In this document: positions 1 through 64,000 of the stretch, in pieces
Position numbering within the stretch: the stretch's first letter is position 1
How the letters are laid out: every line of letters starts with the position of its first letter
Assembly: GCA_034439615.1 (NCBI GenBank)
Contig: JAWXAT010000034.1
Coordinates: forward strand, 1 to 64,000
Direction: 5' to 3'
Source of the DNA: Oligoflexia bacterium
GTDB lineage: Bacteria; Bdellovibrionota; Bdellovibrionia; JABDDW01
DNA length: 64,000 nt
Translations under genes and position numbers: made by a program
The notes under the pieces: generated by a model
Seen by the model: the letters and a program-made list of their open reading frames with translations, nothing else
The model's database searches: none
Told to the model about the DNA's origin: nothing

Positions 1-1
1 A

Positions 2-406
2 GTTAAAGCTTTGAAGATTTTGGCAAAGAACAAGAAAGCTCAAGATTTGCGCAAAGCTCATGAAGCGAATGCTGAATTAGACAATGTTAATTTAACCAAA
101 GCTGAAGCGGTGAAAAAAGCTTTCCCAGAGAAGTGCAATCCAGCTTCTCCACGCTCTCGCTACATTCCCGCTCACATTAAACGCCAAGTGTGGGTGAGAG
201 CCAAATCTCAGTGCACTTTTATTAATCCAGTTTCAAAGCTTCGTTGTACTGCTTCGCGTTTTCTTCAAACCGAGCACATTATTCCATTTGCTTTAGGGGG
301 AGCCGCAACGCTAGATAACCTGACTCTACTTTGTTCAAATCACAATAAACTCAAAGCACTTCACACCTTTGGTAAATCGACAATGGATCGTTATTTGGAG
401 AGTTGA
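2..406 (+). CDS. HNH endonuclease, 5' end cut by window edge
   Basis: C-terminal part of an HNH-family nuclease. The frame is open back to the first base, so the true start lies outside the window; the TTG at 11 is only an in-frame codon. The visible piece has a basic helical N-terminus and then the zinc-supported HNH fold: CTFINP and LRCTASR supply a Cys pair, EHIIPFALGG holds the catalytic His (E-H-x-x-P), and NLTLLCSNHNKLKA gives the closing Cys/Asn/His. The family cuts DNA and works alone or as a domain of larger proteins; the N-terminal domain that would tell which is missing here. It is followed by 150 bp without a gene and then tRNA-Cys on the other strand. The HNH call is secure, the biological role is not. 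Confidence 0.85.
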   Translation, partial: VKALKILAKNKKAQDLRKAHEANAELDNVNLTKAEAVKKAFPEKCNPASPRSRYIPAHIKRQVWVRAKSQCTFINPVSKLRCTASRFLQTEHIIPFALGGAATLDNLTLLCSNHNKLKALHTFGKSTMDRYLES

Positions 407-559
407 GGGTCACAGAGAGTTAATGGTCAGTCAAAATCATTAATCGTCGCAGAATGATCTGAATTGCTCGAAAAACCGTAATCAGTGAAGTGAAAATAAA
501 TTAATTGCAAAAGTCTGTTGCCCCGTTTTATGGGGAAGAACCAAGAACCCTTAAAAATT

Positions 560-633
560 TGGAGGTGACGGTGAGACTTGAACTCACGTAAGCGGTTTTG
601 CAGACCGCGGCCTAACCCCTTGGCTACGTCACC
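560..633 (-). tRNA. tRNA-Cys (GCA)
   Basis: Read on the minus strand, a 7-bp acceptor stem GGTGACG/CGTCACC closes the cloverleaf. The anticodon stem GCGGT/ACCGC encloses loop CTGCAAA with anticodon GCA, and the T-arm holds GTTCAAGTC. The discriminator base is U, as expected for tRNA-Cys, and CCA is encoded. Length is 74 nt. Confidence 0.97.
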
Positions 634-719
634 ATTAATTTGAACTCACACAAAATATGCGTCATACCAGTTGATGTAAAGGCTAAATTATGGTGCTTGA
701 TTTGCATTAACAGCGTTGA

Positions 720-740
720 CTCTATTTATAAGTAATAGAG
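720..740. promoter_or_regulatory. 7-bp inverted repeat upstream of the secreted-protein gene
   Basis: CTCTATT and AATAGAG are separated by 7 bp in the space between tRNA-Cys and the gene starting at 812, about 70 bp before that ATG. It could be an operator or a 5'-UTR hairpin. The rest of the gap from 407 to 811, apart from tRNA-Cys, shows no convincing element. Confidence 0.25.
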
Positions 741-811
741 CGAACTTAATCCGCCCAAAAAGACTACTTTTGTACGAAAGTGTCGTTTTTGGTCCTTACC
801 AAGGGTTAGAG

Positions 812-1870
812 ATGTTTAGAGTTCTCAATCTCATAGTATCCATAATTATGGCCTTAACGGTCGGTTTATCCACCCCCCATGTACTGGCGGCAGATCGTCA
901 AGGCGTAAGTGGCGCAATTTCAAATTTACTTTTTGATTCTGATTTTTGCACAAATGGAATGCGACGAATCTTAAGTTCTGATCCAAATATCGATTTTGAA
1001 AAACAAGCAATTCGTGATCTCACGGCGCTTGTTATTCGTGAATATCTCAAAGCTGGGTATCCATCTAAAAATGAAAATCTAAAACACGTTCGCAGAATGA
1101 TCGACATCATTAGATCTAATCGCACTGAATTAGAAAAAATCGGATTAAACCCTGATGAAATCATTTCATCTCTTTACATTTCTGACATGGCTAAGAGCCA
1201 ACACATCATTGATAAATATAAAGATACTTTCTTTAACGGTGATTATTTAACTGCATTTTTAGAACACAGTCGCATGAGTATGTTTGAAGCAGACGAAATG
1301 GCAAAAAAACTAGGCATTTCTGACGAAGCTTGGCAACGACTCACCAGTGGAGTTATTGGTCATGATGGCCCATCAATACCAGGTACATGGTGGGAAGAAA
1401 TGTACTCAAAAAAACTTGGTAAACCCTACCCAAAACTTATGGCACAGCAAGGTGTAATTCATGCTTATCTTGATCGCATGGATCAAGGCGGACTTTATCG
1501 AATAAATAAGTCACTCGAGGGCGGAATTAGAAAAATAAGCTATGACATGTACAACAGAAAAAAGACACCTCAGTATCACAATCTTACAGAAACCGTTAAA
1601 TATGCCTTTGGTGATGTTCATGAGAAAACAATTCCTCAGCTTGATCATTTAGATCAAGTGGTTGTGCCTAAATTTTTTCCAGAAGGTAACTTTCCACCGT
1701 TTTTAAGAAAGCAACGCGCTGAATTTGATCAATCACAAGAATATTTAGAATTTGTTGAATTTAAAGGTAATCCTCAAAGAGTGATTATAAAAGATAAAGA
1801 CGGAGCAGAAGTAGTAGTAAAAACTCTCGATGAGTTTTGGTTATTCATTTCTGTATTTTCAAATAAATAA
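812..1870 (+). CDS. Secreted protein of unknown function
   Basis: A 352-residue protein with a clear signal peptide: MFRVLNLIVSIIMALTVG, then a small-residue region ending near VLAADR. The ATG at 812 is preferred because it puts the signal peptide at the N-terminus and has a weak purine-rich AAGGG just upstream; the frame is open further back, to a TTG at 716, but that part does not look like protein. The mature part is mixed alpha and charged, with motifs such as IGHDGPSIPGTWW and PKFFPEGNFPPF and no recognisable catalytic signature. It is monocistronic between tRNA-Cys and the convergent comM. I do not recognise the family. Periplasmic or extracellular location is inferred from the leader alone. 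Confidence 0.75.
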   Translation: MFRVLNLIVSIIMALTVGLSTPHVLAADRQGVSGAISNLLFDSDFCTNGMRRILSSDPNIDFEKQAIRDLTALVIREYLKAGYPSKNENLKHVRRMIDIIRSNRTELEKIGLNPDEIISSLYISDMAKSQHIIDKYKDTFFNGDYLTAFLEHSRMSMFEADEMAKKLGISDEAWQRLTSGVIGHDGPSIPGTWWEEMYSKKLGKPYPKLMAQQGVIHAYLDRMDQGGLYRINKSLEGGIRKISYDMYNRKKTPQYHNLTETVKYAFGDVHEKTIPQLDHLDQVVVPKFFPEGNFPPFLRKQRAEFDQSQEYLEFVEFKGNPQRVIIKDKDGAEVVVKTLDEFWLFISVFSNK

Positions 1871-1910
1871 TCTAATTTCTAAAACAAACAGTTTAATCCC
1901 CAAAAATATA

Positions 1911-3380
1911 TTATTTCAATTTTTTGACATCAAATATAATTTCTGAATACCTAAATGCTTCCTCTAAATTTTGCATCTTAACCTCTGGTGAAAAATCTAA
2001 AACTGCCAAAGTCTGAGCTAAACTTTTAACCTTCAACCATGAACGGTAATTTAAAGAGCCTGCATCTTGTTTATGCTCTAAAAAATCTTGAGCATGTTTT
2101 GAAAATTTAATATCGCCACACTTACTTTTAAACTCCAAAGCTTTTTTAATTCTTTCTAAAATCACTTGTGATGAAATTTTCTCTTCATTACCCATAGGGG
2201 AATCACAAAATACTTTTACATCGAAACGATCAAAAAGCGGCCCACTCATTCGAGCTTGATATTTTAGTCTATTTATTTCAAGACAACCGCACGCCTTTAC
2301 AAAATGCCCCCAGTATCCACAGCGACAAGGGTTTGAAGCAGCAATCACTTGCACGCGACTAGGAAACTGCACATGAAGGCCAGCCCTATAGATTTCAACA
2401 AATCCTTTCTCAAAAGGCTCTCGTAGTGAATCTAAAACTGAGGGATTAAATTCTAAAAATTCATCAAGAAACAAAACACCACCGTGGGCTTTAGTAAGTG
2501 CACCTGGCCTTGGTGGCACTCCCCCGCCTAATAAACCAACAATAGATGCTGAATGATGGGGTGATGCCCAAGGAATCTCTTTTGGATGTCTTTTATAAAG
2601 GGCATCTAAAGCTTTTTGTTCAATATCGATCTCATCACCAGATCGGTGTAAAAATCTTTTTAAACTCTCGGCAAAAAATGTTTTTCCACAACCCGGCGGA
2701 CCACTAAGCAAATAGTGATGCCGCCCTACAGTAGCTATTTCTAGATGCCTTGCCCAAAATCGTGAAAATTTTAATTTACTCAGGTCTAAATTTTCTTGAA
2801 TACTTTGTTTATTATTTAAGTCAGTGACTTCACTACTTAGTGCACTCTCATCTGTTTTTAAAAATGTATTTTGATTCCACCACTGTGGCTGTCTAAGTTC
2901 TTGAATATGTTTTATTCCCACAACATGTGTATTCAGACTTTGCGCCAATGCAGGTGCTACTTCCGTAGGAACTACAATGATCTCAATTTCTTTTTTCTCT
3001 AAAAGTGCAAAGGCAAGGGCTTCTACTTCAGGAACACACCGCACATGACCATCAAGTGCTAACTCGCCCAAAAACATCACAGACTTTGGAGGTACTTCTA
3101 TTTGCTCTGATGTTGCAAGAATGCGCGCTGCTAATGCGAGCTCAAAACCACTCCCCTCTTTTCGAACTTTAGAAGGTGCTAAATTTAAAACCACACGCTT
3201 TTCATACGGAAACTTATAACCCGCTTGAATGATGGCACTTTTCACTCGCGTTTTACTTTCTTTAAGTACCGCGTCTGGAAGCCCTACAATTTGAAAAAAT
3301 GGTAACCCCGATGAGAGATCAATTTCAATTTCTACCGCGATTGGTTTAACGCCAACCAGCGTTGCTGAATAAAATATCAT
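1911..3380 (-). CDS. comM: YifB/ComM-family Mg-chelatase-like AAA+ ATPase
   Basis: Homologue of ComM/YifB. In competent bacteria ComM is a hexameric helicase that promotes branch migration during integration of transformed DNA. The N-terminal ~190 residues form the ChlI-like domain (SGLPFFQIVGLPD near 24-36, then LNLAPS). The AAA+ core has Walker A GPPGCGKT at about 227-234, Walker B VLFLDEF near 302, and the sensor-like region AASNPCRCGYWG with the Cys-rich loop typical of the family. The C-terminal Mg-chelatase domain follows. At 489 residues it is slightly shorter than most homologues but complete. It lies 62 bp downstream of the xer gene on the same strand, so co-transcription is likely. 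No strong Shine-Dalgarno is seen before the ATG at 3380. Confidence 0.93.
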   Translation of the reverse strand: MIFYSATLVGVKPIAVEIEIDLSSGLPFFQIVGLPDAVLKESKTRVKSAIIQAGYKFPYEKRVVLNLAPSKVRKEGSGFELALAARILATSEQIEVPPKSVMFLGELALDGHVRCVPEVEALAFALLEKKEIEIIVVPTEVAPALAQSLNTHVVGIKHIQELRQPQWWNQNTFLKTDESALSSEVTDLNNKQSIQENLDLSKLKFSRFWARHLEIATVGRHHYLLSGPPGCGKTFFAESLKRFLHRSGDEIDIEQKALDALYKRHPKEIPWASPHHSASIVGLLGGGVPPRPGALTKAHGGVLFLDEFLEFNPSVLDSLREPFEKGFVEIYRAGLHVQFPSRVQVIAASNPCRCGYWGHFVKACGCLEINRLKYQARMSGPLFDRFDVKVFCDSPMGNEEKISSQVILERIKKALEFKSKCGDIKFSKHAQDFLEHKQDAGSLNYRSWLKVKSLAQTLAVLDFSPEVKMQNLEEAFRYSEIIFDVKKLK

Positions 3381-3442
3381 AGATTTATGAATTGCAATTA
3401 ATTGCCAGGCTAAAACTTATTTAAATAGGAGATGGTCAAAAA

Positions 3443-4327
3443 TCAGTTCGAAGTATCGGACAACGGATGATGCTGATCGATTGTTTCTTTAAGATCAGAG
3501 TTTTCAACTTTGGTATAAATCTCAGTGGTTGCAATGCTGGCATGCCCCAAGAGTGTTTGAATAGATCTTAAATCTACTCCCTCACGTAAAAGCTGAGTTG
3601 CACAGGCATGGCGAAGCTTATGAGGTGAAACATTTTTCTTAAACCCCGCCTCTAACGACCATCTTTTTAGCCATCGAAATATATCAATACGACTTGGTCT
3701 ATGACCACGATCATTAGCTATAAGTGATTTTTCTGACGGATCAACCATGTTTAATCGAATATTTAAATACTCATTAAGTGCTTCAATAGCCACTGTCACC
3801 AACGGCACAACCCTTTGTTTTGCACCCTTACCAGATATGCGCATCACTCGAAGATCAAGTTGCACATCAACCATATCAAGTGCGCATAGCTCTGAAACAC
3901 GACACCCTGTTGCGTAGAGCAGAGTAAGAACCGCTTTATTTCTTAATTGGCGATACTCATCTTTTTCTGTGGTTGCTGAACGCATCAATGATTTAATTTG
4001 TTCTTCAGTAAGCGTTTCGGGCAAAGTTCTAATATGTTCAGTGATCTCAAGTTTTGGAACTTCTTTAATGAGACCCTGTCTTTGAAGATATCGAAAATAA
4101 CTTCTCAAAGTTGAAATTACACGGGCCTGAGAACGACGACCCAAACCCTTTTTAGTACAATATGTTTGAAATTTAATTTGAGAAAAATTATCTACACGCG
4201 CATTTGTTTCGTTTATGAATTCTCCAAAGAGATTCAAATCTCGTGCGTAACTGCTTTGTGTGTTTTTTGATCCTGATTTTTCTACAAGTACACTTGTTAA
4301 AAAATCAGTGAGGTTTGGAAGTTCCAT
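3443..4327 (-). CDS. XerC/XerD-type tyrosine recombinase
   Basis: Site-specific recombinase of the Xer type, which resolves chromosome dimers at dif. It has an N-terminal SAM-like core-binding domain (residues ~5-90) and a catalytic domain with the full tyrosine-recombinase set: Arg143 in ATGCRVSEL, a Lys near 168 in GKGAKQR, HKLRH at 236-240, His262 in LLGHASIATTEIY and the nucleophile Tyr271. Length (294 aa) and the lack of any extra arm-binding domain fit XerC/XerD rather than a phage integrase. It is followed by comM, a housekeeping context that also argues against an integrated element. XerC versus XerD cannot be decided from the sequence alone. Confidence 0.92.
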   Translation of the reverse strand: MELPNLTDFLTSVLVEKSGSKNTQSSYARDLNLFGEFINETNARVDNFSQIKFQTYCTKKGLGRRSQARVISTLRSYFRYLQRQGLIKEVPKLEITEHIRTLPETLTEEQIKSLMRSATTEKDEYRQLRNKAVLTLLYATGCRVSELCALDMVDVQLDLRVMRISGKGAKQRVVPLVTVAIEALNEYLNIRLNMVDPSEKSLIANDRGHRPSRIDIFRWLKRWSLEAGFKKNVSPHKLRHACATQLLREGVDLRSIQTLLGHASIATTEIYTKVENSDLKETIDQHHPLSDTSN

Positions 4328-4370
4328 GAGAAATAGTCTATTGGGAATTTTTTAAATATGCAAAGAGGTA

Positions 4371-5153
4371 TTACTCAGGTTGTGTGAGAATCATTTGGCC
4401 TAAAAACACCTCTTTACCATTAATGATGCGGCTGAGTTGAAGTTTAATGACATCAGTTAAATCGACATCACCTTCTTCATCAAGAATATCGTCGCTACGA
4501 ACTATGAGTGCTGATTTATTATGTAAATTAAGTTCTATTCCAAAATCATTTTCAGTATAGACACCAGGGTTCAACGCAATGTTTCTTCCAGGTACTAAAA
4601 CCCCATCATCATTGATGCCAATGCGCACAAAATTCACGTCAATACCAGCATTCGATGGTGCTGCGGCAGGTACCACCTGAGCAGGTGTTGCACCCGGCAC
4701 GGGGGTGGGAGTAGGTGCCGCAACAACAGCGGGGGTGGCTTTGTCTTTTCCTGCGATTATTAAAGCGCCGCGAACACCGTTAGCTCTATTGGTAATTACA
4801 AAAAATGCATATGTTTTAGTAAGATTTGTTTCTTTCACAGATTCTTGAGCGTTGTCAAAAAATCCGTTGTGCTTAAGGGGCATGACAATATCGATGGGGC
4901 CCATACTTCCTGGTGACTCAGCAAAAAACATTGTAGACCCTGGCTCAGCGTGCATTTTGATAAATGTTTTCATGTTTTCTTTAATCACTGCATCTTCAGG
5001 AAAAGTTGAAGCATTAATTTTTGACGAAAGTTGACTCAGCTTTGCTTCTACAGCATCTTTGCCGACCTCTAATTCCGCCGTGCGTTTACGCGTGCTACAA
5101 TTTAACCCTGCTGTAATTAATGATGCTAAGAGTGCAAAATAAATGAGTTTCAA
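4371..5153 (-). CDS. Putative lipoprotein with Pro/Ala/Thr-rich linker
   Basis: A 260-residue exported protein. The leader MKLIYFALLASLITAGLNC ends in a Cys at 19 within an LNC context, a loose lipobox of the kind also seen at 12288 and 21624. Residues ~40-140 form one domain; a low-complexity linker rich in P, A, T and V (TPTPVPGATPAQVVPAA) separates it from a C-terminal domain ending LGQMILTQPE. An AGGA Shine-Dalgarno precedes the ATG. It is the last gene of a three-gene lipoprotein run (start 6578), 10 bp after its neighbour. Function unknown; envelope-anchored location inferred. Confidence 0.75.
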   Translation of the reverse strand: MKLIYFALLASLITAGLNCSTRKRTAELEVGKDAVEAKLSQLSSKINASTFPEDAVIKENMKTFIKMHAEPGSTMFFAESPGSMGPIDIVMPLKHNGFFDNAQESVKETNLTKTYAFFVITNRANGVRGALIIAGKDKATPAVVAAPTPTPVPGATPAQVVPAAAPSNAGIDVNFVRIGINDDGVLVPGRNIALNPGVYTENDFGIELNLHNKSALIVRSDDILDEEGDVDLTDVIKLQLSRIINGKEVFLGQMILTQPE

Positions 5154-5163
5154 TTTCTAATCC

Positions 5164-5745
5164 TCACAGTGCAGTGTAGGTAATGGGTGAACAACCTGGG
5201 ATACTGACTTGTCCTTGCATATAAAAACCTGTGGGTGAACCCGGAAGATGGGTATCAACTCCGTACTGGATGGTCACGTTCATTGCTAAAGAACTATTGT
5301 TTGCCAATTGCAGATTTGCTTGAACTCCTGCGATTGAACCAGCGAATCCGCTTGTCCAAAAGCCTTGACCTTGTATTGGAATTTGTTGTCCTGGTGGTAA
5401 TGAAATACATCCGCCAGGGCCAAATGTCACAGTACCGCTCACACTCACAGGGCCCGCATAAGCTTGCCCGGGAGTAATATTTGGAGCGCCAAAACTTAAA
5501 ACCATAATTGATCCGTTAGAATCTAATGAAGTTACTGCTGGCCCATTGAGTAATGGAATTCCACCCGCTGGAGCAACTCCGCCAGGAACACAATTGGGTT
5601 GGCCTGGTTGGCATATTCCACCAATTGGAATAATGCCTACATTTGAAGCGGGGTTGTTATTACTTGATTTGTTTCCGCAACCCGGAACCGTCAAATAAAT
5701 CCCTGCAGCGAATGCAAAGGCTAAGAAAAAATATTTTTTACTCAT
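5164..5745 (-). CDS. Small lipoprotein, Gly/Pro-rich N-terminus
   Basis: A 193-residue lipoprotein. I place the start at the ATG at 5745 because GGAG sits about 7 nt upstream; an in-frame ATG at 5763 would put that Shine-Dalgarno inside the coding region. The leader MSKKYFFLAFAFAAG ends in a lipobox TVPGC. A Gly/Pro/Asn-rich stretch (PIGGICQPGQPN) links to a beta-rich body with two further Cys in C-terminal contexts (GGCISLPPG, IPGCSPI). It follows the lipoprotein gene at 5763-6578 almost without a gap and precedes that at 4371-5153. No family recognised. Shared leader type and linker composition suggest related surface or periplasmic roles for the trio. Confidence 0.75.
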   Translation of the reverse strand: MSKKYFFLAFAFAAGIYLTVPGCGNKSSNNNPASNVGIIPIGGICQPGQPNCVPGGVAPAGGIPLLNGPAVTSLDSNGSIMVLSFGAPNITPGQAYAGPVSVSGTVTFGPGGCISLPPGQQIPIQGQGFWTSGFAGSIAGVQANLQLANNSSLAMNVTIQYGVDTHLPGSPTGFYMQGQVSIPGCSPITYTAL

Positions 5746-5762
5746 AAATAACTCCATATTCA

Positions 5763-6578
5763 TTAAATTCCCAGAGCCGCATGGCCATCAATTGAAGGTA
5801 TTGTTCCTAAAAATTTCACGGCCGTTGCACCCGTTGTCGCAGGTGGAACGCTCTGATTTACACAGTAATAAGGTGATGAAGGGCCAATAACACCTGTCCA
5901 GCAATAAGCTTTAGGATTTGGTGGAATCCAAGTGCTGCCATTCCATTGCCCATTAAAAAGTGGATTTGTATTGGGTGCTGCTTGAAAATTTCGATACCAA
6001 ACAGTTCCCGTCATATTTGAAACGTCAGTACCTGTTACTGGCGTAAGGAGCAAAACAAGCATTCCGTATTGGTCTTCAAACATGATGCGATAAGTTGGTT
6101 TTCCGGTTGTAGGATCAACTGTAAGAATATGAACATTGTTACCGCGATCAATGTGATTGCCGTTATAAAATGCGGCGCTATGTAAAATGAGTGAGCCGAA
6201 ATTTTGTTCATAAAACCGAATATGCATTTCGCCTAAATAAACGCCGCTGTCTGGCGAAACACTTATATTGATTTGAGCCGGGCCCGTTTGAGCAAGTGGT
6301 CCACCGACATAATCTTTTAATGTTGCATTTTGATCACCTGAAACTACCAATGATGCTGTAGCACCAGATGAAATCGGAGGAGGTGTTGGAATAGCACCTC
6401 CAACAGGTGATGTGCCAGGAATAGGAGTGGTACCCGGTACCAGGCCTCTGCCACCTGGGCCAGCCGCTGTGTTATCACTAGGCTTAGAGAGCACTTGCTT
6501 ACCTTGGCCACAACCTACAAAAGCTACGGCAAATGTGAGTAGTAAGGCGCTTATGATTTTACTCGTTCTATTAAACAT
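5763..6578 (-). CDS. Lipoprotein, first gene of a three-lipoprotein operon
   Basis: A 271-residue protein with leader MFNRTSKIISALLLTFAVAF and lipobox FVGC, followed by a Gly/Pro/Thr-rich linker (GTTPIPGTSPVGGAIPTPPP). AGGAG precedes the ATG at 6578. The body is beta-rich and has Tyr/Trp-rich segments (WYRNFQAAPNTN, QWNGSTWIPPNPKAYCW). It is the promoter-proximal gene of the run ending at 4371. Function unknown. The proline-threonine linker and acylated Cys suggest a domain held away from the membrane. Confidence 0.78.
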   Translation of the reverse strand: MFNRTSKIISALLLTFAVAFVGCGQGKQVLSKPSDNTAAGPGGRGLVPGTTPIPGTSPVGGAIPTPPPISSGATASLVVSGDQNATLKDYVGGPLAQTGPAQINISVSPDSGVYLGEMHIRFYEQNFGSLILHSAAFYNGNHIDRGNNVHILTVDPTTGKPTYRIMFEDQYGMLVLLLTPVTGTDVSNMTGTVWYRNFQAAPNTNPLFNGQWNGSTWIPPNPKAYCWTGVIGPSSPYYCVNQSVPPATTGATAVKFLGTIPSIDGHAALGI

Positions 6579-6894
6579 AAATTACTCCTGTCTACATGTG
6601 ACTCATTGCGACGATTGTACCAAGATTATTGATACTCAAAATAATTCAGTGATATTAAGTTGTTATGATTGGTCTACGGTAAACTCGGAGCTATGAATTA
6701 CAGCCTGAGACCCTGACAGGCAATGTCTAAATATTGGCGTAAAATCTACTATTCACGTGTGATTTTAGTATGTTAGAAAAATAATTTAGGTGCTTAGCAG
6801 GTGTAAACGCATTAGACAGCTGAAAAACAATAAAAAGATGCCCGGAAGCATCTCTTCTCCCGGGCATCCCAAATGGAGGAACCAATGAGGGCAT
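6579..6894. other. Intergenic region of 316 bp
   Basis: This gap must hold the promoter of the minus-strand lipoprotein operon starting at 6578; I see only a weak TACAAT-like box and no good -35. At its other end lies the terminator of the small minus-strand gene (6821-6868). Nothing else is supported. Confidence 0.5.
6821..6868 (-). terminator. Rho-independent terminator for the small gene 6895-7065
   Basis: On the minus strand a perfect 9-bp stem GATGCCCGG/CCGGGCATC (6837-6868) is followed by a T-rich tract TTTTTATTGTTTTT. It starts 26 bp after the stop codon of the 6895-7065 gene, which supports that gene being transcribed. Confidence 0.85.
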
Positions 6895-7065
6895 TTATTT
6901 TAAGACGCTGTCCCCTACGTCAGGTTCGAAATCTTTGATCATCAGCATTAGATTTTTCACACGCTCAACCAATTCTAAACGTGATTGAAGCGTGTGCGTA
7001 TTTCTGTAGCGGCGATTTATTTCTTCAAACTCTTCTTTCACCTTTAAAAGATCTATAAGAGTCAA
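6895..7065 (-). CDS. Small helical protein, 56 aa, TTG start
   Basis: A 56-residue charged protein (LIDLLKVKEEFEEINRRYR... ending DVGDSVLK), predicted all-helical and probably a short coiled coil. The TTG at 7065 is chosen because a near-perfect AAGGAGG lies 6-7 nt upstream; the upstream ATG at 7104 has no Shine-Dalgarno and would bury this site in the coding region. A strong terminator follows the stop. Size, charge and isolation suggest a small adaptor or regulator, but I do not recognise it. Confidence 0.65.
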   Translation of the reverse strand: MTLIDLLKVKEEFEEINRRYRNTHTLQSRLELVERVKNLMLMIKDFEPDVGDSVLK

Positions 7066-7252
7066 AAGTCGCCCTCCTTGGCTTCGCTGATACCCCTCAT
7101 CCAATTTGAGGAGTATTGATATAGATTTGACACCTACGTAAGTCGGCCCGGTTAATAAAAATTCCAGTGAAATTTCAATTGGTGTTAACAGTTGACTCAG
7201 TGACGCGCTGAAGTTAAATCTTGGTTCCCTTTGTTAGATTTTTATATGTCGC

Positions 7253-7334
7253 GCGCGAGTGGTGGAATGGTAGACACGCATGTTTGAGGGGCATGTGCTT
7301 CGGCGTGGGGGTTCAAGTCCCCCCTCGCGCACCA
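7253..7334 (+). tRNA. tRNA-Leu (GAG)
   Basis: Acceptor stem GCGCGAG/CTCGCGC with encoded CCA at 7332-7334, a D-arm of the class II type (GTGGTGGAATGGTAGACAC), anticodon loop TTGAGGG with GAG, a short variable arm and T-loop GGTTCAAGTCC. At 82 nt with this D-arm it matches bacterial tRNA-Leu. Confidence 0.96.
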
Positions 7335-7430
7335 ATCGTCCTGACAGACGCACCGCTAACCCCATGGGATCGAGCGGCTCTGTTTAAAGGAATTGAGTTA
7401 CTGATACTCCGGAAATCAGAAGATAATGAG

Positions 7431-7469
7431 ATGGCCTTGGATTTTAAATCCACGGCCATTTTGCTTTGG
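7431..7469 (+). terminator. Hairpin terminator downstream of tRNA-Leu
   Basis: ATGGCC and GGCCAT (7431-7459) enclose an inner perfect stem TGGATTT/AAATCCA, followed by TTTTGCTTT. It lies 97 bp after tRNA-Leu with no gene in between. Between it and the small frame at 7614 nothing else is seen. Confidence 0.6.
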
Positions 7470-7613
7470 GGCTCAATTCCATCAGCTGCCTCGGGAACCT
7501 AGTGTCATCAAGGCAACGATATCTATTTGAGAGTTGTTAACCCATTGCAATCTAAAGAGGTTTTAAGAAATATTTCATCTGTGTTTTCTCTCGAGAGATT
7601 GTAAAATCGCCTT

Positions 7614-7760
7614 TTATTCTGCGTGTTTCAAAGCTTTACTGTACTTTTTTGTAAGCGCAAGTTGAATAAGAGTTTTTTCTATCAGTTCACTTTCTTTTGT
7701 GTTCTCGATTTTTGAACTTTCTGAACCTGATCTGCCGAATTTTTCGTCGACAAGTTGCAT
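7614..7760 (-). CDS. Possible 48-aa orphan frame beside the integrase gene
   Basis: ATG-initiated 48-codon frame (MQLVDEKFGRSGSESS... ending YSKALKHAE), 116 bp downstream of the integrase gene and on the same strand. Composition (charged, helical second half) looks protein-like, and the frame stays open upstream of the ATG for about ten codons. No good Shine-Dalgarno precedes it. It may be a remnant or an accessory frame of the mobile element. Apart from it, 7470-7876 contains nothing I can name. Confidence 0.3.
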   Translation of the reverse strand: MQLVDEKFGRSGSESSKIENTKESELIEKTLIQLALTKKYSKALKHAE

Positions 7761-7876
7761 CTCAACACGATAACTTTTTAGTCGATTCAAGTGTCAGAAA
7801 TTTGAAAAACGTTGGCCGGTAATAGTTATGCGATTCCGATTTTGTTGTAAGGCAGGTGTTTTAAGAAAACTTTTTT

Positions 7877-9160
7877 CTAATTTAGACTTGGACAGCTCGC
7901 ACAAGGTGGTTGTTTGTTTTTAGCCTTCCTGGCTAGAAATGCAGACTTTTTATTCTCTTGAAGTTTGGTTCGCTCAGGATCGTCCCACTGAGATTTGAAA
8001 ATTTCAATAGGTACACCACCTTTGTGGACTGCCAATGGCACGACGTCGTTATGCTGCCTAAAATAAAAATTTGCTTTTCTTAAGAGATCTTCGCCACTCT
8101 TAATTTTTTGATGATACAAAAATCGATTCTTGAGTGAATGAAACAGTCCCTCAATCATTGAGTTTGAAAAATGCACATCAACTTGAGCAAGAATACGCCG
8201 AAGTCTGTTTGACGTGATAAATTGAATAACCTTTCCATTATTATTTTCTTTTCCTGGGTCCATCATTACATCTGAAGAAATATCCGTGCCCAGTAATTCT
8301 CTAGATTTCTGACGGGCAAGCTTTAGAGTTTCGACTGTTTCTTGGGCTGTGATCTCGTTTGTCACTCGCCACGCCAAAACATACCTAGAAAAATTATCGA
8401 TGATGGCTTGAATATAAAACTTTACGTTAGGTGCGATTGCCACTTCAGTGACATCAACATGCCAGATTTCATTGGGCTTTGTGGCTCTAATACCTGTTTT
8501 CTTAAATTCCTTTTTCTCTAATCTCCAAGGCCTACACCACTCAAACACTCTGAAGTACTTGTACCAGGTATCAACAGAGCAAAATAACTCACCAGTTCTT
8601 TGTGCAAGCAGGTGAAGAGATGCGATCGAGATATGGGCGTATTTCTTGGCAGTGACAATTTTTTTCATCGATGAGATTTCATCTTCAGTTAACTGCGAAG
8701 CTTTTCTTCGCTCGCACGGGCTCTTTGTATTATTACAAAGAGAAATCTCAGAGGCCCACCGCCTGTACGAGCTTTTGGTAAGCCCTATGGCTTCAAGACA
8801 GTGGCTTAATTTGTTGTGCTTTAGACTTTCTTGAATAGCTGCTACGATTTGTGCTCGAGACTGCTTGCTTCTTAACTGCTTAGTTCGAAAGTCAAATGGG
8901 AATACCTTTCTGACCGTCTCAAGTAAACGGCGCATAGACTTTTCTTTGGCAAGTTCATTCTCTAAAAATTCAGATTTTTTTCTGTAAACAGATTCAAACT
9001 CGATAACATTTGTTGTGTCTGTTTGCCTCTGTGTTTTAACCCAGTATTGAGCGGTTGTGCGCGGGATCTTCATGTCTGGAAAGAGATAGACATTTCGAGC
9101 GCGAGCGACTTCTTTTTTTACAACATTTGGGTACGATCGATATTTAAGGGCTGCTTCCAT
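7877..9160 (-). CDS. DDE integrase-core transposase
   Basis: A 427-residue transposase with a retroviral-type integrase core. An N-terminal DNA-binding half (helical, PRTTAQYWVKT, then a second HTH around KSSYRRWASE) leads to the catalytic core: Asp in WHVDVTEV, Asp in MMDPGKENNNG and Glu in SNSMIEGLFHSLKNRF, with spacing fitting the D,D(35)E pattern. The C-terminus ends in an unusual CASCPSLN. I start at 9160 (MEAALKYRS); an in-frame GTG at 9214 is possible. The organisation is single-frame, not the two-frame layout of IS3. I could not find matching terminal inverted repeats, so element borders stay undefined. The neighbourhood has small orphan frames on both sides, consistent with an old or domesticated insertion. 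Confidence 0.85.
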   Translation of the reverse strand: MEAALKYRSYPNVVKKEVARARNVYLFPDMKIPRTTAQYWVKTQRQTDTTNVIEFESVYRKKSEFLENELAKEKSMRRLLETVRKVFPFDFRTKQLRSKQSRAQIVAAIQESLKHNKLSHCLEAIGLTKSSYRRWASEISLCNNTKSPCERRKASQLTEDEISSMKKIVTAKKYAHISIASLHLLAQRTGELFCSVDTWYKYFRVFEWCRPWRLEKKEFKKTGIRATKPNEIWHVDVTEVAIAPNVKFYIQAIIDNFSRYVLAWRVTNEITAQETVETLKLARQKSRELLGTDISSDVMMDPGKENNNGKVIQFITSNRLRRILAQVDVHFSNSMIEGLFHSLKNRFLYHQKIKSGEDLLRKANFYFRQHNDVVPLAVHKGGVPIEIFKSQWDDPERTKLQENKKSAFLARKAKNKQPPCASCPSLN

Positions 9161-9243
9161 AAGGTGTCCAATCCTACAGACGAAAAATTCGGCAGCTCGG
9201 GTGCAGAATTTCACATTGCTCTGTTGTTTTAATGTGTTAGGTG

Positions 9244-9268
9244 CGGCTCAAACTTAAAGTTTGAGCCG
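9244..9268. repeat. Perfect 25-bp palindrome upstream of the integrase gene
   Basis: CGGCTCAAACTT and AAGTTTGAGCCG flank a single base. It is 83 bp before the chosen integrase start. It could be a terminator for minus-strand transcription coming from the right, an element end or a recognition site; the minus strand lacks a T-run after it. Confidence 0.6.
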
Positions 9269-9514
9269 TTTGTGAAGGCTTCTTGCCATAAAATTTGTGA
9301 GGAGTCTATCGGTCTTACAATTCAAAAAAATATCTGTTTTTGTCCTGATTTCTTCGATCTTCGGATCACTATGCAATTTTTTAATATCACGATGCCATAT
9401 CCTAGATAGGCACCACTTATTGTTCAAACTAGGCTTATCACCAATTAATACGCTGATGTCGGTTTGATTGTCTGACGCAGATGCAGGCTTTAGTATTTTT
9501 GAGCTAATTCCGAC
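9254..9514 (-). other. Open 86-codon frame without start codon; possible gene remnant
   Basis: A minus-strand frame is open from 9514 to a TAA inside the palindrome at 9254. It encodes a protein-like string including NNKWCLSRIWHRD, HSDPKIEEIRTKTDIF and FMARSLHKRLKL. No ATG or GTG with a Shine-Dalgarno is available near its beginning, so if real it is a 5'-truncated remnant. It fills most of the 9215-9573 gap, which otherwise holds only the palindrome. Confidence 0.25.
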
Positions 9515-9573
9515 TTATCCAGTATGACAAGCCTTATAAACCACGCGAACTACGCCGCGCGAACACTCGGCAA

Positions 9574-9678
9574 TTACAGAAGTGCGATTTTAAATGGTGG
9601 TTTTATTTTAATTGGAGGAATGGGACCAAATATTTCCCAATATTGCTCTAGAAAATCTAAATATTCATCTAATGTCAC
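9574..9678 (-). CDS. 34-aa protein overlapping the nucleotidyltransferase gene
   Basis: GTG-initiated frame of 34 codons (TLDEYLDFLEQYWEIFGPIP, then PIKIKPPFKIALL). GGTGG lies 4 nt before the GTG, and the frame begins 14 nt before the upstream gene's stop, a layout typical of translational coupling. The amphipathic DEYLDFLEQYWEIFGP segment followed by a proline/lysine tail looks like a selected small protein rather than chance, and resembles short proteins I recall near such nucleotidyltransferases in deltaproteobacterial genomes; that memory is not verified. A role as partner or antidote of the nucleotidyltransferase is inference. Confidence 0.6.
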   Translation of the reverse strand: MTLDEYLDFLEQYWEIFGPIPPIKIKPPFKIALL

Positions 9679-10192
9679 TGTTACCACCTAATTTTTTAAT
9701 AACTTCCCATTCATTAAAGAGATCTGCATATTCTTTTATTCTTTTCCAATCCATAGAACTATTATGAGCTAAAATAAGTGCTTGAATATCGGCTTTATCT
9801 TGAAGTTCACGTGTCGGTTCATTTTTGTAAGCTTGAATTTTGAGACCAATTATATCTTCTGGCATAACTACACGGGTTGAAAGCTTTTCTGAATCTTGTG
9901 CCAGGCTCAACATTTTTTGGCTGAGGGGTCGATTGGCTAAAATAATATCTAAATTTCCAACACCTTGAAATTGTAAAACATCATCTGTTTGGTGGACAAG
10001 TTTGAAACCACTCTTTGTAAGGCTCTCAATAATAATATTTTTCTTTTTGCCATCAGCTAAAAAATCAATATCGGCAGTAGCTCGGTTGATGCCATGTGCT
10101 GCCAATGCAAAACCACCTATGAGCGCGTGTTCAATGCCCTGAGCTTGAAGACACGCGCTGGATATTGTTAAAGTTTTTCTTAAGTTGATCAT
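9665..10192 (-). CDS. Nucleotidyltransferase-fold protein (MNT/AbiEii-like)
   Basis: A 175-residue protein of the DNA polymerase-beta-type nucleotidyltransferase fold. Gly26-Gly27 (LIGGFALAAHG) and Asp41/Asp43 (TADIDFLA) form the signature. A helical C-terminal half includes the MPEDIIGLKIQAYKNE segment typical of AbiEii/MNT-like stand-alone enzymes, followed by DKADIQALI. Relatives transfer NMP to RNA or protein targets, often as toxin or antitoxin components. It has a tiny overlapping gene downstream (9574-9678). There is no Shine-Dalgarno before the ATG at 10192, but TATACT lies 6 nt upstream, so a leaderless transcript is possible. The true substrate cannot be read from the sequence. Confidence 0.82.
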   Translation of the reverse strand: MINLRKTLTISSACLQAQGIEHALIGGFALAAHGINRATADIDFLADGKKKNIIIESLTKSGFKLVHQTDDVLQFQGVGNLDIILANRPLSQKMLSLAQDSEKLSTRVVMPEDIIGLKIQAYKNEPTRELQDKADIQALILAHNSSMDWKRIKEYADLFNEWEVIKKLGGNSDIR

Positions 10193-10591
10193 GGTATAAG
10201 TATAAGACCAGATAGATTAAATTTCATCTTGAAAGGAATGCTCGGTACTTAGTCTAGTTCGTAAGTTACCGAAAACACACATATCAAAACCTCGCGAGTA
10301 GCATTACGTAGCATAAACATTAAGTTCCGCAAGATTTCACCCCGATCCCGATGACTTTTGCCAACAGGTCTTGGTGCAAACTAAAGCTTAGCTTCTCAGT
10401 GGCACCATCTAGATCACTTCCAACCACCCTTAAATAGACGTTACCCGCACCAACACATACAGTGGTCGAACTGTCATTACTTTAGACAATCTTACAAATA
10501 GTACGTTCCTACACTTCGGCAAATCTAATTTAAGAGTCTATTTAAGGTCATAAAATTGCAGTACAGATCGGTGAATCAACTGGAGAATAAA
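10193..10591. other. Intergenic region of about 400 bp
   Basis: Divergent promoters for the nucleotidyltransferase (minus) and the hydrolase (plus) should lie here. Beyond TATACT at 10199-10204 on the minus strand I see no strong promoter, repeat, hairpin or small gene. Confidence 0.5.
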
Positions 10592-12115
10592 ATGAAATTA
10601 ATAATTGGCCTCTTGCTCACTGTATTTAGTTCCACGGCTTTTGCGACTTCACGCCTTGATGTTACTTCGCAAGCTATTGAGCGGGGTTGCTTAATCGCAA
10701 TTGGGCTCACACAAAAAGGTAATCCCAATGGCCCGTTTGCAAATCAGTTTCTTTGTATCAATAATCCTGTAACCGAAGCTGGAACCTACAAAGAACTTAG
10801 GGGTTGTGCTGTTAGTATTGTTGATACGAACACCAAATCACTCATGAGTTTTCAGCAATTCAACTTTGACTTACAAACTTCAATTATACAGGTTGCTAAA
10901 CCCTGTTCGCGCGAAAGTGTACCAGAGCTTATTACGTTGCCTATTTCTGAAAACCAAGTTGTTGGCGATTTGATAAAAATGTTTATAGGTTTTAATTCTG
11001 ACCCGCACATTGTTGCAGAAGTAATTCCATTTAGTAAAATTCTTAGCGAATTGCATTCAAAACCTGTCGACGTTATCGGTGGTGGTTTTCCATCGCAACC
11101 AGGGACCACTGGCCAGTCACCTGCAGATATGAATAAACACCACACAGTGAAGGTGTTTTTCGGTACCGATCGTAAAGTATTAAACACAGGAGCAGGTTTG
11201 CAATTTACGGGTGACAGAAATGAAAATAGCCAGATCACCCTCGGTGTTGCTGACGTGAGTATTCCAAAGTCTCATAAGCCAGGCGAGCTTGAAGCTCCTT
11301 CGGTATATTCATTGGAATTTCGAAACAATCCTGATCAGCATGTGATGGTGAAGTCTGTCGCAGTTGAAGGGGCTGATACTTTTTTTCAAAAAATAAAAGC
11401 GAAGGTCTCTACAGCTTACAATAAAGATCTATTTATTTTTGTTCATGGATACAATGTAACTTTCGATGAGGCTTTGCGAAGAACAGCGCAAATTGCTTTT
11501 GATATACAATTTCAAGGAGCCCCGATACTTTATAGCTGGCCAAGTGAAGCAAAAATTTGGAGATATCCGGTCGACGAAGCCAATGTTGAATGGAGCTACC
11601 GACACTTAAGTACTTTTATAAATGATATTGTTAAAACCTCTGGTGCACAAAAAATTCATCTCATTGCACATAGCATGGGAAATAGAGCATTAACGAATGC
11701 TATTGAGTCCCTTTGGAAAAGTCGAGCAGTGGGGCCTAAAACTTTCCAAGAAGTTATATTAGCTGCCCCCGACGTTGATGCCGGAACTTTTAAAGATATT
11801 TCCTATGCGATTAAAGATGCAGCAAAAAGAGTGACAGTCTATTCTTCCGGAAATGATAAGGCGTTAATGGCATCAAAGTGGTTACATAAGCATAAGCGAC
11901 TTGGTTTGATGAACCTTTTAATTGAGGGGATTCAAACTATAGATGCTAGTCTTACTGACACTTCGATGTTTGGTTTAGGCCATTCCTATTACGGATCAAA
12001 ATTACCAGTTCTTGAAGATATTAAGTATTTGCTTATTTACGGGTATTCTCCAGAGCAGAGATACAACTTAAAGCCAATAGATCATTCTAAGCCTCGGTAT
12101 TGGACTTTTAAATAA
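10592..12115 (+). CDS. Secreted alpha/beta hydrolase (DUF900-type)
   Basis: A 507-residue exported hydrolase. I choose the ATG at 10592 because GGAG lies about 8 nt upstream and the signal peptide (KLIIGLLLTVFSSTAFA) then starts the protein. The N-terminal ~200 residues are a separate domain with paired Cys. The C-terminal domain matches DUF900 alpha/beta hydrolases: VKVFFGTDRK entry, LFIFVHGYNVTFDEALRR (oxyanion strand), nucleophile Ser in IAHSMGNRAL, Asp in AAPDVDAGTF and His in GLGHSYYG. Relatives are esterases or lipases of broad specificity. It stands alone; the gene after it is a lipoprotein pseudogene. Substrate unknown. Confidence 0.85.
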   Translation: MKLIIGLLLTVFSSTAFATSRLDVTSQAIERGCLIAIGLTQKGNPNGPFANQFLCINNPVTEAGTYKELRGCAVSIVDTNTKSLMSFQQFNFDLQTSIIQVAKPCSRESVPELITLPISENQVVGDLIKMFIGFNSDPHIVAEVIPFSKILSELHSKPVDVIGGGFPSQPGTTGQSPADMNKHHTVKVFFGTDRKVLNTGAGLQFTGDRNENSQITLGVADVSIPKSHKPGELEAPSVYSLEFRNNPDQHVMVKSVAVEGADTFFQKIKAKVSTAYNKDLFIFVHGYNVTFDEALRRTAQIAFDIQFQGAPILYSWPSEAKIWRYPVDEANVEWSYRHLSTFINDIVKTSGAQKIHLIAHSMGNRALTNAIESLWKSRAVGPKTFQEVILAAPDVDAGTFKDISYAIKDAAKRVTVYSSGNDKALMASKWLHKHKRLGLMNLLIEGIQTIDASLTDTSMFGLGHSYYGSKLPVLEDIKYLLIYGYSPEQRYNLKPIDHSKPRYWTFK

Positions 12116-12287
12116 ATTTATTCCTGTTTTAAGAGTGAAAAACCATAACGCCTGATCTGTCGCCTGATAACCTAAATATCTTACATTTGCCCAGCCTGAG
12201 CGGGACATTATCGCTGCGGAATAACACAGATTTAAGCAACCAGGTCTTTTGTCCGATATAGACATGTACTACACCGGGGAGTGACCG

Positions 12288-13514
12288 ATGCGGCAGAAAC
12301 CAAGATTGTTTAAGTTTCTTTTAATAGCCTTTTTGGCCATTGTTATTATTGGCTTTCAGAACTGTGATTCAGCAAAAGACAAATTTGCTAAATTTAAAAC
12401 CAAGAATATCACCACAGCGAATATCTCTTTAGGTTCTGGAACACCTTTTCATCACTCTTCTATCTCGTTTTCAGGCTCTGATGTCACGCAAATCAGCGGA
12501 AATAAAAATCATATGGCTCCTTGGAATACTAGCGATAGTACAACCCATAGCAATGATTTCACATGTGCCCTCATTTCAGATGGTCGTATCATTTGCTGGG
12601 GTGATAATTCTTTTGGCCAACTTGGTGATGAATCATATCGAACGCGTTCGTATCCCAAACTTGTATCAGGTTTAAAAGCTCAAGCTGTTCAAATATCTAT
12701 TGGCGGTCAGCATGCCTGTGCACTTCTTGCCAATGGTGAAATCCAATGTTGGGGAAGAAATAAATCTGGTCAACTTGGTGATGGGCTACAACTTCAAAGT
12801 CCGCTGCCAAAATTAGTGACGGGGCTATTGAACAAAGCCGTAAAAATCACAGCAGGATTTGCCCATACGTGTGCCCTTTTGATAGATGATAAAGTTCAAT
12901 GCTGGGGAGATAATCAATCAAGTCAATTGGGTAGTAAAGAATTCCAACCCCATACAGAAAATATTAAAAATAATGGCAGGTTTTCTCAAAACGCAATTTT
13001 GGCCACATATTTAGATCTTCAGTTTTATAAAATCATAGAATTAAGCGCTGGTGGATTTCATACATGCGCTTTAGCTTCAAAAATATCTAATCCTACAGAC
13101 ACTGCGGTGTTTTGTTGGGGTGAAAATGGATATGGACAATTGGGCAATGGAGAAACACGAACAGATTTTTTTATTCCACAACACAAAAAGAGCCTCAAGA
13201 GGTTAACAATTTATTAAGTTCTACCAAGTCTTTATCCTCTGGCATGAACAACACCTGCGCCCTTTTAAACGATGGTCAAATCCAATGCTGGGGAGTTGTT
13301 GGAAGTCAGGTTTCGCCATCTGAGGGGTTTATTAGCTATTTGACCACTGGAACTCCAAAACTGGTGGAAGGCCTAATAAGTAAGGCTGTAAGTATTGTCT
13401 CTGGAGATGCTCACTGGCGAAGTCAAATGCTGGGGATCTAACGAACAAGGGCAGTTGGGTGTGGATCCAAATATCATAAACTCAAGCGCAGCACCGGTAG
13501 TCGTTAAATTTTAA
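12288..13514 (+). pseudogene. RCC1-repeat lipoprotein gene with two frame breaks
   Basis: The leader MRQKPRLFKFLLIAFLAIVIIG ends in FQNC, a lipoprotein signal. RCC1-type blades follow, each with CAL...G.I.CWG...GQLG (for example CALISDGRIICWGDNSFGQLG). Frame 1 stops at 13217. The repeat continues in the -1 frame from a T7 run near 13165 (NTCALLNDGQIQCWG), then breaks again near 13420 and returns to the first frame (GEVKCWGSNEQGQLGV) to end at 13514. The pattern fits a 1-nt loss in the T run plus a loss of about 20 nt in the last blade. The intact gene would encode a roughly 410-residue beta-propeller surface lipoprotein. Assembly error is the alternative for the first break. Confidence 0.8.
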
Positions 13515-13636
13515 GCTGGTGAGAACGTTCTGCATAATTGAGAACAAGCTTTGAAATTAAAACCTTGTGCTCCACGAATTTTATAAAGTATAAAGGTCTC
13601 AATTATTTATAAAACCGTGTGCTCGAGATAACACTC

Positions 13637-15937
13637 ATGAACTTTCAAACTTGGATTTTACAAAAACTACCAGGCATTTCACTTCACAGTGCAGAGGCCG
13701 TATTAAAGCTGACTGATGAAGGCTCAACAGTTCCTTTTATCGCCCGTTATCGTAAAGAAGCTACGGGTAATTTAGATGAAGTCATGATACAAAAAGTTAT
13801 CGACGCAAAAGAAGAAATGGAAATGGTTCTTAAACGTCAAACCCATATCTTAGGTGAAATTGAACACCAGAAAAAATTAACACCTGAACTTAAAAAACTC
13901 ATCTCGAGCACTTTTGATCTAACGATGCTTGAAGAAATCTATCTTCCATTTAAGCAAAAACGAAAAACTAAAGCAACTCTCGCAAAAGAAGCAGGCCTTG
14001 AACCTTTGGCCTTATGGATTTGGAATACTTGCCAAGGAAAAGAGAAACTAGGAAATATTTCTTTAGAAGATAAAGCAAAAGAATTTATTAATGAGAAATT
14101 TGAACTTACAGATGTAAAAACTGTTTTAGAAAAAACCCAAGACATCTTAATAGAAATGTTCTCACTTGAAACAGAACTCAGGGATTATGTACGAGATGCT
14201 ATTTTTAAACGTGCACACGTTATCACCTCGAAGGCTAAAAAAGCACAGCCTCATAGTAAGTTTGAACGTTACTTTGAGCATTCTGAAGCGATTACCTCTC
14301 TTCAAAATCCACAAAACTCTCACCGCTATTTGGCGATGCGCCGTGGGTGGACAGAAGAAGAACTTTCTTTAACTATTGATGGCTCACCCGATGAACCCGA
14401 GCTTCACGAGAGTAACGTTACACATTTTGAAAAATTAGCACTTAAAGTACCCACTGCACCCGGTGCTGCTATTTTAAAACGAGCTGCCCTTTTAGCATAT
14501 AAAGTACACGTACTCTCAAGTGTTGAAAACCAAGTACATAAAACTTTAAAAACAATTGCCGATGAAGCTGCAATTTCAGTGTTTGCTGAAAACTTAAGAA
14601 AGTTACTTCTAGCTTCACCCTTTGGTTCAAAATCTGTATTGGGTGTAGACCCTGGTTTACGTACAGGTTGCAAGCTAGCTTTAGTTTCTGATTCAGGTGA
14701 ATATCAAACAAGTACAGTGATTCACACTCAAGGCGAAAGTTCTCACGCTGAAAAAATCTTATGTGAAATAGCTAAAAAAACTAAATTAAAAGCTGTCGCT
14801 GTGGGTAACGGTACAGCTGGGCGTGAAACTGAAACATTTATTCGCGAATGTTTTAAGAAAAACGATATTAAAGTTCCGGTTGTCATGGTGAGTGAATCTG
14901 GAGCCAGTGTTTACAGTGCAAGTGCAGTAGCACGCGAGGAATTTCCTGATTTAGATCTTACAGTCAGAGGGGCCATTTCTATTGCTAGGCGGTTACAAGA
15001 TCCTTTGGCAGAACTTGTTAAGGTTGATCCTAAAAGTATTGGTGTTGGTCAGTATCAACATGATGTTTCACAAACAGAACTTAAAAAATCTTTAGATTTC
15101 GTGGTGGATTCTTGCGTGAATGCGGTGGGCATAAACCTCAATACGGCATCCATGCATTTACTCAGTCATATTTCAGGCATTAGTGAATCTTTGGCAAAAA
15201 CTATTGTCAGTCATCGAGATAAAAAAGGGCTTTTTAAATCGCGCCTTGAACTTTTAAAGCTCCCACGATTTTCTGAAAAAGTTTTTGAACAAAGTGCGGG
15301 CTTTTTACGAATTCCTAATAGCGAAAATCCTCTAGACAATACCGGTATCCACCCGGAGCGTTATCCATTTTTAGAAAAATTAGCAAAAAGTATGGGCAAA
15401 AAAATCACTGACTTTATCGGTTCAGGGGCAAGTGTTCTTAAAAGCAATAAACAATTATCAACAGAGATTGGCGCTTTCACCTTAAACGATATTGCAAATG
15501 AACTTGAAAAACCCGGCCGTGACCCCCGTGACGAGTTTGTGGCGTTTCAGTATCGTGATGATATTCATGCCATCCAAGATCTTAAACCAGGCCTTATCTG
15601 CCCCGGCATTGTGACGAATGTTACAAATTTTGGAGCCTTTGTTGACATTGGTGTTCATCAAGACGGTCTCGTTCACATTTCTCAACTAAGTAATACATTT
15701 GTTAAAGACCCACGCTCTGTTGTGAGCCCCGGTGATAAAGTTCAAGTTAAAGTTATTGAAGTGAATCTTGAAAAAAATCAAATTGCACTTACCATGAAAA
15801 TGGATGCCGCTGTGGGTTCGATCACAAAACCGTCAGGTGCTGGTAAATCACAACCTGTAGCAAAGCCACAGGAAAAAGTTTCTATGAATAATGCATTTGC
15901 TAGTTTAGCAGGCCTTACGGGTCTTAAAAAGAATTAA
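13637..15937 (+). CDS. tex: Tex-family RNA-binding transcription accessory protein
   Basis: A 766-residue homologue of Tex, a nucleic-acid-binding factor linked to transcription in many bacteria. Domains in order: helical Tex N-terminus with TVPFIARYRKEATGNLDEV near residue 35, the YqgF-like RNase H fold beginning VLGVDPGLRTGCK near 340, helix-hairpin-helix segments (SVNAVGINLNTAS, then HISGISESLAKTIV), and a C-terminal S1 domain (GIVTNVTNFGAFVDIG, DGLVHISQLS). The ATG at 13637 fits the family N-terminus better than the GTG at 13619. It is 10 bp upstream of a multi-S1 protein gene, with which it surely forms an operon. Confidence 0.95.
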   Translation: MNFQTWILQKLPGISLHSAEAVLKLTDEGSTVPFIARYRKEATGNLDEVMIQKVIDAKEEMEMVLKRQTHILGEIEHQKKLTPELKKLISSTFDLTMLEEIYLPFKQKRKTKATLAKEAGLEPLALWIWNTCQGKEKLGNISLEDKAKEFINEKFELTDVKTVLEKTQDILIEMFSLETELRDYVRDAIFKRAHVITSKAKKAQPHSKFERYFEHSEAITSLQNPQNSHRYLAMRRGWTEEELSLTIDGSPDEPELHESNVTHFEKLALKVPTAPGAAILKRAALLAYKVHVLSSVENQVHKTLKTIADEAAISVFAENLRKLLLASPFGSKSVLGVDPGLRTGCKLALVSDSGEYQTSTVIHTQGESSHAEKILCEIAKKTKLKAVAVGNGTAGRETETFIRECFKKNDIKVPVVMVSESGASVYSASAVAREEFPDLDLTVRGAISIARRLQDPLAELVKVDPKSIGVGQYQHDVSQTELKKSLDFVVDSCVNAVGINLNTASMHLLSHISGISESLAKTIVSHRDKKGLFKSRLELLKLPRFSEKVFEQSAGFLRIPNSENPLDNTGIHPERYPFLEKLAKSMGKKITDFIGSGASVLKSNKQLSTEIGAFTLNDIANELEKPGRDPRDEFVAFQYRDDIHAIQDLKPGLICPGIVTNVTNFGAFVDIGVHQDGLVHISQLSNTFVKDPRSVVSPGDKVQVKVIEVNLEKNQIALTMKMDAAVGSITKPSGAGKSQPVAKPQEKVSMNNAFASLAGLTGLKKN

Positions 15938-15947
15938 GGATACATTT

Positions 15948-17153
15948 ATGGCAAAGAAAAAAGCAGTTGATCTTTTCGGAGACGAAGATCTTGAGTCAAA
16001 ATCTACGGATTTTGCCAACCTTTTAGAAGATCAAAATCTAGATCAAAAAAAATTGCACCCTGGCGATAAATTAAAAGGCGCGATTCTTACAATTGGCAAT
16101 CAAGAAGCTTTTATCAGCACTGGAACCCCTATAGATGGAGCACTTCCCATCGCGGATCTTCTTGATAGTGATAACCAAGTAAAATTCAAAGTAGGCGATG
16201 TTATTGAAGTTAAAGTTGTGCGCGTTGGAGATGCCGAGATACTTCTTAAGCGCCTAGGTACAACTAATTCATCAGGTGGCGCCACCGATCTTGGGGAAGC
16301 TTTTGAATTAGAGCTCCCCGTTGATGGTAAAGTCACAGAGCTAATTAAAGGTGGTTTTAGAGTTGAAGTAAAAGACAAACTCGCATTTTGCCCAATAAGC
16401 CAAATGGATTTTCATGTAGATATGCCTGAAGACTACTTAGGCAAACGTTATTTGTTTCTCATCACCAAGTTTGATCAAAATGGCCGTAACCTCGTTGTGT
16501 CGCGCCGTCGTATTTTAGATTTGCAAAAACAAGAATCTGAAGGTGATTTTTTGCAGCGCTACAAAAAAGGCGACATCTTTCAGGGTAAAATCACGCGCCT
16601 TGAAAAGTTTGGAGCTTTTATTGAAGTGCATGGATCAATTCAAGGGTTGATTCCTATTTCGGAATTGGCTTGGGCCCGAGTGAATGATCCTCGCGATATA
16701 GTAAGTATTGGTCAAACTGTTCAAGTCATACTTCTGGATGCCGCCTATTTTGAAGGAAGGCTCAAAGCTTCTTTTTCATTAAAACAAGGTGGAGGCGAAG
16801 GAGATCCTTGGCTCAGAGTTGTGAATGATTTTCCTGTAGGAACCATTTTTGAAGGGATTATTGAAAGAAAAGAACCCTACGGCATTTTTGTAAACGTCAT
16901 GCCGGGAGTAACGGGGTTACTTCCAAAATCTAAGTATGCAGATTCAAGTGAGACGCATATCTTTGAGCGCGCAAAAAAAGGCGATAAAGTAAAAGTGCAA
17001 ATTGATGAAATACGTTTTGAAGAAAAAAGAATTTCACTCTCCCCACCTATTGAAAAATTTGATCTCTCAGGTAAATCCCTTTCCAGCTCCAACTCTCAAA
17101 AAGGTTTTGGATCTTTTGGTGATTTACTTAAAGATGTAAAAATCAAAAAATAA
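15948..17153 (+). CDS. Multi-S1-domain RNA-binding protein (ribosomal S1-like)
   Basis: A 401-residue protein built from about four S1 (OB-fold) units: around 40-105 (divergent), 130-190, 205-280 (GKITRLEKFGAFIEVHGSIQ with GLIPISEL) and 295-370 (GIIERKEPYGIFVNVMPGVT with GLLPKS). It resembles a shortened ribosomal protein S1 and likely binds single-stranded RNA. The N-terminus (MAKKKAVDLFGDEDLES) and C-terminus (Ser/Lys-rich) are charged tails. AGGA precedes the ATG. It is immediately downstream of tex, so both S1 proteins should be co-expressed. Whether it works on the ribosome or elsewhere is open. Confidence 0.88.
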   Translation: MAKKKAVDLFGDEDLESKSTDFANLLEDQNLDQKKLHPGDKLKGAILTIGNQEAFISTGTPIDGALPIADLLDSDNQVKFKVGDVIEVKVVRVGDAEILLKRLGTTNSSGGATDLGEAFELELPVDGKVTELIKGGFRVEVKDKLAFCPISQMDFHVDMPEDYLGKRYLFLITKFDQNGRNLVVSRRRILDLQKQESEGDFLQRYKKGDIFQGKITRLEKFGAFIEVHGSIQGLIPISELAWARVNDPRDIVSIGQTVQVILLDAAYFEGRLKASFSLKQGGGEGDPWLRVVNDFPVGTIFEGIIERKEPYGIFVNVMPGVTGLLPKSKYADSSETHIFERAKKGDKVKVQIDEIRFEEKRISLSPPIEKFDLSGKSLSSSNSQKGFGSFGDLLKDVKIKK

Positions 17154-17194
17154 TTATTTACCGATCTTATAACAATTGAGGTTTAAATATTTTT

Positions 17195-17938
17195 ATGAAT
17201 GTGAAAAAAATTTGGTTAGCTTCCTTCTTAATTCTAATAGCTTACCCGACATCAACATTTGGAGCTGAGCAAAAAGTAGAGCCTACCATCGCTGACAAAG
17301 CCACCAAAGATATTAAAAAAACTGCAGATGAAGTTTTAGTAGTTCTTGGTGAAACCCGTGAGCGCCGGTCACAAGCTAATTATTTTGCACTTCTCAACTA
17401 TTCATTCTTGGATTTATTAATTCCAGGAAAATATGGCTTAACGATTGGCCTTCTTCGAGATCTTGATAAAAGCTGGGAGTTTGAATATTTACGCGGCACA
17501 ATGTCGGTTCCTTTTTTAATCACTGATCTTGTTAAAATGACCGATGAAAGATTCTCTATTATTGGAAGATCATATTTTGGCAGTAACAGTTTTAACTTAA
17601 ATTACGGACTCACCTACTTTAATTTTTCATTAAATCTTGGCGATAAATTAATGAGTCGTGTTTCTGGTGGTGCTTATCCCTCTATGGATTTGATCGCTGT
17701 TCAGGCATTAGGTTTTAATGTGGGCATAGGAAACAGATGGACATTTAAACATAACATCACTTTAGGCATTGATTGGATCTCTTGGTCCCAGCCTGTGATT
17801 ATCACAAAACGCCAAGCAGGTTTTTTAGATGCCAGTAGTAATCAAGCAGATAAAGATGCCGTTGAAAATTCGATAAAATACATGGCTTATTTTCCACGAC
17901 TTTTGTTACTTAAATTACAGTTAGGAATTTTGTTTTAA
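17195..17938 (+). CDS. Probable outer-membrane beta-barrel protein
   Basis: A 247-residue exported protein: leader MNVKKIWLASFLILIAYPTSTFGA, then a short helical segment (ADKATKDIKKTADEVLVVLG) and a series of amphipathic strands with aromatic girdles (YFALLNYSFLDLL, FNLNYGLTYFNFSLNLG). It ends in LQLGILF, with a terminal Phe as expected for barrel insertion by the BAM machinery. GAGG lies about 13 nt before the ATG. It is 41 bp after the S1-protein gene on the same strand. No family recognised. Confidence 0.7.
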   Translation: MNVKKIWLASFLILIAYPTSTFGAEQKVEPTIADKATKDIKKTADEVLVVLGETRERRSQANYFALLNYSFLDLLIPGKYGLTIGLLRDLDKSWEFEYLRGTMSVPFLITDLVKMTDERFSIIGRSYFGSNSFNLNYGLTYFNFSLNLGDKLMSRVSGGAYPSMDLIAVQALGFNVGIGNRWTFKHNITLGIDWISWSQPVIITKRQAGFLDASSNQADKDAVENSIKYMAYFPRLLLLKLQLGILF

Positions 17939-17960
17939 AATTGCCAACTCAATTCAAATG

Positions 17961-19232
17961 TTACAAAGTATATAAAGTCTGAATAGCGCTGCGGTCATAA
18001 GGAGTAAGAAACTCGCCGGGCTGCTTCTTTAGATAATCCCAATTGTAGTTCATAATACTATCAGATTCATATTGATGTTGCAGACCAAGAACGTGACCCA
18101 TTTCATGAGCGATTACGAGAGTAATGGCGTCTTCAAAACTCTTTAACTTGTCAGAAATCTCTAGGCGGACGGCGATGGTCAAATTTTCTAATACAGAAAT
18201 TGTAGTAGCATCGATAAGCAAGTGGATATCTCCATCAATCAAACCCTGTTCTGGTCGCCCTACAATATCCATAGCAAACCCTTCGGTTTGCATCATCTTG
18301 TATTTATCAATGATACGAATAGTGTGTGTGTTGAGATCTGAAAAAGGCGGACATTTAGATTTAATCTCAGTTTCTAGCGAAAGCCTGTTAGTTAAAACCG
18401 TCTTCCAGGTATTGATTCCACGCTTGATTCCATGGAGTAGTTCAGGTTGATTCACGCCGCATACTTGCATTGTTAATTTTTGTTTCTGTGGCCAATGAAC
18501 ATCCACTTTTGGGCCCATAATTAAAGTGTAAGGAGAAAGAGCTTCTCTGCGTGAAAACTGTGTGTTGTTATCACGCTTTGTAAACCAGTAACTGAGAAGA
18601 TATTTGGAATCACCCTCTTTAGCATAAAACAAGAGGGAGAAGGCATTTCCTGATTCATGGACTGAGTAATGCTTAATCTCTACAGAGCTTTGAGATTTTA
18701 CTGCATTAGTACTTGCGCTGCTAATTGCCTTAAGTTGAAGGCGACCATCAGATATGTCTGGAGTAAAGTGAAAATTAAGTGCCAATGGTCTCCACATTGA
18801 AGGCTTATCATTTTGTGAGTTATTGGTTTGTAAAACTACTTCACCATTGTGAAGGGTTTTCCAAACATATTTTTCAGCATGATCAACCGGGCTATATTCA
18901 GGGGCCTTCCTGTCTCGAACCAACTGCTCACTTGATTTAGTTTCTTGAGCTGCCATTTCTTCAGCTGATTCAAATTTAGTTTTATCAACAAATATATGAG
19001 CCATAGTGAGATAAAATCCATCAAAATTTTTTATATTTTGGCTAGTGAATGGGGATTGCGTATTGAGTTCAGAATCTGCAATTAACTCGCGAGGATCACC
19101 ATTGATGAAATAAGTGTTGTTAACCACTTTAGGGTGATGGGGAGCAGGATCTGAGTTCTTAGGACTACACGAGGTTACTAATGTTAATGTAAGGCCTGCT
19201 ATGGCCAGATAAAGTTTTGATTTTTTGAGCAT
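17961..19232 (-). CDS. Matrixin-like zinc metalloprotease lipoprotein
   Basis: A 423-residue lipoprotein with leader MLKKSKLYLAIAGLTLTL and lipobox VTSC. The C-terminal domain carries the metzincin zinc motif HEMGHVLGLQHQ (HExxHxxGxxH), then a Met-turn candidate DSIMNYN, as in M10 matrixins. The start at 19232 is preferred because AAGG lies 5 nt upstream and the leader becomes N-terminal; the frame is open further back to an ATG at 19259 inside a small tandem repeat. The N-terminal ~250 residues are a separate, unrecognised domain. Predicted outer-membrane or periplasm-facing protease acting on protein. It stands alone, convergent with the barrel gene at 17195. Confidence 0.85.
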   Translation of the reverse strand: MLKKSKLYLAIAGLTLTLVTSCSPKNSDPAPHHPKVVNNTYFINGDPRELIADSELNTQSPFTSQNIKNFDGFYLTMAHIFVDKTKFESAEEMAAQETKSSEQLVRDRKAPEYSPVDHAEKYVWKTLHNGEVVLQTNNSQNDKPSMWRPLALNFHFTPDISDGRLQLKAISSASTNAVKSQSSVEIKHYSVHESGNAFSLLFYAKEGDSKYLLSYWFTKRDNNTQFSRREALSPYTLIMGPKVDVHWPQKQKLTMQVCGVNQPELLHGIKRGINTWKTVLTNRLSLETEIKSKCPPFSDLNTHTIRIIDKYKMMQTEGFAMDIVGRPEQGLIDGDIHLLIDATTISVLENLTIAVRLEISDKLKSFEDAITLVIAHEMGHVLGLQHQYESDSIMNYNWDYLKKQPGEFLTPYDRSAIQTLYTL

Positions 19233-19245
19233 TGAAACCTTGTTA

Positions 19246-19269
19246 GTGCATAAGTGCATAAGTGCATAT
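19246..19269. repeat. 8-bp tandem repeat, three copies
   Basis: GTGCATAA is repeated twice and followed by GTGCATAT just upstream of the metalloprotease start at 19232. The unit holds an ATG on the minus strand, and 8 is not a multiple of three. Between it and the next gene at 19455 nothing else is seen. Confidence 0.6.
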
Positions 19270-19454
19270 TAAAAGCTGTATACTACTGAACTCTACAAAT
19301 CAGAGGCCAAAAGTTATTTTGCTGTAATGTGATATACAAGCCTGCAAAATGCATAATGCTAAAGTGAGTGAAGAATATTCATGGTAGGTGCCTTTATTTG
19401 TTAGTGGCGTTAGGTTGCACCTGCTCATTCGCAGTAATTGCAAACCGTTTAATC

Positions 19455-20621
19455 TTATCGCAGCTGTTTGACTGGCAACATACGATCAAGAAAATGCTCG
19501 ATCGCGGCTGTTGATATTTGCCCTTCAGGGCCATTCAAGAAAAAATCAAAACCGTGGGGGCCCCATGGCACAACGAGCGCCGCTGCTTTTACGCCGATTA
19601 CTTTAAGCCGTGATGAAAGGCGTTCGGCATGTTTAAACCACACAAGTGTATCGAGTTTGCCGTGAATGAGAAGTGTGGGGCAGGAGTTTATCGATACCTG
19701 CTCAATCATCGACGCGGTTTTGTAGAGATCGGAATTTTGTAAAGGTGGTGAACCCATTAATGCACGAATCAGCCCTCGTGATGCTAAAATATCATCTTCA
19801 TATCCGACTTCGTAACCAAATGTGAGATCAGTTGGAGCATACAGCGAAACAAAACCTTGAGGACGATCAACTCCCTTGAGTGAATATGCGACAGCTCCAG
19901 CGATTTGTCCGCCAGCAGAGCGACCCAAAATTACCCACCGATTTGCATCGATGTTCCAGGCTTGGGAGTGTGACTTAATATAGGCGATAGCTTTTAGTAC
20001 GTCAGACTTTATTTCAGGCCAACGAACTTTCGGTGCAAGGCGATAGTCGATTGAAAAAACTGTGTATCCAAGATTGGCGAGATGAGAATTGAGATCAGGC
20101 AACTGTTCGGAGTTTCCAGAATCCCAACCGCCTCCGTGAATTACCAAAATCCAGGGTGAAGAATCAACGGACTTCAAGGGTAAATAACGATCAATGTTGA
20201 TTGGAATTTCATTTGGAGCATCGATATTATAATTCCCACGCACAAATGGAATTGCTAGCTCACCTCTGCCGAAGAGTGTCGTTTTCAGCGACCATAATGA
20301 ACGCGGATTTGTCGTTGATCCAAAGCTTTGCTCAAGATCTAAGCGCCACTGATCTTGTTGCCTTACCACAGCCATAAGTGGTGCAAGATATGAAACTATC
20401 GCAATGAGTGTTAACCCCGTGAGCATAAGTCTAACTTTAGTATCAATTTTAGAGTTGTATAAAATGAAAAGACCTATGAGTGCTATGAGCGCAAACCAAA
20501 TGCCCATCTGTGTTGTCAAGATCGAAAGTTTCCATGCGAATATATATGGAAGTGTGATCAAGTTAAAAAGCGACAGACCAAACAAACCGATTATTAAAAT
20601 GTAAATAACCCAAATTCTCAT
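19455..20621 (-). CDS. Membrane-anchored esterase/lipase (HSL-type alpha/beta hydrolase)
   Basis: A 388-residue hydrolase. Three or four hydrophobic helices occupy residues ~1-95 (MRIWVIYILIIGLFGLSLF and following). The catalytic domain has the hormone-sensitive-lipase oxyanion motif LVIHGGGWDSG, nucleophile Ser in ILGRSAGGQIAGA, Asp in IHGKLDTLVW and His in WGPHGFDFFL. These enzymes hydrolyse short acyl esters. GGTGG precedes the ATG at 20621. No operon partner is evident. The membrane helices suggest action at the inner membrane with the catalytic face on either side; orientation is not determined. Confidence 0.87.
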   Translation of the reverse strand: MRIWVIYILIIGLFGLSLFNLITLPYIFAWKLSILTTQMGIWFALIALIGLFILYNSKIDTKVRLMLTGLTLIAIVSYLAPLMAVVRQQDQWRLDLEQSFGSTTNPRSLWSLKTTLFGRGELAIPFVRGNYNIDAPNEIPINIDRYLPLKSVDSSPWILVIHGGGWDSGNSEQLPDLNSHLANLGYTVFSIDYRLAPKVRWPEIKSDVLKAIAYIKSHSQAWNIDANRWVILGRSAGGQIAGAVAYSLKGVDRPQGFVSLYAPTDLTFGYEVGYEDDILASRGLIRALMGSPPLQNSDLYKTASMIEQVSINSCPTLLIHGKLDTLVWFKHAERLSSRLKVIGVKAAALVVPWGPHGFDFFLNGPEGQISTAAIEHFLDRMLPVKQLR

Positions 20622-20759
20622 TGCGCCACCAGGTTGCCAGATGTTACTGGTCGATTAAAGAAAAATTACTCGCACTAAACGTTATTATGAGCGTACTGTG
20701 CAATAGCAATAGGCGGCAAAGTTCAAAATGCTCTTATTAACCATTGCTCTACGGGTGAT

Positions 20760-21620
20760 ATGACGATTAATTCTATTAATGACATTCGAGCAAATATTCT
20801 TCTTGTGGACGACCGTCCCGAGAATCTATTTGTATTAGAATCTGTACTTAAAGAAGCACCTGAATACAAATTGTTTATGGCCAATTCGGGAGCAGAGGCC
20901 ATTGAATTAGTTAAAATAACAGATTTCGCGTTAATCTTATTAGACATTCAAATGCCCGATATGGATGGTTACGAAACAGCTTCTAATATCAAACTCCTTG
21001 AACGCGGTCGTGATGTACCTATTGTTATGGTGACAGCCATCTTTAAGGAAGATCCCCATGTCATAAAAGGCTATAATGCCGGAGCAATTGACTATGTTCC
21101 AAAACCATTTAATCCAGATATATTAAAAGCAAAAGTTGGAATTTACGCAAACCTCTATTTAAAATCACGCAGACTTAATATTCAAAATCAATTCTTAATT
21201 GAAACGCAAAAAATTCTAAGTCTAGAAAAAAATGTCAGAACAGTTCTCGACAACTTGCCCATCGGCATCTTGGTCGCTGATAGTAAAGGTAAGATTTATC
21301 AAGTCAATCAAGAGGCAAAAAAGATTTGGTGCGGTTCAAAGTTAGTCGAGATAGATCATTATGATGAATATACTGGCTGGTGGTTTGAAAGTGGATCCCC
21401 CATAAAGTCACATGAATGGGCTTTAGCACGCGCCATTGATATTGGTCAGACTTCACAAAATGAAATCATTAAAATTCAATGCTTTGATGGTTCTAAAAAA
21501 ATAATTTTAAACTCTGCCTGCCCTATTTTAGATAGCCACGGAACCGTCACGGGTGCAGTTGATGTCATGCAAGATGTTACTGGGCAAAAATGGATCCAAG
21601 AAATCAACATTAAATTTTAG
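20760..21620 (+). CDS. Response regulator receiver-PAS protein
   Basis: A 286-residue protein with a CheY-like receiver domain (residues ~8-130; NILLVDDRPENL acidic pocket, phospho-acceptor Asp in LILLDIQMPDMDG, Thr in MVTAIF, Lys in VPKPFNPD), a connecting helix and a PAS domain (~155-280; LDNLPIGILVADSKGKIYQVN to GAVDVMQDVTG). No kinase, GGDEF or DNA-binding output follows; it stops shortly after the PAS. Such N-terminal halves usually precede a histidine kinase, so this may be a shortened sensor or an adaptor. Stops of this gene and of the convergent lipoprotein gene are only 3 bp apart. No strong Shine-Dalgarno. Confidence 0.87.
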   Translation: MTINSINDIRANILLVDDRPENLFVLESVLKEAPEYKLFMANSGAEAIELVKITDFALILLDIQMPDMDGYETASNIKLLERGRDVPIVMVTAIFKEDPHVIKGYNAGAIDYVPKPFNPDILKAKVGIYANLYLKSRRLNIQNQFLIETQKILSLEKNVRTVLDNLPIGILVADSKGKIYQVNQEAKKIWCGSKLVEIDHYDEYTGWWFESGSPIKSHEWALARAIDIGQTSQNEIIKIQCFDGSKKIILNSACPILDSHGTVTGAVDVMQDVTGQKWIQEINIKF

Positions 21621-21623
21621 AAT

Positions 21624-22475
21624 TTAATTTTCTCTTTGCGTACGAGGTCCACCACCACACGCTCTTGCATTAGGTTGCAAATCGCAATTGGGTGGGCCAT
21701 AGCCTGGAGGTGGAGTTGTCCCCCCGGTTCCAGGAGGTGGTGTATTTGGTTTTGGATGAATACAACCATTAATTTCTCCCTCTGGTGCTTCACGGGAGCC
21801 ATCTACCTTGAGACAACGACGTTGACGGGATTTATCTTCCCACCAGTCATCATCATCTGCATAACAATTATATTTCATGTATTTAGAATGACAACAATGA
21901 TGAGTGCATGGCGGCGTGAGTGCGGGCTTACCCAATAAATCAGTTGGGTAACTAAGACATTCCTGAAAACCCGCAGCAGTGCGCTCAAAGTATTGCGTGT
22001 TACCGTGATTAAATCGTTTGCATGACCAATTCCAATTCAAGCACTGACTTTTATTTGCTTCTGAATCAATATTACATGCGCGTTTGATTAATTTTTGCCC
22101 GTTACGCGAACCACCACTTGTGTCTACGCCGTTTGCAATACAACAACAGGGTCTACCCAAAGAATCATTTTGTGCTTCGCAAAGTGCACGACCTTGTTCA
22201 TCATCATAAAAAGAATCTAGCCCCATGTTTGCAATCGGGCGTGGTGCAATACTTTGTCTGTTAACAGAACTTGGCATTCCATTATTGGGTGTATGTGTTG
22301 TCACATTACTAGCAGGATTAGTTGCATTGAGATCAGGGCCATAACCTGCATCACTTTTATCTGTCGCAGTAGATGACGCTTGATTTAGTGTATTTTCTGA
22401 GCCACCACAGTTTTGAAAACTTGATACAAGAAGTAACGTGAATAAAAAAAATGCCGCTAAGTGAATCTTGCCCAT
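21624..22475 (-). CDS. Cysteine-rich lipoprotein
   Basis: A 283-residue lipoprotein: leader MGKIHLAAFFLFTLLLVSS and FQNCGG lipobox. The mature part has a Ser/Thr/Asn-rich spacer and then a Cys-dense domain with about sixteen Cys, including CCC near 112, CTHHCCH and acidic YADDDDWWED. The tail is a Pro/Gly linker (PNTPPPGTGGTTPPPGYG). GGAG precedes the ATG. Cysteines are likely disulfide-bonded in the envelope; His/Cys/Asp clusters could also bind metal. I recognise no family. Confidence 0.78.
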   Translation of the reverse strand: MGKIHLAAFFLFTLLLVSSFQNCGGSENTLNQASSTATDKSDAGYGPDLNATNPASNVTTHTPNNGMPSSVNRQSIAPRPIANMGLDSFYDDEQGRALCEAQNDSLGRPCCCIANGVDTSGGSRNGQKLIKRACNIDSEANKSQCLNWNWSCKRFNHGNTQYFERTAAGFQECLSYPTDLLGKPALTPPCTHHCCHSKYMKYNCYADDDDWWEDKSRQRRCLKVDGSREAPEGEINGCIHPKPNTPPPGTGGTTPPPGYGPPNCDLQPNARACGGGPRTQREN

Positions 22476-22570
22476 AAAAACTCCACACGTTTAAACCCAT
22501 TAGTCTATTCGGTTTTTTGGGGCAAAACTTTAGCCTAGCGGCGTAAAATTAACTCAATAAAATCAAATAC

Positions 22571-23929
22571 TTACTCAAGCGCTTTAATATCATTTTCAGT
22601 TAATCGAGGATGATATGGATTTTCCACTCGTTTTACGACGCGATTAAAGGGTGATCCGCCTGTATAGATATAATCTTTAAAATACTTATTTAAAGAAAAT
22701 CCTACGAAGCTAGACATGCCCGCCTCTAATTGCGGAGTGGTAATTGTTTTTCTTAAACTTGTTTGCAACAACTTATTAAGAAACACATTTAAGCCACCTT
22801 GTTTTTGCATTAAAAAATCCATGAACGACATGAATGCAACACCCGCGCGATATGCTTGACCATCAGTGTATCGACGATAGACTGAGCGCCCACCCATGCC
22901 AGTGCTTCCATAATTAAATGTAGAAACTTGACCAGGGTTTTCATCACTCCAAGTGGTAATGGCTTCGTCAATCCAACCTGAATTACCAGTTGCCGGCATT
23001 ACACCTCGGGCAAAATAACTATGCGTGAGTTCATGGTTCAATGCCCACATTGAAGTAACAGTAGCACCTGAGTACTCCATTCCTCCACCCATAGTAGAAC
23101 TTGCATAAACTGTTACAGATGAATGTCTCCAAGGGCCGTATTTAACCTCAAGGCCTTTGATCGATTTTTCTATAGCAGGAATAAAGCGATTCACAGTGTC
23201 GAGACTCTCACCATAAACACGAACAGGAAGTGAACGTCCGTCCATTGAGGCGATATTAAAATCTTTTAAGTGAAATTGTCCTTTTGGCGCTGTATGAAAA
23301 TACAAAGACGATGAAGTGAAGTATTCAGGAAACTCAATCATCCATTTAGAATCTTTTAACTTAGATAATTGACCGTTTGTGAAAAAATCTTGCTCCCCTT
23401 GAATACCCAAAATATCGATGGTGAAAGTCATTCCCACCTGATCGTATTCAAGATTTGCTGGAAGATATTTTTCTAAATATCCACGATCATCAAGATCCGT
23501 CATGGCAAAAAGATTTCGCACACCATTAGTCGCAAATGTTGGCGCAAGATTTGTTACCACCACCATTTTATGCATACCAGGAGCAAAAGATTGCTTTACT
23601 AGACGCATTTTTGTTTGCGATTGAGGGTCACTAATTAAACCTTGAATCACAGATTTTCCGTCAATTGAAACAGAAACCGGCTCGGCAACCGAATCAAAAA
23701 TCGGCATACCTTCTTCAAAGCTTTGAAAATTTATTGTTGAAGTAGCAACTGCTGTCTTATTTTTGAGATCATAGACAATTTCATACTTAGCATCTTTAAA
23801 ATCTACGTAGATTGCTTTTCCACCATTTATACTAAATGCAGGTGGCGCATTTTCAATTCCATTTGCGAAAGCATTAATAGATAACAAAAATACAAACAAC
23901 AGCCCTGTTGTAAAAAATTTTGTTTTCAT
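22571..23929 (-). CDS. Secreted M1-type (gluzincin) metallopeptidase
   Basis: A 452-residue exported protein with signal peptide MKTKFFTTGLLFVFLLSINAFA. The N-terminal beta-rich half resembles the M1 aminopeptidase N-domain. The catalytic part has GGMEYSG, equivalent to the GxMEN substrate motif, then HELTHSYFARG and a Glu 19 residues after the second His in WIDEAITTW, matching HExxH-18-E of family M1. The protein is shorter than classical M1 enzymes (450 versus 850 residues). GGAGG precedes the ATG. Predicted periplasmic or secreted peptidase; exact specificity unknown. Confidence 0.83.
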   Translation of the reverse strand: MKTKFFTTGLLFVFLLSINAFANGIENAPPAFSINGGKAIYVDFKDAKYEIVYDLKNKTAVATSTINFQSFEEGMPIFDSVAEPVSVSIDGKSVIQGLISDPQSQTKMRLVKQSFAPGMHKMVVVTNLAPTFATNGVRNLFAMTDLDDRGYLEKYLPANLEYDQVGMTFTIDILGIQGEQDFFTNGQLSKLKDSKWMIEFPEYFTSSSLYFHTAPKGQFHLKDFNIASMDGRSLPVRVYGESLDTVNRFIPAIEKSIKGLEVKYGPWRHSSVTVYASSTMGGGMEYSGATVTSMWALNHELTHSYFARGVMPATGNSGWIDEAITTWSDENPGQVSTFNYGSTGMGGRSVYRRYTDGQAYRAGVAFMSFMDFLMQKQGGLNVFLNKLLQTSLRKTITTPQLEAGMSSFVGFSLNKYFKDYIYTGGSPFNRVVKRVENPYHPRLTENDIKALE

Positions 23930-23985
23930 TGAACTTCCTCCCCGTAGAGAATTTTAGGAAGGAGTCAAGTTAAAATCAAGTACTA

Positions 23986-25200
23986 TTAAACCTCTTCAAT
24001 GTAATCGAGATCTTTGCCAAATGACTCTTTCAGCGGCAGTAGTGATAAGTACGCCACAATAAGACACACCACGCCAATCGCCAAAGCGCTGTAAACGATA
24101 CCCAGCGGCGCTTTAAGATACTCAAAACCAAATGTTATGGGCACAACTGCACCACGCACAAAGTTAGGCACTGTCGTTGTTACTGTTGCACGTAAATTAG
24201 TACCAAATTGTTCAGCAGCGTTAGAAACAAAAACAGACCAATACCCGACAGCAAAACCTAATGGGAAGCACATGTAATAAAGATTTTGAGCTGTTTGACT
24301 TCGTGTAAATAAAAATAGCACGATCGATAGACCAGTAAGTGTGATGAAAATAAATAGAACTTTACGTCTACTTTTTAACATTTGACTTAATAATCCACTG
24401 GCAAGATCACCCGCTACAAGCCCAATGTAGCAGAACATAACGGCTCGCCCCGCACTCACTTTTTCAACAATACCAAACTCGCGGCCAAACTCTGGCGAAA
24501 ACGTTACCAATACTCCAATAACAAACCAAATCGGTGCACCAACGAGTATACAGCTCAGATATCTTTTAGCTCTTTCTTTAGAATTTAAAAGGGCAATAAG
24601 ATCACCGCGTTTAATGTCGGTTCTTTTTTTAAGTCCATGAAACATTCCTGATTCACTCACAGCAATGCGTAGTGCAAGGAGTCCTAAACCTAAGGCACCT
24701 CCAACTATGTAGGCCGACTTCCAATCAAGATATTCTCCGACGATTGCGGCAAACACAGCACCAGCAACACCAACTGTGGCAACAATGGTTGTTCCGTACC
24801 CCCGTGTTTCTTTAGGCATCAGCTCACTCACTAACGTAATGCCAGCACCAAGTTCACCAGCTAAACCAACACCTGCAATGAATCTCAAAAATGCATACAT
24901 AGGAATCGTTGTGACAAAGCCATTTGCGATATTGGCAATTGAATACAAAAAGATTGACCCCAAAAGTACAGAAAGCCTGCCCCGTTTATCGCCTAACACG
25001 CCCCAGAAAATCCCGCCCAATAGCATACCAGCCATTTGCATATTAAGTAGATGCACACCAGTAGAGAGAAGTTGATCTTCTGGAACATTCAGAGCCTTAA
25101 GACTTGGAATACGTAAGATACTAAAAATTAAAAGATCATAGACATCAACGAAATATCCTAAAGCGGCAACTATTACGGCCCCTCTTGCATTCTTGTGCAT
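23986..25200 (-). CDS. MFS transporter (metabolite:H+ symporter type)
   Basis: A 404-residue, 12-helix major facilitator protein. The loop-2 motif GVLGDKRGRLSVL (consensus GxLaDrxGRk) and the helix-4/5 region RFIAGVGLAGELGAGITLVSE fit the sugar/organic-acid porter families. AGGGG precedes the ATG. The gene begins 9 bp after rsmJ and is the third of an operon whose first genes are two methyltransferases, which gives no clue to the substrate. Inner-membrane importer or exporter; substrate unknown. Confidence 0.88.
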   Translation of the reverse strand: MHKNARGAVIVAALGYFVDVYDLLIFSILRIPSLKALNVPEDQLLSTGVHLLNMQMAGMLLGGIFWGVLGDKRGRLSVLLGSIFLYSIANIANGFVTTIPMYAFLRFIAGVGLAGELGAGITLVSELMPKETRGYGTTIVATVGVAGAVFAAIVGEYLDWKSAYIVGGALGLGLLALRIAVSESGMFHGLKKRTDIKRGDLIALLNSKERAKRYLSCILVGAPIWFVIGVLVTFSPEFGREFGIVEKVSAGRAVMFCYIGLVAGDLASGLLSQMLKSRRKVLFIFITLTGLSIVLFLFTRSQTAQNLYYMCFPLGFAVGYWSVFVSNAAEQFGTNLRATVTTTVPNFVRGAVVPITFGFEYLKAPLGIVYSALAIGVVCLIVAYLSLLPLKESFGKDLDYIEEV

Positions 25201-25209
25201 GCGATTCCC

Positions 25210-25977
25210 CTAATTTTGAACGTAAACGTCAAAGCGTGTGCTTTCACCTTTAAAGCTGACTGTCACATCTTTTTCAAGCTCAGAAGCTTGGGCTGGGCGT
25301 TTAATTACAACTCTTTTTGCACATGACCTAGCTTTTTGAAGTAGCCTTAAACTTTCAGACTCATCTTCAGGGCTTCCCAAAAGCAATTGCAAAAGTTGCA
25401 TTTCCTTTTTAGGCAAAGCTGATTTTTTCTTATGTGGAAACATGGGGTCTAGATAGATCACATCAACTGGTTGAGGACACTTTGTGAGCCAATCAATTGA
25501 ATCAGCTAAATAGACTACTAAATTTGAATTAATAATTTTTGAAATCTCAAGGTTGTCTTGTGCCCGTTTGATTCCATCAACAAGGAGCGTATAGAGCACC
25601 ACAGATTTTTCAAGTGCGATAACCTTACAACCAAGGCTTGTTAAAATAAATGAATCACGACCCAAACCCGCAGTTGCATCAAGAACAAATTGGTTAGCAC
25701 CACCAATGGCTTTTAAGATTTGCTGTGCCCCCCCACGGGTTCGGCGATAATTAAGTGTAGAATCTGTGAAATCAACAAATACGGGCCCTGAAGCATTAGG
25801 AATGTTTTCAATTAGTTCAATTTTGGTTTTTGAAAAATGAAGAATCAATTCTGGTTTTGAGTCATTGAATTCTAAAACTTTAGAATCTAAAAAGGGCAAT
25901 TCATATTTAAGAGCTAAAGATTTCGCTTCTTTAATTTTTTCAAGATCAGAACAAACAACGCCAACAGATTTATTCAT
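25210..25977 (-). CDS. rsmJ: 16S rRNA (guanine1516-N2)-methyltransferase RsmJ
   Basis: A 255-residue class I SAM methyltransferase of the RsmJ/YhiQ family, which methylates G1516 of 16S rRNA. Diagnostic segments: the YRRTRGG entry before motif I, motif I VLDATAGLGRDSFIL, the acidic ALEKS loop and catalytic-type motif LDPMFPHKKKSALP, unique to this family. A C-terminal KRPAQAS segment also matches. The start overlaps the stop of the upstream methyltransferase by 4 bp (ATGA type), implying coupled translation. Confidence 0.92.
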   Translation of the reverse strand: MNKSVGVVCSDLEKIKEAKSLALKYELPFLDSKVLEFNDSKPELILHFSKTKIELIENIPNASGPVFVDFTDSTLNYRRTRGGAQQILKAIGGANQFVLDATAGLGRDSFILTSLGCKVIALEKSVVLYTLLVDGIKRAQDNLEISKIINSNLVVYLADSIDWLTKCPQPVDVIYLDPMFPHKKKSALPKKEMQLLQLLLGSPEDESESLRLLQKARSCAKRVVIKRPAQASELEKDVTVSFKGESTRFDVYVQN

Positions 25978-26798
25978 AGCTTAAAATGAGTAATCAACTT
26001 TGGTTGAATGTTAAGTGGCGTGAGCAGTTCTTTTAAGCGACCCAGCGCCATTTTATTTTCATTTTGCACACGTTTTGCCAAAATAAATTCATTCTTTAAG
26101 GAATGCTCCCATCCCACAAGTTCAGTCACACTCACTTGATAGCCCAGAGATTCTAGCACGAGAGCTCGAATTACATTAGTGATGTGACTTCCAAACTCAC
26201 GACGATGAATGCCATGGCGCCAGAGTTCTTGCCATGCTGGAGTTTTTTGTGCTTTTAAAAGTTGAGCAACCTCAGCCTGACAACAAGGCACTACAGCTAT
26301 GTAATCAGCTTTTGCAGTGATTCCAGCGATGAGGGCATCGTCAGTAGCCGTGTCACAAGCATGAAGTGCCGTAACAAGATGGACACGCTCAGGAAGTGGG
26401 GCGTCAGTGATGGTAGAATTAATAAATTTCATTCGATTATATGAAAGTTTACCCGCCATGGCAGAACCTTTTTCTACAAGATCAGCTCTATTCTCAATTG
26501 AAAGAATATGACCTGACTCTTGGCTTTTAAAATAGAGCTCATAAAGAATAAAACCTAAATACGCCTTACCCGCACCCACATCAACCATTTGTACTGACTC
26601 ATATCGCGAGAAAAGATCGTCAAGGGCTGGTTTTAATAATGTGCAGAGATGATTTACTTGCTTAAGTTTTCGGCGCGCATCTGCGTTGAGATCGCCATCG
26701 CGAGTGAGAAGATGAAGCTCTTTTAGGAGAGCTGGGGATTGTTCGGGTAGTAGTTCTCGAGAAATTTCACTCGCTTCAACTTTTTTTCGTGCTTTCAT
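25974..26798 (-). CDS. SAM-dependent methyltransferase (METTL25/RRNAD1-like)
   Basis: A 274-residue methyltransferase. Motif I is VDVGAGKAYLGFIL near residue 75, followed by ENRADLVEKG and the family segment ALHACDTATDDAL, with VVPCCQAE as a Cys-pair post-motif. This HACD/PCC pattern occurs in the bacterial relatives of METTL25-type proteins; the substrate, probably RNA or protein, is unknown. First gene of an operon with rsmJ and an MFS carrier. Its start codon region overlaps that of the divergent amidohydrolase region by only 50 bp, so promoters must interleave. Confidence 0.85.
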   Translation of the reverse strand: MKARKKVEASEISRELLPEQSPALLKELHLLTRDGDLNADARRKLKQVNHLCTLLKPALDDLFSRYESVQMVDVGAGKAYLGFILYELYFKSQESGHILSIENRADLVEKGSAMAGKLSYNRMKFINSTITDAPLPERVHLVTALHACDTATDDALIAGITAKADYIAVVPCCQAEVAQLLKAQKTPAWQELWRHGIHRREFGSHITNVIRALVLESLGYQVSVTELVGWEHSLKNEFILAKRVQNENKMALGRLKELLTPLNIQPKLITHFKL

Positions 26799-26848
26799 GG
26801 AGTATTTTTAGCATGTTTCCAATTAAACACAACTCTTGCGGAGGTATT

Positions 26849-27685
26849 ATGAAGCGATTGCAGATCTTATCTATTATTGGTCTGGTTATTTTTACATCTA
26901 TGACAACAACACAGGCAATTGCGGCTACCCGTGATTACCCCATTATTGATGCCCACATACATGTCGATGACAAAGCCTCACAAGACGAGTTTTTCAAGCA
27001 AGCAAAAGCCAACGGGATCAAAGCATTTATTGCTCACACACATGATGAGAATTCAGAGACACCGAAAATCGGTGATTTAAATTCAACTTATTGCTTAGGT
27101 GTACAAGATAAATTCAATTTAGTGAAAATCGAGGCTGGCTTAAAAAGTAAAAAGTTTGGCTGTGTTAAAATTTATCTTGGTTACATTTATAAATATGCCT
27201 ACGACAAAGCATATTTACCAATTTATAAATTAGCTGAAAAATATCAAATACCCATTGTTTTTCACACAGGTGATACCAATACGAGTAAAGGTAAACTAAA
27301 ATACGCTGATCCAATGACCATTGACGAAGTAGCTGTTGATTATCCCAAAGTAAATTTTATTATGGCACATCTCGGGAACCCATGGATCAACACTGCGAGT
27401 GAAGTGGCTTATAAAAATCCCAATGTATATGTTGATATGTCAGCACTACTCATTGGCGATATCTCGTCATATTCACAAGATGATTTGCAGAAATATTTAA
27501 TCGGCCCTATCAGTTGGGCATTTGGTTATATGGAAAGTTCAAAGAAGATGATGTACGGCAGTGATTTTCCTTTAGCGGACACAGGTAAGTATTTACAAGC
27601 CGTGCTTAAGGCAATTCCAGCTGCGAATCATCGCGAATTTTTATATGAAAACGCAGCACGGGTTTTTAATATTAAAGTGAAATGA
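26849..27685 (+). CDS. Exported amidohydrolase (metal-dependent TIM barrel)
   Basis: A 278-residue hydrolase of the amidohydrolase-2 type. The ATG at 26849 has GGAGG 5-6 nt upstream and opens with a signal peptide (KRLQILSIIGLVIFTS to QAIAA). Metal ligands: IIDAHIHVD (HxH), His in IVFHTGDTNT, His in IMAHLGNPW and Asp in MYGSDFPLA. Relatives are lactonases, decarboxylases and amidases. Export is unusual for this fold and suggests a periplasmic substrate. It stands alone. Confidence 0.87.
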   Translation: MKRLQILSIIGLVIFTSMTTTQAIAATRDYPIIDAHIHVDDKASQDEFFKQAKANGIKAFIAHTHDENSETPKIGDLNSTYCLGVQDKFNLVKIEAGLKSKKFGCVKIYLGYIYKYAYDKAYLPIYKLAEKYQIPIVFHTGDTNTSKGKLKYADPMTIDEVAVDYPKVNFIMAHLGNPWINTASEVAYKNPNVYVDMSALLIGDISSYSQDDLQKYLIGPISWAFGYMESSKKMMYGSDFPLADTGKYLQAVLKAIPAANHREFLYENAARVFNIKVK

Positions 27686-27731
27686 GTCTACTTGACTCAT
27701 AGCAATGACCCATTTTGACTCAACAAATATT
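27682..27731. promoter_or_regulatory. TGACTCA repeats after the amidohydrolase stop
   Basis: ATGAGTC and GACTCAT form a 7-bp inverted repeat (27682-27700) that includes the amidohydrolase stop. TTGACTCA occurs in it and again about 22 bp later. It could be a weak terminator or an operator for the DUF1328 gene that starts at 27832. Confidence 0.3.
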
Positions 27732-27831
27732 AAAACGCATTTAATCGCTTTTAAGCATAGTGACTTGTTGGCATGGGCGTTGCTCAAATCAACCCTCGAG
27801 TCATTTATGTATTATAACAAAGGAGATTAAA

Positions 27832-28272
27832 ATGTTACGTGCAGCGATTGCATTTTTCGTTATCGGTCTAGTGGCGGTTTTACTGGGAGCTAACAACGTT
27901 GCCGGCGTTTCAATGGAGCTCGGCCGTATGTTGTTAATCGTTTTCTTAGTACTGGCTGTTATCAGCTTCTTGGTATCTCTTGCTCAAGGCCGCGGTGGTC
28001 GTGGAGCATTAGGTCTTGCATTAGCCATTGGCTTGGGATTTCCCCTCGCATTTGGTGTAGACGCTATTGCTGAAGAAAGCACAGGAGAAAAAATCTCCGG
28101 TACTGCTGGTGATGCTAGTGTTAGTGTCAAAAAAACTGGCCGTAAAATTGCCCGTAAGACACGAAATGCTACAGGCAATGGCAGTGTGAAAAAAGATATT
28201 AAAGATGGTGTTAATAACACTAGCGACACTATTAAGAATGAAGCTGAAAAAGCAAAAGACAAAATTGATTAA
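27832..28272 (+). CDS. DUF1328-family membrane protein with stress-protein-like tail
   Basis: A 146-residue protein. The first ~50 residues are two transmembrane helices of the DUF1328/YtjA type (MLRAAIAFFVIGLVAVLLG, then LLIVFLVLAVISFLVSL). A third hydrophobic Gly-rich stretch follows (ALGLALAIGLGFPLAFG), and then a charged, Lys/Asp-rich helical tail (DVKK... SDTIKNEAEKAKDKID) of the sort seen in CsbD-like stress proteins. The ATG at 27832 has AAAGGAG 7 nt upstream. DUF1328 proteins are usually ~55 residues, so the tail is an extension. A terminator follows. Stress-induced expression is inference. Confidence 0.8.
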   Translation: MLRAAIAFFVIGLVAVLLGANNVAGVSMELGRMLLIVFLVLAVISFLVSLAQGRGGRGALGLALAIGLGFPLAFGVDAIAEESTGEKISGTAGDASVSVKKTGRKIARKTRNATGNGSVKKDIKDGVNNTSDTIKNEAEKAKDKID

Positions 28273-28288
28273 TTTAATCCAAGTAGAT

Positions 28289-29053
28289 CTACTTTATTGA
28301 GGGAGAGGCATGGGCCTTTCCCTTTTTTTTTGCTGGCTGTAGTTTATGATCAAGAGAAATACGCTCATCAAAGACAAAACATGAACCATCAAAATATTTA
28401 CCATCAGTCTGCGCAAAATATTCTAAAATTCCGCCCTCAAGTTGATAAACTTCGTTGAAACCAGCTTTAAGCATTAAACTTGTAGCTTTCTCGCAACGAA
28501 TTCCACCGGTGCAAAATGTTACAATTTTTTTATCTTTGATACTGCCAAGTTTATCTTTTACAAAATCTGGAAACTTTCCAAAGGATGTAGTTTGAGGGTT
28601 TATAGCATTTTTAAAAGTTCCCATTTCAACTTCAAAGGCATTTCGCGTATCAAGTAAAATAACATCTTCACCCTTTTCTAAACATTCACGCAATTCTTGA
28701 GGCTTAATATATTTACCTGTTTGTTCAATGGGGTTTACCTCAGGAATTCCAAGTGAAATAACCTCTTCTTTAACTTTGATAACTATCTTTTTAAATGGTT
28801 GCGCATCAGAATAACTACGCTTAATAAGCATGTCTTTAAATCGTGGATCTAATTCAAAATGAGTCAATATAGCTGAAATGTTGTTATCCTCACCAGCGAG
28901 CATTCCATTTATGCCTTCAGAAGCTAAAAGGATGGTTCCTTTAAGACCTAATTCAGCACATAAACTTGAAAGCCTTACATGTAGGGCTTCTGGGTCTGCG
29001 ATTTTTACAAATCGATAAAAAGCAATATTAGTAATATTGGTGACATTTGACAT
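28289..29053 (-). CDS. trhO: tRNA uridine-34 hydroxylase TrhO (rhodanese domain)
   Basis: A 254-residue member of the TrhO/YceA family, which hydroxylates tRNA uridine-34 on the way to 5-methoxy/carboxymethoxy-uridine. The N-terminal acylphosphatase-like domain contains LKGTILLASEGINGMLAG. The rhodanese domain has LLDTRNAFEVEMGTF and the active-site loop FCTGGIRCEKA with catalytic Cys. AGG precedes the ATG. The 3' end houses the terminator of the convergent DUF1328 gene. Divergent from the MnmC-like gene with 25 bp between starts; both act, or probably act, on tRNA wobble uridines. Confidence 0.93.
   Translation of the reverse strand: MSNVTNITNIAFYRFVKIADPEALHVRLSSLCAELGLKGTILLASEGINGMLAGEDNNISAILTHFELDPRFKDMLIKRSYSDAQPFKKIVIKVKEEVISLGIPEVNPIEQTGKYIKPQELRECLEKGEDVILLDTRNAFEVEMGTFKNAINPQTTSFGKFPDFVKDKLGSIKDKKIVTFCTGGIRCEKATSLMLKAGFNEVYQLEGGILEYFAQTDGKYFDGSCFVFDERISLDHKLQPAKKKGKAHASPSIK
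28301..28330 (+). terminator. Rho-independent terminator after the DUF1328 gene
   Basis: GGGAGAGGC and GCCTTTCCC pair over 9 bp (one G-T) and are followed by eight T. The hairpin is embedded in the 3' end of the convergent trhO gene. A further palindrome AAGTAGATCTACTT sits directly before it. Confidence 0.8.
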
Positions 29054-29078
29054 GCACCTAAATTATCTTAGAGTCGCT

Positions 29079-29879
29079 ATGCAGTTCAAGATGGATTCTC
29101 AATTTGTAATCGTAACAACGCGCACGGGAGCGCTTTCTATTCGTAATAAAGCGAATGGAGAGATCATGCATAACCCATTAGGCCCCTGGCTAGAAGCTCA
29201 GGAGCTCTATATTCGCCAATCAGGGCTTGAAGAGCGACTTTGTAACGAAAATTTTTCAAAAGTTCCTTTAGTTATTTACGATGTGGGTTTAGGGGCCGCG
29301 GCTAATGCACTTGCAGCTGTTGATACTTATTTAAAGCTTAAAATGACTAATGAAAACATTCGACCTTTGCATATCGTGAGTTTTGAAAACGATTTATCAC
29401 TTATGAGTTTTGCTTTAGAGAATTCTTATCACTTCCCACACATTGAACGTTATCAAGATTATCTTCAAACATTAGTAACGTCAGGCAAAGTACATGACAT
29501 ACAAAACTCTTTAGTGTGGGATCTCCAATTGGGTCATTTTCCAGATCTTATAAAAAATCCTTTACCACCTGCTGAGGTAATTTTTTACGATCTCTACTCA
29601 CCTCAATCAAATACAGAAGTATGGACACAAGATGTCTTTAGAGATTTAAGAAAAAACTGTGTTCATGAGCCAAATTCAGCAGTACTTCTCACATACAGTC
29701 GTTCCACAACAATACGCCTCAATATGCTTAAGAGTGGATTTTATGTGGGCACAGCAGATATTCCAAGTATTCGTATGGAAGGCACTCAAGCCGCAACAAT
29801 TCCTCATGCACTTAATAAACCTTTAGCTCCACAATGGTTTGACAATCGCGGTCTGAAATCCCCAGAATTGACAATGTAA
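29079..29879 (+). CDS. MnmC-like SAM-dependent methyltransferase
   Basis: A 266-residue methyltransferase matching the MTase domain of MnmC, which completes mnm5s2U34 in tRNA. Motif I is IYDVGLGAAANALAAV. The characteristic FYDLYSPQSNTEVWTQDVF corresponds to the DxF/YxPxxNxxxW motif of MnmC. The oxidase domain of the bifunctional enzyme is absent. The start is uncertain: the ATG at 29079 is chosen, with an alternative at 29052 that overlaps the divergent trhO start. It is 17 bp upstream of yebC. Role in tRNA modification is inferred from the motif and from trhO next door. Confidence 0.83.
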   Translation: MQFKMDSQFVIVTTRTGALSIRNKANGEIMHNPLGPWLEAQELYIRQSGLEERLCNENFSKVPLVIYDVGLGAAANALAAVDTYLKLKMTNENIRPLHIVSFENDLSLMSFALENSYHFPHIERYQDYLQTLVTSGKVHDIQNSLVWDLQLGHFPDLIKNPLPPAEVIFYDLYSPQSNTEVWTQDVFRDLRKNCVHEPNSAVLLTYSRSTTIRLNMLKSGFYVGTADIPSIRMEGTQAATIPHALNKPLAPQWFDNRGLKSPELTM

Positions 29880-29896
29880 GAGATAAGGAATTTTAA

Positions 29897-30601
29897 ATGG
29901 GCCGAAGTTGGATTCAAGGATACAAAAATATACAAGCTGCAAAAAAAGGAAACGTTTTTACCAAACTCTCAAAAGAGATAACTGTGGCTGCACGTCTTGG
30001 TGGCGGAGATCCTGATGGCAATGCTCGATTAAGAGCAGCTATGGTCGAAGCTCGAGCTAACTCTATGCCTCGAGACAATATCGAACGCGCTGTTAAAAAA
30101 GGTACAGGAACTTTAGAAGGTGTAAACTACGAAGACGTGATTTACGAAGGTTATGGCCCACATGGCGTAGCTATTATAGTTGAAGCTTTAACCGATAATC
30201 GCAACCGCACTGTTTCAGAAATTAAAATTTTATTTCGTGATTACGATGGCAACCTTGGCGAAATCGGTAGTGTGAGTTGGATGTTTAATCGTATCGGTAT
30301 TATTGAAGGTACAAAAAATCCAAAGCCCAGTGATCTTGAAGGCGAAGCCATTGAAGTGGGAGCGCAAGCAGTTGAAGAATTTGATGACGGAACGGTCAGT
30401 TTTTCAACAGAATCTGGCGATCTCGGCACTGTGGCCGCAACCCTCACCGCCCGTGGTTGGACAATTAATAAATCTGAATTTGCATTTGATGCAAAAACCC
30501 CCGTTGATCTAGGTGAAGCAGAAAAAAAACAAGTTGTGGAGCTTTTAGGCGAACTCAGCGGGCATGATGATGTTCGACGTGTTCATGCCGCACTTTCATA
30601 A
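29897..30601 (+). CDS. yebC: YebC/PmpR-family regulator/translation factor
   Basis: A 234-residue YebC family protein. The N-terminus shows the signature GRSWIQGYKNIQAAKKGNVF (family: H.KW.NI..RK...D..R.K.F) and ARLGGGDPDGNARLRAAM, with the central NRNRTVSEIK and DGNLGEIGSVSWMF segments. Members act as transcription regulators or help ribosomes on proline stretches. AAGGA precedes the ATG. Its last 47 bp overlap the 3' end of the convergent radical SAM gene. Confidence 0.95.
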   Translation: MGRSWIQGYKNIQAAKKGNVFTKLSKEITVAARLGGGDPDGNARLRAAMVEARANSMPRDNIERAVKKGTGTLEGVNYEDVIYEGYGPHGVAIIVEALTDNRNRTVSEIKILFRDYDGNLGEIGSVSWMFNRIGIIEGTKNPKPSDLEGEAIEVGAQAVEEFDDGTVSFSTESGDLGTVAATLTARGWTINKSEFAFDAKTPVDLGEAEKKQVVELLGELSGHDDVRRVHAALS

Positions 30602-31493
30602 TTTTCTTTTTATCAAACCTTGAAATAAAAGTGCAGCGCTGGCAAAGATCTTCAACTAAATTACCGTCTTTAAAACCTTTATGCATTTTTTGTACACGTT
30701 CACTCTCAAGAATTTCTAAAATATTTTGACTGCGACAATTTCCTAATGCAATAACGCCCTCTTTATCTAAACAACAAGGAACCACAGTACCGTCAGCTAA
30801 AATACCCATATGTGAAGTGAGTCCATAACAATGCCCCTTTGTTTGGCGTTTAGGGTGATTTTGATTGGGCCATTGAAAGCGACTATCAAAGTGTAAATAC
30901 AGACGATTTAAAAGCTTCACACTTTTTTTAATTCCGACATCTACTGTAGAGTCGAACTCGATATTAAATGCCTCTTTGATTTTTTCATAAACAATTTTAT
31001 TGGTGAGTGAATGATCAGTTGAGTCTTGTAAATTCCAAAGTCTATAGTTGATGTAAAGATCAGGCCGTTTCTCAAAAGCCTCTTGTGTAAAAGCAAAAAT
31101 TTTAGTCAGATATTGAGAGATATCTTTACCCGGAAAATTTGCTTCAAAACTATGAACTGAAAAATTCACCTGTTTAACAGTAGGGTTAAGTAAAAACGCA
31201 GATCGTTTTTCATTGAGTAATACGCCGTTACTTGTGATTTGAACGTCTATATTTTCACCCGCGCAGATTTCAATATAACGGCCAAATTCAGGGTGAACCA
31301 TGGGTTCTCCCATCAAATGAAAACAAACCGACGATGTGAGTGGAGCAATCCCCTTGATTATCTTGGTAAAGAGCTCTTCATCCATGAATTTTTTATCTCG
31401 AATAACCTCAGGACAAAACTCACATTGAAGATTACAGACATTGCTGATCTCAATATAGACCTTTTGGAAACGTTTACTGCCTAACGACTTCAT
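30555..31493 (-). CDS. Radical SAM/SPASM protein
   Basis: A 312-residue radical SAM enzyme. The CxxxCxxC cluster motif is CNLQCEFC at residues 20-27, followed by GEP in LMGEPMVHPEF. The C-terminal SPASM-type region has GHCYG, VVPCCLDKEG, ALGNC and LCQRC, giving cysteines for an auxiliary Fe-S cluster. SPASM enzymes often modify peptides or carry out anaerobic sulfatase maturation; no precursor peptide or substrate gene is seen. The protein ends in a His-rich tail HEHVEHHHAR encoded opposite the yebC 3' end. Confidence 0.88.
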   Translation of the reverse strand: MKSLGSKRFQKVYIEISNVCNLQCEFCPEVIRDKKFMDEELFTKIIKGIAPLTSSVCFHLMGEPMVHPEFGRYIEICAGENIDVQITSNGVLLNEKRSAFLLNPTVKQVNFSVHSFEANFPGKDISQYLTKIFAFTQEAFEKRPDLYINYRLWNLQDSTDHSLTNKIVYEKIKEAFNIEFDSTVDVGIKKSVKLLNRLYLHFDSRFQWPNQNHPKRQTKGHCYGLTSHMGILADGTVVPCCLDKEGVIALGNCRSQNILEILESERVQKMHKGFKDGNLVEDLCQRCTFISRFDKKKIMKVRHEHVEHHHAR

Positions 31494-31555
31494 ACAATAT
31501 GGCTATAGCAAAAACTTCTCGCAACTCAAAAGTCTTTATGTATACTTGGCCCAAT

Positions 31556-32362
31556 ATGTTAAAAAGAAGACAACTGGGCGACAAACCCACTCAAAATAAT
31601 GAACAAAAACCGGCGCGCCCGGCGACTCCACAACAAGGTCAGAGAAGCCCCAATCAGCGCCCACAAACAGCAGCTGGTACACCAAACGCACAACCTAGCG
31701 GTCAACCACCTGCCCCCGGCCAAGGTCGCAGAGGTCGCAATCGACGTGGAAGAAATCGCAATGCGAATCAAGGCAATGGGCCTCAACAGCAGCAGCAACG
31801 ACAACCCCAACGTCAAGCTCCACGTCAACCTCAGCGCAGACCACCGCCTCCACCCGATTATATTCAACGTGATTTATTACTCATTGCTACGGGCGAAGCG
31901 CTTAAAGGAATCGATGAAGTTAGAGCAAAGTTTGATCCACTGGCAAAAAAAGTTCCTACACACGTAACACTGTTATTTCCTGAACCAGCTTTGAGTATAA
32001 ATAAAGAATTTTTAAAGTCAGTTCCAACAGCAGAACTTCCCTCACTTCAATCACTCACATTTACGCGTATTGAAGTACACGAAGATATGTATCTCTGGTT
32101 AGTACCTGATGAAGAAAGTGCTTCAAAGTTGATTGCTTGGCATGAGGCTTTGACGAGTAAAATTGAAAACCACACTCAAGGTGAGAAATATCACCCACAT
32201 ATTACACTTGGTTATATTCCAAGAAGTATTACGCCTGAAGATGCGGTTGCCTTTGCCAAAAATTTAATTTCAACACCTTTGAGCTTAAGCTTTCAAAAGC
32301 TTTTGCTTGAAGAATTTGGCGAAAATCAGATTTCAACCCCGCTGGACACAATCTCTTACTGA
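31556..32362 (+). CDS. 2H phosphoesterase (2'-5' RNA ligase-like) with disordered basic N-terminus
   Basis: A 268-residue protein. Residues ~1-100 are low-complexity, rich in Q, P, R, G and N (for example RRGRNRRGRNRNANQ and QRQPQRQAPRQPQRR), presumably disordered and RNA-binding. Residues ~100-268 form a 2H phosphoesterase domain with the two catalytic HxT motifs, THVTLLFP and YHPHITLGYI. Family members hydrolyse or transfer cyclic phosphodiesters, often on RNA. Start at 31556 is a choice: an in-frame ATG at 31499 is also possible. Neither has a Shine-Dalgarno; TATACT lies at 31541-31546. Its stop overlaps the convergent prc gene by 7 bp. Confidence 0.83.
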   Translation: MLKRRQLGDKPTQNNEQKPARPATPQQGQRSPNQRPQTAAGTPNAQPSGQPPAPGQGRRGRNRRGRNRNANQGNGPQQQQQRQPQRQAPRQPQRRPPPPPDYIQRDLLLIATGEALKGIDEVRAKFDPLAKKVPTHVTLLFPEPALSINKEFLKSVPTAELPSLQSLTFTRIEVHEDMYLWLVPDEESASKLIAWHEALTSKIENHTQGEKYHPHITLGYIPRSITPEDAVAFAKNLISTPLSLSFQKLLLEEFGENQISTPLDTISY

Positions 32363-34362
32363 CGTTTTGCGTCTTCTTTATCACCCTTTTTAGCTAAGGT
32401 GATCCCGTCTTTTTGAAATGTGATGAGATCCACTAAAATATTCAAACTTTCTTTTACAGAAGGTTGTGTGAGGTAATCAGGGTCAACACCATCTTTGATT
32501 TTTTTAGTTTTCTTAACTTTTTCTTTATTCGACTCTTGGGTCTTTTTCATCATATCGGCAAGTTTTAAGATGCCACCTTTTTTCTCTCTGTCTTTGAGCT
32601 CAGTTTCAATCTTCAAAAACTCAGTGTCTTTTGAAACCCGCGCTTTAGAGTTTTTCCTCAACTCATTAATTGCATCTTGAGTGATAGGAATATAGCGAGT
32701 CGCTCCGTTTACATCATTTGATTCAGGAGATAAAAAAGAAGCCAATGTTTTTTGCTCCAGTGGATAATCAAGGGCTGCTTCACTGAATTCTTTGCTTATA
32801 TAAGGACTCGGGAACCGTACATCTGACAACACACCTTTTTCTTGAGTAGAATCTCCACTCGGAGTGAAAAACATTCCAGTTGTTACTTTAATTGCACCTA
32901 AATCTTCGCGTAACTTCATAACAGCTTGAACACTTCCCTTACCAAAGGTGTGATCAGAGCCGATGATAACAGCCCTTTTATAATCTTGAAGTGCTCCTGC
33001 AACAATCTCTGAAGCTGAGGCACTTAAACGACTGGTGAGAACCACCATGGGGCCTGAGTAATTAATAACACTGTCCAGATCAGCTAGATTTTCAACACGG
33101 CCATCGGCGTCTTGAGTCTCAACGATGTTTCCTTTTTTAATAAACAATCCGGCTACTCTTACGGCTTCACCTAAAACACCGCCGCCGTTTTTGGAAAGGT
33201 CTAAGATAATGCCATCAACTTTACTTGCATTTGCTTCATCTACGAGTTTACGCACATCTGCTGAACATGAGCGTGTACCACTTTCAGAATCAGAGTAAAA
33301 AGATGGAAGATTAATAACGCCGATTTTATATTTTTTATCGCCTACAGTTTTATCGATGTAACTTATTTTTGCAGCTTCATCTTTAAGATCAATTTTATCA
33401 CGAACAAGACTTACGATATGACGCGTGGTTGATTTACCTTGTCGTAATATTGAGAGTTTTACTTTTGTACCCTTTTTGCCGCGAATGAGTTTTACAACAT
33501 CACGTAGCGGCATATCAATAACCTGCTCGAATTTATCTGAATCACCTTGTGCTACGCCGATGATTTTATCTTTTGGTTCAAGTTCACTTGATTTGAATGC
33601 TGCTCCACCTGGAATCAAGTTCTCAATTACGGTGTAACCATCTTGAGAGCTAAGTGTTGCACCGATTCCTTCAAGTGATAAGCGCATGGTGATTTCAAAA
33701 TCTTCTAACACATCTTTTGATAAGAAATTAGAGTGCGGGTCTAAAGCTGAGGCGAAAGCATCTAAGAAAATGGCATAGAGATCATATTTTTTAGACTCAG
33801 TGACATGTTTTAATGTGACTTCATAACGATGTATGAGTTGTTTTTTTGCTTCAGCCAATTTCATCTCTGAAGCTAAGTAATTTGAAATTTGAAATTGAAT
33901 GTACCTGGCTTGAAGATCTTCTAACTCTGTTTTTGTTTTTGCGTATTCACGTTTCGCTGGATCAATAGTAATAGACGTACTTTCATTAAATTTAAACGTT
34001 GGTCCTAAGAGTTTTTTTGCAAAGACACTGCTTTCGCTCACACGTTTTTCATAAATCTTTTGTGATGATTCAAGATCGTCACACTTTTTGGAACCGATTT
34101 TAGCAAAAATTCCTCCAAGATTTGTCTTAATTGCTTCAACATCTGATTGAAGAAGATAAAGCTTTGAGGGATCCAGCATTTTCACAAATTGAGTGATTGT
34201 TCTTTCTTCAAGTTGAGGAGAAAGTTTTTTGTGCGTAAGATGCTGTGCGAGAAAGCCATTAATGAGTGGCGATACCGTGGCACATTCGAGCTGTGCGGCA
34301 ATGGCACTGGTTGAAATAAAGATTAACGAAGTAAAAGACGCTAAAGTCAGTTTCAATTTCAC
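32356..34362 (-). CDS. prc: C-terminal processing (tail-specific) protease Prc, S41
   Basis: A 668-residue periplasmic protease of the Prc/Tsp type. The GTG at 34362 is chosen because AAGGA precedes it by about 8 nt and the signal peptide then begins the protein (KLKLTLASFTSLIFISTSAIA). The helical N-terminal domain (~25-215) includes LDPSKLYLLQSDV; then a PDZ domain (EGIGATLSSQDGYTVIENLIPGG) and the S41 core with the Ser in SRLSASASEIVAGAL and Lys in GKGSVQ of the Ser/Lys dyad. A Lys-rich C-terminal domain follows. Homologues trim C-termini and act in murein hydrolase turnover. Monocistronic. Confidence 0.93.
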   Translation of the reverse strand: MKLKLTLASFTSLIFISTSAIAAQLECATVSPLINGFLAQHLTHKKLSPQLEERTITQFVKMLDPSKLYLLQSDVEAIKTNLGGIFAKIGSKKCDDLESSQKIYEKRVSESSVFAKKLLGPTFKFNESTSITIDPAKREYAKTKTELEDLQARYIQFQISNYLASEMKLAEAKKQLIHRYEVTLKHVTESKKYDLYAIFLDAFASALDPHSNFLSKDVLEDFEITMRLSLEGIGATLSSQDGYTVIENLIPGGAAFKSSELEPKDKIIGVAQGDSDKFEQVIDMPLRDVVKLIRGKKGTKVKLSILRQGKSTTRHIVSLVRDKIDLKDEAAKISYIDKTVGDKKYKIGVINLPSFYSDSESGTRSCSADVRKLVDEANASKVDGIILDLSKNGGGVLGEAVRVAGLFIKKGNIVETQDADGRVENLADLDSVINYSGPMVVLTSRLSASASEIVAGALQDYKRAVIIGSDHTFGKGSVQAVMKLREDLGAIKVTTGMFFTPSGDSTQEKGVLSDVRFPSPYISKEFSEAALDYPLEQKTLASFLSPESNDVNGATRYIPITQDAINELRKNSKARVSKDTEFLKIETELKDREKKGGILKLADMMKKTQESNKEKVKKTKKIKDGVDPDYLTQPSVKESLNILVDLITFQKDGITLAKKGDKEDAKRQ

Positions 34363-34452
34363 GGTTATGTTCCTTTGTGTGTTTATAAGCTGATATTTAG
34401 AATAGGCGTGCTTTGAGTTTTGCGCAACACTGAGTTGCATTAACATGCATTG

Positions 34453-35331
34453 TCAATTGTTGAAAAGCCCCAGTTGCTCGCCAACCAAGGGTTGTGGTTT
34501 TTGGACGCTATCCATCAAAATTTCTTGTTTAAGAAGCCGGCCCCCATGGGTATCGATCACATAAAAGGAATTATCAGGGTATGTGTGCTTGAGGTCCTGC
34601 ATTGCTTCGATGATGAGCCTAATATTAAGGGGGTCATCATCAGACATACCAAATTGATGATTTGGGTTAAAACCGTACCGTTTAAATGCTTCTTGTACTG
34701 AAAACTTAATGGCCTCTTGTTTTAGTTTTGAGGTGTGCCACGTAAATTCTTTGTCACCCAATTGAGCTCGAATAATGCGATTACTCACTGGATACACACT
34801 TAAATAATTAGGATCACGACTCAAATGTTTATGACGTTTTAATATTCCAATTGATTCTTGAATTGTCTCAGGTTTGTGGCCACGAGCTGTAATAATAGAT
34901 AGTGGTCGTTCATTATGAACAGCATGCCAAAAGAAATTCCAGCTCGGCCCGCGCCATTCATGATGGGGCTGTGGAAGTATTCTTAAAAGATCTTCAATTA
35001 ATGGTTGTCGCCGGCGCTTAAAGAGTCGATCTATGAGACTTAATTGTTTGTGACGAAAACGCCTAAAACTTCCTGTTTGATCGCAAAATCTAATTTCATA
35101 ATCCTTCCAAGGCCCATCAAGACCGATGATTTCACCAATTGATGCAAATTCACGAGTGGAAAGACTTTTTTCTTCTCCAGTGTGTTTATTAAAAAGATAA
35201 AGCGGGGTCGGAAGGTATAAAACATTGTCGTCAAAATCGAAGAAATAAAAACTTCGACCACCTTTGGCGAAATTCCTATCGGGATGTCGCGGTAGTTCTA
35301 ATGGGAGTTCTAATTGGATTGTAGACTTCAT
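34453..35331 (-). CDS. HAD-like phosphatase-fold protein
   Basis: A 292-residue protein. The N-terminal FYFFDFDDNVLYLPTP carries a DxD nucleophile/acid pair of the HAD superfamily, LSIITARGHKP is motif II (Thr), and FGMSDDDPLN matches motif IV with acidic residues. The ends are DTHGGRLLKQEI and VGEQLGLFNN. The ATG at 35331 is taken as the start; the frame stays open to 35385 but no Shine-Dalgarno supports either. Predicted soluble phosphatase or hydrolase; substrate unknown. It overlaps no neighbour and stands alone. Confidence 0.7.
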   Translation of the reverse strand: MKSTIQLELPLELPRHPDRNFAKGGRSFYFFDFDDNVLYLPTPLYLFNKHTGEEKSLSTREFASIGEIIGLDGPWKDYEIRFCDQTGSFRRFRHKQLSLIDRLFKRRRQPLIEDLLRILPQPHHEWRGPSWNFFWHAVHNERPLSIITARGHKPETIQESIGILKRHKHLSRDPNYLSVYPVSNRIIRAQLGDKEFTWHTSKLKQEAIKFSVQEAFKRYGFNPNHQFGMSDDDPLNIRLIIEAMQDLKHTYPDNSFYVIDTHGGRLLKQEILMDSVQKPQPLVGEQLGLFNN

Positions 35332-35464
35332 AACACGGTCAATATGCGTCAAAGATGCCACAAAGTCAAATGACTCAAAGCACAACCAACTTAGATTCTT
35401 AAGGTTGTTGACTTATTTCTTGGTTATTTCTAACAAGGTGCCAGGGAATAAGGGGAACACAACT

Positions 35465-35833
35465 ATGAGAATTCACCATCTAGTTTTAGGGGCCATTTTA
35501 TTGTTAAGCACAAATGCATTGGCAGTGGGAGTTGGACGCGTCATTTGGTTATGTGATGGTCAAGTCATCGATGCTTACGTTCATGCACGAAAACATTCAT
35601 CAGGGTTGCTTTATAAAATTAGTGCTTTTAAACAAGGTAGAAATCAAATCTTACCTCTACTTGTCGAACCAGCTGTGCAAAATCAGACAAATAATTCAGC
35701 TATTGCGCATATCTTTAGAGGTGAACATTCAAATTTGACTATTGCTGCTAATCAAAATCAGCAAAGCATTTTACGAATTGTCATTAATAACAAACCACAC
35801 AAAATAGAGATGATCTGTAAGCCCATGAACTAA
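35465..35833 (+). CDS. Small secreted protein of unknown function
   Basis: A 122-residue protein with signal peptide MRIHHLVLGAILLLSTNALA. The mature part has two Cys (WLCDGQ and MICKPMN), which would form one disulfide closing a small beta domain. The ATG at 35465 has AAGGGG about 9 nt upstream. Genes either side run in the opposite direction, so it is transcribed alone. Not recognised. Confidence 0.72.
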   Translation: MRIHHLVLGAILLLSTNALAVGVGRVIWLCDGQVIDAYVHARKHSSGLLYKISAFKQGRNQILPLLVEPAVQNQTNNSAIAHIFRGEHSNLTIAANQNQQSILRIVINNKPHKIEMICKPMN

Positions 35834-35840
35834 ATTTTTC

Positions 35841-37235
35841 TTAGTCAACTGAGGGTTTAGTCATCAATTCAGGACGCATGTATTTGTCAAAACTTGCGGC
35901 GTCTAGAATCTTTAATGCAATTGCTGCTTCTTTGAGTGTTGTCCCATCAACATGTGCTTTTTTAGCAATTTTTGCCGCATTATCGTAACCGATATGGGGG
36001 TTAAGTGCCGTGACAAGCATCAGACATTTTTCTAAATCAGATTTTATTTTTGATTCATTTGCTATAATTCCTAAAGCACAATTTTCAACAAAACTCACCA
36101 CAGCATCTGAAAGTAAACGTACTGAGTGTAAAAAATTATGAATGATAACTGGCTTAAAAACATTAAGTTCAAAATTACCTGAGGCCCCTGCCATTTTTAT
36201 TGCTGTGTCGTTTCCAAAAACTTGAACACATACCATTGTTAGGGCTTCACTTTGAGTTGGATTAACTTTGCCCGGCATAATGGAGCTACCAGGTTCATTT
36301 TCTGGAATACTAAGTTCTCCAAAACCGCATCGAGGCCCACTTGCAAGCCAACGAATATCGTTTGCAACTTTCATACATGCCGTTGCCACTGAACAAAGTG
36401 CTCCACTTGCAAATACAATTGCATCGTGGGCCGCTAGTGCTTCAAATTTATTTGGAGCACTTACAAAGGGAAGGCCAGTAAGTTTTGAAATCTGTTTTGC
36501 AACTTTTTCTGCAAACTGAGGATGAGCGTTAAGCCCCGTTCCCACTGCGGTTCCGCCTTGAGCGAGTTCTAAGAGACCGGGCAAAACCAGTTCAATTCGT
36601 TTTATTCCATTTTCAACTTGAGCCACATAGCCTGAAAATTCTTGGCCTAATGTCAAAGGTGTTGCGTCTTGAAGATGTGTGCGCCCGACTTTTATAATTT
36701 TATCAAATTCGTTTGATTTTGCTTTAAGGGTCTTATGTAGAAGTTTAAGCGAAGGCAAAAGCTTATGATTGATTTGTTCAACGGCAGCAATATGCATCGC
36801 GGTTGGAAAGCAATCATTTGATGATTGGCTTTTATTGACATCGTCATTGGGATGAACGGGTTTTTTAGAACCCATTTCACCACTTAAAAGTTCAATGGCT
36901 CGATTAGATATCACTTCATTGGCGTTCATATTGGTTTGTGTACCACTACCCGTTTGCCAGACAACTAAAGGAAAATGATCATCGAGTTTTCCCTCAATGA
37001 CTTCATCAGCAGCTTGGCTTATGACCTTGGCTTTTTTATCTTCAAGAAGACCCAACTCACTGTTTACCTGTGCAGCTGCTTTTTTAAGTATTCCAAAGGC
37101 TCTGATCATCTCACGGGGAAAGCGATCGCCGCCAATTTTGAAGTTTTGAAGAGATCTTTGAGTTTGTGCTCCCCAATATCTATCGTTAGCAACTTCAATT
37201 TTACCCATAGAATCTGATTCGGTACGTAGCTTCAT
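35841..37235 (-). CDS. fumC: Class II fumarate hydratase
   Basis: A 464-residue fumarase C, converting fumarate and L-malate in the TCA cycle. Signatures: [19 protein letters not shown], the catalytic-loop [17 protein letters not shown] and [10 protein letters not shown]. The oxygen-stable class II enzyme is not an Fe-S protein. The start at 37235 has AAGGAG 8 nt before the ATG and gives the family N-terminus ([18 protein letters not shown]). The promoter should lie in the 79 bp between it and the divergent ABC permease gene. Confidence 0.96.
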
Positions 37236-37314
37236 GTTTAATCTCCTTGAAATCCATTTTAGCTTACTGAAAAAGCAGGTTGAAACCAACTGAGAAAAAA
37301 GCTTAATTAACAAC

Positions 37315-39060
37315 ATGGCATTTCAGTTATCAATTCCGCGCCGTTTACTCTCGGTGCCAGACATTTTCATCTTCTTGTTGATAGGCGCTTCAATCTACGC
37401 ATTGACCGCTACTGGAGAACTTTGGCAGGCCGATTATCAACCTGTCACTGAAATTGATTTATCCGTGTCAGCACTACCGCGTTATGCGCTTTTTTCTGCA
37501 ATGCGAGGTCTTGCCGCTTATCTTATTTCTCTTACCTATACTCTTATCGTTGGGTATTGGGCCGCAAGATCTAAAGCTTTTGAGCGTGTATTTATTCCCA
37601 TCACTGACATCTTACAAAGTATTCCAGTTCTAGGTTTTTTACCTGGCCTCGTAATCGGACTCATCGCTGTTTTTCCGAGAACAAATATGGGGCTAGAGAT
37701 TGCAGCCATCATCATGATTTTCACAAGCCAAGCGTGGAACATGGTTTTTTCTTTTTACAATTCTCTTAAATCAATTCCCGAAGATTATCTCGAAGCAGCA
37801 AAGATGATGGGTTTTAATGCATGGGATCGCTTTTGGCGTTTAGAGATGCCTTTTGCAGCTACAGGTCTTGCTTGGAACAGTTTGATCTCTATGGCAGGGG
37901 GATGGTTTTTCTTAAGTATCTGTGAAGCGTTCACTTTAGGTGATCGACAATTCAGATTACCTGGGATTGGCGCTTATATGGCCGTAGCTATCAATCAAGG
38001 AAATGGCGACGCCATCATTTATGGCATTGTGGCTATGCTCTCACTTATTATTGTTTTAGATTTTCTAATTTGGCATCCGATTTTGTCATGGGTTCGAAGG
38101 TTTCGTTTAGAAGAAACACCCGGCAATGACCCGACTGAACCACTTATGCTTTTAGTATTAAAAGAATCGCGTATCATTCGCTGGATTCGCTATCTCTATC
38201 GTCGTTATATCGCACGACGAGAATTTAGTACTGATGGAGCTTTTAGTGTTATTCCCATAAAAACTCTTCCACAAGTTCCGCAAGAAGTTAAAAAGAAACT
38301 TTGGTCAAAGTCTTTAAAGTACGTGGCCCCAGTTTTGTGGATTGTGCTCACTATAATTCTTATAAATGGCTCAATTAAACTCATTCAAACGTTATCGATT
38401 GTTCCGTTTGAGACATGGTTAAGACTTCTTAAAAATACCTCATTTAGTTTTATTAGAATTGCGGGTGCGGTAACACTTTGCGCTCTTTGGGCTATTCCTG
38501 TTGGAATCTGGATTGGGTTATCAGCCAAACGAATTCGCATTGCTCAGCCAATTATACAATTACTTGCGTCGTTTCCGGCTCCAATGTTGTATCCGTTAGT
38601 CTTAGGAATATTTCTGCAACTAGGTGTGAATTTTGAAATCGTTGCCATGATTTTGATGTTTTTAGCTGTTCAGTGGTACGTGCTGTTTAATGTTTTAGCG
38701 GGTGCCTTAAAAATCTCTCGTGAACTAAACGATACATTAGTGCTCATTAATACAACTCGTAAAGAGCGTTGGAAACTTTTATATTTACCAAGCGTGTTTC
38801 CAGCATTGGTTCCAGGCCTTGCAGCAGCGACTGGGGGGTCTTGGAATGCGAGCATTGTTGCTGAGTACATTGTATATAAGGGAAAAGTCTTCGCCGCCAA
38901 CGGGCTTGGTGCAGAAATTAGTATCGCTGCATCAAATGCTAATTTTCCTGTGCTAGCAGCGAGCCTCACAATCATGGTAGTAGTAGTAGTACTTTTGAAT
39001 CGCACTTTGTGGGCGTACTTATACAAACTTTCACAAACGCGCTACCGAATGGATATATAG
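37315..39060 (+). CDS. ABC importer permease with two fused permease units
   Basis: A 581-residue inner-membrane protein made of two BPD-type permease domains in tandem: residues ~60-270 (EAA-like loop [22 protein letters not shown]) and ~340-575 (second EAA-like loop [22 protein letters not shown]). Each has about six helices. The family resembles NitT/TauT-type importers (nitrate, sulfonate, bicarbonate). Both halves of the translocation channel come from one chain. Its stop abuts the ATG of the ATPase gene (TAG/ATG), so they are co-translated. There is no substrate-binding protein gene nearby. Confidence 0.88.
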
Positions 39061-40383
39061 ATGGCAACTCCGTTTATTGAACTTAAAAATGTATCAAAGA
39101 ATTTTGTTTTAGAATCTGGAACCGAAATCCGCGTTCTTAAAGATATTAATCTTTCATTAGATCAAGAAAATCTTATTGCCATACTGGGCCCTTCAGGTTC
39201 GGGCAAATCAACTTGTCTACGTGTTATGTGCGGCCTCCTTAAACCTGATTCCGGCGATGTACTTTCAAATGGAAAACCACTTGAGGGTACAAATTATGAT
39301 GTGGCTCTAGTATTTCAGTCGTTTGCATTGTTTCCCTGGGAAACTGTTTACAATAATATTGAATTAGCACTGAGTCCGCTCAAGTTACCAGAACGTGAAG
39401 CTCGAGCTCGCGTTAAAAAAGCAATCGATCTTGTGGGCCTTGAAGGTTTTGAAGAAGCTTATCCACGAGAACTTGCGGGCGGAATGAAACAACGTGTGGG
39501 TATCGCTCGAGCCCTTGTCATGGAACGCCCCATTTTATTTTTAGATGAACCATTTAGTTCTCTAGATATTTTAACTGCCGATACAATGCGCTGGGAGATG
39601 GTGAATATCTGGCAATCAAAAAACACAGCTGTTCGTACTATGGTTTTAGTGACACATAATATTCAAGAGGCCGTCTATATGGCCAAACGCATTTTGATCA
39701 TGGGGTCAAACCCGGGTCATATTCGAGCCGAACTGGTAAATGATCTTGCTTACCCGCGAGATGAAAACGGCCCCGCGTTTAGAAGAATGGTATCGCGCAT
39801 TCATGAACTCATAGCTGAATCAGTGATTCCTGATATGACAACACCCTCTGCTTACACAGCCACATCAATGATACCCAAAGTTGTACGTGAACCGCCCATT
39901 GAAACAATTCCAAATGTACAAATCGGAGCCGTTATTGGTCTTGTGGAAGCAATTACTGATCAAGGTGGTACAGCAGATATTTTTGAACTCGGACCAAAAA
40001 TCGGAAAAGATTACGGCACGACTTTGTATATGGTAAAAGCCGCTGAACTATTAGATCTCGTTGATACGCCAAAACACATGGTAATTTTGACTGATCTAGG
40101 AAGACGTTTTGTAGATGGTGATATCAACGTGCGAAAGCGTGTACTCCATGAACTTTTTGGCGCACTCAAGATCGTTCAATTGACTACGAATTTACTCAGA
40201 ATCGAAGAAACTTTACGCATTCAGATTGAAACCTTAACTGAACGAGTGAGTGAATGGTTGCCCAATGAGAATCCTCATCAGATTGTAGAGACGTTAGTAT
40301 CTTGGGGGCGATTTGCCGAATATTTTGGTTACAACGACGATACAAAAGAAGTGTATCTCGACGTCGGCCAAGAAACTTTATAA
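39061..40383 (+). CDS. ABC importer ATPase with C-terminal AAA-associated domain
   Basis: A 440-residue ATPase. Walker A is GPSGSGKST at 43-51, Q-loop LVFQSFALFPW, signature LAGGMKQRVGIARAL (LAGGM for the usual LSGGQ), Walker B ILFLDEPFSSLD and H-loop VTHNIQEA. After about residue 265 comes an extra ~170-residue helical, winged-helix-like domain (IGLVEAITDQGGTADIFELG onwards) known in NitT/TauT/bicarbonate-type ATPases as the AAA-associated C-terminal domain, thought to regulate transport. It works with the fused permease. Substrate not determinable. Confidence 0.9.
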   Translation: MATPFIELKNVSKNFVLESGTEIRVLKDINLSLDQENLIAILGPSGSGKSTCLRVMCGLLKPDSGDVLSNGKPLEGTNYDVALVFQSFALFPWETVYNNIELALSPLKLPEREARARVKKAIDLVGLEGFEEAYPRELAGGMKQRVGIARALVMERPILFLDEPFSSLDILTADTMRWEMVNIWQSKNTAVRTMVLVTHNIQEAVYMAKRILIMGSNPGHIRAELVNDLAYPRDENGPAFRRMVSRIHELIAESVIPDMTTPSAYTATSMIPKVVREPPIETIPNVQIGAVIGLVEAITDQGGTADIFELGPKIGKDYGTTLYMVKAAELLDLVDTPKHMVILTDLGRRFVDGDINVRKRVLHELFGALKIVQLTTNLLRIEETLRIQIETLTERVSEWLPNENPHQIVETLVSWGRFAEYFGYNDDTKEVYLDVGQETL

Positions 40384-40444
40384 AAATTCAATGTCGAGCG
40401 ATGAAAAATCTGACAAATATTTTTGACAAATATTGAGGTTCAAA

Positions 40445-40690
40445 ATGGCAAAAGACTTATTAGATTTACATGGTTTTAAAACCGACGAAGTTTTTGATGC
40501 CGTTGATAATTTCATTATGTCGGTGAATCAAAACAATCTCAAACGCGCACGCATCATGACCGGCAAGGGCACAGGGGTTGTTAAAAAAGTCGTCATCGAT
40601 TATCTCAAACAAGCCAAATATCCCTGGCAATACGAAAAACTATCCAATGGAAAAAACAACGAAGGCGTTTTGGTTGTCTTTTTAGATTAA
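40445..40690 (+). CDS. Stand-alone Smr domain protein
   Basis: An 81-residue protein that is a single Smr (small MutS-related) domain: LDLHGFKTDE (DLHG motif) at the start and ARIMTGKGTGVVKKVVIDYL, matching the family GKGxG loop, at the centre. Smr domains nick or bind branched DNA or cleave mRNA. Here no MutS2 is fused. GAGG lies about 8 nt before the ATG at 40445. It follows the ABC ATPase by 61 bp on the same strand; functional linkage is not obvious. Confidence 0.87.
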   Translation: MAKDLLDLHGFKTDEVFDAVDNFIMSVNQNNLKRARIMTGKGTGVVKKVVIDYLKQAKYPWQYEKLSNGKNNEGVLVVFLD

Positions 40691-40783
40691 TATTTTCTAT
40701 CGAACTTTGCATTTAACCATTCATTTCACTGTTACTTCAAGCATCCGCCTGACCGACCACTTCACCGATATCCGTTCACCCAC

Positions 40784-40827
40784 CCTATGAAGTTAGGCTC
40801 CTATTAGATGCCTAACTCCATAGGAGC
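40784..40827. promoter_or_regulatory. Overlapping inverted repeats upstream of the mobile-mystery-A-like gene
   Basis: CCTATG-A-AGTTAGGC and GCCTAACT-C-CATAGG form a 15-bp imperfect hairpin (40784-40824) in the 166-bp gap after the Smr gene. GCTCCTA (40796-40802) and TAGGAGC (40821-40827) give an alternative, mutually exclusive stem. It lies about 30 bp before the ATG at 40857, which suits an operator of the encoded HTH protein or an RNA switch. Confidence 0.55.
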
Positions 40828-40856
40828 ATTCAAAGGTCATGCGAAGGAAGAGACAT

Positions 40857-41395
40857 ATGAAGAATGTAATTAATCAAGCAACCCCTCATGATGCTGAGTT
40901 AGATTCGAAGCAAATTTTTGAAGCCTTTTACATTTGGTATCGAAATTACGAGCACAAAGAATTAGATAATCAAATCAAACCCTTTCTTAATCTGGCAGTT
41001 CCAATTCAATCTGAGGGATGGCTTCGAAAAGTTAGACAAGCTCTGTATTTATCAAGTGGTGAAGTTGCCAAAAGAATAAATATGTCGCGCGGTGGGTACA
41101 CGAATATGGAATGGAACGTAATGAAGAAAGTGGCAACATTACCTTAAAAGTACTTAAGCGAACCGCAGAAATGATGGATTGTGAACTGCTCTATATAATC
41201 AGACCCAAAAAAAGAATGATGTTTTCTGAAGTTATTTGGAATTCTGTTCTAAACAAAGCGCTGAGCCACCATTGGGTAAAATCACGACCTAAACTTTTAA
41301 AATATCGAGCGTTGGCTGCGGTTATTCGATGGCATATTGAAGATCCGCAATTCAGACTTAATCAGAAATGGTGTGTTAGACACGTCAGAAAATAA
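40857..41395 (+). pseudogene. Mobile mystery protein A-like HTH regulator, split by a 5-bp duplication
   Basis: The first frame (40857-41147) reads GWLRKVRQALYLSSGEVAKR, an XRE-type helix-turn-helix, then breaks into NVMKKVATLP. The rest continues in another frame (SGNITLKVLKRTAEMMDCEL onwards to 41395), exactly the C-terminal half expected of mobile mystery protein A (HTH, then ES/NGTITL-like strand, then CELLY). At the junction, ATGGA occurs twice in tandem; removing one copy restores a single frame. GGAAG precedes the ATG. In its usual setting this regulator sits beside a Fic-domain protein (mobile mystery B), which is absent here. Possible phase variation or simple decay. Confidence 0.75.
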
Positions 41396-41435
41396 TGTTT
41401 GCTGATGCGCCATACCATCATGCTACGCTCATTTC

Positions 41436-42665
41436 ATGAGCTCATCATTTTGGAAAAACTTCTTTAGCGGGCGCATGCTCATCACTTTTCTTCTGGGTCT
41501 TAGCTCAGGAGCTCCACTTCTCATGACAGGCTCTACACTTCAAGCTTGGATGACTGATGAAAAAGTTGATCTTGCTCTCATCGGTGTTTTTTCACTCGTT
41601 GGAATTCCATATACATTAAAGTTTTTGTGGTCACCAGTCATGGATCGCTACACCCCACCATTTCTAGGTCGTAGACGTGGGTGGATACTCATCACACAGA
41701 TTTTACTAGCCCTTGCTATCGCTGGTCTTAGCTTTACAAAACCAGCGGAATCACCCTGGCTCGTAGCAGTACTCGCTCTTTGCGTGACTTTTTTTAGCGC
41801 GAGTCAAGATATCGTTGTTGATGCCTACAGAAGAGAAATACTTAAGCCTCAAGAATTTGGAATCGGCTCATCTTATTATGTCTTCGGGTATCGCATGGGA
41901 CTTCTCATTTCAGGAGCCTTTGCACTTTATCTTGCAGATCAAATTCCTTGGAACCAGGTCTATCTTTTATTAGCTGGGGTTATGCTTTTATGTACGGTGT
42001 TTACGATTTTTGCGCCAAATCCTCCTGGCAATATTGCTCCACCACGGTCACTAAAAGCTGCCGTGATTGAACCATTTATTGATTATTTTAAGCGTCGTGG
42101 AGCCATTGAAGTTTTGATTTTTCTATTGCTCTATAAAATCGGCGACAACATGGCTGCAAGCATGACGACACCATTTGTTTTAGGCATTGGTTTTACCAAA
42201 ACTCAATACGCTGCCATCGCAAAAACATTAGGTCTCGCTGCTTTGATTTTTGGTGGATTCATCGGCGGTGGACTGCTTGTAAAAATTGGACTCAAAAGAT
42301 CATTATGGATCTTTGGAATATTTCAAGCCGCATCAACTGCTTTATTCTCAGTTCTTGCCAAAATCGGCCCCGACAATACTTGGCTCACGATTACGATCGT
42401 TGTTGAGCAACTCACTGCAGGCATGGGAAGTGCGGCTTTTGCTGCATTTATGCTAGGCCTTACAAATAAAAAATTTACGGCCACTCAGTATGCACTTTTA
42501 AGCAGTCTTATGGGAATTCCTCGAGTCATCATTTCAGCCCCGACTGGTTTACTTGCAAAACATGTTGGGTGGGTCGAGTTTTTCATCATCTGCACAGTTG
42601 TCGCTATTCCTGGGCTTTTGATGCTTTTGCGTTTTAATAAGTGGCATGAAGAATCACCACAATGA
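41436..42665 (+). CDS. ampG: AmpG-type MFS muropeptide permease
   Basis: A 409-residue, 12-helix transporter of the AmpG family, which imports anhydro-muropeptides for peptidoglycan recycling. Diagnostic segments: LLGLSSGAPLLMTGSTLQAWM in helix 1, PYTLKFLWSPVMDRYTPPF, GRRRGW, and SQDIVVDAYRRE. The C-terminal half retains GDNMAASMTTPFVL. The protein is shorter than E. coli AmpG (491 aa) as in many non-enteric relatives. Its 3' end overlaps the srkA start by about 20 bp. Confidence 0.9.
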   Translation: MSSSFWKNFFSGRMLITFLLGLSSGAPLLMTGSTLQAWMTDEKVDLALIGVFSLVGIPYTLKFLWSPVMDRYTPPFLGRRRGWILITQILLALAIAGLSFTKPAESPWLVAVLALCVTFFSASQDIVVDAYRREILKPQEFGIGSSYYVFGYRMGLLISGAFALYLADQIPWNQVYLLLAGVMLLCTVFTIFAPNPPGNIAPPRSLKAAVIEPFIDYFKRRGAIEVLIFLLLYKIGDNMAASMTTPFVLGIGFTKTQYAAIAKTLGLAALIFGGFIGGGLLVKIGLKRSLWIFGIFQAASTALFSVLAKIGPDNTWLTITIVVEQLTAGMGSAAFAAFMLGLTNKKFTATQYALLSSLMGIPRVIISAPTGLLAKHVGWVEFFIICTVVAIPGLLMLLRFNKWHEESPQ

Positions 42666-43641
42666 TACACCACTATCTATGTCAGACTTCTTTTACGATC
42701 TAACACCTGAACATATTTTATCTGCCATCGAACAAGTTGGACAACGTTCTACGGGGCGTTGTTATGCACTTAATAGTCTAGAAAATCGTGTCTATGAAGT
42801 AGAGCTCGAAGATAACTCAAAAGTAGTCGGAAAATTCTATCGCCCAGGTCGCTGGACACGTGATGCGATTTTAGAAGAACATGAGTTTTTAAAAGATCTC
42901 GCAGCCGCTGAAATCCCCGTAGCTGAACCTCTCAAACTTCAAGATGGCTCCACCCTTGGTACCGCTGAAGGCGGAATCATGTTTTCTGTGTTCCCTAAAC
43001 TTCGAGGCCGGGCTCCTGAAGAACTTAATGATCAACAACTTTTGCAATTAGGCCGTTTTTTAGGACGTATTCATAATGTTGGCGCAAGTAAAAAAGCTAG
43101 TCATCGAATATTACTCACACCTGAAACTTACGGAGTAAACCCGTTAAAGTTCTTAAGTGAAAATAACTGGCTATCTCTTGAAATTGCCACTCGCTATAAA
43201 CAGGTGGTTCAAGAAATCCTAGATATTTCTACACCGTGGTTTGCAAATATAAAAACCCATCGCATTCACGGCGACTGTCATCTCGGAAATCTTCTCTACA
43301 ACAATGACGGCCCATTTTTCTTAGATTTTGATGACATGGTCACAGGTCCTCCGGTTCAAGATCTTTGGCTTTTGGTACCCGGTAATGACGAGCAAGCTCT
43401 CAAAGATCGTGATGTGTTTTTAAAGGGCTATACTGAAATGAGAGAATTTGATTTTACAAGTCTTAGACTTGTTGAACCACTGAGAGCTTTTAGGTTTATT
43501 CACTATTCTGCATGGATTGCGAAACGCTGGAAAGACCCTGCATTTCCTAGAATATTTCCAGATTTTAATACTCACAAATATTGGTCATCTGAATTATTAG
43601 ATTTAGAAAAACAACTAAATTTTATTAAGACTCTGAACTGA
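42646..43641 (+). CDS. srkA: SrkA/YihE-like stress-response Ser/Thr kinase
   Basis: A 331-residue kinase-fold protein of the SrkA (YihE) family, which phosphorylates Ser/Thr and limits stress-induced death in E. coli. Segments: VVGKFYRPGRWTRDAILEEH with the nucleotide Lys and the family-specific KFYRPGRW, brenner-type catalytic loop RIHGDCHLGNLLYN, and metal-binding FLDFDDMVTGPP. The first ATG at 42646 overlaps ampG; a second at 42679 (MSDFFYDL) is also a plausible start. Coupled with ampG; cell-wall or stress linkage is inference. Confidence 0.93.
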   Translation: MKNHHNDTPLSMSDFFYDLTPEHILSAIEQVGQRSTGRCYALNSLENRVYEVELEDNSKVVGKFYRPGRWTRDAILEEHEFLKDLAAAEIPVAEPLKLQDGSTLGTAEGGIMFSVFPKLRGRAPEELNDQQLLQLGRFLGRIHNVGASKKASHRILLTPETYGVNPLKFLSENNWLSLEIATRYKQVVQEILDISTPWFANIKTHRIHGDCHLGNLLYNNDGPFFLDFDDMVTGPPVQDLWLLVPGNDEQALKDRDVFLKGYTEMREFDFTSLRLVEPLRAFRFIHYSAWIAKRWKDPAFPRIFPDFNTHKYWSSELLDLEKQLNFIKTLN

Positions 43642-43646
43642 TTTAA

Positions 43647-43913
43647 TTATTCTACAGTGTCTATGGCGAGTAAATCGGCATCTAATTGATCAGTCTTTTC
43701 TTGTAAGCTTCTCATTGTATGTGCTCTTTGTGCCTCATGATTTGCAACCACAATGTCTTCAGGGTTACTTTTAAAATCTTCAGCTGTGAAGACAACATGA
43801 GTCACTTTAAGCTTCTTAATTCCAGCTTTCGCTTTATCAGCTTGAGCTGATAAAGAAATGCCCATAATTAATGTTAAAACAGCTACGTAATTTATTATCT
43901 TTATTGAGTTCAT
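43647..43913 (-). CDS. Small secreted protein
   Basis: An 88-residue protein with signal peptide MNSIKIINYVAVLTLIMGIS ending near AQA. The mature ~65 residues are charged and probably helical, with KLKVTHVVFTAEDF and a Glu/Asp-rich end. AAGGGG lies about 9 nt upstream of the ATG. It converges with srkA. Not recognised; periplasmic by its leader. Confidence 0.68.
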   Translation of the reverse strand: MNSIKIINYVAVLTLIMGISLSAQADKAKAGIKKLKVTHVVFTAEDFKSNPEDIVVANHEAQRAHTMRSLQEKTDQLDADLLAIDTVE

Positions 43914-44060
43914 TTTTATTCCCCTTTATTCCCCTGCCGTAATGGCTTACCTCCCTATAGAGCACGGGATATGCCGCATCGGTTCAATCACCGAAGTTTA
44001 TAGCGATTTTGACCGTCTAAACTTTTGACACCCGTCTGATCTTTGATAGACACTTATTCT

Positions 44061-45446
44061 ATGAAAACCATTATCGAAGATTTTCACTCTATTATTGGCT
44101 CTGAAAATGTCATCTCTGACGATCAAAAAACCGCTTGGGGAAAAGACTATACTAAGGCTTATACGCCAGACCCCCTATTAGCTGTTTTGCCAAAATCCAC
44201 AGATGAGGTTCAAGAAATCTTACGTTACTGCCACAAGAATAAAATCTCAGTGGTACCCTCTGGAGGGCGAACGGGCTTAAGTGGCGGTGCAGTTGCCACC
44301 CAAAAAGAAGTGGTTATTTCAACAGCCCGCATGAAGAAGATCTATGACATTAATAAAATTGAAAAAACCATTCATTGCCAAGCTGGGGTTGTTACAAAAG
44401 AGCTTCAAAGAGCCGCCTGGGATGCCGGACTCTATTTTCCTGTAGATTTTGCTTCAAGTGGGAGCAGCCAAATTGGCGGAAATATCGCAACCAACGCAGG
44501 GGGCATTAAAGTCATTCGCTATGGCCTGATGAGACAATGGGTTTTGGGCATACAAGCTGTACTTGCAGACGGCACCGTTTTAAACATGGATAACGTCTGC
44601 ATGAAAAACAACACAGGTTATGACCTTAAACATCTCTTTATTGGGAGTGAAGGTACACTTGGAATTATCACTGAGGCCATTTTAAATCTAACCACTCAAC
44701 ACGACGAACTTTTAGTATCGATTTTTGGAGTGCCTTCACTTGAAAAAGTGACTTTGCTTTTTGACCTTGTACAAAAAATGAAACTCAATCTCACAGCTTA
44801 TGAATTTTTCACTGAATCCAGTCTTAAGTATGTTCAAGAACACACACATTTGCAGTCACCATTTTCAGGATACTTTCCCTTTTACGCTCTGATTGAAATT
44901 GAGAAAACAACTCCTGCTGATCAAGACAAACTTGAGCAGTTCGTTGAAAAAGCTATGGAAGAAGGTTTGATTTTAGATGGCGTCATGGCGCAAAGCTCTG
45001 CACAATCTACAGAGTTTTGGGGTTTAAGAGAAAATATAGCTGAAAGTATTACGGCCCTCACAGTGGCCCATAAGAATGATATTTCATTGCCACTTTCAAA
45101 AATTACAGCATTTTGCACAGATCTTCAAAAAATGATCGATCAAAAATATCCAGGCTTTGAAGTGGTTAATTTTGGCCATATCGGTGATGGCAATCTCCAT
45201 GTAAATTTCGTGAAACCTGAGAAAATGTCAAAAGACGAATTTTTTGCTTACACAAAACAAGCAGATGTCGCGATGTTTGAACTTGTTAAAAAATACGGTG
45301 GGAGTATTTCAGCTGAACACGGTGTGGGGCTCACAAAAAAACCATTTTTGCATTTTACAAGATCACCAGAAGAAATTGCTCTTATGAAATCGATCAAAAA
45401 GGTGTTTGACCCATTAAATATTATGAATCCAGGTAAGATTTTTTAA
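44061..45446 (+). CDS. FAD-linked D-2-hydroxyacid dehydrogenase (D-2-hydroxyglutarate/lactate type)
   Basis: A 461-residue flavoprotein of the FAD-binding-4/FAD-oxidase-C family. The FAD site includes VVPSGGRTGLSGGAV, GSSQIGGNIATNAGG and GSEGTLGIITEA; the C-terminal domain has NFGHIGDGNLHVNF and the AEHGVGLTKK segment that ligates metal in 2-hydroxyglutarate dehydrogenases. It oxidises a D-2-hydroxyacid. The neighbour serA, tail to tail with a 4-bp overlap, suggests that the physiological substrate is D-2-hydroxyglutarate, which SerA makes as a side product. ATG at 44061 gives the family N-terminus; GTT-rich upstream lacks a good Shine-Dalgarno. Confidence 0.9.
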   Translation: MKTIIEDFHSIIGSENVISDDQKTAWGKDYTKAYTPDPLLAVLPKSTDEVQEILRYCHKNKISVVPSGGRTGLSGGAVATQKEVVISTARMKKIYDINKIEKTIHCQAGVVTKELQRAAWDAGLYFPVDFASSGSSQIGGNIATNAGGIKVIRYGLMRQWVLGIQAVLADGTVLNMDNVCMKNNTGYDLKHLFIGSEGTLGIITEAILNLTTQHDELLVSIFGVPSLEKVTLLFDLVQKMKLNLTAYEFFTESSLKYVQEHTHLQSPFSGYFPFYALIEIEKTTPADQDKLEQFVEKAMEEGLILDGVMAQSSAQSTEFWGLRENIAESITALTVAHKNDISLPLSKITAFCTDLQKMIDQKYPGFEVVNFGHIGDGNLHVNFVKPEKMSKDEFFAYTKQADVAMFELVKKYGGSISAEHGVGLTKKPFLHFTRSPEEIALMKSIKKVFDPLNIMNPGKIF

Positions 45447-46669
45447 TATAAAATGCGTGTGCGAATGCTTGTAGAAAGTACTGATATCTTCTCTTTCACT
45501 TTATCAGAGAGTTGTTTATCAAGATCCATGATGAGATATCCGATATCTGAATCTGTTGATAAATATTGCCCCTGAATATTGGCTCCGAGATCTGACACAA
45601 TACTATTGATATCTTTTAATACACCCGGAACATTTTTATGAATATTTAATATACGATGACTTCCGCCAAGTACTGGTAAATCTACTTGAGGAAAATTCAC
45701 AGAACTAGTTGTACTTCCGTTATTAATGAATTTTGAAATACTCGTTGCTACTTCAACACCAATATTTGCTTGAGCCTCTTCAGTACTTCCTCCGATATGG
45801 GGAGTTAGAATCACGTTTGAAATTTTTTGAAGCTCACTTTTAAAAACCTGATCATTACTTTCGGGCTCTTCAGGAAACACGTCTATAGCAGCACCGGCAA
45901 TGTGTTTTGCATTGAGTGCATTTTTTAACGCAGCAATATCTACCACAGTGCCCCGGCTAGCGTTAATAAGATAACTCCCCTTTTTCATAGCTCTAAGTTC
46001 ATCTTTACTAATCATATTTTGGGTTTGAGGAGTTTCAGGAACATGCAATGTCACAAAATTTGATTCTTTCAACAATGTTTCAAGTTTAGCAACTTGTCGG
46101 CCATTGCCGATGGGCATTTTAGTAATGATGTCATGGTAGATGACTTTCATTCCAAAACTCTCGGCTAAAATACTTACTTGAGAACCAATGTGACCGTAGC
46201 CAATAATACCTAAGGTCTTACCTCTGATTTCATAACAACCGCTCGCTGATTTATCCCACTTACCTAAATGAAGTTGTGAGCTACGATCGCCAATTTGACG
46301 AGAGAGCATTACGATTTCAGCTATTACAAGTTCTGCGACACTTCTTGTATTGCTAAATGGAGCATTAAATACAACTACACCGTGAGTCTTTGCGTTTTTA
46401 AGATCAATTTGATTTGTGCCGATGCAAAAAGCCCCGATGTTCATAAGCCTTTTTGTTTGTAATAAATATTTTCGAGTTATTTTAGTTTTTGAGCGAATAC
46501 CTAGAACATGCACATCACTGGCTTTTTTAATCAGTTCATCCTCAGTAAATGCATGTTTTGCACCTTCTACAGCAAACCCCTCTGATTTGAGCATCTCATG
46601 TGCAATGGGATGGATATTCTCCAGTAAAAGAATTTTAATTTGGTCTTTGGGATAAGAAGTTTTTTTCAT
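45443..46669 (-). CDS. serA: D-3-phosphoglycerate dehydrogenase
   Basis: A 408-residue SerA, oxidising 3-phosphoglycerate to 3-phosphohydroxypyruvate as the first step of serine synthesis. NAD-binding GIIGYGHIGSQVSIL, the family ARNRG-type segment (SRGTVVDIAALKNAL), TPHIGGSTEEAQ and catalytic His/Glu region are present. The C-terminal ~75 residues are an ACT domain (HKNVPGVLKDINSIVSDLG), the serine-inhibition module of the E. coli-type enzyme. Its stop overlaps the stop of the convergent 2-hydroxyacid dehydrogenase gene by 4 bp. Confidence 0.95.
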   Translation of the reverse strand: MKKTSYPKDQIKILLLENIHPIAHEMLKSEGFAVEGAKHAFTEDELIKKASDVHVLGIRSKTKITRKYLLQTKRLMNIGAFCIGTNQIDLKNAKTHGVVVFNAPFSNTRSVAELVIAEIVMLSRQIGDRSSQLHLGKWDKSASGCYEIRGKTLGIIGYGHIGSQVSILAESFGMKVIYHDIITKMPIGNGRQVAKLETLLKESNFVTLHVPETPQTQNMISKDELRAMKKGSYLINASRGTVVDIAALKNALNAKHIAGAAIDVFPEEPESNDQVFKSELQKISNVILTPHIGGSTEEAQANIGVEVATSISKFINNGSTTSSVNFPQVDLPVLGGSHRILNIHKNVPGVLKDINSIVSDLGANIQGQYLSTDSDIGYLIMDLDKQLSDKVKEKISVLSTSIRTRILY

Positions 46670-46739
46670 CGCATTAATTAAACAATTCTAGAAATCATGC
46701 GTCAACTTTCTTTTAGACTTTCGTCTACTGTTCTTGTCG

Positions 46740-46768
46740 TTGACACAACACACCGCGTATCGTTAACC
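46740..46768 (+). promoter_or_regulatory. Promoter for the AMP-ligase gene, possibly leaderless
   Basis: TTGACA (46740-46745), a 17-bp spacer and TTAACC (46763-46768) lie 7 nt before the ATG at 46776. There is no Shine-Dalgarno, so the transcript could start at or near the start codon. Confidence 0.4.
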
Positions 46769-46775
46769 TTAAAAA

Positions 46776-48275
46776 ATGCTCATAGGACAAAAACTCGCCG
46801 TAACTGCAAATCAAAACGCCATAAAACCCGCTTTTAGATATTTATCAAAAGCCACGAATTACAAAGAAGCTTATAGCTACATCAATCGCTATTCGTATTT
46901 TTTGCAAAACGAGATAATGCATAACAAAAAAGTTCTCGTGTACATGTCTAACTGCCCGCACATCGCGTATACTTTTTTTGCTTTAGCTAATACTAAAAAC
47001 ATTGCGGTTCCCGTTGATCCAAACAGCCCTGAGCCTTTAATTGTAGATAAAATCAAAGAACTCGCCATTGATGCCATAATCGTCAGTGATGATTATGTAA
47101 AACGCGTTCAAGACATGCTTAAAAATAATCGCATGACATCAATTCGAGTTATTCAATGCGAAGCAAGGCGCTGGGGAGAATACGACACAACATACCGTTT
47201 GCCTACAAGTGTGACGGCTTCAGACAATGACATCGTTGCCATTTTTGAAACAATGGGTTCGGCTGGAAAACCAAAACTTGTACCCTGGACACACACCATG
47301 GTTCAACAAGCTACCCTTGTGTTAAAATCAATTTATCGTCCAAGTTCTATCGACACTTTTTTTACATACAATGCTTCGCTCATGAATCCGTTTTATTTCA
47401 TGCACGGTTTAATTTTTCCGTTGATGAGTGGATGTCAGATTTTAATTACTGACATCACAGCGCCTGAAGATTTAGCTAAAGAGTTATTAGAAGCAAAAGC
47501 ATCACGCATATTGATGAAGGGCTCGACCATTGAAGAATGGCTCACGTCGTTTAAAAATATAAATCTTAAAATGCCGCTCTTTAGAAGCTTTACCCCGGCT
47601 CCATCACCCATTGCACCACGAGTAGAAGAATTCGCGCTGAGTGAGTTTAACTCAAAAATTCTTCACACCTATGGTTCAGTCGAAAGCTGTTGGGCTGTGT
47701 CTGCACGACAATTTGAAGAACCAGAACCATTTGACAGCGTAGGTCAGTTTTTACCAGGCGTAAAAACAAGAATTATTGATGAAAATGGTGATGATATCCC
47801 AGGTAACAAACCACAAATTGGGCAGCTTATTATTTCTGGCCCCAGTGTGGCCACTGCGTATTTCAATGACAAGGAAAACACAAAAGTGAATATGCGTGGA
47901 GCATGGTATTTCACCGGCGATTTTGTTGAAAAAGATAAAAAAAATGTGGTCAGGTTTTTAGATCGTAAAGATAATATTTGTAAAGTCGTTACGACTACGA
48001 TCGTACCAAAACATATAGAAGCAAAACTAAGAGAATGCCCGGGCGTTGATCAAGTTGCTATACTCATGACCAAAGATCAAATTGGAAAAAACCAACTCAC
48101 CGCCATCATCGTGAAAAAAATCGGCCAAGACATTTCAGGTACTGACATCACAAATTTTTGTAAAGCCAACTTTACTGATCATGAAAGACCTAAGATGATC
48201 GCTTTCATGGCAGAATTACCAATTGATCCACACGGTCAAATCGATAAATACAAACTACGATTTGAATTTGCCTAA
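46776..48275 (+). CDS. AMP-forming acyl-CoA/amino-acid ligase (ANL superfamily)
   Basis: A 499-residue adenylating enzyme. The P-loop is FETMGSAGKPKLVPWTH (TSGSTGxPK variant), the acyl-binding region includes LHTYGSVESCWAV, the A8 core is YFTGDFVEKDKKNVVRFLDRKDN and a catalytic Lys ends in GQIDKYKLRFEF. The fold activates a carboxylate as an acyl-AMP, usually for CoA thioester formation. Substrate not known. It stands alone upstream of a convergent thioredoxin-TPR gene, and a TTGACA promoter abuts the start. Confidence 0.87.
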   Translation: MLIGQKLAVTANQNAIKPAFRYLSKATNYKEAYSYINRYSYFLQNEIMHNKKVLVYMSNCPHIAYTFFALANTKNIAVPVDPNSPEPLIVDKIKELAIDAIIVSDDYVKRVQDMLKNNRMTSIRVIQCEARRWGEYDTTYRLPTSVTASDNDIVAIFETMGSAGKPKLVPWTHTMVQQATLVLKSIYRPSSIDTFFTYNASLMNPFYFMHGLIFPLMSGCQILITDITAPEDLAKELLEAKASRILMKGSTIEEWLTSFKNINLKMPLFRSFTPAPSPIAPRVEEFALSEFNSKILHTYGSVESCWAVSARQFEEPEPFDSVGQFLPGVKTRIIDENGDDIPGNKPQIGQLIISGPSVATAYFNDKENTKVNMRGAWYFTGDFVEKDKKNVVRFLDRKDNICKVVTTTIVPKHIEAKLRECPGVDQVAILMTKDQIGKNQLTAIIVKKIGQDISGTDITNFCKANFTDHERPKMIAFMAELPIDPHGQIDKYKLRFEFA

Positions 48276-50039
48276 TTAATTACTGGATCCTTCAAATTTC
48301 TTCTTCAAGATTACGAGTTTGTCATAATAGCGGTGAGTTCTGATGGTTTTATCGGTGGGAAGCTGAGTTCTTGAAATCGCGTCATTAAGTATCTCAAGTG
48401 CTTTTGATTTATTCTTTTTCTTTTCATAAATGCTGGCAACCACTGCAACTACTCTAAGTTTATTATCACCATAAGATAGTTCTAAAGCTTTTAGTGCTTT
48501 GACCAATGCTTCATCGTAACGTTTGTCATCTTCAAGAAGTCTTGCATGCTGAAAGAAAAAACTAAAATCTGTTGAATAAATAGTTTGAAGTTTTTCATAC
48601 AATTTATGCGCTTGTTCTGGCTGACCTGATTTCCATAAACAATAAAGTCGATCAAGATTATACCCACGCTCAGTAGACTCATTTTGCCCTGATTTTTTAA
48701 TCAGTTTTGAGAACTCTTCATAGGCTAAATGATACTCTTTTTCAACTTCTTCTTTATTATCTAACCCATCAAATTGAGAAGCCCGGTAACTATGCAGATC
48801 TGCAAGTGTCCATTCTTCATTTTTCATGGCCTTGTAATTAGAAATAAACCACGCACTCAATTTAAGGGCGTTTTGATGTGTAAGCGCTTTTTTTTCTTTA
48901 TCGCCCACACTCTCAGCAAGTGAAGCAAGTTGATCATGACGCTCTAATGACTCAACAACTCGCAGGAACCACGCAAGTGCGGTTTCAATAATCGTGATAC
49001 AACTTTTCTTTTGTGATTCAGTAGCCGACTTATCATTGGCACTTGCATTACAAACACCTATTTGAGCTGTGAGAAGTTTATTTCTCTTAGAATCTCGAGG
49101 AGCCCATTTCTGACTAGCCTTTAATAAATATGACTGAGCCTCATTGTACTCACCTCGCTCTAAATATGTGAGACCTACTGAATAAGCTGCAGACAAATTA
49201 TTTTCATTATCCGCCTTACTTTTTAGTTTATCAAACGATTGATCTTTTAGGTTCAGTGCTTTTTTCATTTCAGAAATAAATACAGTTTTCTCTCTAGCAC
49301 CAACAATACGCATCACTTCACTTCCATCAGATGAAGCAAAAATGACTGTGGGATAACCACGTACTTTATATTTTGATTTTAAATTCCATGAAGTTGATTG
49401 ATCTGCATCGAGTTTTAAAAGCACAAACTGAGATTCGATTTTCTTAAACTCACTAGAATTAAAAACATTCTCCTCTAACTGATTACATGGCGGACACCAC
49501 ACACCATAAAAATCAATCATCATTGGTTTGCCAGATTGCTTTGCTAATTCGAGAGCCTTTTGACTGTCATTATCAATAAAACTCTTATTATGAGCCACCG
49601 TCTTATTAGCCGACTCTGATGTTTTAGATTCTTTAGAACGATCCCACTTTGAAATGACTATTTTTTTATTTTCACAAGTAAATGTTTGAGCACGTGGGAG
49701 ACAATAAGTTTTTTTATCATCACAAACATACAGCATTGCTCGAATATTACATGGATCAATTTTAGTGTTCCACCGAGCCTTTAACCAAACACCATCAAAT
49801 TCAAGTTTCTCAGCTTTTACCCAAGTTGATTTTTTAGAACTACCAACACTGCTTTCAACTAAATTTGGTGAATCTTTATTAAAATGATGACCTTTTGGAG
49901 CCTCAAAACTAATCGACTTAAGATTATCTTCGATTTGAGATTCATTGAGGGTAAAACCTATGTCTTCAAGATCCGCTTGGGAAGATAAGCTCATAAAAAA
50001 AATTCCGAAATAAATGAAAACCATTTTTAAACCCATCAT
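48276..50039 (-). CDS. Periplasmic thioredoxin-TPR protein with DsbD-N-like domain
   Basis: A 587-residue exported protein: signal peptide (MVFIYFGIFFMSLSSQA), an N-terminal ~110-residue region with paired Cys (IDPCNIRAMLYVC, TYCLPRA, TFTCEN) reminiscent of the DsbD N-domain, a thioredoxin fold with MIDFYGVWCPPCNQLEENVF (WCPPC active site, ~171) and a C-terminal array of TPR-like helices. It likely reduces or isomerises disulfides in the periplasm with TPR-mediated partner binding. It follows ppk1 by a 4-bp overlap (ATGA type) and ends at the AMP-ligase stop, nearly touching. AAAGGAG lies in the ppk1 3' end. Confidence 0.8.
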   Translation of the reverse strand: MMGLKMVFIYFGIFFMSLSSQADLEDIGFTLNESQIEDNLKSISFEAPKGHHFNKDSPNLVESSVGSSKKSTWVKAEKLEFDGVWLKARWNTKIDPCNIRAMLYVCDDKKTYCLPRAQTFTCENKKIVISKWDRSKESKTSESANKTVAHNKSFIDNDSQKALELAKQSGKPMMIDFYGVWCPPCNQLEENVFNSSEFKKIESQFVLLKLDADQSTSWNLKSKYKVRGYPTVIFASSDGSEVMRIVGAREKTVFISEMKKALNLKDQSFDKLKSKADNENNLSAAYSVGLTYLERGEYNEAQSYLLKASQKWAPRDSKRNKLLTAQIGVCNASANDKSATESQKKSCITIIETALAWFLRVVESLERHDQLASLAESVGDKEKKALTHQNALKLSAWFISNYKAMKNEEWTLADLHSYRASQFDGLDNKEEVEKEYHLAYEEFSKLIKKSGQNESTERGYNLDRLYCLWKSGQPEQAHKLYEKLQTIYSTDFSFFFQHARLLEDDKRYDEALVKALKALELSYGDNKLRVVAVVASIYEKKKNKSKALEILNDAISRTQLPTDKTIRTHRYYDKLVILKKKFEGSSN

Positions 50040-52186
50040 TTGACCAATTCTCCTTTAGCCACTTCAGGAAGTGGAGGAATATTTAGAGCATCATCTTTTT
50101 GCAGTACGAATCTTGATTCAAGAGGTGTGTTTTTATAATTACTTTTTGCTAATCTCTGAAAAACCTCTTGAGCTTGATGTGGTGGTTCGCCAGGTGAGGG
50201 TTGTACCCGCACCCAGTTACTATCAGGCAAAAGCATGCGAGCTTTTTGATTATCTTTTAAAAATGTCTCTAAAATTACGTCACGAATGTATTTTTTTAAT
50301 TCAGGATCATTAATTGGAAACGCAACTTCAATACGATTATGTAGATTTCGCGGCATCCAATCAGCACTTGAAAGATAAATATGTGGGTTGCCCCCGTTTT
50401 GGAAAAAATAAATTCTACTGTGCTCTAAGTAACGATCAACAATACTAATAACGCGAATATTATCACTTAGCCCGGGGATTCCAGGTCTTAATATACAAGC
50501 TCCGCGCACAATAAGATCCACTTTAACACCCGCTTGAGAAGCCCTGTACAAGGCCTCAACAAGTTTTATATCTACAAGCGCATTCATTTTAGCAATAATA
50601 TGAGCAGGGGCTCCTAATTTTGCACGTCTGATTTCATTTTGAATCCATTGAGAAAGTTGATCATGCAACTGAACAGGGGCAGCTACAAAACTTTCAAATT
50701 TACGTGGAATAATTCCGATTTGAATTGCTTTAAAAATTTTCTCAGCATCTCGACCTATCACAGGGTCAATGGTGAGTAGACTCAAGTCAGTATAAAGTCT
50801 TGCGGTATTTGAATTATAATTACCGGTTCCGATGTGTACAAATGAAGTTTCTTTATCGCCTTCTTTTCTAATGATTTGTGTTAATTTGCAGTGGATTTTT
50901 TTATCAGAAAATCCTTTTAAAATTACAACACCATATTTTTTAAGCTCTTTGGCAAGTTCGATATTACTCGCCTCATCAAATCGAGCGCGCAACTCAACAG
51001 CCACGGTAACTTTTTTACCGTTCTTAGCTGCTTGTATCAGCGCTTCAACTATGGGGGATTGTCTACCTGTACGATAAAGTGTTTGCCTAACTTCAGTGAC
51101 ATGGGGGTCAATCGCCGCAGCCTGCAAAAGATGCACAACCGTATCAAACGAATCATATGGGTGATGCAGTAAAATATCATGACCTCTAATAATTTGAACC
51201 AGATCAGGCACACGTTGAGTAACTGTTGCAGCTTTACTTTTTGGAAATCGCAATGACTCAAAACCTTCGATATCATAAAGACGCCACAGTACTTTTAAAT
51301 CAAGTGGCGCATCATACCGATAAAGTGCACGCGCATTGAGTTTATAAGCGTTGGCTAATAAAAGGGCCCCATCAGAAATATGAGGAGCATCAACTTCAAG
51401 TCGAACCACAGTCAATCTGCCGCGTGCAAGAATCGCCTCTTCAACTGTTGTGAGAAGTTCTTCTGGGTCTGTATTAGGGTCAATGATCACATCGGCATCG
51501 CGAATAAGTTTAAATGGAAAGGCCTCAAGCACTGGCTCATCCGGAAACAAATGCTGAGCCCCTGCAACAATTAATTTTTCAGCTAATACAAAATGATGTG
51601 TAACTTGTGAAACATCGCCTGGTAAACGCACGAGTCTATCAGCCGTATCAGCTAAACTAATAATTGCAAATTTAGTTTTAAATCTCACAAACACGTAAAG
51701 ACGACTTCCATCAAGAAGATTGAGTTGTGAAAGATCTGCGAAATGTTGAATTTTTAAATGGGGTTGTAATTTTTTAACATGATCTAAAAGTGCCGAATCT
51801 GTGGGGCTGATTTGAGTTTGCATGTAAAGTTGTTTTGCTTTTAGTTTTTCTAAAAGATCACGAAGCACTAAACCTTGATCCCCTTTTTGCTCTAATGCCC
51901 ACTCGCGTATTTGATACAAAACATCAATAGTTTGTTGACCATTGTCTTCTTTGGCATGTGGCCTGAGCTTCACCTTGCGTTCAAGGCCAGCAACGCGGAT
52001 CATAAAAAATTCATCAAGATTTGAACTAACGATAGAAACGAATTTTAAACGCTCAAGCAAAGGATACCTCACATCTTGAGCTTCTTCGATGACGCGATCA
52101 TTAAACGCAAGCCAACTCAACTCACGATTAGTGAGAGGTTTGAGTTCAATTTTATTTGCTTTATGCGTCGCTGTTTTTTCAGTCAT
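50036..52186 (-). CDS. ppk1: Polyphosphate kinase 1
   Basis: A 716-residue PPK1, which makes polyphosphate from ATP. The N-domain starts with NRELSWLAFNDRVIEEAQD; the head domain has VRLPGDVSQVTHHFVLAE; the catalytic phospholipase-D-like domains have the autophosphorylated His in FVHIGTGNYNSNTA and the second HIYLSSADWMPRNL with NLHNRIEVAFPI. Substrate Lys/Arg loops (ELRARFDEASN, GFSDKKIHCK) are intact. It is the first gene of a pair with the thioredoxin-TPR protein. No clear Shine-Dalgarno upstream. Confidence 0.96.
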   Translation of the reverse strand: MTEKTATHKANKIELKPLTNRELSWLAFNDRVIEEAQDVRYPLLERLKFVSIVSSNLDEFFMIRVAGLERKVKLRPHAKEDNGQQTIDVLYQIREWALEQKGDQGLVLRDLLEKLKAKQLYMQTQISPTDSALLDHVKKLQPHLKIQHFADLSQLNLLDGSRLYVFVRFKTKFAIISLADTADRLVRLPGDVSQVTHHFVLAEKLIVAGAQHLFPDEPVLEAFPFKLIRDADVIIDPNTDPEELLTTVEEAILARGRLTVVRLEVDAPHISDGALLLANAYKLNARALYRYDAPLDLKVLWRLYDIEGFESLRFPKSKAATVTQRVPDLVQIIRGHDILLHHPYDSFDTVVHLLQAAAIDPHVTEVRQTLYRTGRQSPIVEALIQAAKNGKKVTVAVELRARFDEASNIELAKELKKYGVVILKGFSDKKIHCKLTQIIRKEGDKETSFVHIGTGNYNSNTARLYTDLSLLTIDPVIGRDAEKIFKAIQIGIIPRKFESFVAAPVQLHDQLSQWIQNEIRRAKLGAPAHIIAKMNALVDIKLVEALYRASQAGVKVDLIVRGACILRPGIPGLSDNIRVISIVDRYLEHSRIYFFQNGGNPHIYLSSADWMPRNLHNRIEVAFPINDPELKKYIRDVILETFLKDNQKARMLLPDSNWVRVQPSPGEPPHQAQEVFQRLAKSNYKNTPLESRFVLQKDDALNIPPLPEVAKGELVK

Positions 52187-52278
52187 GGAGGCATAGCCTA
52201 GCTTAAAATTCTTATGGCCTCAAGTTATGTCCTTGACCAAAAGTACACACAAGATTGAGCATATTAAGAGGGAGAACC

Positions 52279-53361
52279 ATGGAAAAAGTACGGGCACAAT
52301 ACGACAAATTTCCTTACCCAAAAGTAAGTTGGCTAGCTCATATCAATCCAGCCAGTGTAGCCCATGCAAACTATGAGAGTGGGGCAGCCCTTGTTTACAG
52401 AGTTTTTCAGAAGCATGAAAATAAGAAAATACTTTTGCTGGGCTGCGGCACGACTGAGCCAGCGGCTTTCGCCATTGCACATCCCCATACACGAGTAACA
52501 GCTGTGGATTTCAGCTCAAAATCTATCAGCAATGCAAAGCGATTTTGTAAACTTCATTTAAAATTTAATGTCGATTTTCATAAAGTTGATCTCTTGAATT
52601 TTTGTGAACAAAACCAATCACAATTTGATTACATACATTGTTACGGTGTGATTCATCATCTCAGTGACCCCCAAAAAGGCTTTGCCGCAATAAGACGTGC
52701 ACTTAAACCAAATGGCTTTGCTCGTGTGATGGTTTATTCAACAAGTAGTCGATGGCGCATTCAAAAGATCCAAGCCCTTGCCAAACTTTTAAACATCAAT
52801 ACAGCTAAAAATCTCACAGCCCTTCTCTCAACATTACCAATTGATCACCCATTAAGACTTACTTTTGAGATGCACCCTGAAAAAAACAACCACTCAGGTT
52901 TCACCGATGCTTTTTTGCATGCTTGTGAAAACAGCTTCACACTTACCGAACTTGAAAAAACTTTAAACGCCAATGATCTCATTCTTCATCATTGGGATTT
53001 TTCACAAAATATTATTAAGCTGCTATTACAAACCCCAGGTTATACTACCTTTGAAAAAATTAAATGGTTAGAGGCAAGTGATCAATGGCCAACGTCTTTT
53101 AATTTTTGGGTATCACCATTAAAAAAAGTTAATCACACGACCAATTCATATATTACCAACCCCTTAATCAGTTGGCGTTTTAAAACAAATCTCCATTCAA
53201 CTTTGCTTCGAAATACAATTAAACTTACCCCCCAACATCAAAAATGCTTAGCATTGTGTAAGGTTTTGCCTCTGCAAAAAAACATCATCCCTCCTGAATT
53301 ACATAACACTCTGTATGAATTGGTTCAGGCGCGTTTTATATTAGAGGTAAATCACCAATGA
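52279..53361 (+). CDS. Class I SAM methyltransferase
   Basis: A 360-residue methyltransferase with QYDKFPYPKVSW at the start, motif I LLLGCGTTEPAAFAIA, then AVDFSSKSI and IHCYGVIHHLSDP (motif post-I/II), resembling the BioC/UbiE-like group. The C-terminal half carries additional unrecognised segments. GGGAG lies 7 nt before the ATG at 52279. It overlaps the next gene by 4 bp (ATGA). Substrate unknown; peptide, lipid or small molecule all possible. Confidence 0.82.
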   Translation: MEKVRAQYDKFPYPKVSWLAHINPASVAHANYESGAALVYRVFQKHENKKILLLGCGTTEPAAFAIAHPHTRVTAVDFSSKSISNAKRFCKLHLKFNVDFHKVDLLNFCEQNQSQFDYIHCYGVIHHLSDPQKGFAAIRRALKPNGFARVMVYSTSSRWRIQKIQALAKLLNINTAKNLTALLSTLPIDHPLRLTFEMHPEKNNHSGFTDAFLHACENSFTLTELEKTLNANDLILHHWDFSQNIIKLLLQTPGYTTFEKIKWLEASDQWPTSFNFWVSPLKKVNHTTNSYITNPLISWRFKTNLHSTLLRNTIKLTPQHQKCLALCKVLPLQKNIIPPELHNTLYELVQARFILEVNHQ

Positions 53362-53936
53362 GTACTTCATTCATTGCACCCCTTCTATGGACAAACAACA
53401 CGGTCGATGAATTTCAAAGTCTTTTAAAATCAGCACATGATCTTAGAATTACGTGGAACTGGGCGCCCTATCATCAATTAGGATTTCAAGTTTTTTTATG
53501 GGCAAGACAAAATAATTTAAGCTTACTTCAATTAGGCGAGCGACTTAAAGACCTTTCATGCCCGACACCTTCACGAGCCATGACTTCAGTATTTAAAAAT
53601 TTAAATCTTTTAGATGAAACAGGAAGAATCAAAAACTTAGACCCCGAACCTCGAATGAGAGAAACTTTGCGTTTAATTGATGAACAATTCAATGAAACTT
53701 CTAAGACATATTTTCTTCCCACAATTTGTGATCTACAAAAACTCCTCACTCCACTTTCTTTCAAGTTTGACTTAAAGCTGGACACTGAATTTGAAGAATC
53801 GTCTAAATGGTTTACACATACCCAACAGCTCATGAAGAGATTTCAGGATACCTCACCCTGGGATACAATTTGTGTGGCAGAAATTCTTATCGGTACTACA
53901 AAATCAGCTTCCATACTTACTTTGCACAGGTTATAA
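53358..53936 (+). CDS. Protein of unknown function
   Basis: A 192-residue protein, mostly helical, with aromatic segments (TWNWAPYHQLGFQVFLWARQ) and a central Thr/Pro-rich stretch. It overlaps the methyltransferase by 4 bp and precedes the TPR gene by 26 bp, so the three form an operon. No signal peptide or membrane segment. I recognise no family. Confidence 0.6.
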   Translation: MSTSFIAPLLWTNNTVDEFQSLLKSAHDLRITWNWAPYHQLGFQVFLWARQNNLSLLQLGERLKDLSCPTPSRAMTSVFKNLNLLDETGRIKNLDPEPRMRETLRLIDEQFNETSKTYFLPTICDLQKLLTPLSFKFDLKLDTEFEESSKWFTHTQQLMKRFQDTSPWDTICVAEILIGTTKSASILTLHRL

Positions 53937-53962
53937 ATTCATCAACCTTCGGGGAGAAGTTG

Positions 53963-54469
53963 ATGGAATTAGCAAAAGTTTATAGCCTCAAAACACACAA
54001 AGCCAAACAACTGGTTGAAGATGGAAAACATCAAATATCAATTGGTGATCTCGATGTGGCTGCAGAAACATTTCAAAAATCTATTGAGCTCGACGCCTCA
54101 GCCGATGCGTACACCTATTTAGGGTGGGTACTAAGCCTTAAAAATCAAACTGATGAAGCTATTGAATTATGCAAAAAAGCCATAGCAATTGATCCTGATT
54201 TTGGAAATCCATATAATGACATCGGTAGCTACCTTATCCAAAAAAATCTGCTAACTGAGGCTATTCCTTGGTTAGAAAGTGCCAAAAAGGCAAAACGCTA
54301 TGAGCCAAAGCATTTTCCTTACCTTAATTTAGGCCGTGTTTATTCAGCCCAAGGTCGTATTGATGAGGCTATTACTGAGTTCAAAATCGCCCTCAAATAC
54401 GCTCCTGAGCATCAAGAAATCAAAAAAGTTCTCCTTCAACTTGAGAATATCAAGAACCCCTCAAATTAA
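53963..54469 (+). CDS. TPR-repeat protein
   Basis: A 168-residue protein with three to four tetratricopeptide repeats: ISIGDLDVAAETFQKSIELDA, YTYLGWVLSLKNQTDEAIEL..., then IGSYLIQKNLLTEAIPWLE and LGRVYSAQGRIDEAITEFKIA. The ATG at 53963 has GGGGAG about 8 nt upstream. Third gene of a run with the methyltransferase and the unknown protein. TPRs mediate protein binding; partners unknown. Confidence 0.82.
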   Translation: MELAKVYSLKTHKAKQLVEDGKHQISIGDLDVAAETFQKSIELDASADAYTYLGWVLSLKNQTDEAIELCKKAIAIDPDFGNPYNDIGSYLIQKNLLTEAIPWLESAKKAKRYEPKHFPYLNLGRVYSAQGRIDEAITEFKIALKYAPEHQEIKKVLLQLENIKNPSN

Positions 54470-54576
54470 TGCTCCGCGTAATCACCTAATAAGCTGTAAA
54501 ATTTGAATTGATTCCTCTCACGTAACAGGCGAGAAACAAGTTCGCATCTTTTTTCAAAGAAAAGGATTTAAGAACC

Positions 54577-56376
54577 ATGAGTCAATTAATTGTCAATGAC
54601 TGCAGCATTTCCATGGCCACGGTCAATGGAAGCGGATCACAATCAGCAAACAATATTTTGCTTAAAACATTTTTTCGAATGGGAATACCTGTTGGCGCAA
54701 AAAATCTTTTTCCGTCCAATATCGCAGGCCTTCCAACTTGGTACACAATCCGCGTAAACAAAAACGGATACACTGCACGAAAAAAAGAATTAGATATTCT
54801 TGTAGCTTTGAATCCCGCAACTTGGTTAGACGACGTCAAATCAGTAAATAAAGGTGGCGTTGTAATTTACAATAGTGAACTTCCAAAAGTCACTGGCATG
54901 CGTGATGACGTAACGTACTACCCTGTTCCATTTAAAAAAATCGCTGAAGAAAACTTTACTGAAATTAAACTTAGAAAACTTTTAACCAACATGATTTATG
55001 TTGGAGTGCTCACTGAACTTTTAGGAATAGATTTTGATGTTTTAAAAACGGCTGTTACCGATAACTTCGCGAGCAAACAAAAAGTCGTTGAAAGTAATCT
55101 CAAAGCTGTTCAAGTGGGTATCGATTGGGCAAAAGCAAATATTAAAAAAGTTGATCCCTTTAGAGTAGAAAAAATGAATGAGAATAAAGGGAAAATCATG
55201 ATCGACGGTAATACAGCCGCAGCTCTAGGTTGTGTGTACGGCGGGTGTACATTTGTATCGTGGTACCCCATCACACCCTCAAGTTCTGTCTGTGAAGCCG
55301 TGATTGATTATTTTGAAGAACTCAGAGTTGATAGTAAAACCGGAAAGAAAAATTTTGCTGTGGTTCAAGCTGAAGATGAACTTGCAGCACTGGGCATGGC
55401 GTTAGGTGCTGGTTGGGCAGGAGCACGTTCAATGACTGCTACTGCTGGCCCCGGTATTAGTCTCATGGCAGAGTTCACAGGCTTTGGTTACTTTACAGAA
55501 ATTCCCACAGTAATATTTGATATTCAACGTGTTGGACCATCAACCGGGTTACCCACACGCACAGCTCAAGGTGATGTAGACTTTACTTATCGCCTCAGTC
55601 ATGGCGACACTCATCATCCAATTTTATTTCCAGCTAATCCGATAGAATGTTTTGAAATGTCTAATGCAGCTTTTGATATTGCAGATCGCCTTCAAACACC
55701 AATTTTTGTTTTAAGTGATCTTGATTTGGGAATGAATCAATGGACAAGTGAAAAATTTAAAATGCCTGAAAAGCCTTTTGATCGCGGTAAAGTTCTCGAC
55801 GTCGAAGGCCTCAATAAAGCTGGTAAATTTGAGCGCTACCGTGATGTTGATGGTGATGGAATTTGCTATCGAACACTTCCAGGCACTGATCACAAACTAG
55901 CATCTTACTTCTTACGTGGTTCAGGTCACAATGAAGGAGCAAAATACACCGAGAAATCTGAAGACTATGTGAATCTTATGAATCGGTTGAAGAAAAAATT
56001 TGATACCGCAAGAAAATATGTTCCGTCTTGCATTAAACTAACTGAAGCTGGTGCAAAAGTGGGAATCATCGCCTATGGCAGTACAGATTTAGCAATGAAC
56101 GAGATTCGTGACTCTTTACGCACCCAAGGTTTAAAAACTAATTACCTACGATTACGCGCATTGCCTATCACAGATGATGTTAAAAAATTCTATGATGAAA
56201 ACGATCGCATTTATGTTGTTGAGCAAAATCGCGATGGTCAGATGGAACAAATTTTACGATTAGAGATGGGTAAAGACGGACTCAAAAATCGCGCGGTAAA
56301 ATATTTTGATGGTCTTCCATTAGATGCACGTTCCATTGTCGATGATGTTCTCGCCCAAGAAAGAGGTCAAGCATGA
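54577..56376 (+). CDS. korA: 2-oxoacid:ferredoxin oxidoreductase, fused gamma-alpha subunit
   Basis: A 599-residue large subunit of a 2-oxoacid:ferredoxin oxidoreductase. Residues ~1-185 form the gamma domain (CoA binding; DCSISMATVNGSGSQSANN) and ~190-599 the alpha domain, with SWYPITPSSSVCEA, VVQAEDELAALGMALGAGWAGA and TAGPGISLM. The fused order is as in 2-oxoglutarate (KorA) and related enzymes. It makes acyl-CoA and CO2 while reducing ferredoxin. The beta-subunit gene begins 4 bp before the stop. AAAGGA precedes the ATG at 54577. Confidence 0.93.
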   Translation: MSQLIVNDCSISMATVNGSGSQSANNILLKTFFRMGIPVGAKNLFPSNIAGLPTWYTIRVNKNGYTARKKELDILVALNPATWLDDVKSVNKGGVVIYNSELPKVTGMRDDVTYYPVPFKKIAEENFTEIKLRKLLTNMIYVGVLTELLGIDFDVLKTAVTDNFASKQKVVESNLKAVQVGIDWAKANIKKVDPFRVEKMNENKGKIMIDGNTAAALGCVYGGCTFVSWYPITPSSSVCEAVIDYFEELRVDSKTGKKNFAVVQAEDELAALGMALGAGWAGARSMTATAGPGISLMAEFTGFGYFTEIPTVIFDIQRVGPSTGLPTRTAQGDVDFTYRLSHGDTHHPILFPANPIECFEMSNAAFDIADRLQTPIFVLSDLDLGMNQWTSEKFKMPEKPFDRGKVLDVEGLNKAGKFERYRDVDGDGICYRTLPGTDHKLASYFLRGSGHNEGAKYTEKSEDYVNLMNRLKKKFDTARKYVPSCIKLTEAGAKVGIIAYGSTDLAMNEIRDSLRTQGLKTNYLRLRALPITDDVKKFYDENDRIYVVEQNRDGQMEQILRLEMGKDGLKNRAVKYFDGLPLDARSIVDDVLAQERGQA

Positions 56377-57443
56377 CACCACCAAATGATGCACCAGCAC
56401 CTGTAACTCCAGCTGCTCCAGCTGCCCCTACTACCAACAAGGTTGGATTAACAAAAGCTGATTATAAAGGTGCGCCGAGCACGTTATGCACTGGTTGTGG
56501 GCATGATAGTATTACAAATCACATCATCACTTCGTTTTATGAATTAGGAATTAATCCACACGAAGTAGCAAAGATGTCAGGAATAGGTTGTTCATCAAAA
56601 ACTCCCGCATATTTTATGAGTCAAGCACACGGATTTAACTCTGTTCACGGTAGAATGCCCTCAGTTTCTACAGGTGCAAAAGTTGCTAATTCAAAACTCA
56701 ATATGATTGCAGTGAGTGGCGATGGCGATACCGCAAGCATTGGGCTTGGGCAATTTTGCCATCTTGTGCGACGAAATCTAGATATGGTGTACATCGTTGA
56801 AAATAACGGCGTGTACGGTTTAACAAAAGGGCAATTTTCAGCTACAGCAGATAAAGATTCAAAACTTAAATACGGTACTGTAAATCCTTTTGAACAAATT
56901 GATATCTGTGAACTTGCGATTGCAATGGGCTGTTCGTATGTGGCGCGCTCTTTTTCCGGCGACCCAAAACAACTTGTTCCATTAATTAAAGGTGCGATGA
57001 GCCACAAAGGTACAGCAATTATCGATTGTATCAGCCCTTGTGTTACGTTTAATAATCACGAAGGTTCATCTCGTAGTTATTTGGCAGTAAAAGAAAAAGA
57101 CACACCTATTCATGAAATTGGATTTGTTCATGGTGCTGATGAAATTAAAGTTGATTACGCCCCAGGTAGTTTAAAAGAAGTTGAATTCCCGGATGGAAGT
57201 ATTGTGACGTTAAAAAAATTAGCTTTGGAATATGATCCTACAAATAAACTTGCAGCTATCAATATGCTTGAAGAATCAAAGCAAAAGGGTCAGCTCTTAA
57301 CAGGTCTATTCTACGTCAATACCACCAATCGTCACCTCACAGAAACCATGGCGTTAACTGACACTCCCCTGGCCCAGCTCACAGAAAAAGAACTAAGGCC
57401 CGGAAGTGAAGCCCTTGATAAAATCTTGCAGGGTTTTGCTTAA
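56373..57443 (+). CDS. korB: 2-oxoacid:ferredoxin oxidoreductase, beta subunit
   Basis: A 356-residue thiamine-diphosphate subunit. An N-terminal Pro/Ala-rich extension (PPNDAPAPVTPAAPAAPTT, about 25 residues) precedes STLCTGCGHDSI, whose CxxC plus later Cys bind the 4Fe-4S cluster together with GIGCSSKTPAYF. TPP is bound by SGDGDTASIGLGQF with NNGVYGLTKGQ. The pair lacks a ferredoxin-type delta subunit, so it should be a two-subunit enzyme of the KorAB kind. Pyruvate rather than 2-oxoglutarate cannot be excluded. Confidence 0.93.
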   Translation: MTPPNDAPAPVTPAAPAAPTTNKVGLTKADYKGAPSTLCTGCGHDSITNHIITSFYELGINPHEVAKMSGIGCSSKTPAYFMSQAHGFNSVHGRMPSVSTGAKVANSKLNMIAVSGDGDTASIGLGQFCHLVRRNLDMVYIVENNGVYGLTKGQFSATADKDSKLKYGTVNPFEQIDICELAIAMGCSYVARSFSGDPKQLVPLIKGAMSHKGTAIIDCISPCVTFNNHEGSSRSYLAVKEKDTPIHEIGFVHGADEIKVDYAPGSLKEVEFPDGSIVTLKKLALEYDPTNKLAAINMLEESKQKGQLLTGLFYVNTTNRHLTETMALTDTPLAQLTEKELRPGSEALDKILQGFA

Positions 57444-57472
57444 AAGTTACCCAGACTTTTAGTGGATCTACT

Positions 57473-57497
57473 AGACCATTGGCCTAGGGTCTTTTAT
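57473..57497 (+). terminator. Possible terminator after korB
   Basis: AGACC and GGTCT (57473-57492) are followed by TTTTA. The stem is only 5 bp, so this is a weak call, in the 118-bp gap before the cyclase gene. Confidence 0.4.
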
Positions 57498-57561
57498 TCC
57501 TATTTAATAAAAACAATAAAAAATCATGATGTTACGGCCATAAAATGCCGAAAAAAGAAGC

Positions 57562-59628
57562 ATGAGTGATGATGAGAATTCAGAAGTAAAACCTCCTTTT
57601 GATTTTCCTCCAATTCCTACGGATTTGGCTACGCCAGAGGTGAATGAATTCACCGTTGAAATTCCAGTAGAAGTGCAAATGGAAGTTGCTGTTGAAACGC
57701 CAGTTGAATTACCACCAGATGTTCCAACGATACCTACTGTACACGCAACGGTACCTGCTCCCGCCACACCACCACCTATCCCGGTAGCAGCTGTCGCCCA
57801 TGTTAAGCAGGCAATGCGAATACCCATTGCTCTTAAGCTTTCATTTATTACAACGCTGCTCATGCTTTGCGCAACAATTCCGATTGCACTTCGTTCGAGT
57901 CATTTGTTTGAACAAGAATCAGGAAAGCGTGAAGAAGACACCAACCGTGACCAAGCAAAAACCGTATCTGATGAAGTACAAGAAACTTTTCAGGGCGTAA
58001 TTGATAAATCAAAAGTTATTGGTAGTATTCTATATAAAACATTTGATTCAGAAGCTAATCGAGAAGCAGCTCTTGAACTTTCATTCAGATCAGATCGAGA
58101 TCTCGTAACCGTTGAAGTTCTGACACTTGTTGATAATAAACCAGTGGTTATCAAAAGAATTATCAACGAAGAATACTTAAAACAATATGATCTTAAAACT
58201 AATTTCATAGAAAATTTAAGAAATGCAAAACCATTTCCCATTGCAGTAAATTTTGCTGGCGATGTTGAAATTCGCAACTCAACTGTTGAGGGTGGAGCCC
58301 CGTTACTCACTATTGGTATACCATTAGTCAAAGATGATCTTGGCAATATCACCCATGTTGTTTTAGCTGATGTAAGGCTTGATAAAATTCAAAAGATATT
58401 TTCAACAGTAAGTGAGCGTACTATTTATCTCATTGATCGTGAAGGTCATGTGCTAGCACATCCAGATGAGAAACTAGCTTTAACTGGTAAAAAACTTGAT
58501 TACATTCCTATTGTATATCAAGCCTTGACTAAAAAAGTAGGGCAATTTCAATCTCGTTTTGAAGACCCAGAAACTGAAGAAACGTTTGTCGCTGCATTTG
58601 TTAAAACACCTTTTGGCGCCACAGTTGTTTCTCAAGTTCCTGAAGCTGTAATTCTTGAACCTTCTCAGTTTGTAAGACGACAAGCTTTTTTGATCACAGG
58701 AATTGTTGTTTCCCTTGCCTTATTTTTCATTGTTCTTTTTGCTGCAAGTCTCACTCGCCCCTTAGAGGCATTGGTTCTTGCCACAAAAGAAATTGCAAAA
58801 GGTAATTTTGAAACATGTGTATCAGTAAGTACAAAAGATGAAGTTGGAGAACTCGCAACAGCTTTTGGAGACATGGTCGGCGGTCTAAAAGAGCGCGATA
58901 AAGTTAAAAATCTTTTTAATAAGTTTCACGGAACAGGTGTCGCCAATCAGTTGATGTCAGGGGAACTTAAACTCGGAGGAGAACAAAAATTAGCCACAGT
59001 TTTCTTCAGTGATATTCGTGGATTCACCTCATTTAGTGAAAACATCACACCTCAAGAAGTAGTTAATATGCTCAATGAATATTTTAAAGTCATGGTTAGT
59101 ATTATCAATACCCATAAAGGTGTTGTTGATAAATTTATTGGTGACGCGATCATGGCTGTTTGGGGTGCACCTGAAAGTTTTGGCAATGATGCGGCCAATG
59201 CCATCAAGGCTTGTATTCAAATGCGCATTGCACTTGCAGAACTTAATGACAGTCGAATCGCACGTGGACTTCCTGAAATAAAAATTGGAATGGGCGTACA
59301 CACAGGAATTCTTATTGCCGGAACCATCGGCAGTGATGATCGCATGGAATACACAGTTATCGGCGATACCGTTAACATGGCCTCAAGAATTGAAGCTGCA
59401 ACAAAAGCGTATGGAACAGATCTTCTTGTAAGTGAAGCAACATGCGACAGTATAAAAGATCAATTTGTACTTGAACTCGCAGGCACAGCCGTGGTTAAAG
59501 GTAAGACTGAGCCTTTGAAATTATTTAAAGTAAAAGGCTATCTTGATGAGCAGGGTCAATATGTCGAAGTAACGACTAAGTACTCTGCCTATGCAGCTGA
59601 AGCTGCTGATAAGGTGAAAGCCGCTTAA
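57562..59628 (+). CDS. Membrane class III adenylate cyclase with Cache and HAMP domains
   Basis: A 688-residue sensor cyclase. A cytoplasmic Pro/Val/Glu-rich N-terminus (~1-90) leads to a first transmembrane helix (ALKLSFITTLLMLCATIPIAL), a dCache-like periplasmic sensor (~115-370), a second helix (FLITGIVVSLALFFIVLFAAS), a HAMP linker and the class III catalytic domain. Metal Asp residues sit in FFSDIRGFTSFS and KFIGDAIMAVWG, with the substrate-specifying Lys in VDKFIGD and Asp in MEYTVIGDTVNMASR, as in adenylate rather than guanylate cyclases. It would make cAMP in response to an external ligand. A methyltransferase gene follows 2 bp after the stop. Confidence 0.9.
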   Translation: MSDDENSEVKPPFDFPPIPTDLATPEVNEFTVEIPVEVQMEVAVETPVELPPDVPTIPTVHATVPAPATPPPIPVAAVAHVKQAMRIPIALKLSFITTLLMLCATIPIALRSSHLFEQESGKREEDTNRDQAKTVSDEVQETFQGVIDKSKVIGSILYKTFDSEANREAALELSFRSDRDLVTVEVLTLVDNKPVVIKRIINEEYLKQYDLKTNFIENLRNAKPFPIAVNFAGDVEIRNSTVEGGAPLLTIGIPLVKDDLGNITHVVLADVRLDKIQKIFSTVSERTIYLIDREGHVLAHPDEKLALTGKKLDYIPIVYQALTKKVGQFQSRFEDPETEETFVAAFVKTPFGATVVSQVPEAVILEPSQFVRRQAFLITGIVVSLALFFIVLFAASLTRPLEALVLATKEIAKGNFETCVSVSTKDEVGELATAFGDMVGGLKERDKVKNLFNKFHGTGVANQLMSGELKLGGEQKLATVFFSDIRGFTSFSENITPQEVVNMLNEYFKVMVSIINTHKGVVDKFIGDAIMAVWGAPESFGNDAANAIKACIQMRIALAELNDSRIARGLPEIKIGMGVHTGILIAGTIGSDDRMEYTVIGDTVNMASRIEAATKAYGTDLLVSEATCDSIKDQFVLELAGTAVVKGKTEPLKLFKVKGYLDEQGQYVEVTTKYSAYAAEAADKVKAA

Positions 59629-59630
59629 CC

Positions 59631-60329
59631 ATGACCCAATGGCCAAAAAAAATCCCCGTTCTCACCGAAGAACAAACACGCATACGTCATGATTTCATGA
59701 AACTCTGGCATGAAGTTTTGCCTACCAAGTACAGCTTCATTGAGAAAGTGAATCAAAAATTTGCAATGATGCGAAAGCCTAACCCCAATGTAATGACACG
59801 CACTCTTGAAATTGGAGCAGGTCTTGGAAGTCACATTGCCTACGAAGACCTCACTAACCAAGAATATTTTATCAATGATATACGCGCAAATTTTATGGAA
59901 ACCGCACTCAAACGTTATCCCCAATTAAAATCTGTCGTGGGTGATGTGCAAGTTGGCTTAAATCTACCTGATGGGTACTTTGATCGTATTATTGCAATCC
60001 ATGTTCTTGAGCACATGCCCGACTTACCAAAAGCACTTATTGAAATGAAACGCCTTCTTAAACCAGGTGGTTATATTTCTGCGGTTATTCCGTGTGAGGG
60101 AGGTTTAGCGTATCAACTGGCGAGAGAAATTTCAGCCAAACGCATTTTTGAGAAAACCTATAATACTTCCTACGATTGGTTTATTAAAACAGAACATGTT
60201 AGCACAGCAGCAGAGATTTTTTCGGAACTTAAAAAAGATTTTGAAATTGAGAGATCATCTTATTTTCCATTAATGATTCCTGTTATTACAGCAAATCTTG
60301 TCATTGGACTTACTTGCAAAGTTAAATGA
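59631..60329 (+). CDS. Class I SAM methyltransferase
   Basis: A 232-residue methyltransferase with motif I TLEIGAGLGSHIAYED and IAIHVLEHMPDLPKAL, followed by LLKPGGYISAVIPCEGG. It fits the broad methyltransferase-11/UbiE-like group. Two bp separate it from the cyclase stop, implying an operon. The C-terminus is hydrophobic (LMIPVITANLVIGLTCK), perhaps a membrane-touching helix. Substrate unknown. Confidence 0.83.
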   Translation: MTQWPKKIPVLTEEQTRIRHDFMKLWHEVLPTKYSFIEKVNQKFAMMRKPNPNVMTRTLEIGAGLGSHIAYEDLTNQEYFINDIRANFMETALKRYPQLKSVVGDVQVGLNLPDGYFDRIIAIHVLEHMPDLPKALIEMKRLLKPGGYISAVIPCEGGLAYQLAREISAKRIFEKTYNTSYDWFIKTEHVSTAAEIFSELKKDFEIERSSYFPLMIPVITANLVIGLTCKVK

Positions 60330-60339
60330 TAGTAATTTT

Positions 60340-62010
60340 TTAGAATCCGTACTCGAGCATGAAATTGATGTAGTGCCCAGTGATTGATAGCGTATTTGCC
60401 TGTTCAGGTGCTGCAAGCCCCACATCTTTGAAAGCAAATTTAGCAGCTTCAACTTTGTATGCGTAACCCATAAATCCTACTAATGAATCCGAGAGACTTA
60501 ACGAACCTAAGAGTCCCGCTTGATAACTAGGTGTTGCAATATTAGCCCCACCATTTGGAGTTTTCATTCCCATCATCGAATGTGAAGCTTGCACATTTAT
60601 TTGAAAACCAATTCGACGAGAAAAACCATGGGCAAGTGACACACCTAAGAGTGGGCCAGCCGTAGTAATTGTTTTTTGAACAAATTCTGTAGGATTTGTT
60701 GGATCACCTTCTGAAAAAGGAAGCTCTCTATATTGTGCTCCAAAATAAGTTCGCAGTTGCCCGATGGCACCTAAGCGATATCTGTGAACACCGACTAGTG
60801 ATCCGGCTACATAGCGGTAAGTTGTAGTTTTTAATGTAAAGCCTGACATATCGGCTATGAGTAGCGAACCCCAGTTTGAATCTTTACTAAACCAAACACC
60901 TGCACCCAACCGACCAGTCCCACCAATCGCGTTGTAATTTACACCGGTACTTGTATCTGCACTCAACCCCGTATAATTCACCATGCTCAGAAAATAACTT
61001 GCCACTGCGAAAAACTGACTCTTTGAACCAAAGCTACCTTCAGACTTAACTTGTTCAACCGCAGCAGGTGATCTTGAACCAATATTTTGTGAAGTGAATT
61101 CTTTAACCGCAAATTCTGACGGGCCACGCATATCAGCCAAAGCTCTAATTTTTACACGGTATTTTCCTGAAGGAAGTGGTTTTGCCAAAGTACGTTTTGG
61201 AGTTTTTTGAAACCTATGTTCAAAATTCTTCCAATCACCTGTCTCTGTTTTTTGTTCTAAAATGTAATCATATTTCTGTGCGAACTCAACTTGCTCCCAA
61301 TTCATAAGAGCTGTGTTTGTATCTTCAATTTCAGAGATGCGCGGCAATTCAAGAGTTGCACCATGGAATTCAAAATTACCCGGAGGACTTAACTCCTCAC
61401 CCTCGAGGTCTCCTTGAGCTAATGGAATTACTTGCCAAGTATAACTCTCAGCTACAGGAATTTTTAGTTTAGCAGAGGTTCCAGTTTCAGTGACTTCTTC
61501 TACAACTGTGCCCGCTTTATTTAAAACTCGAACTTTATATTTTTCAGCACCATCAACTGGTTTCCATTCAAACTCAACTTTATCTGATTGAGTCTCCTCA
61601 GATTTTATAGCGACTCCAATTGCAGGTTTAATTATAGATACAGGTGGAAGTTTTACCGCGAATTCTTGAGCAGGACTCCACTCACCCGGTACACCGCGAC
61701 TGTCTAATGAACGTACTCGAAGTTCATATTTACCCGGAACAAGCTTAGCAGTCCATTTACTGGTTTTAATTTTAAATTTTACAGGTGGTTTTTTTGTGTC
61801 TTTGTCTAAAATTCTAACTACTTCAAGTTCATAGCCCGTGACACCTTCGACATCTTCAAGTTCTAGCTCAAGGGCTCGACGTGCGAGTTCTGCATTTGCA
61901 GGAGGAATTGCCAAAAACAATATAAGTAAAATGAAAATGGCAGAGCTTCGCCGTTCGGATTTCCGAGAATTATACGAGGCTAAAATATTCCACTTCAACT
62001 TATGTATCAT
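60340..62010 (-). CDS. Outer-membrane protein: Ig/FnIII-like repeats and C-terminal beta-barrel
   Basis: A 556-residue exported protein. A signal sequence (SAIFILLILFLAIPPANA) lies after a ~25-residue basic N-terminus. Residues ~45-320 hold three fibronectin-type-III-like repeats (VTGYELEVVRILDKDT, GAEKYKVRVLNKAG, FAQKYDYILEQKTETG). Residues ~335-556 are an amphipathic-strand barrel that ends in HYINFMLEYGF with a terminal Phe. The start overlaps the stop of the FecR-repeat protein by 4 bp, so both are made together; presumably the barrel anchors the repeats, and the partner, in the outer membrane. Confidence 0.8.
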   Translation of the reverse strand: MIHKLKWNILASYNSRKSERRSSAIFILLILFLAIPPANAELARRALELELEDVEGVTGYELEVVRILDKDTKKPPVKFKIKTSKWTAKLVPGKYELRVRSLDSRGVPGEWSPAQEFAVKLPPVSIIKPAIGVAIKSEETQSDKVEFEWKPVDGAEKYKVRVLNKAGTVVEEVTETGTSAKLKIPVAESYTWQVIPLAQGDLEGEELSPPGNFEFHGATLELPRISEIEDTNTALMNWEQVEFAQKYDYILEQKTETGDWKNFEHRFQKTPKRTLAKPLPSGKYRVKIRALADMRGPSEFAVKEFTSQNIGSRSPAAVEQVKSEGSFGSKSQFFAVASYFLSMVNYTGLSADTSTGVNYNAIGGTGRLGAGVWFSKDSNWGSLLIADMSGFTLKTTTYRYVAGSLVGVHRYRLGAIGQLRTYFGAQYRELPFSEGDPTNPTEFVQKTITTAGPLLGVSLAHGFSRRIGFQINVQASHSMMGMKTPNGGANIATPSYQAGLLGSLSLSDSLVGFMGYAYKVEAAKFAFKDVGLAAPEQANTLSITGHYINFMLEYGF

Positions 62011-64000
62011 TGTATTTTAAATTTCTTAAACCCCGGTGCTTTCAAGTCACTCACATCTGGAACACTCAAGACTTTTTCTTCACCTTGAGGCCCTGGTCTT
62101 CCGTACTCATCAACTGATGAAACGCTTACTTTATATTCTCCAGGTAAAATGCCTTTAACCTGGCCACTGGTTGAATTAAACTTTTCACTCTTTGCCACTT
62201 GCCCATCTGAGCTCTTAACTTGAACTTGATAAGCTTTTGCACCCTCAACAGACTTCCAAGAGAATTGAGCAGAACCATTTTTATGCGCATTAACGGCTGC
62301 GGGCATACGCTCACTAAATTGTGGAGGTGGTAATAAGGGTCTTAATCCAACAGTTACATCTCTTGTCGATGTGCGCGCAATGGGCACACCTTTTATATCA
62401 AAGGCTTCAACGGTCACACGAAATAAACCGTCTCCTGCCACATCAACTTGTTGATTAAGCTGAGTTGTACTAATGACTTTATCTTCAGCGCCATCAGTTT
62501 TTACTGTGACTTTATATTTATCAGCTTTTATACCGCCAAGTGCTTTCCAACTAACTTTTAATGAAGGTTTCTCAGTTACGTAGAGAAAGCTATCTTGATC
62601 TTTGCCATCTGCCCAGGCTAGGCGCGGTAATTCTTCAACTGTAAAATAACGAACAAGGCTTGGCTTTGATTCTTCACCTTTATGATCTACTGAAGTTACA
62701 GACCATTTATATGAACCTGATTTTGCTTGCGGTATGCGCAATTGAGTTACATCAGAAATTTCTTTATCAACAAGCAACTCAGATTTTTTTGGTGATCCTT
62801 TTAAAATCATTTCTTCAACACGTAGATGAAACTTATTAATTCCAGGAACTTTCTCCCACACCAAATAAGCTCCACCGTTTGTAATTGTCTCAAATGAAAT
62901 GCGTGCATCAGACGCAGGAAGCTTTAACTCAGGTGGTATTAATTGAAATTTTGTTCTTAACATAAACTTCAGCGGCTCACTCACCAACTGTAAGGCAGTA
63001 CCTGGGCGATAACCAGAAATTCTCCAGTAGTACTCACCATCATCTTTAGGTGAGACAGCAAATACACCGGTATCTTCAACGAGCTGTGAAAAAATGGGTT
63101 TAGCAAAGCTTGCATCTTTAGAAAGTTCAATTTGAAGTTTTACTAATTTAGAAGGGTTAGCCCAGCGCAAATCTAAACTTTTTGTTTGTGGGTTTAAACT
63201 TGCCAAGGCATCTTTTGCTGGTGATAAAAGTTTTGGTGGAAAGTCAGCGACAATCAAAACTTTACTCACCGTAGAAAAATAAACCTGCTTTGGATCTTTT
63301 TTATTCGTAGCAACTAAGCGCCAAAACTGGGAGCCCGGCCCAAGCAGAGCTTGAATTTCACCCTTTGTACCTGGAACAACTTGGCCATAGGGTTTTAATA
63401 CTTCACGCTTAGTACCCGTTTCAAGTTTTACATCAAAATCAGCTGTTAACGGAACCCAACTAAAAAGCACAGCTTCTTTTTTATCAACGCGAACATAAAC
63501 TCGCTCATTAGGTGCTGGTGTTTTAAGTTTGAAAAATTGTTGTGTGATATCCATGCCTGTTGCACTGATATTTCCGGATTTGTCTTTATCAAGTGTTAGA
63601 GTTTTATCGCCTGAATTAACTTGCGCTGAACCACTATAAACTTGAACATCTAAACCTTGACCAGACCCGCTTTTTCTACCCAAAGACAAATCTGCGTTGT
63701 TTAAAGAGATACTTGTGTTTCCGGATTTCAACGCCAAATTACTAGTGTCGCCATTACCTTTGACGTACACATTACCCTTTACGAAATCTAAAGCTACTTT
63801 GTCGCCGCTCTCTTCGATAACAACAACAGAATCAGGTTCAAGATCCACCTCTGCACCGGTAACAAAAATAATTTTTGCTTCGCCATCAGGTGCTGTTCTA
63901 ACAGCTTCGCCAGAATACAACGGATCATCTTCACCAATGCGTTGCCAGATAACTCTTTTAACAGAACGTTTTTGAACTTCGTTTTTTGCCATACTCAGAT
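62007..64000 (-). CDS. FecR-domain and FnIII-like-repeat protein, 5' end outside the window
   Basis: At least 661 residues are visible. The reading frame is open to the right edge, and the first ATG at 63992 lacks a Shine-Dalgarno and would begin in the middle of a FecR fold, so the gene is probably cut. A FecR-like beta domain (DPLYSGEAVRTAPDGEAKIIF, then VDLEPDSVVVIEE and DFVKGNVYV) is followed by FnIII/Ig-like repeats of ~90-100 residues (YYWRISGYRPG, GSYKWSVTSVDHKGE, FRVTVEAFDIKG, GEYKVSVSSVDEYG). FecR domains of this kind are commonly membrane-tethered and periplasmic. It is upstream of the barrel gene in one operon. Confidence 0.78.
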   Translation of the reverse strand, partial: LSMAKNEVQKRSVKRVIWQRIGEDDPLYSGEAVRTAPDGEAKIIFVTGAEVDLEPDSVVVIEESGDKVALDFVKGNVYVKGNGDTSNLALKSGNTSISLNNADLSLGRKSGSGQGLDVQVYSGSAQVNSGDKTLTLDKDKSGNISATGMDITQQFFKLKTPAPNERVYVRVDKKEAVLFSWVPLTADFDVKLETGTKREVLKPYGQVVPGTKGEIQALLGPGSQFWRLVATNKKDPKQVYFSTVSKVLIVADFPPKLLSPAKDALASLNPQTKSLDLRWANPSKLVKLQIELSKDASFAKPIFSQLVEDTGVFAVSPKDDGEYYWRISGYRPGTALQLVSEPLKFMLRTKFQLIPPELKLPASDARISFETITNGGAYLVWEKVPGINKFHLRVEEMILKGSPKKSELLVDKEISDVTQLRIPQAKSGSYKWSVTSVDHKGEESKPSLVRYFTVEELPRLAWADGKDQDSFLYVTEKPSLKVSWKALGGIKADKYKVTVKTDGAEDKVISTTQLNQQVDVAGDGLFRVTVEAFDIKGVPIARTSTRDVTVGLRPLLPPPQFSERMPAAVNAHKNGSAQFSWKSVEGAKAYQVQVKSSDGQVAKSEKFNSTSGQVKGILPGEYKVSVSSVDEYGRPGPQGEEKVLSVPDVSDLKAPGFKKFKIQ

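What the first reader, a model, noticed from the sequence alone, without database searches (positions are those of the whole stretch)
9574..10192. Nucleotidyltransferase with a hidden 34-aa overlapping partner
The MNT/AbiEii-like nucleotidyltransferase is followed by a GTG-start 34-codon frame that begins 14 nt before its stop and has its own GGTGG site. The small protein has an aromatic-acidic helix and a proline/lysine tail, so it is unlikely to be random. Many stand-alone nucleotidyltransferases work in toxin-antitoxin pairs, usually with HEPN or AbiEi partners; a 34-aa partner would be a new arrangement.
Basis: partly seen in the sequence, partly recalled or inferred. Interest (0 to 1): 0.65.

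Follow-up and report, generated by a model that had tools for sequence, protein, structure and literature searches.

The report
Toxin-like nucleotidyltransferase with tiny overlapping partner
A bacterial enzyme that closely resembles known tRNA-modifying toxins overlaps a gene for a 34-residue protein, and relatives in more than ten bacterial phyla keep the same pair together, so the tiny protein is real and is most likely the enzyme's built-in inhibitor.

Summary
A 175-aa nucleotidyltransferase (window 10192-9665, minus) overlaps by 14 nt a GTG-started 34-codon frame (9678-9574, minus) with its own GGTGG site. The small frame is conserved: an ORF of the same family directly follows 89 of 89 assessable homologous enzymes from about ten phyla, usually overlapping and never in the enzyme's frame. 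It shows coding-type substitution (codon positions 0.34/0.25/0.55) and a conserved C-terminus (Leu last in 103 of 118). Pfam, NCBIfam, PADLOC and PDB hold no such family. Outside the Bdellovibrionota-centred clade the partner is mostly 60-81 aa; here only its C-terminal helix and tail remain, a change that happened once (100/100 support). By sequence and predicted fold the enzyme's nearest solved structure is MenT1, a tRNA-modifying toxin, and the MenT catalytic residues are kept. MenA1, the 68-aa antitoxin of MenT1, works through one 32-residue helix, but its gene lies upstream and it is not detectably homologous. No other gene is conserved nearby. Best reading: a compact, translationally coupled toxin-antitoxin module with an unnamed minimal antitoxin. 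Toxicity and inhibition are inferred, not shown.

The parts
9665..10192 (-). Nucleotidyltransferase CDS, 175 aa, MenT/AbiEii-like (proposed toxin). Residues matching the MenT set: T39 (10078-10076), D41 (10072-10070), D43 (10066-10064), K118 (9841-9839), D135 (9790-9788)
9574..9678 (-). Small partner CDS, 34 aa, GTG start (proposed antitoxin): helix module VTLDEYLDFLEQYWEIF plus Pro/Lys tail ending FKIALL
9665..9678 (-). 14-nt overlap of the two frames (partner in the +1 frame)
9684..9688 (-). GGTGG, Shine-Dalgarno-like site 5 nt before the GTG
   Evidence: sequence inspection
9679..9687 (-). Extra three codons if the in-frame GTG at 9687 is used (37 aa); less likely because homologues start at the 9678 position

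Best explanation
The pair is a compact two-gene toxin-antitoxin module. The enzyme is a MenT-like nucleotidyltransferase that would block growth by adding nucleotides to an RNA, most plausibly the 3' end of tRNA. The tiny downstream partner is its antitoxin. It is translated by coupling: ribosomes finishing the enzyme start the overlapping partner at once, so inhibitor is made wherever toxin is made. The partner's short aromatic-acidic helix would dock on the enzyme, and its conserved tail, with a free C-terminal hydrophobic residue, would bind a pocket. Binding would occlude the active site and/or move the T39 loop towards bound NTP so that the enzyme phosphorylates itself, as shown for MenT1-MenA1. 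Shown here: the pair, its conservation, the coding signal, the overlap, the catalytic signature and the MenT1-like predicted fold. Inferred: toxicity, tRNA as target, binding, translational coupling, and which neutralising route is used.
For: Partner ORF present at 89/89 assessable enzyme loci and no other conserved neighbour family, so the two genes are the whole module. Blind partner search: 26/26 good hits in the class are beside the enzyme. 86 of 87 tabulated partner ORFs have ATG/GTG/TTG, most starting within the end of the enzyme gene, commonest arrangement ATGA/GTGA. Enzyme: AbiEii Pfam hit 4.6e-7; nearest solved structure by sequence MenT1, 1.3e-7, and by fold MenT1/MenAT1, Foldseek 3.9e-10, TM about 0.7, from a model with pLDDT 96. 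T39, D41, K118 and D135 invariant in 59 sequences, D43 at least 90%; they align with MenT1 T39, D41, K137 and D152, of which D41, K137 and D152 are needed for toxicity (PMC10435456). Antitoxin-like asymmetry: partner without enzyme occurs (5 of about 27 Omnitrophota cases, some beside other TA genes), whereas the enzyme without partner was seen once, in a divergent relative (L232). Patchy spread: 26 good hits in 144 genomes, absent from the two other members of the family. A single helix is enough to neutralise and auto-phosphorylate MenT1 (PMC10435456, PMC11375011).
Against: No functional data. Gene order (enzyme first) is the reverse of MenAT1 and AbiE. The partner profile has no PDB match, so no detectable homology to MenA1. 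No phage, plasmid or viral copy was found. The model also resembles the aminoglycoside enzyme ANT(2'')-Ia (TM about 0.66). The complex could not be modelled here.
Confidence: 0.62

Rival explanations
1. Two-subunit housekeeping or resistance-type nucleotidyltransferase: the small protein is an activating or substrate-binding subunit, and the pair modifies a small molecule, protein or RNA without being toxic.
For: Strict co-occurrence and co-inheritance (mirror-tree r 0.70) fit an obligate subunit; predicted fold also close to ANT(2'')-Ia and CCA-adding enzymes; the free C-terminus could complete an active site; one natural fusion exists (L215/L233).
Against: Nearest sequence and structure are MenT1; patchy distribution; partner occurs alone more often than the enzyme does; no conserved metabolic neighbour. 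In the fusion the enzyme has lost its C-terminal helices, which suggests decay rather than a working single-chain enzyme.
Confidence: 0.25
2. The small frame is not a separate protein but a C-terminal extension made by ribosomal frameshifting at the end of the enzyme gene.
For: The partner frame is open across the enzyme's end in many loci; L009/L052 carry A AAA AAC directly before the stop in the -1 frame; three sequences have CTA/ATA instead of a start codon at the -1 position.
Against: Both the +1 (51 loci) and the -1 frame (35 loci) are used, so no one shift would do; 86 of 87 have a start codon, and those without one at -1 have ATG 34-40 nt upstream; in the window an in-frame stop lies just before the GTG pair; SD-like sites are common; orphans exist.
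Confidence: 0.05
3. The partner itself is the toxin and the nucleotidyltransferase the antitoxin, as in HepT-MntA, where the enzyme AMPylates and silences a HEPN toxin.
For: Such a role reversal is known for MntA-type nucleotidyltransferases (own knowledge, not tested here); the partner is small and has aromatic residues.
Against: The partner has no family match and no HEPN signature; partner-only genomes exist, enzyme-only ones hardly; the enzyme is MenT1-like by PDB profile and fold.
Confidence: 0.07
4. The small frame is a chance ORF.
For: 34 codons with a GTG start can arise by chance; no tool call supports this reading.
Against: Conserved across phyla with third-position bias and a fixed C-terminus.
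Confidence: 0.01

Closest known systems
MenAT1 (Rv0078B-Rv0078A) of Mycobacterium tuberculosis (PMC10435456, PMC11375011)
   Same: Nucleotidyltransferase of the same fold and catalytic set (nearest PDB hit by sequence and structure); a very small, mainly helical partner; one helix of 32 residues is enough for neutralisation; T39 conserved as possible phospho-acceptor
   Different: MenA1 is 68 aa and upstream; here the partner is 34 aa, downstream and overlapping; no detectable sequence homology between the partners; here the conserved part includes a fixed C-terminus, whereas the C-terminus of MenA1 is disordered and dispensable
AbiE (AbiEi-AbiEii), type IV toxin-antitoxin
   Same: Enzyme matches the AbiEii Pfam model above its cut-off
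   Different: No AbiEi (winged-helix antitoxin) beside it; enzyme is short (175 aa); gene order reversed
MNT-HEPN (HepT-MntA, type VII)
   Same: Small two-gene module with a minimal nucleotidyltransferase
   Different: No HEPN partner; enzyme nearest to MenT among solved structures
ANT(2'')-Ia aminoglycoside nucleotidyltransferase
   Same: Similar predicted fold (TM about 0.66)
   Different: Acts without a partner protein (own knowledge); lower similarity than MenT1

Membership tests
MenT-type (DUF1814/AbiEii superfamily) nucleotidyltransferase | Fold and profile match | tested here: met
   Pfam AbiEii 30.5 bits, cut-off 22.5; PDB profile hit MenT1 1.3e-7; Foldseek MenAT1 3.9e-10, TM about 0.7
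MenT-type (DUF1814/AbiEii superfamily) nucleotidyltransferase | Catalytic residues equivalent to MenT1 T39, D41, K137, D152 | tested here: met
   T39, D41, K118, D135 invariant in 59 sequences; equivalence from the HMMER alignment
MenT-type (DUF1814/AbiEii superfamily) nucleotidyltransferase | Toxic; adds nucleotides to tRNA 3' ends | not testable with these tools
   needs expression and tRNA assays
MenA1 antitoxin | Sequence homology to MenA1 | tested here: not met
   partner profile A3 finds no MenAT1 chain among PDB sequences at E up to 10
MenA1 antitoxin | Gene upstream of menT | tested here: not met
   partner is always downstream
AbiE type IV system | AbiEi winged-helix antitoxin gene adjacent | tested here: not met
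   none beside the window pair; no conserved neighbour family in the related loci
MNT-HEPN (type VII) | HEPN-domain partner | tested here: not met
   partner of 33-81 aa without any Pfam match; no other conserved neighbour
Toxin-antitoxin module (general) | Two-gene conserved unit in variable context, patchy distribution | tested here: met
Toxin-antitoxin module (general) | Toxicity of one product neutralised by the other | not testable with these tools
   no experiment possible

The most novel reading that the evidence does not exclude
A previously unnamed antitoxin family, reduced in one clade to about 33 residues, neutralises a MenT-like tRNA nucleotidyltransferase through one short helix and a conserved free C-terminal tail (F-K-L type) that binds in or beside the active site or triggers self-phosphorylation of T39; it would be a very small protein antitoxin, made by overlap-coupled translation downstream of its toxin.
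Probability: 0.4. Interest if true: 0.75.

Novelty: new variant of a known kind. Interest (0 to 1): 0.62.

Why it matters
It reveals a widespread, apparently unnamed small-protein family (no Pfam, NCBIfam, PADLOC or PDB match in the copies searched) that gene callers may miss because it is very short and overlaps the preceding gene. The single evolutionary change from about 70 to about 34 residues gives a natural minimal inhibitor of a nucleotidyltransferase and a direct test of whether one helix and a tail suffice to silence MenT-like enzymes outside mycobacteria.

Tried and rejected
Chance ORF: rejected. Programmed frameshift: considered because L009/L052 hold A AAA AAC before the stop; rejected because both frames are used and start codons are present. 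HEPN or AbiEi partner: none. MenA1 homology: none by profile search. Family libraries: no match for short or long partners. Plasmids, phages and viral contigs: no relatives. Literature: searches found MenAT and AbiE work but no description of this pair (open-access library only). A model of the complex was not attempted: the structure tool takes single chains of unchanged sequence, and the only natural fusion (L215/L233) came from a search tool whose loci its rule does not list. The promoter/terminator scan at the window locus was uninformative.

Full report
OBSERVATION. The minus strand of the window carries an ATG-started ORF of 175 aa (10192-9665) and, overlapping its end by 14 nt in the +1 frame, a GTG-started ORF of 34 aa (9678-9574) with GGTGG 5 nt before the start. 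A second in-frame GTG at 9687 would add three residues, but homologues begin at the position of 9678.

THE ENZYME. It matches Pfam AbiEii (4.6e-7, above cut-off), DUF2204 and weakly DUF6036. A profile of ten relatives finds MenT1 of M. tuberculosis as nearest solved protein by sequence (8an4/8an5/8rr5, 1.3e-7). An AlphaFold2 model from 59 relatives (mean pLDDT 96, pTM 0.89) has MenAT1/MenT1 as its best Foldseek hits (3.9e-10, TM about 0.7), then ANT(2'')-Ia. G26, R37, T39, D41, D82, R88, K118 and D135 are invariant over 59 sequences, D43 at least 90%. T39, D41, K118 and D135 correspond to T39, D41, K137 and D152 of MenT1, of which D41, K137 and D152 are needed for toxicity (PMC10435456).

THE PARTNER IS REAL. 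The ten closest enzyme homologues in the same class (about 40-63% identity) are all followed by a similar 32-45 aa ORF. A scan of one genome per species gave 80 further loci from Bdellovibrionota, Omnitrophota, Elusimicrobiota, Nitrospirota, Thermodesulfobacteriota, Myxococcota, Verrucomicrobiota, Pseudomonadota, Spirochaetota, WOR groups and others. Of the 91 loci in all (a few genomes were fetched twice), the partner was found at 88 by profile and inspection (L089 scores weakly but has the typical ending) and at L092 by reading the frames; the remaining two loci are cut at contig ends. In one search, 86 of 87 partners have ATG (76), GTG (7) or TTG (3). The commonest arrangement is the 4-nt ATGA/GTGA overlap (23), and nearly all the others overlap by up to about 40 nt. 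The partner lies in either non-enzyme frame (51 and 35 loci, counted from the offsets), which argues against a frameshifted extension. L055 has no such start near the overlap and may use CTG. In 42 independent pairs chosen by enzyme identity, differences by codon position are 0.34, 0.25 and 0.55 over 2045 codons.

ANATOMY. Long partners (mostly 60-81 aa) have an N-terminal helical module followed by the shared C-terminal module: D-x-Y-I-x-F-L, then F-x-N-H, K-P-F and an end of the F-K-L or M-R-L type. AlphaFold2 gives helices at 5-15, 18-30 and 43-57 and an extended tail. The last residue is Leu in 103 of 118 distinct partners and hydrophobic in 117 of 118, with K/R/L before it in 105; such fixation of the very end points to recognition of the free C-terminus. 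The window protein is the C-terminal module alone. On a tree of 59 enzymes, those with short partners (at most 46 aa) form one side of a single branch with 100/100 support, one change against 19.8 in shuffles, so the size change happened once. That it was a loss of the N-terminal module, rather than a gain elsewhere, is inferred; the tree is unrooted. The clade is Bdellovibrionota with a few records labelled Pseudomonadota or Myxococcota (transfer or misbinning).

LINKAGE. A blind search of 144 genomes of the class with the partner profile gave 26 good hits, all beside this enzyme. Enzymes outside the subfamily (E above about 1e-16) lack it. In Omnitrophota 22 of about 27 assessable partners sit behind the enzyme. 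Five lack it: L149, L152 (24 nt behind what looks like an AbiEi-AbiEii pair), L153, and L157 and L159 (beside BrnT-like genes). One enzyme relative (L232, 7e-31) has no recognisable partner. One locus (L215/L233) fuses enzyme and partner, with the enzyme's C-terminal helices missing; it may be decay. No other neighbouring gene family recurs. Enzyme and partner similarities correlate (r 0.70; shuffled maximum 0.06), which shows co-inheritance, not contact.

MECHANISM. The best reading is a toxin-antitoxin module. A MenT-like enzyme would modify RNA, probably tRNA 3' ends. The partner, made by coupled translation, would bind it with one helix and a tail. The precedent is direct: MenA1 (68 aa) neutralises MenT1, residues 1-32 suffice, and binding causes self-phosphorylation at T39 (PMC10435456, PMC11375011); T39 is invariant here. 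Partner-only genomes being commoner than enzyme-only ones fits an antitoxin. Toxicity, target, binding and route of inhibition are inferred. The main rival is a non-toxic two-subunit enzyme.

NOVELTY. Small antitoxins for MenT enzymes are known, but this partner family matches nothing in the Pfam, NCBIfam, PADLOC or PDB copies searched, lies downstream rather than upstream, and in this clade is only about 33-46 aa. Literature searches of an open-access library found no description. I file it as a new variant of a known kind.

Noticed in passing
L215 / L233 (219-aa frame): Natural fusion of the enzyme (without its C-terminal helices) to a long-form partner in one genome of the G144 phylum; decay, misassembly or a working single chain.
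   Followed up: partly
L152: An orphan partner gene lies 24 nt behind what looks like a complete AbiEi-AbiEii pair, as if added to or left beside an unrelated AbiE system.
   Followed up: partly
L157, L159: Orphan partner genes lie beside BrnT/BrnA-like toxin-antitoxin genes (recognised by eye, not by a profile search).
   Followed up: no
L055, around the enzyme stop: The partner frame has no ATG/GTG/TTG near the overlap; a CTGA overlap suggests a CTG start. L009/L052 carry A AAA AAC directly before the enzyme stop.
   Followed up: partly
L097 vs L098: Enzymes 95% identical but partners only 68% identical, a possible case of fast partner evolution.
   Followed up: no
window 7877-9214 (-) and 9244-9268: Single-copy rve-type transposase gene downstream of the pair, preceded by a near-perfect palindrome CGGCTCAAACTTAAAGTTTGAGCCG.
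   Followed up: partly
G000:C17:53270-53710 (L024): A second, larger (325 aa frame) AbiEii-like nucleotidyltransferase in the same genome; its partner was not examined.
   Followed up: no
L043 4210-4726: Another small nucleotidyltransferase gene of a different type lies about 275 nt upstream of the enzyme-partner pair.
   Followed up: no
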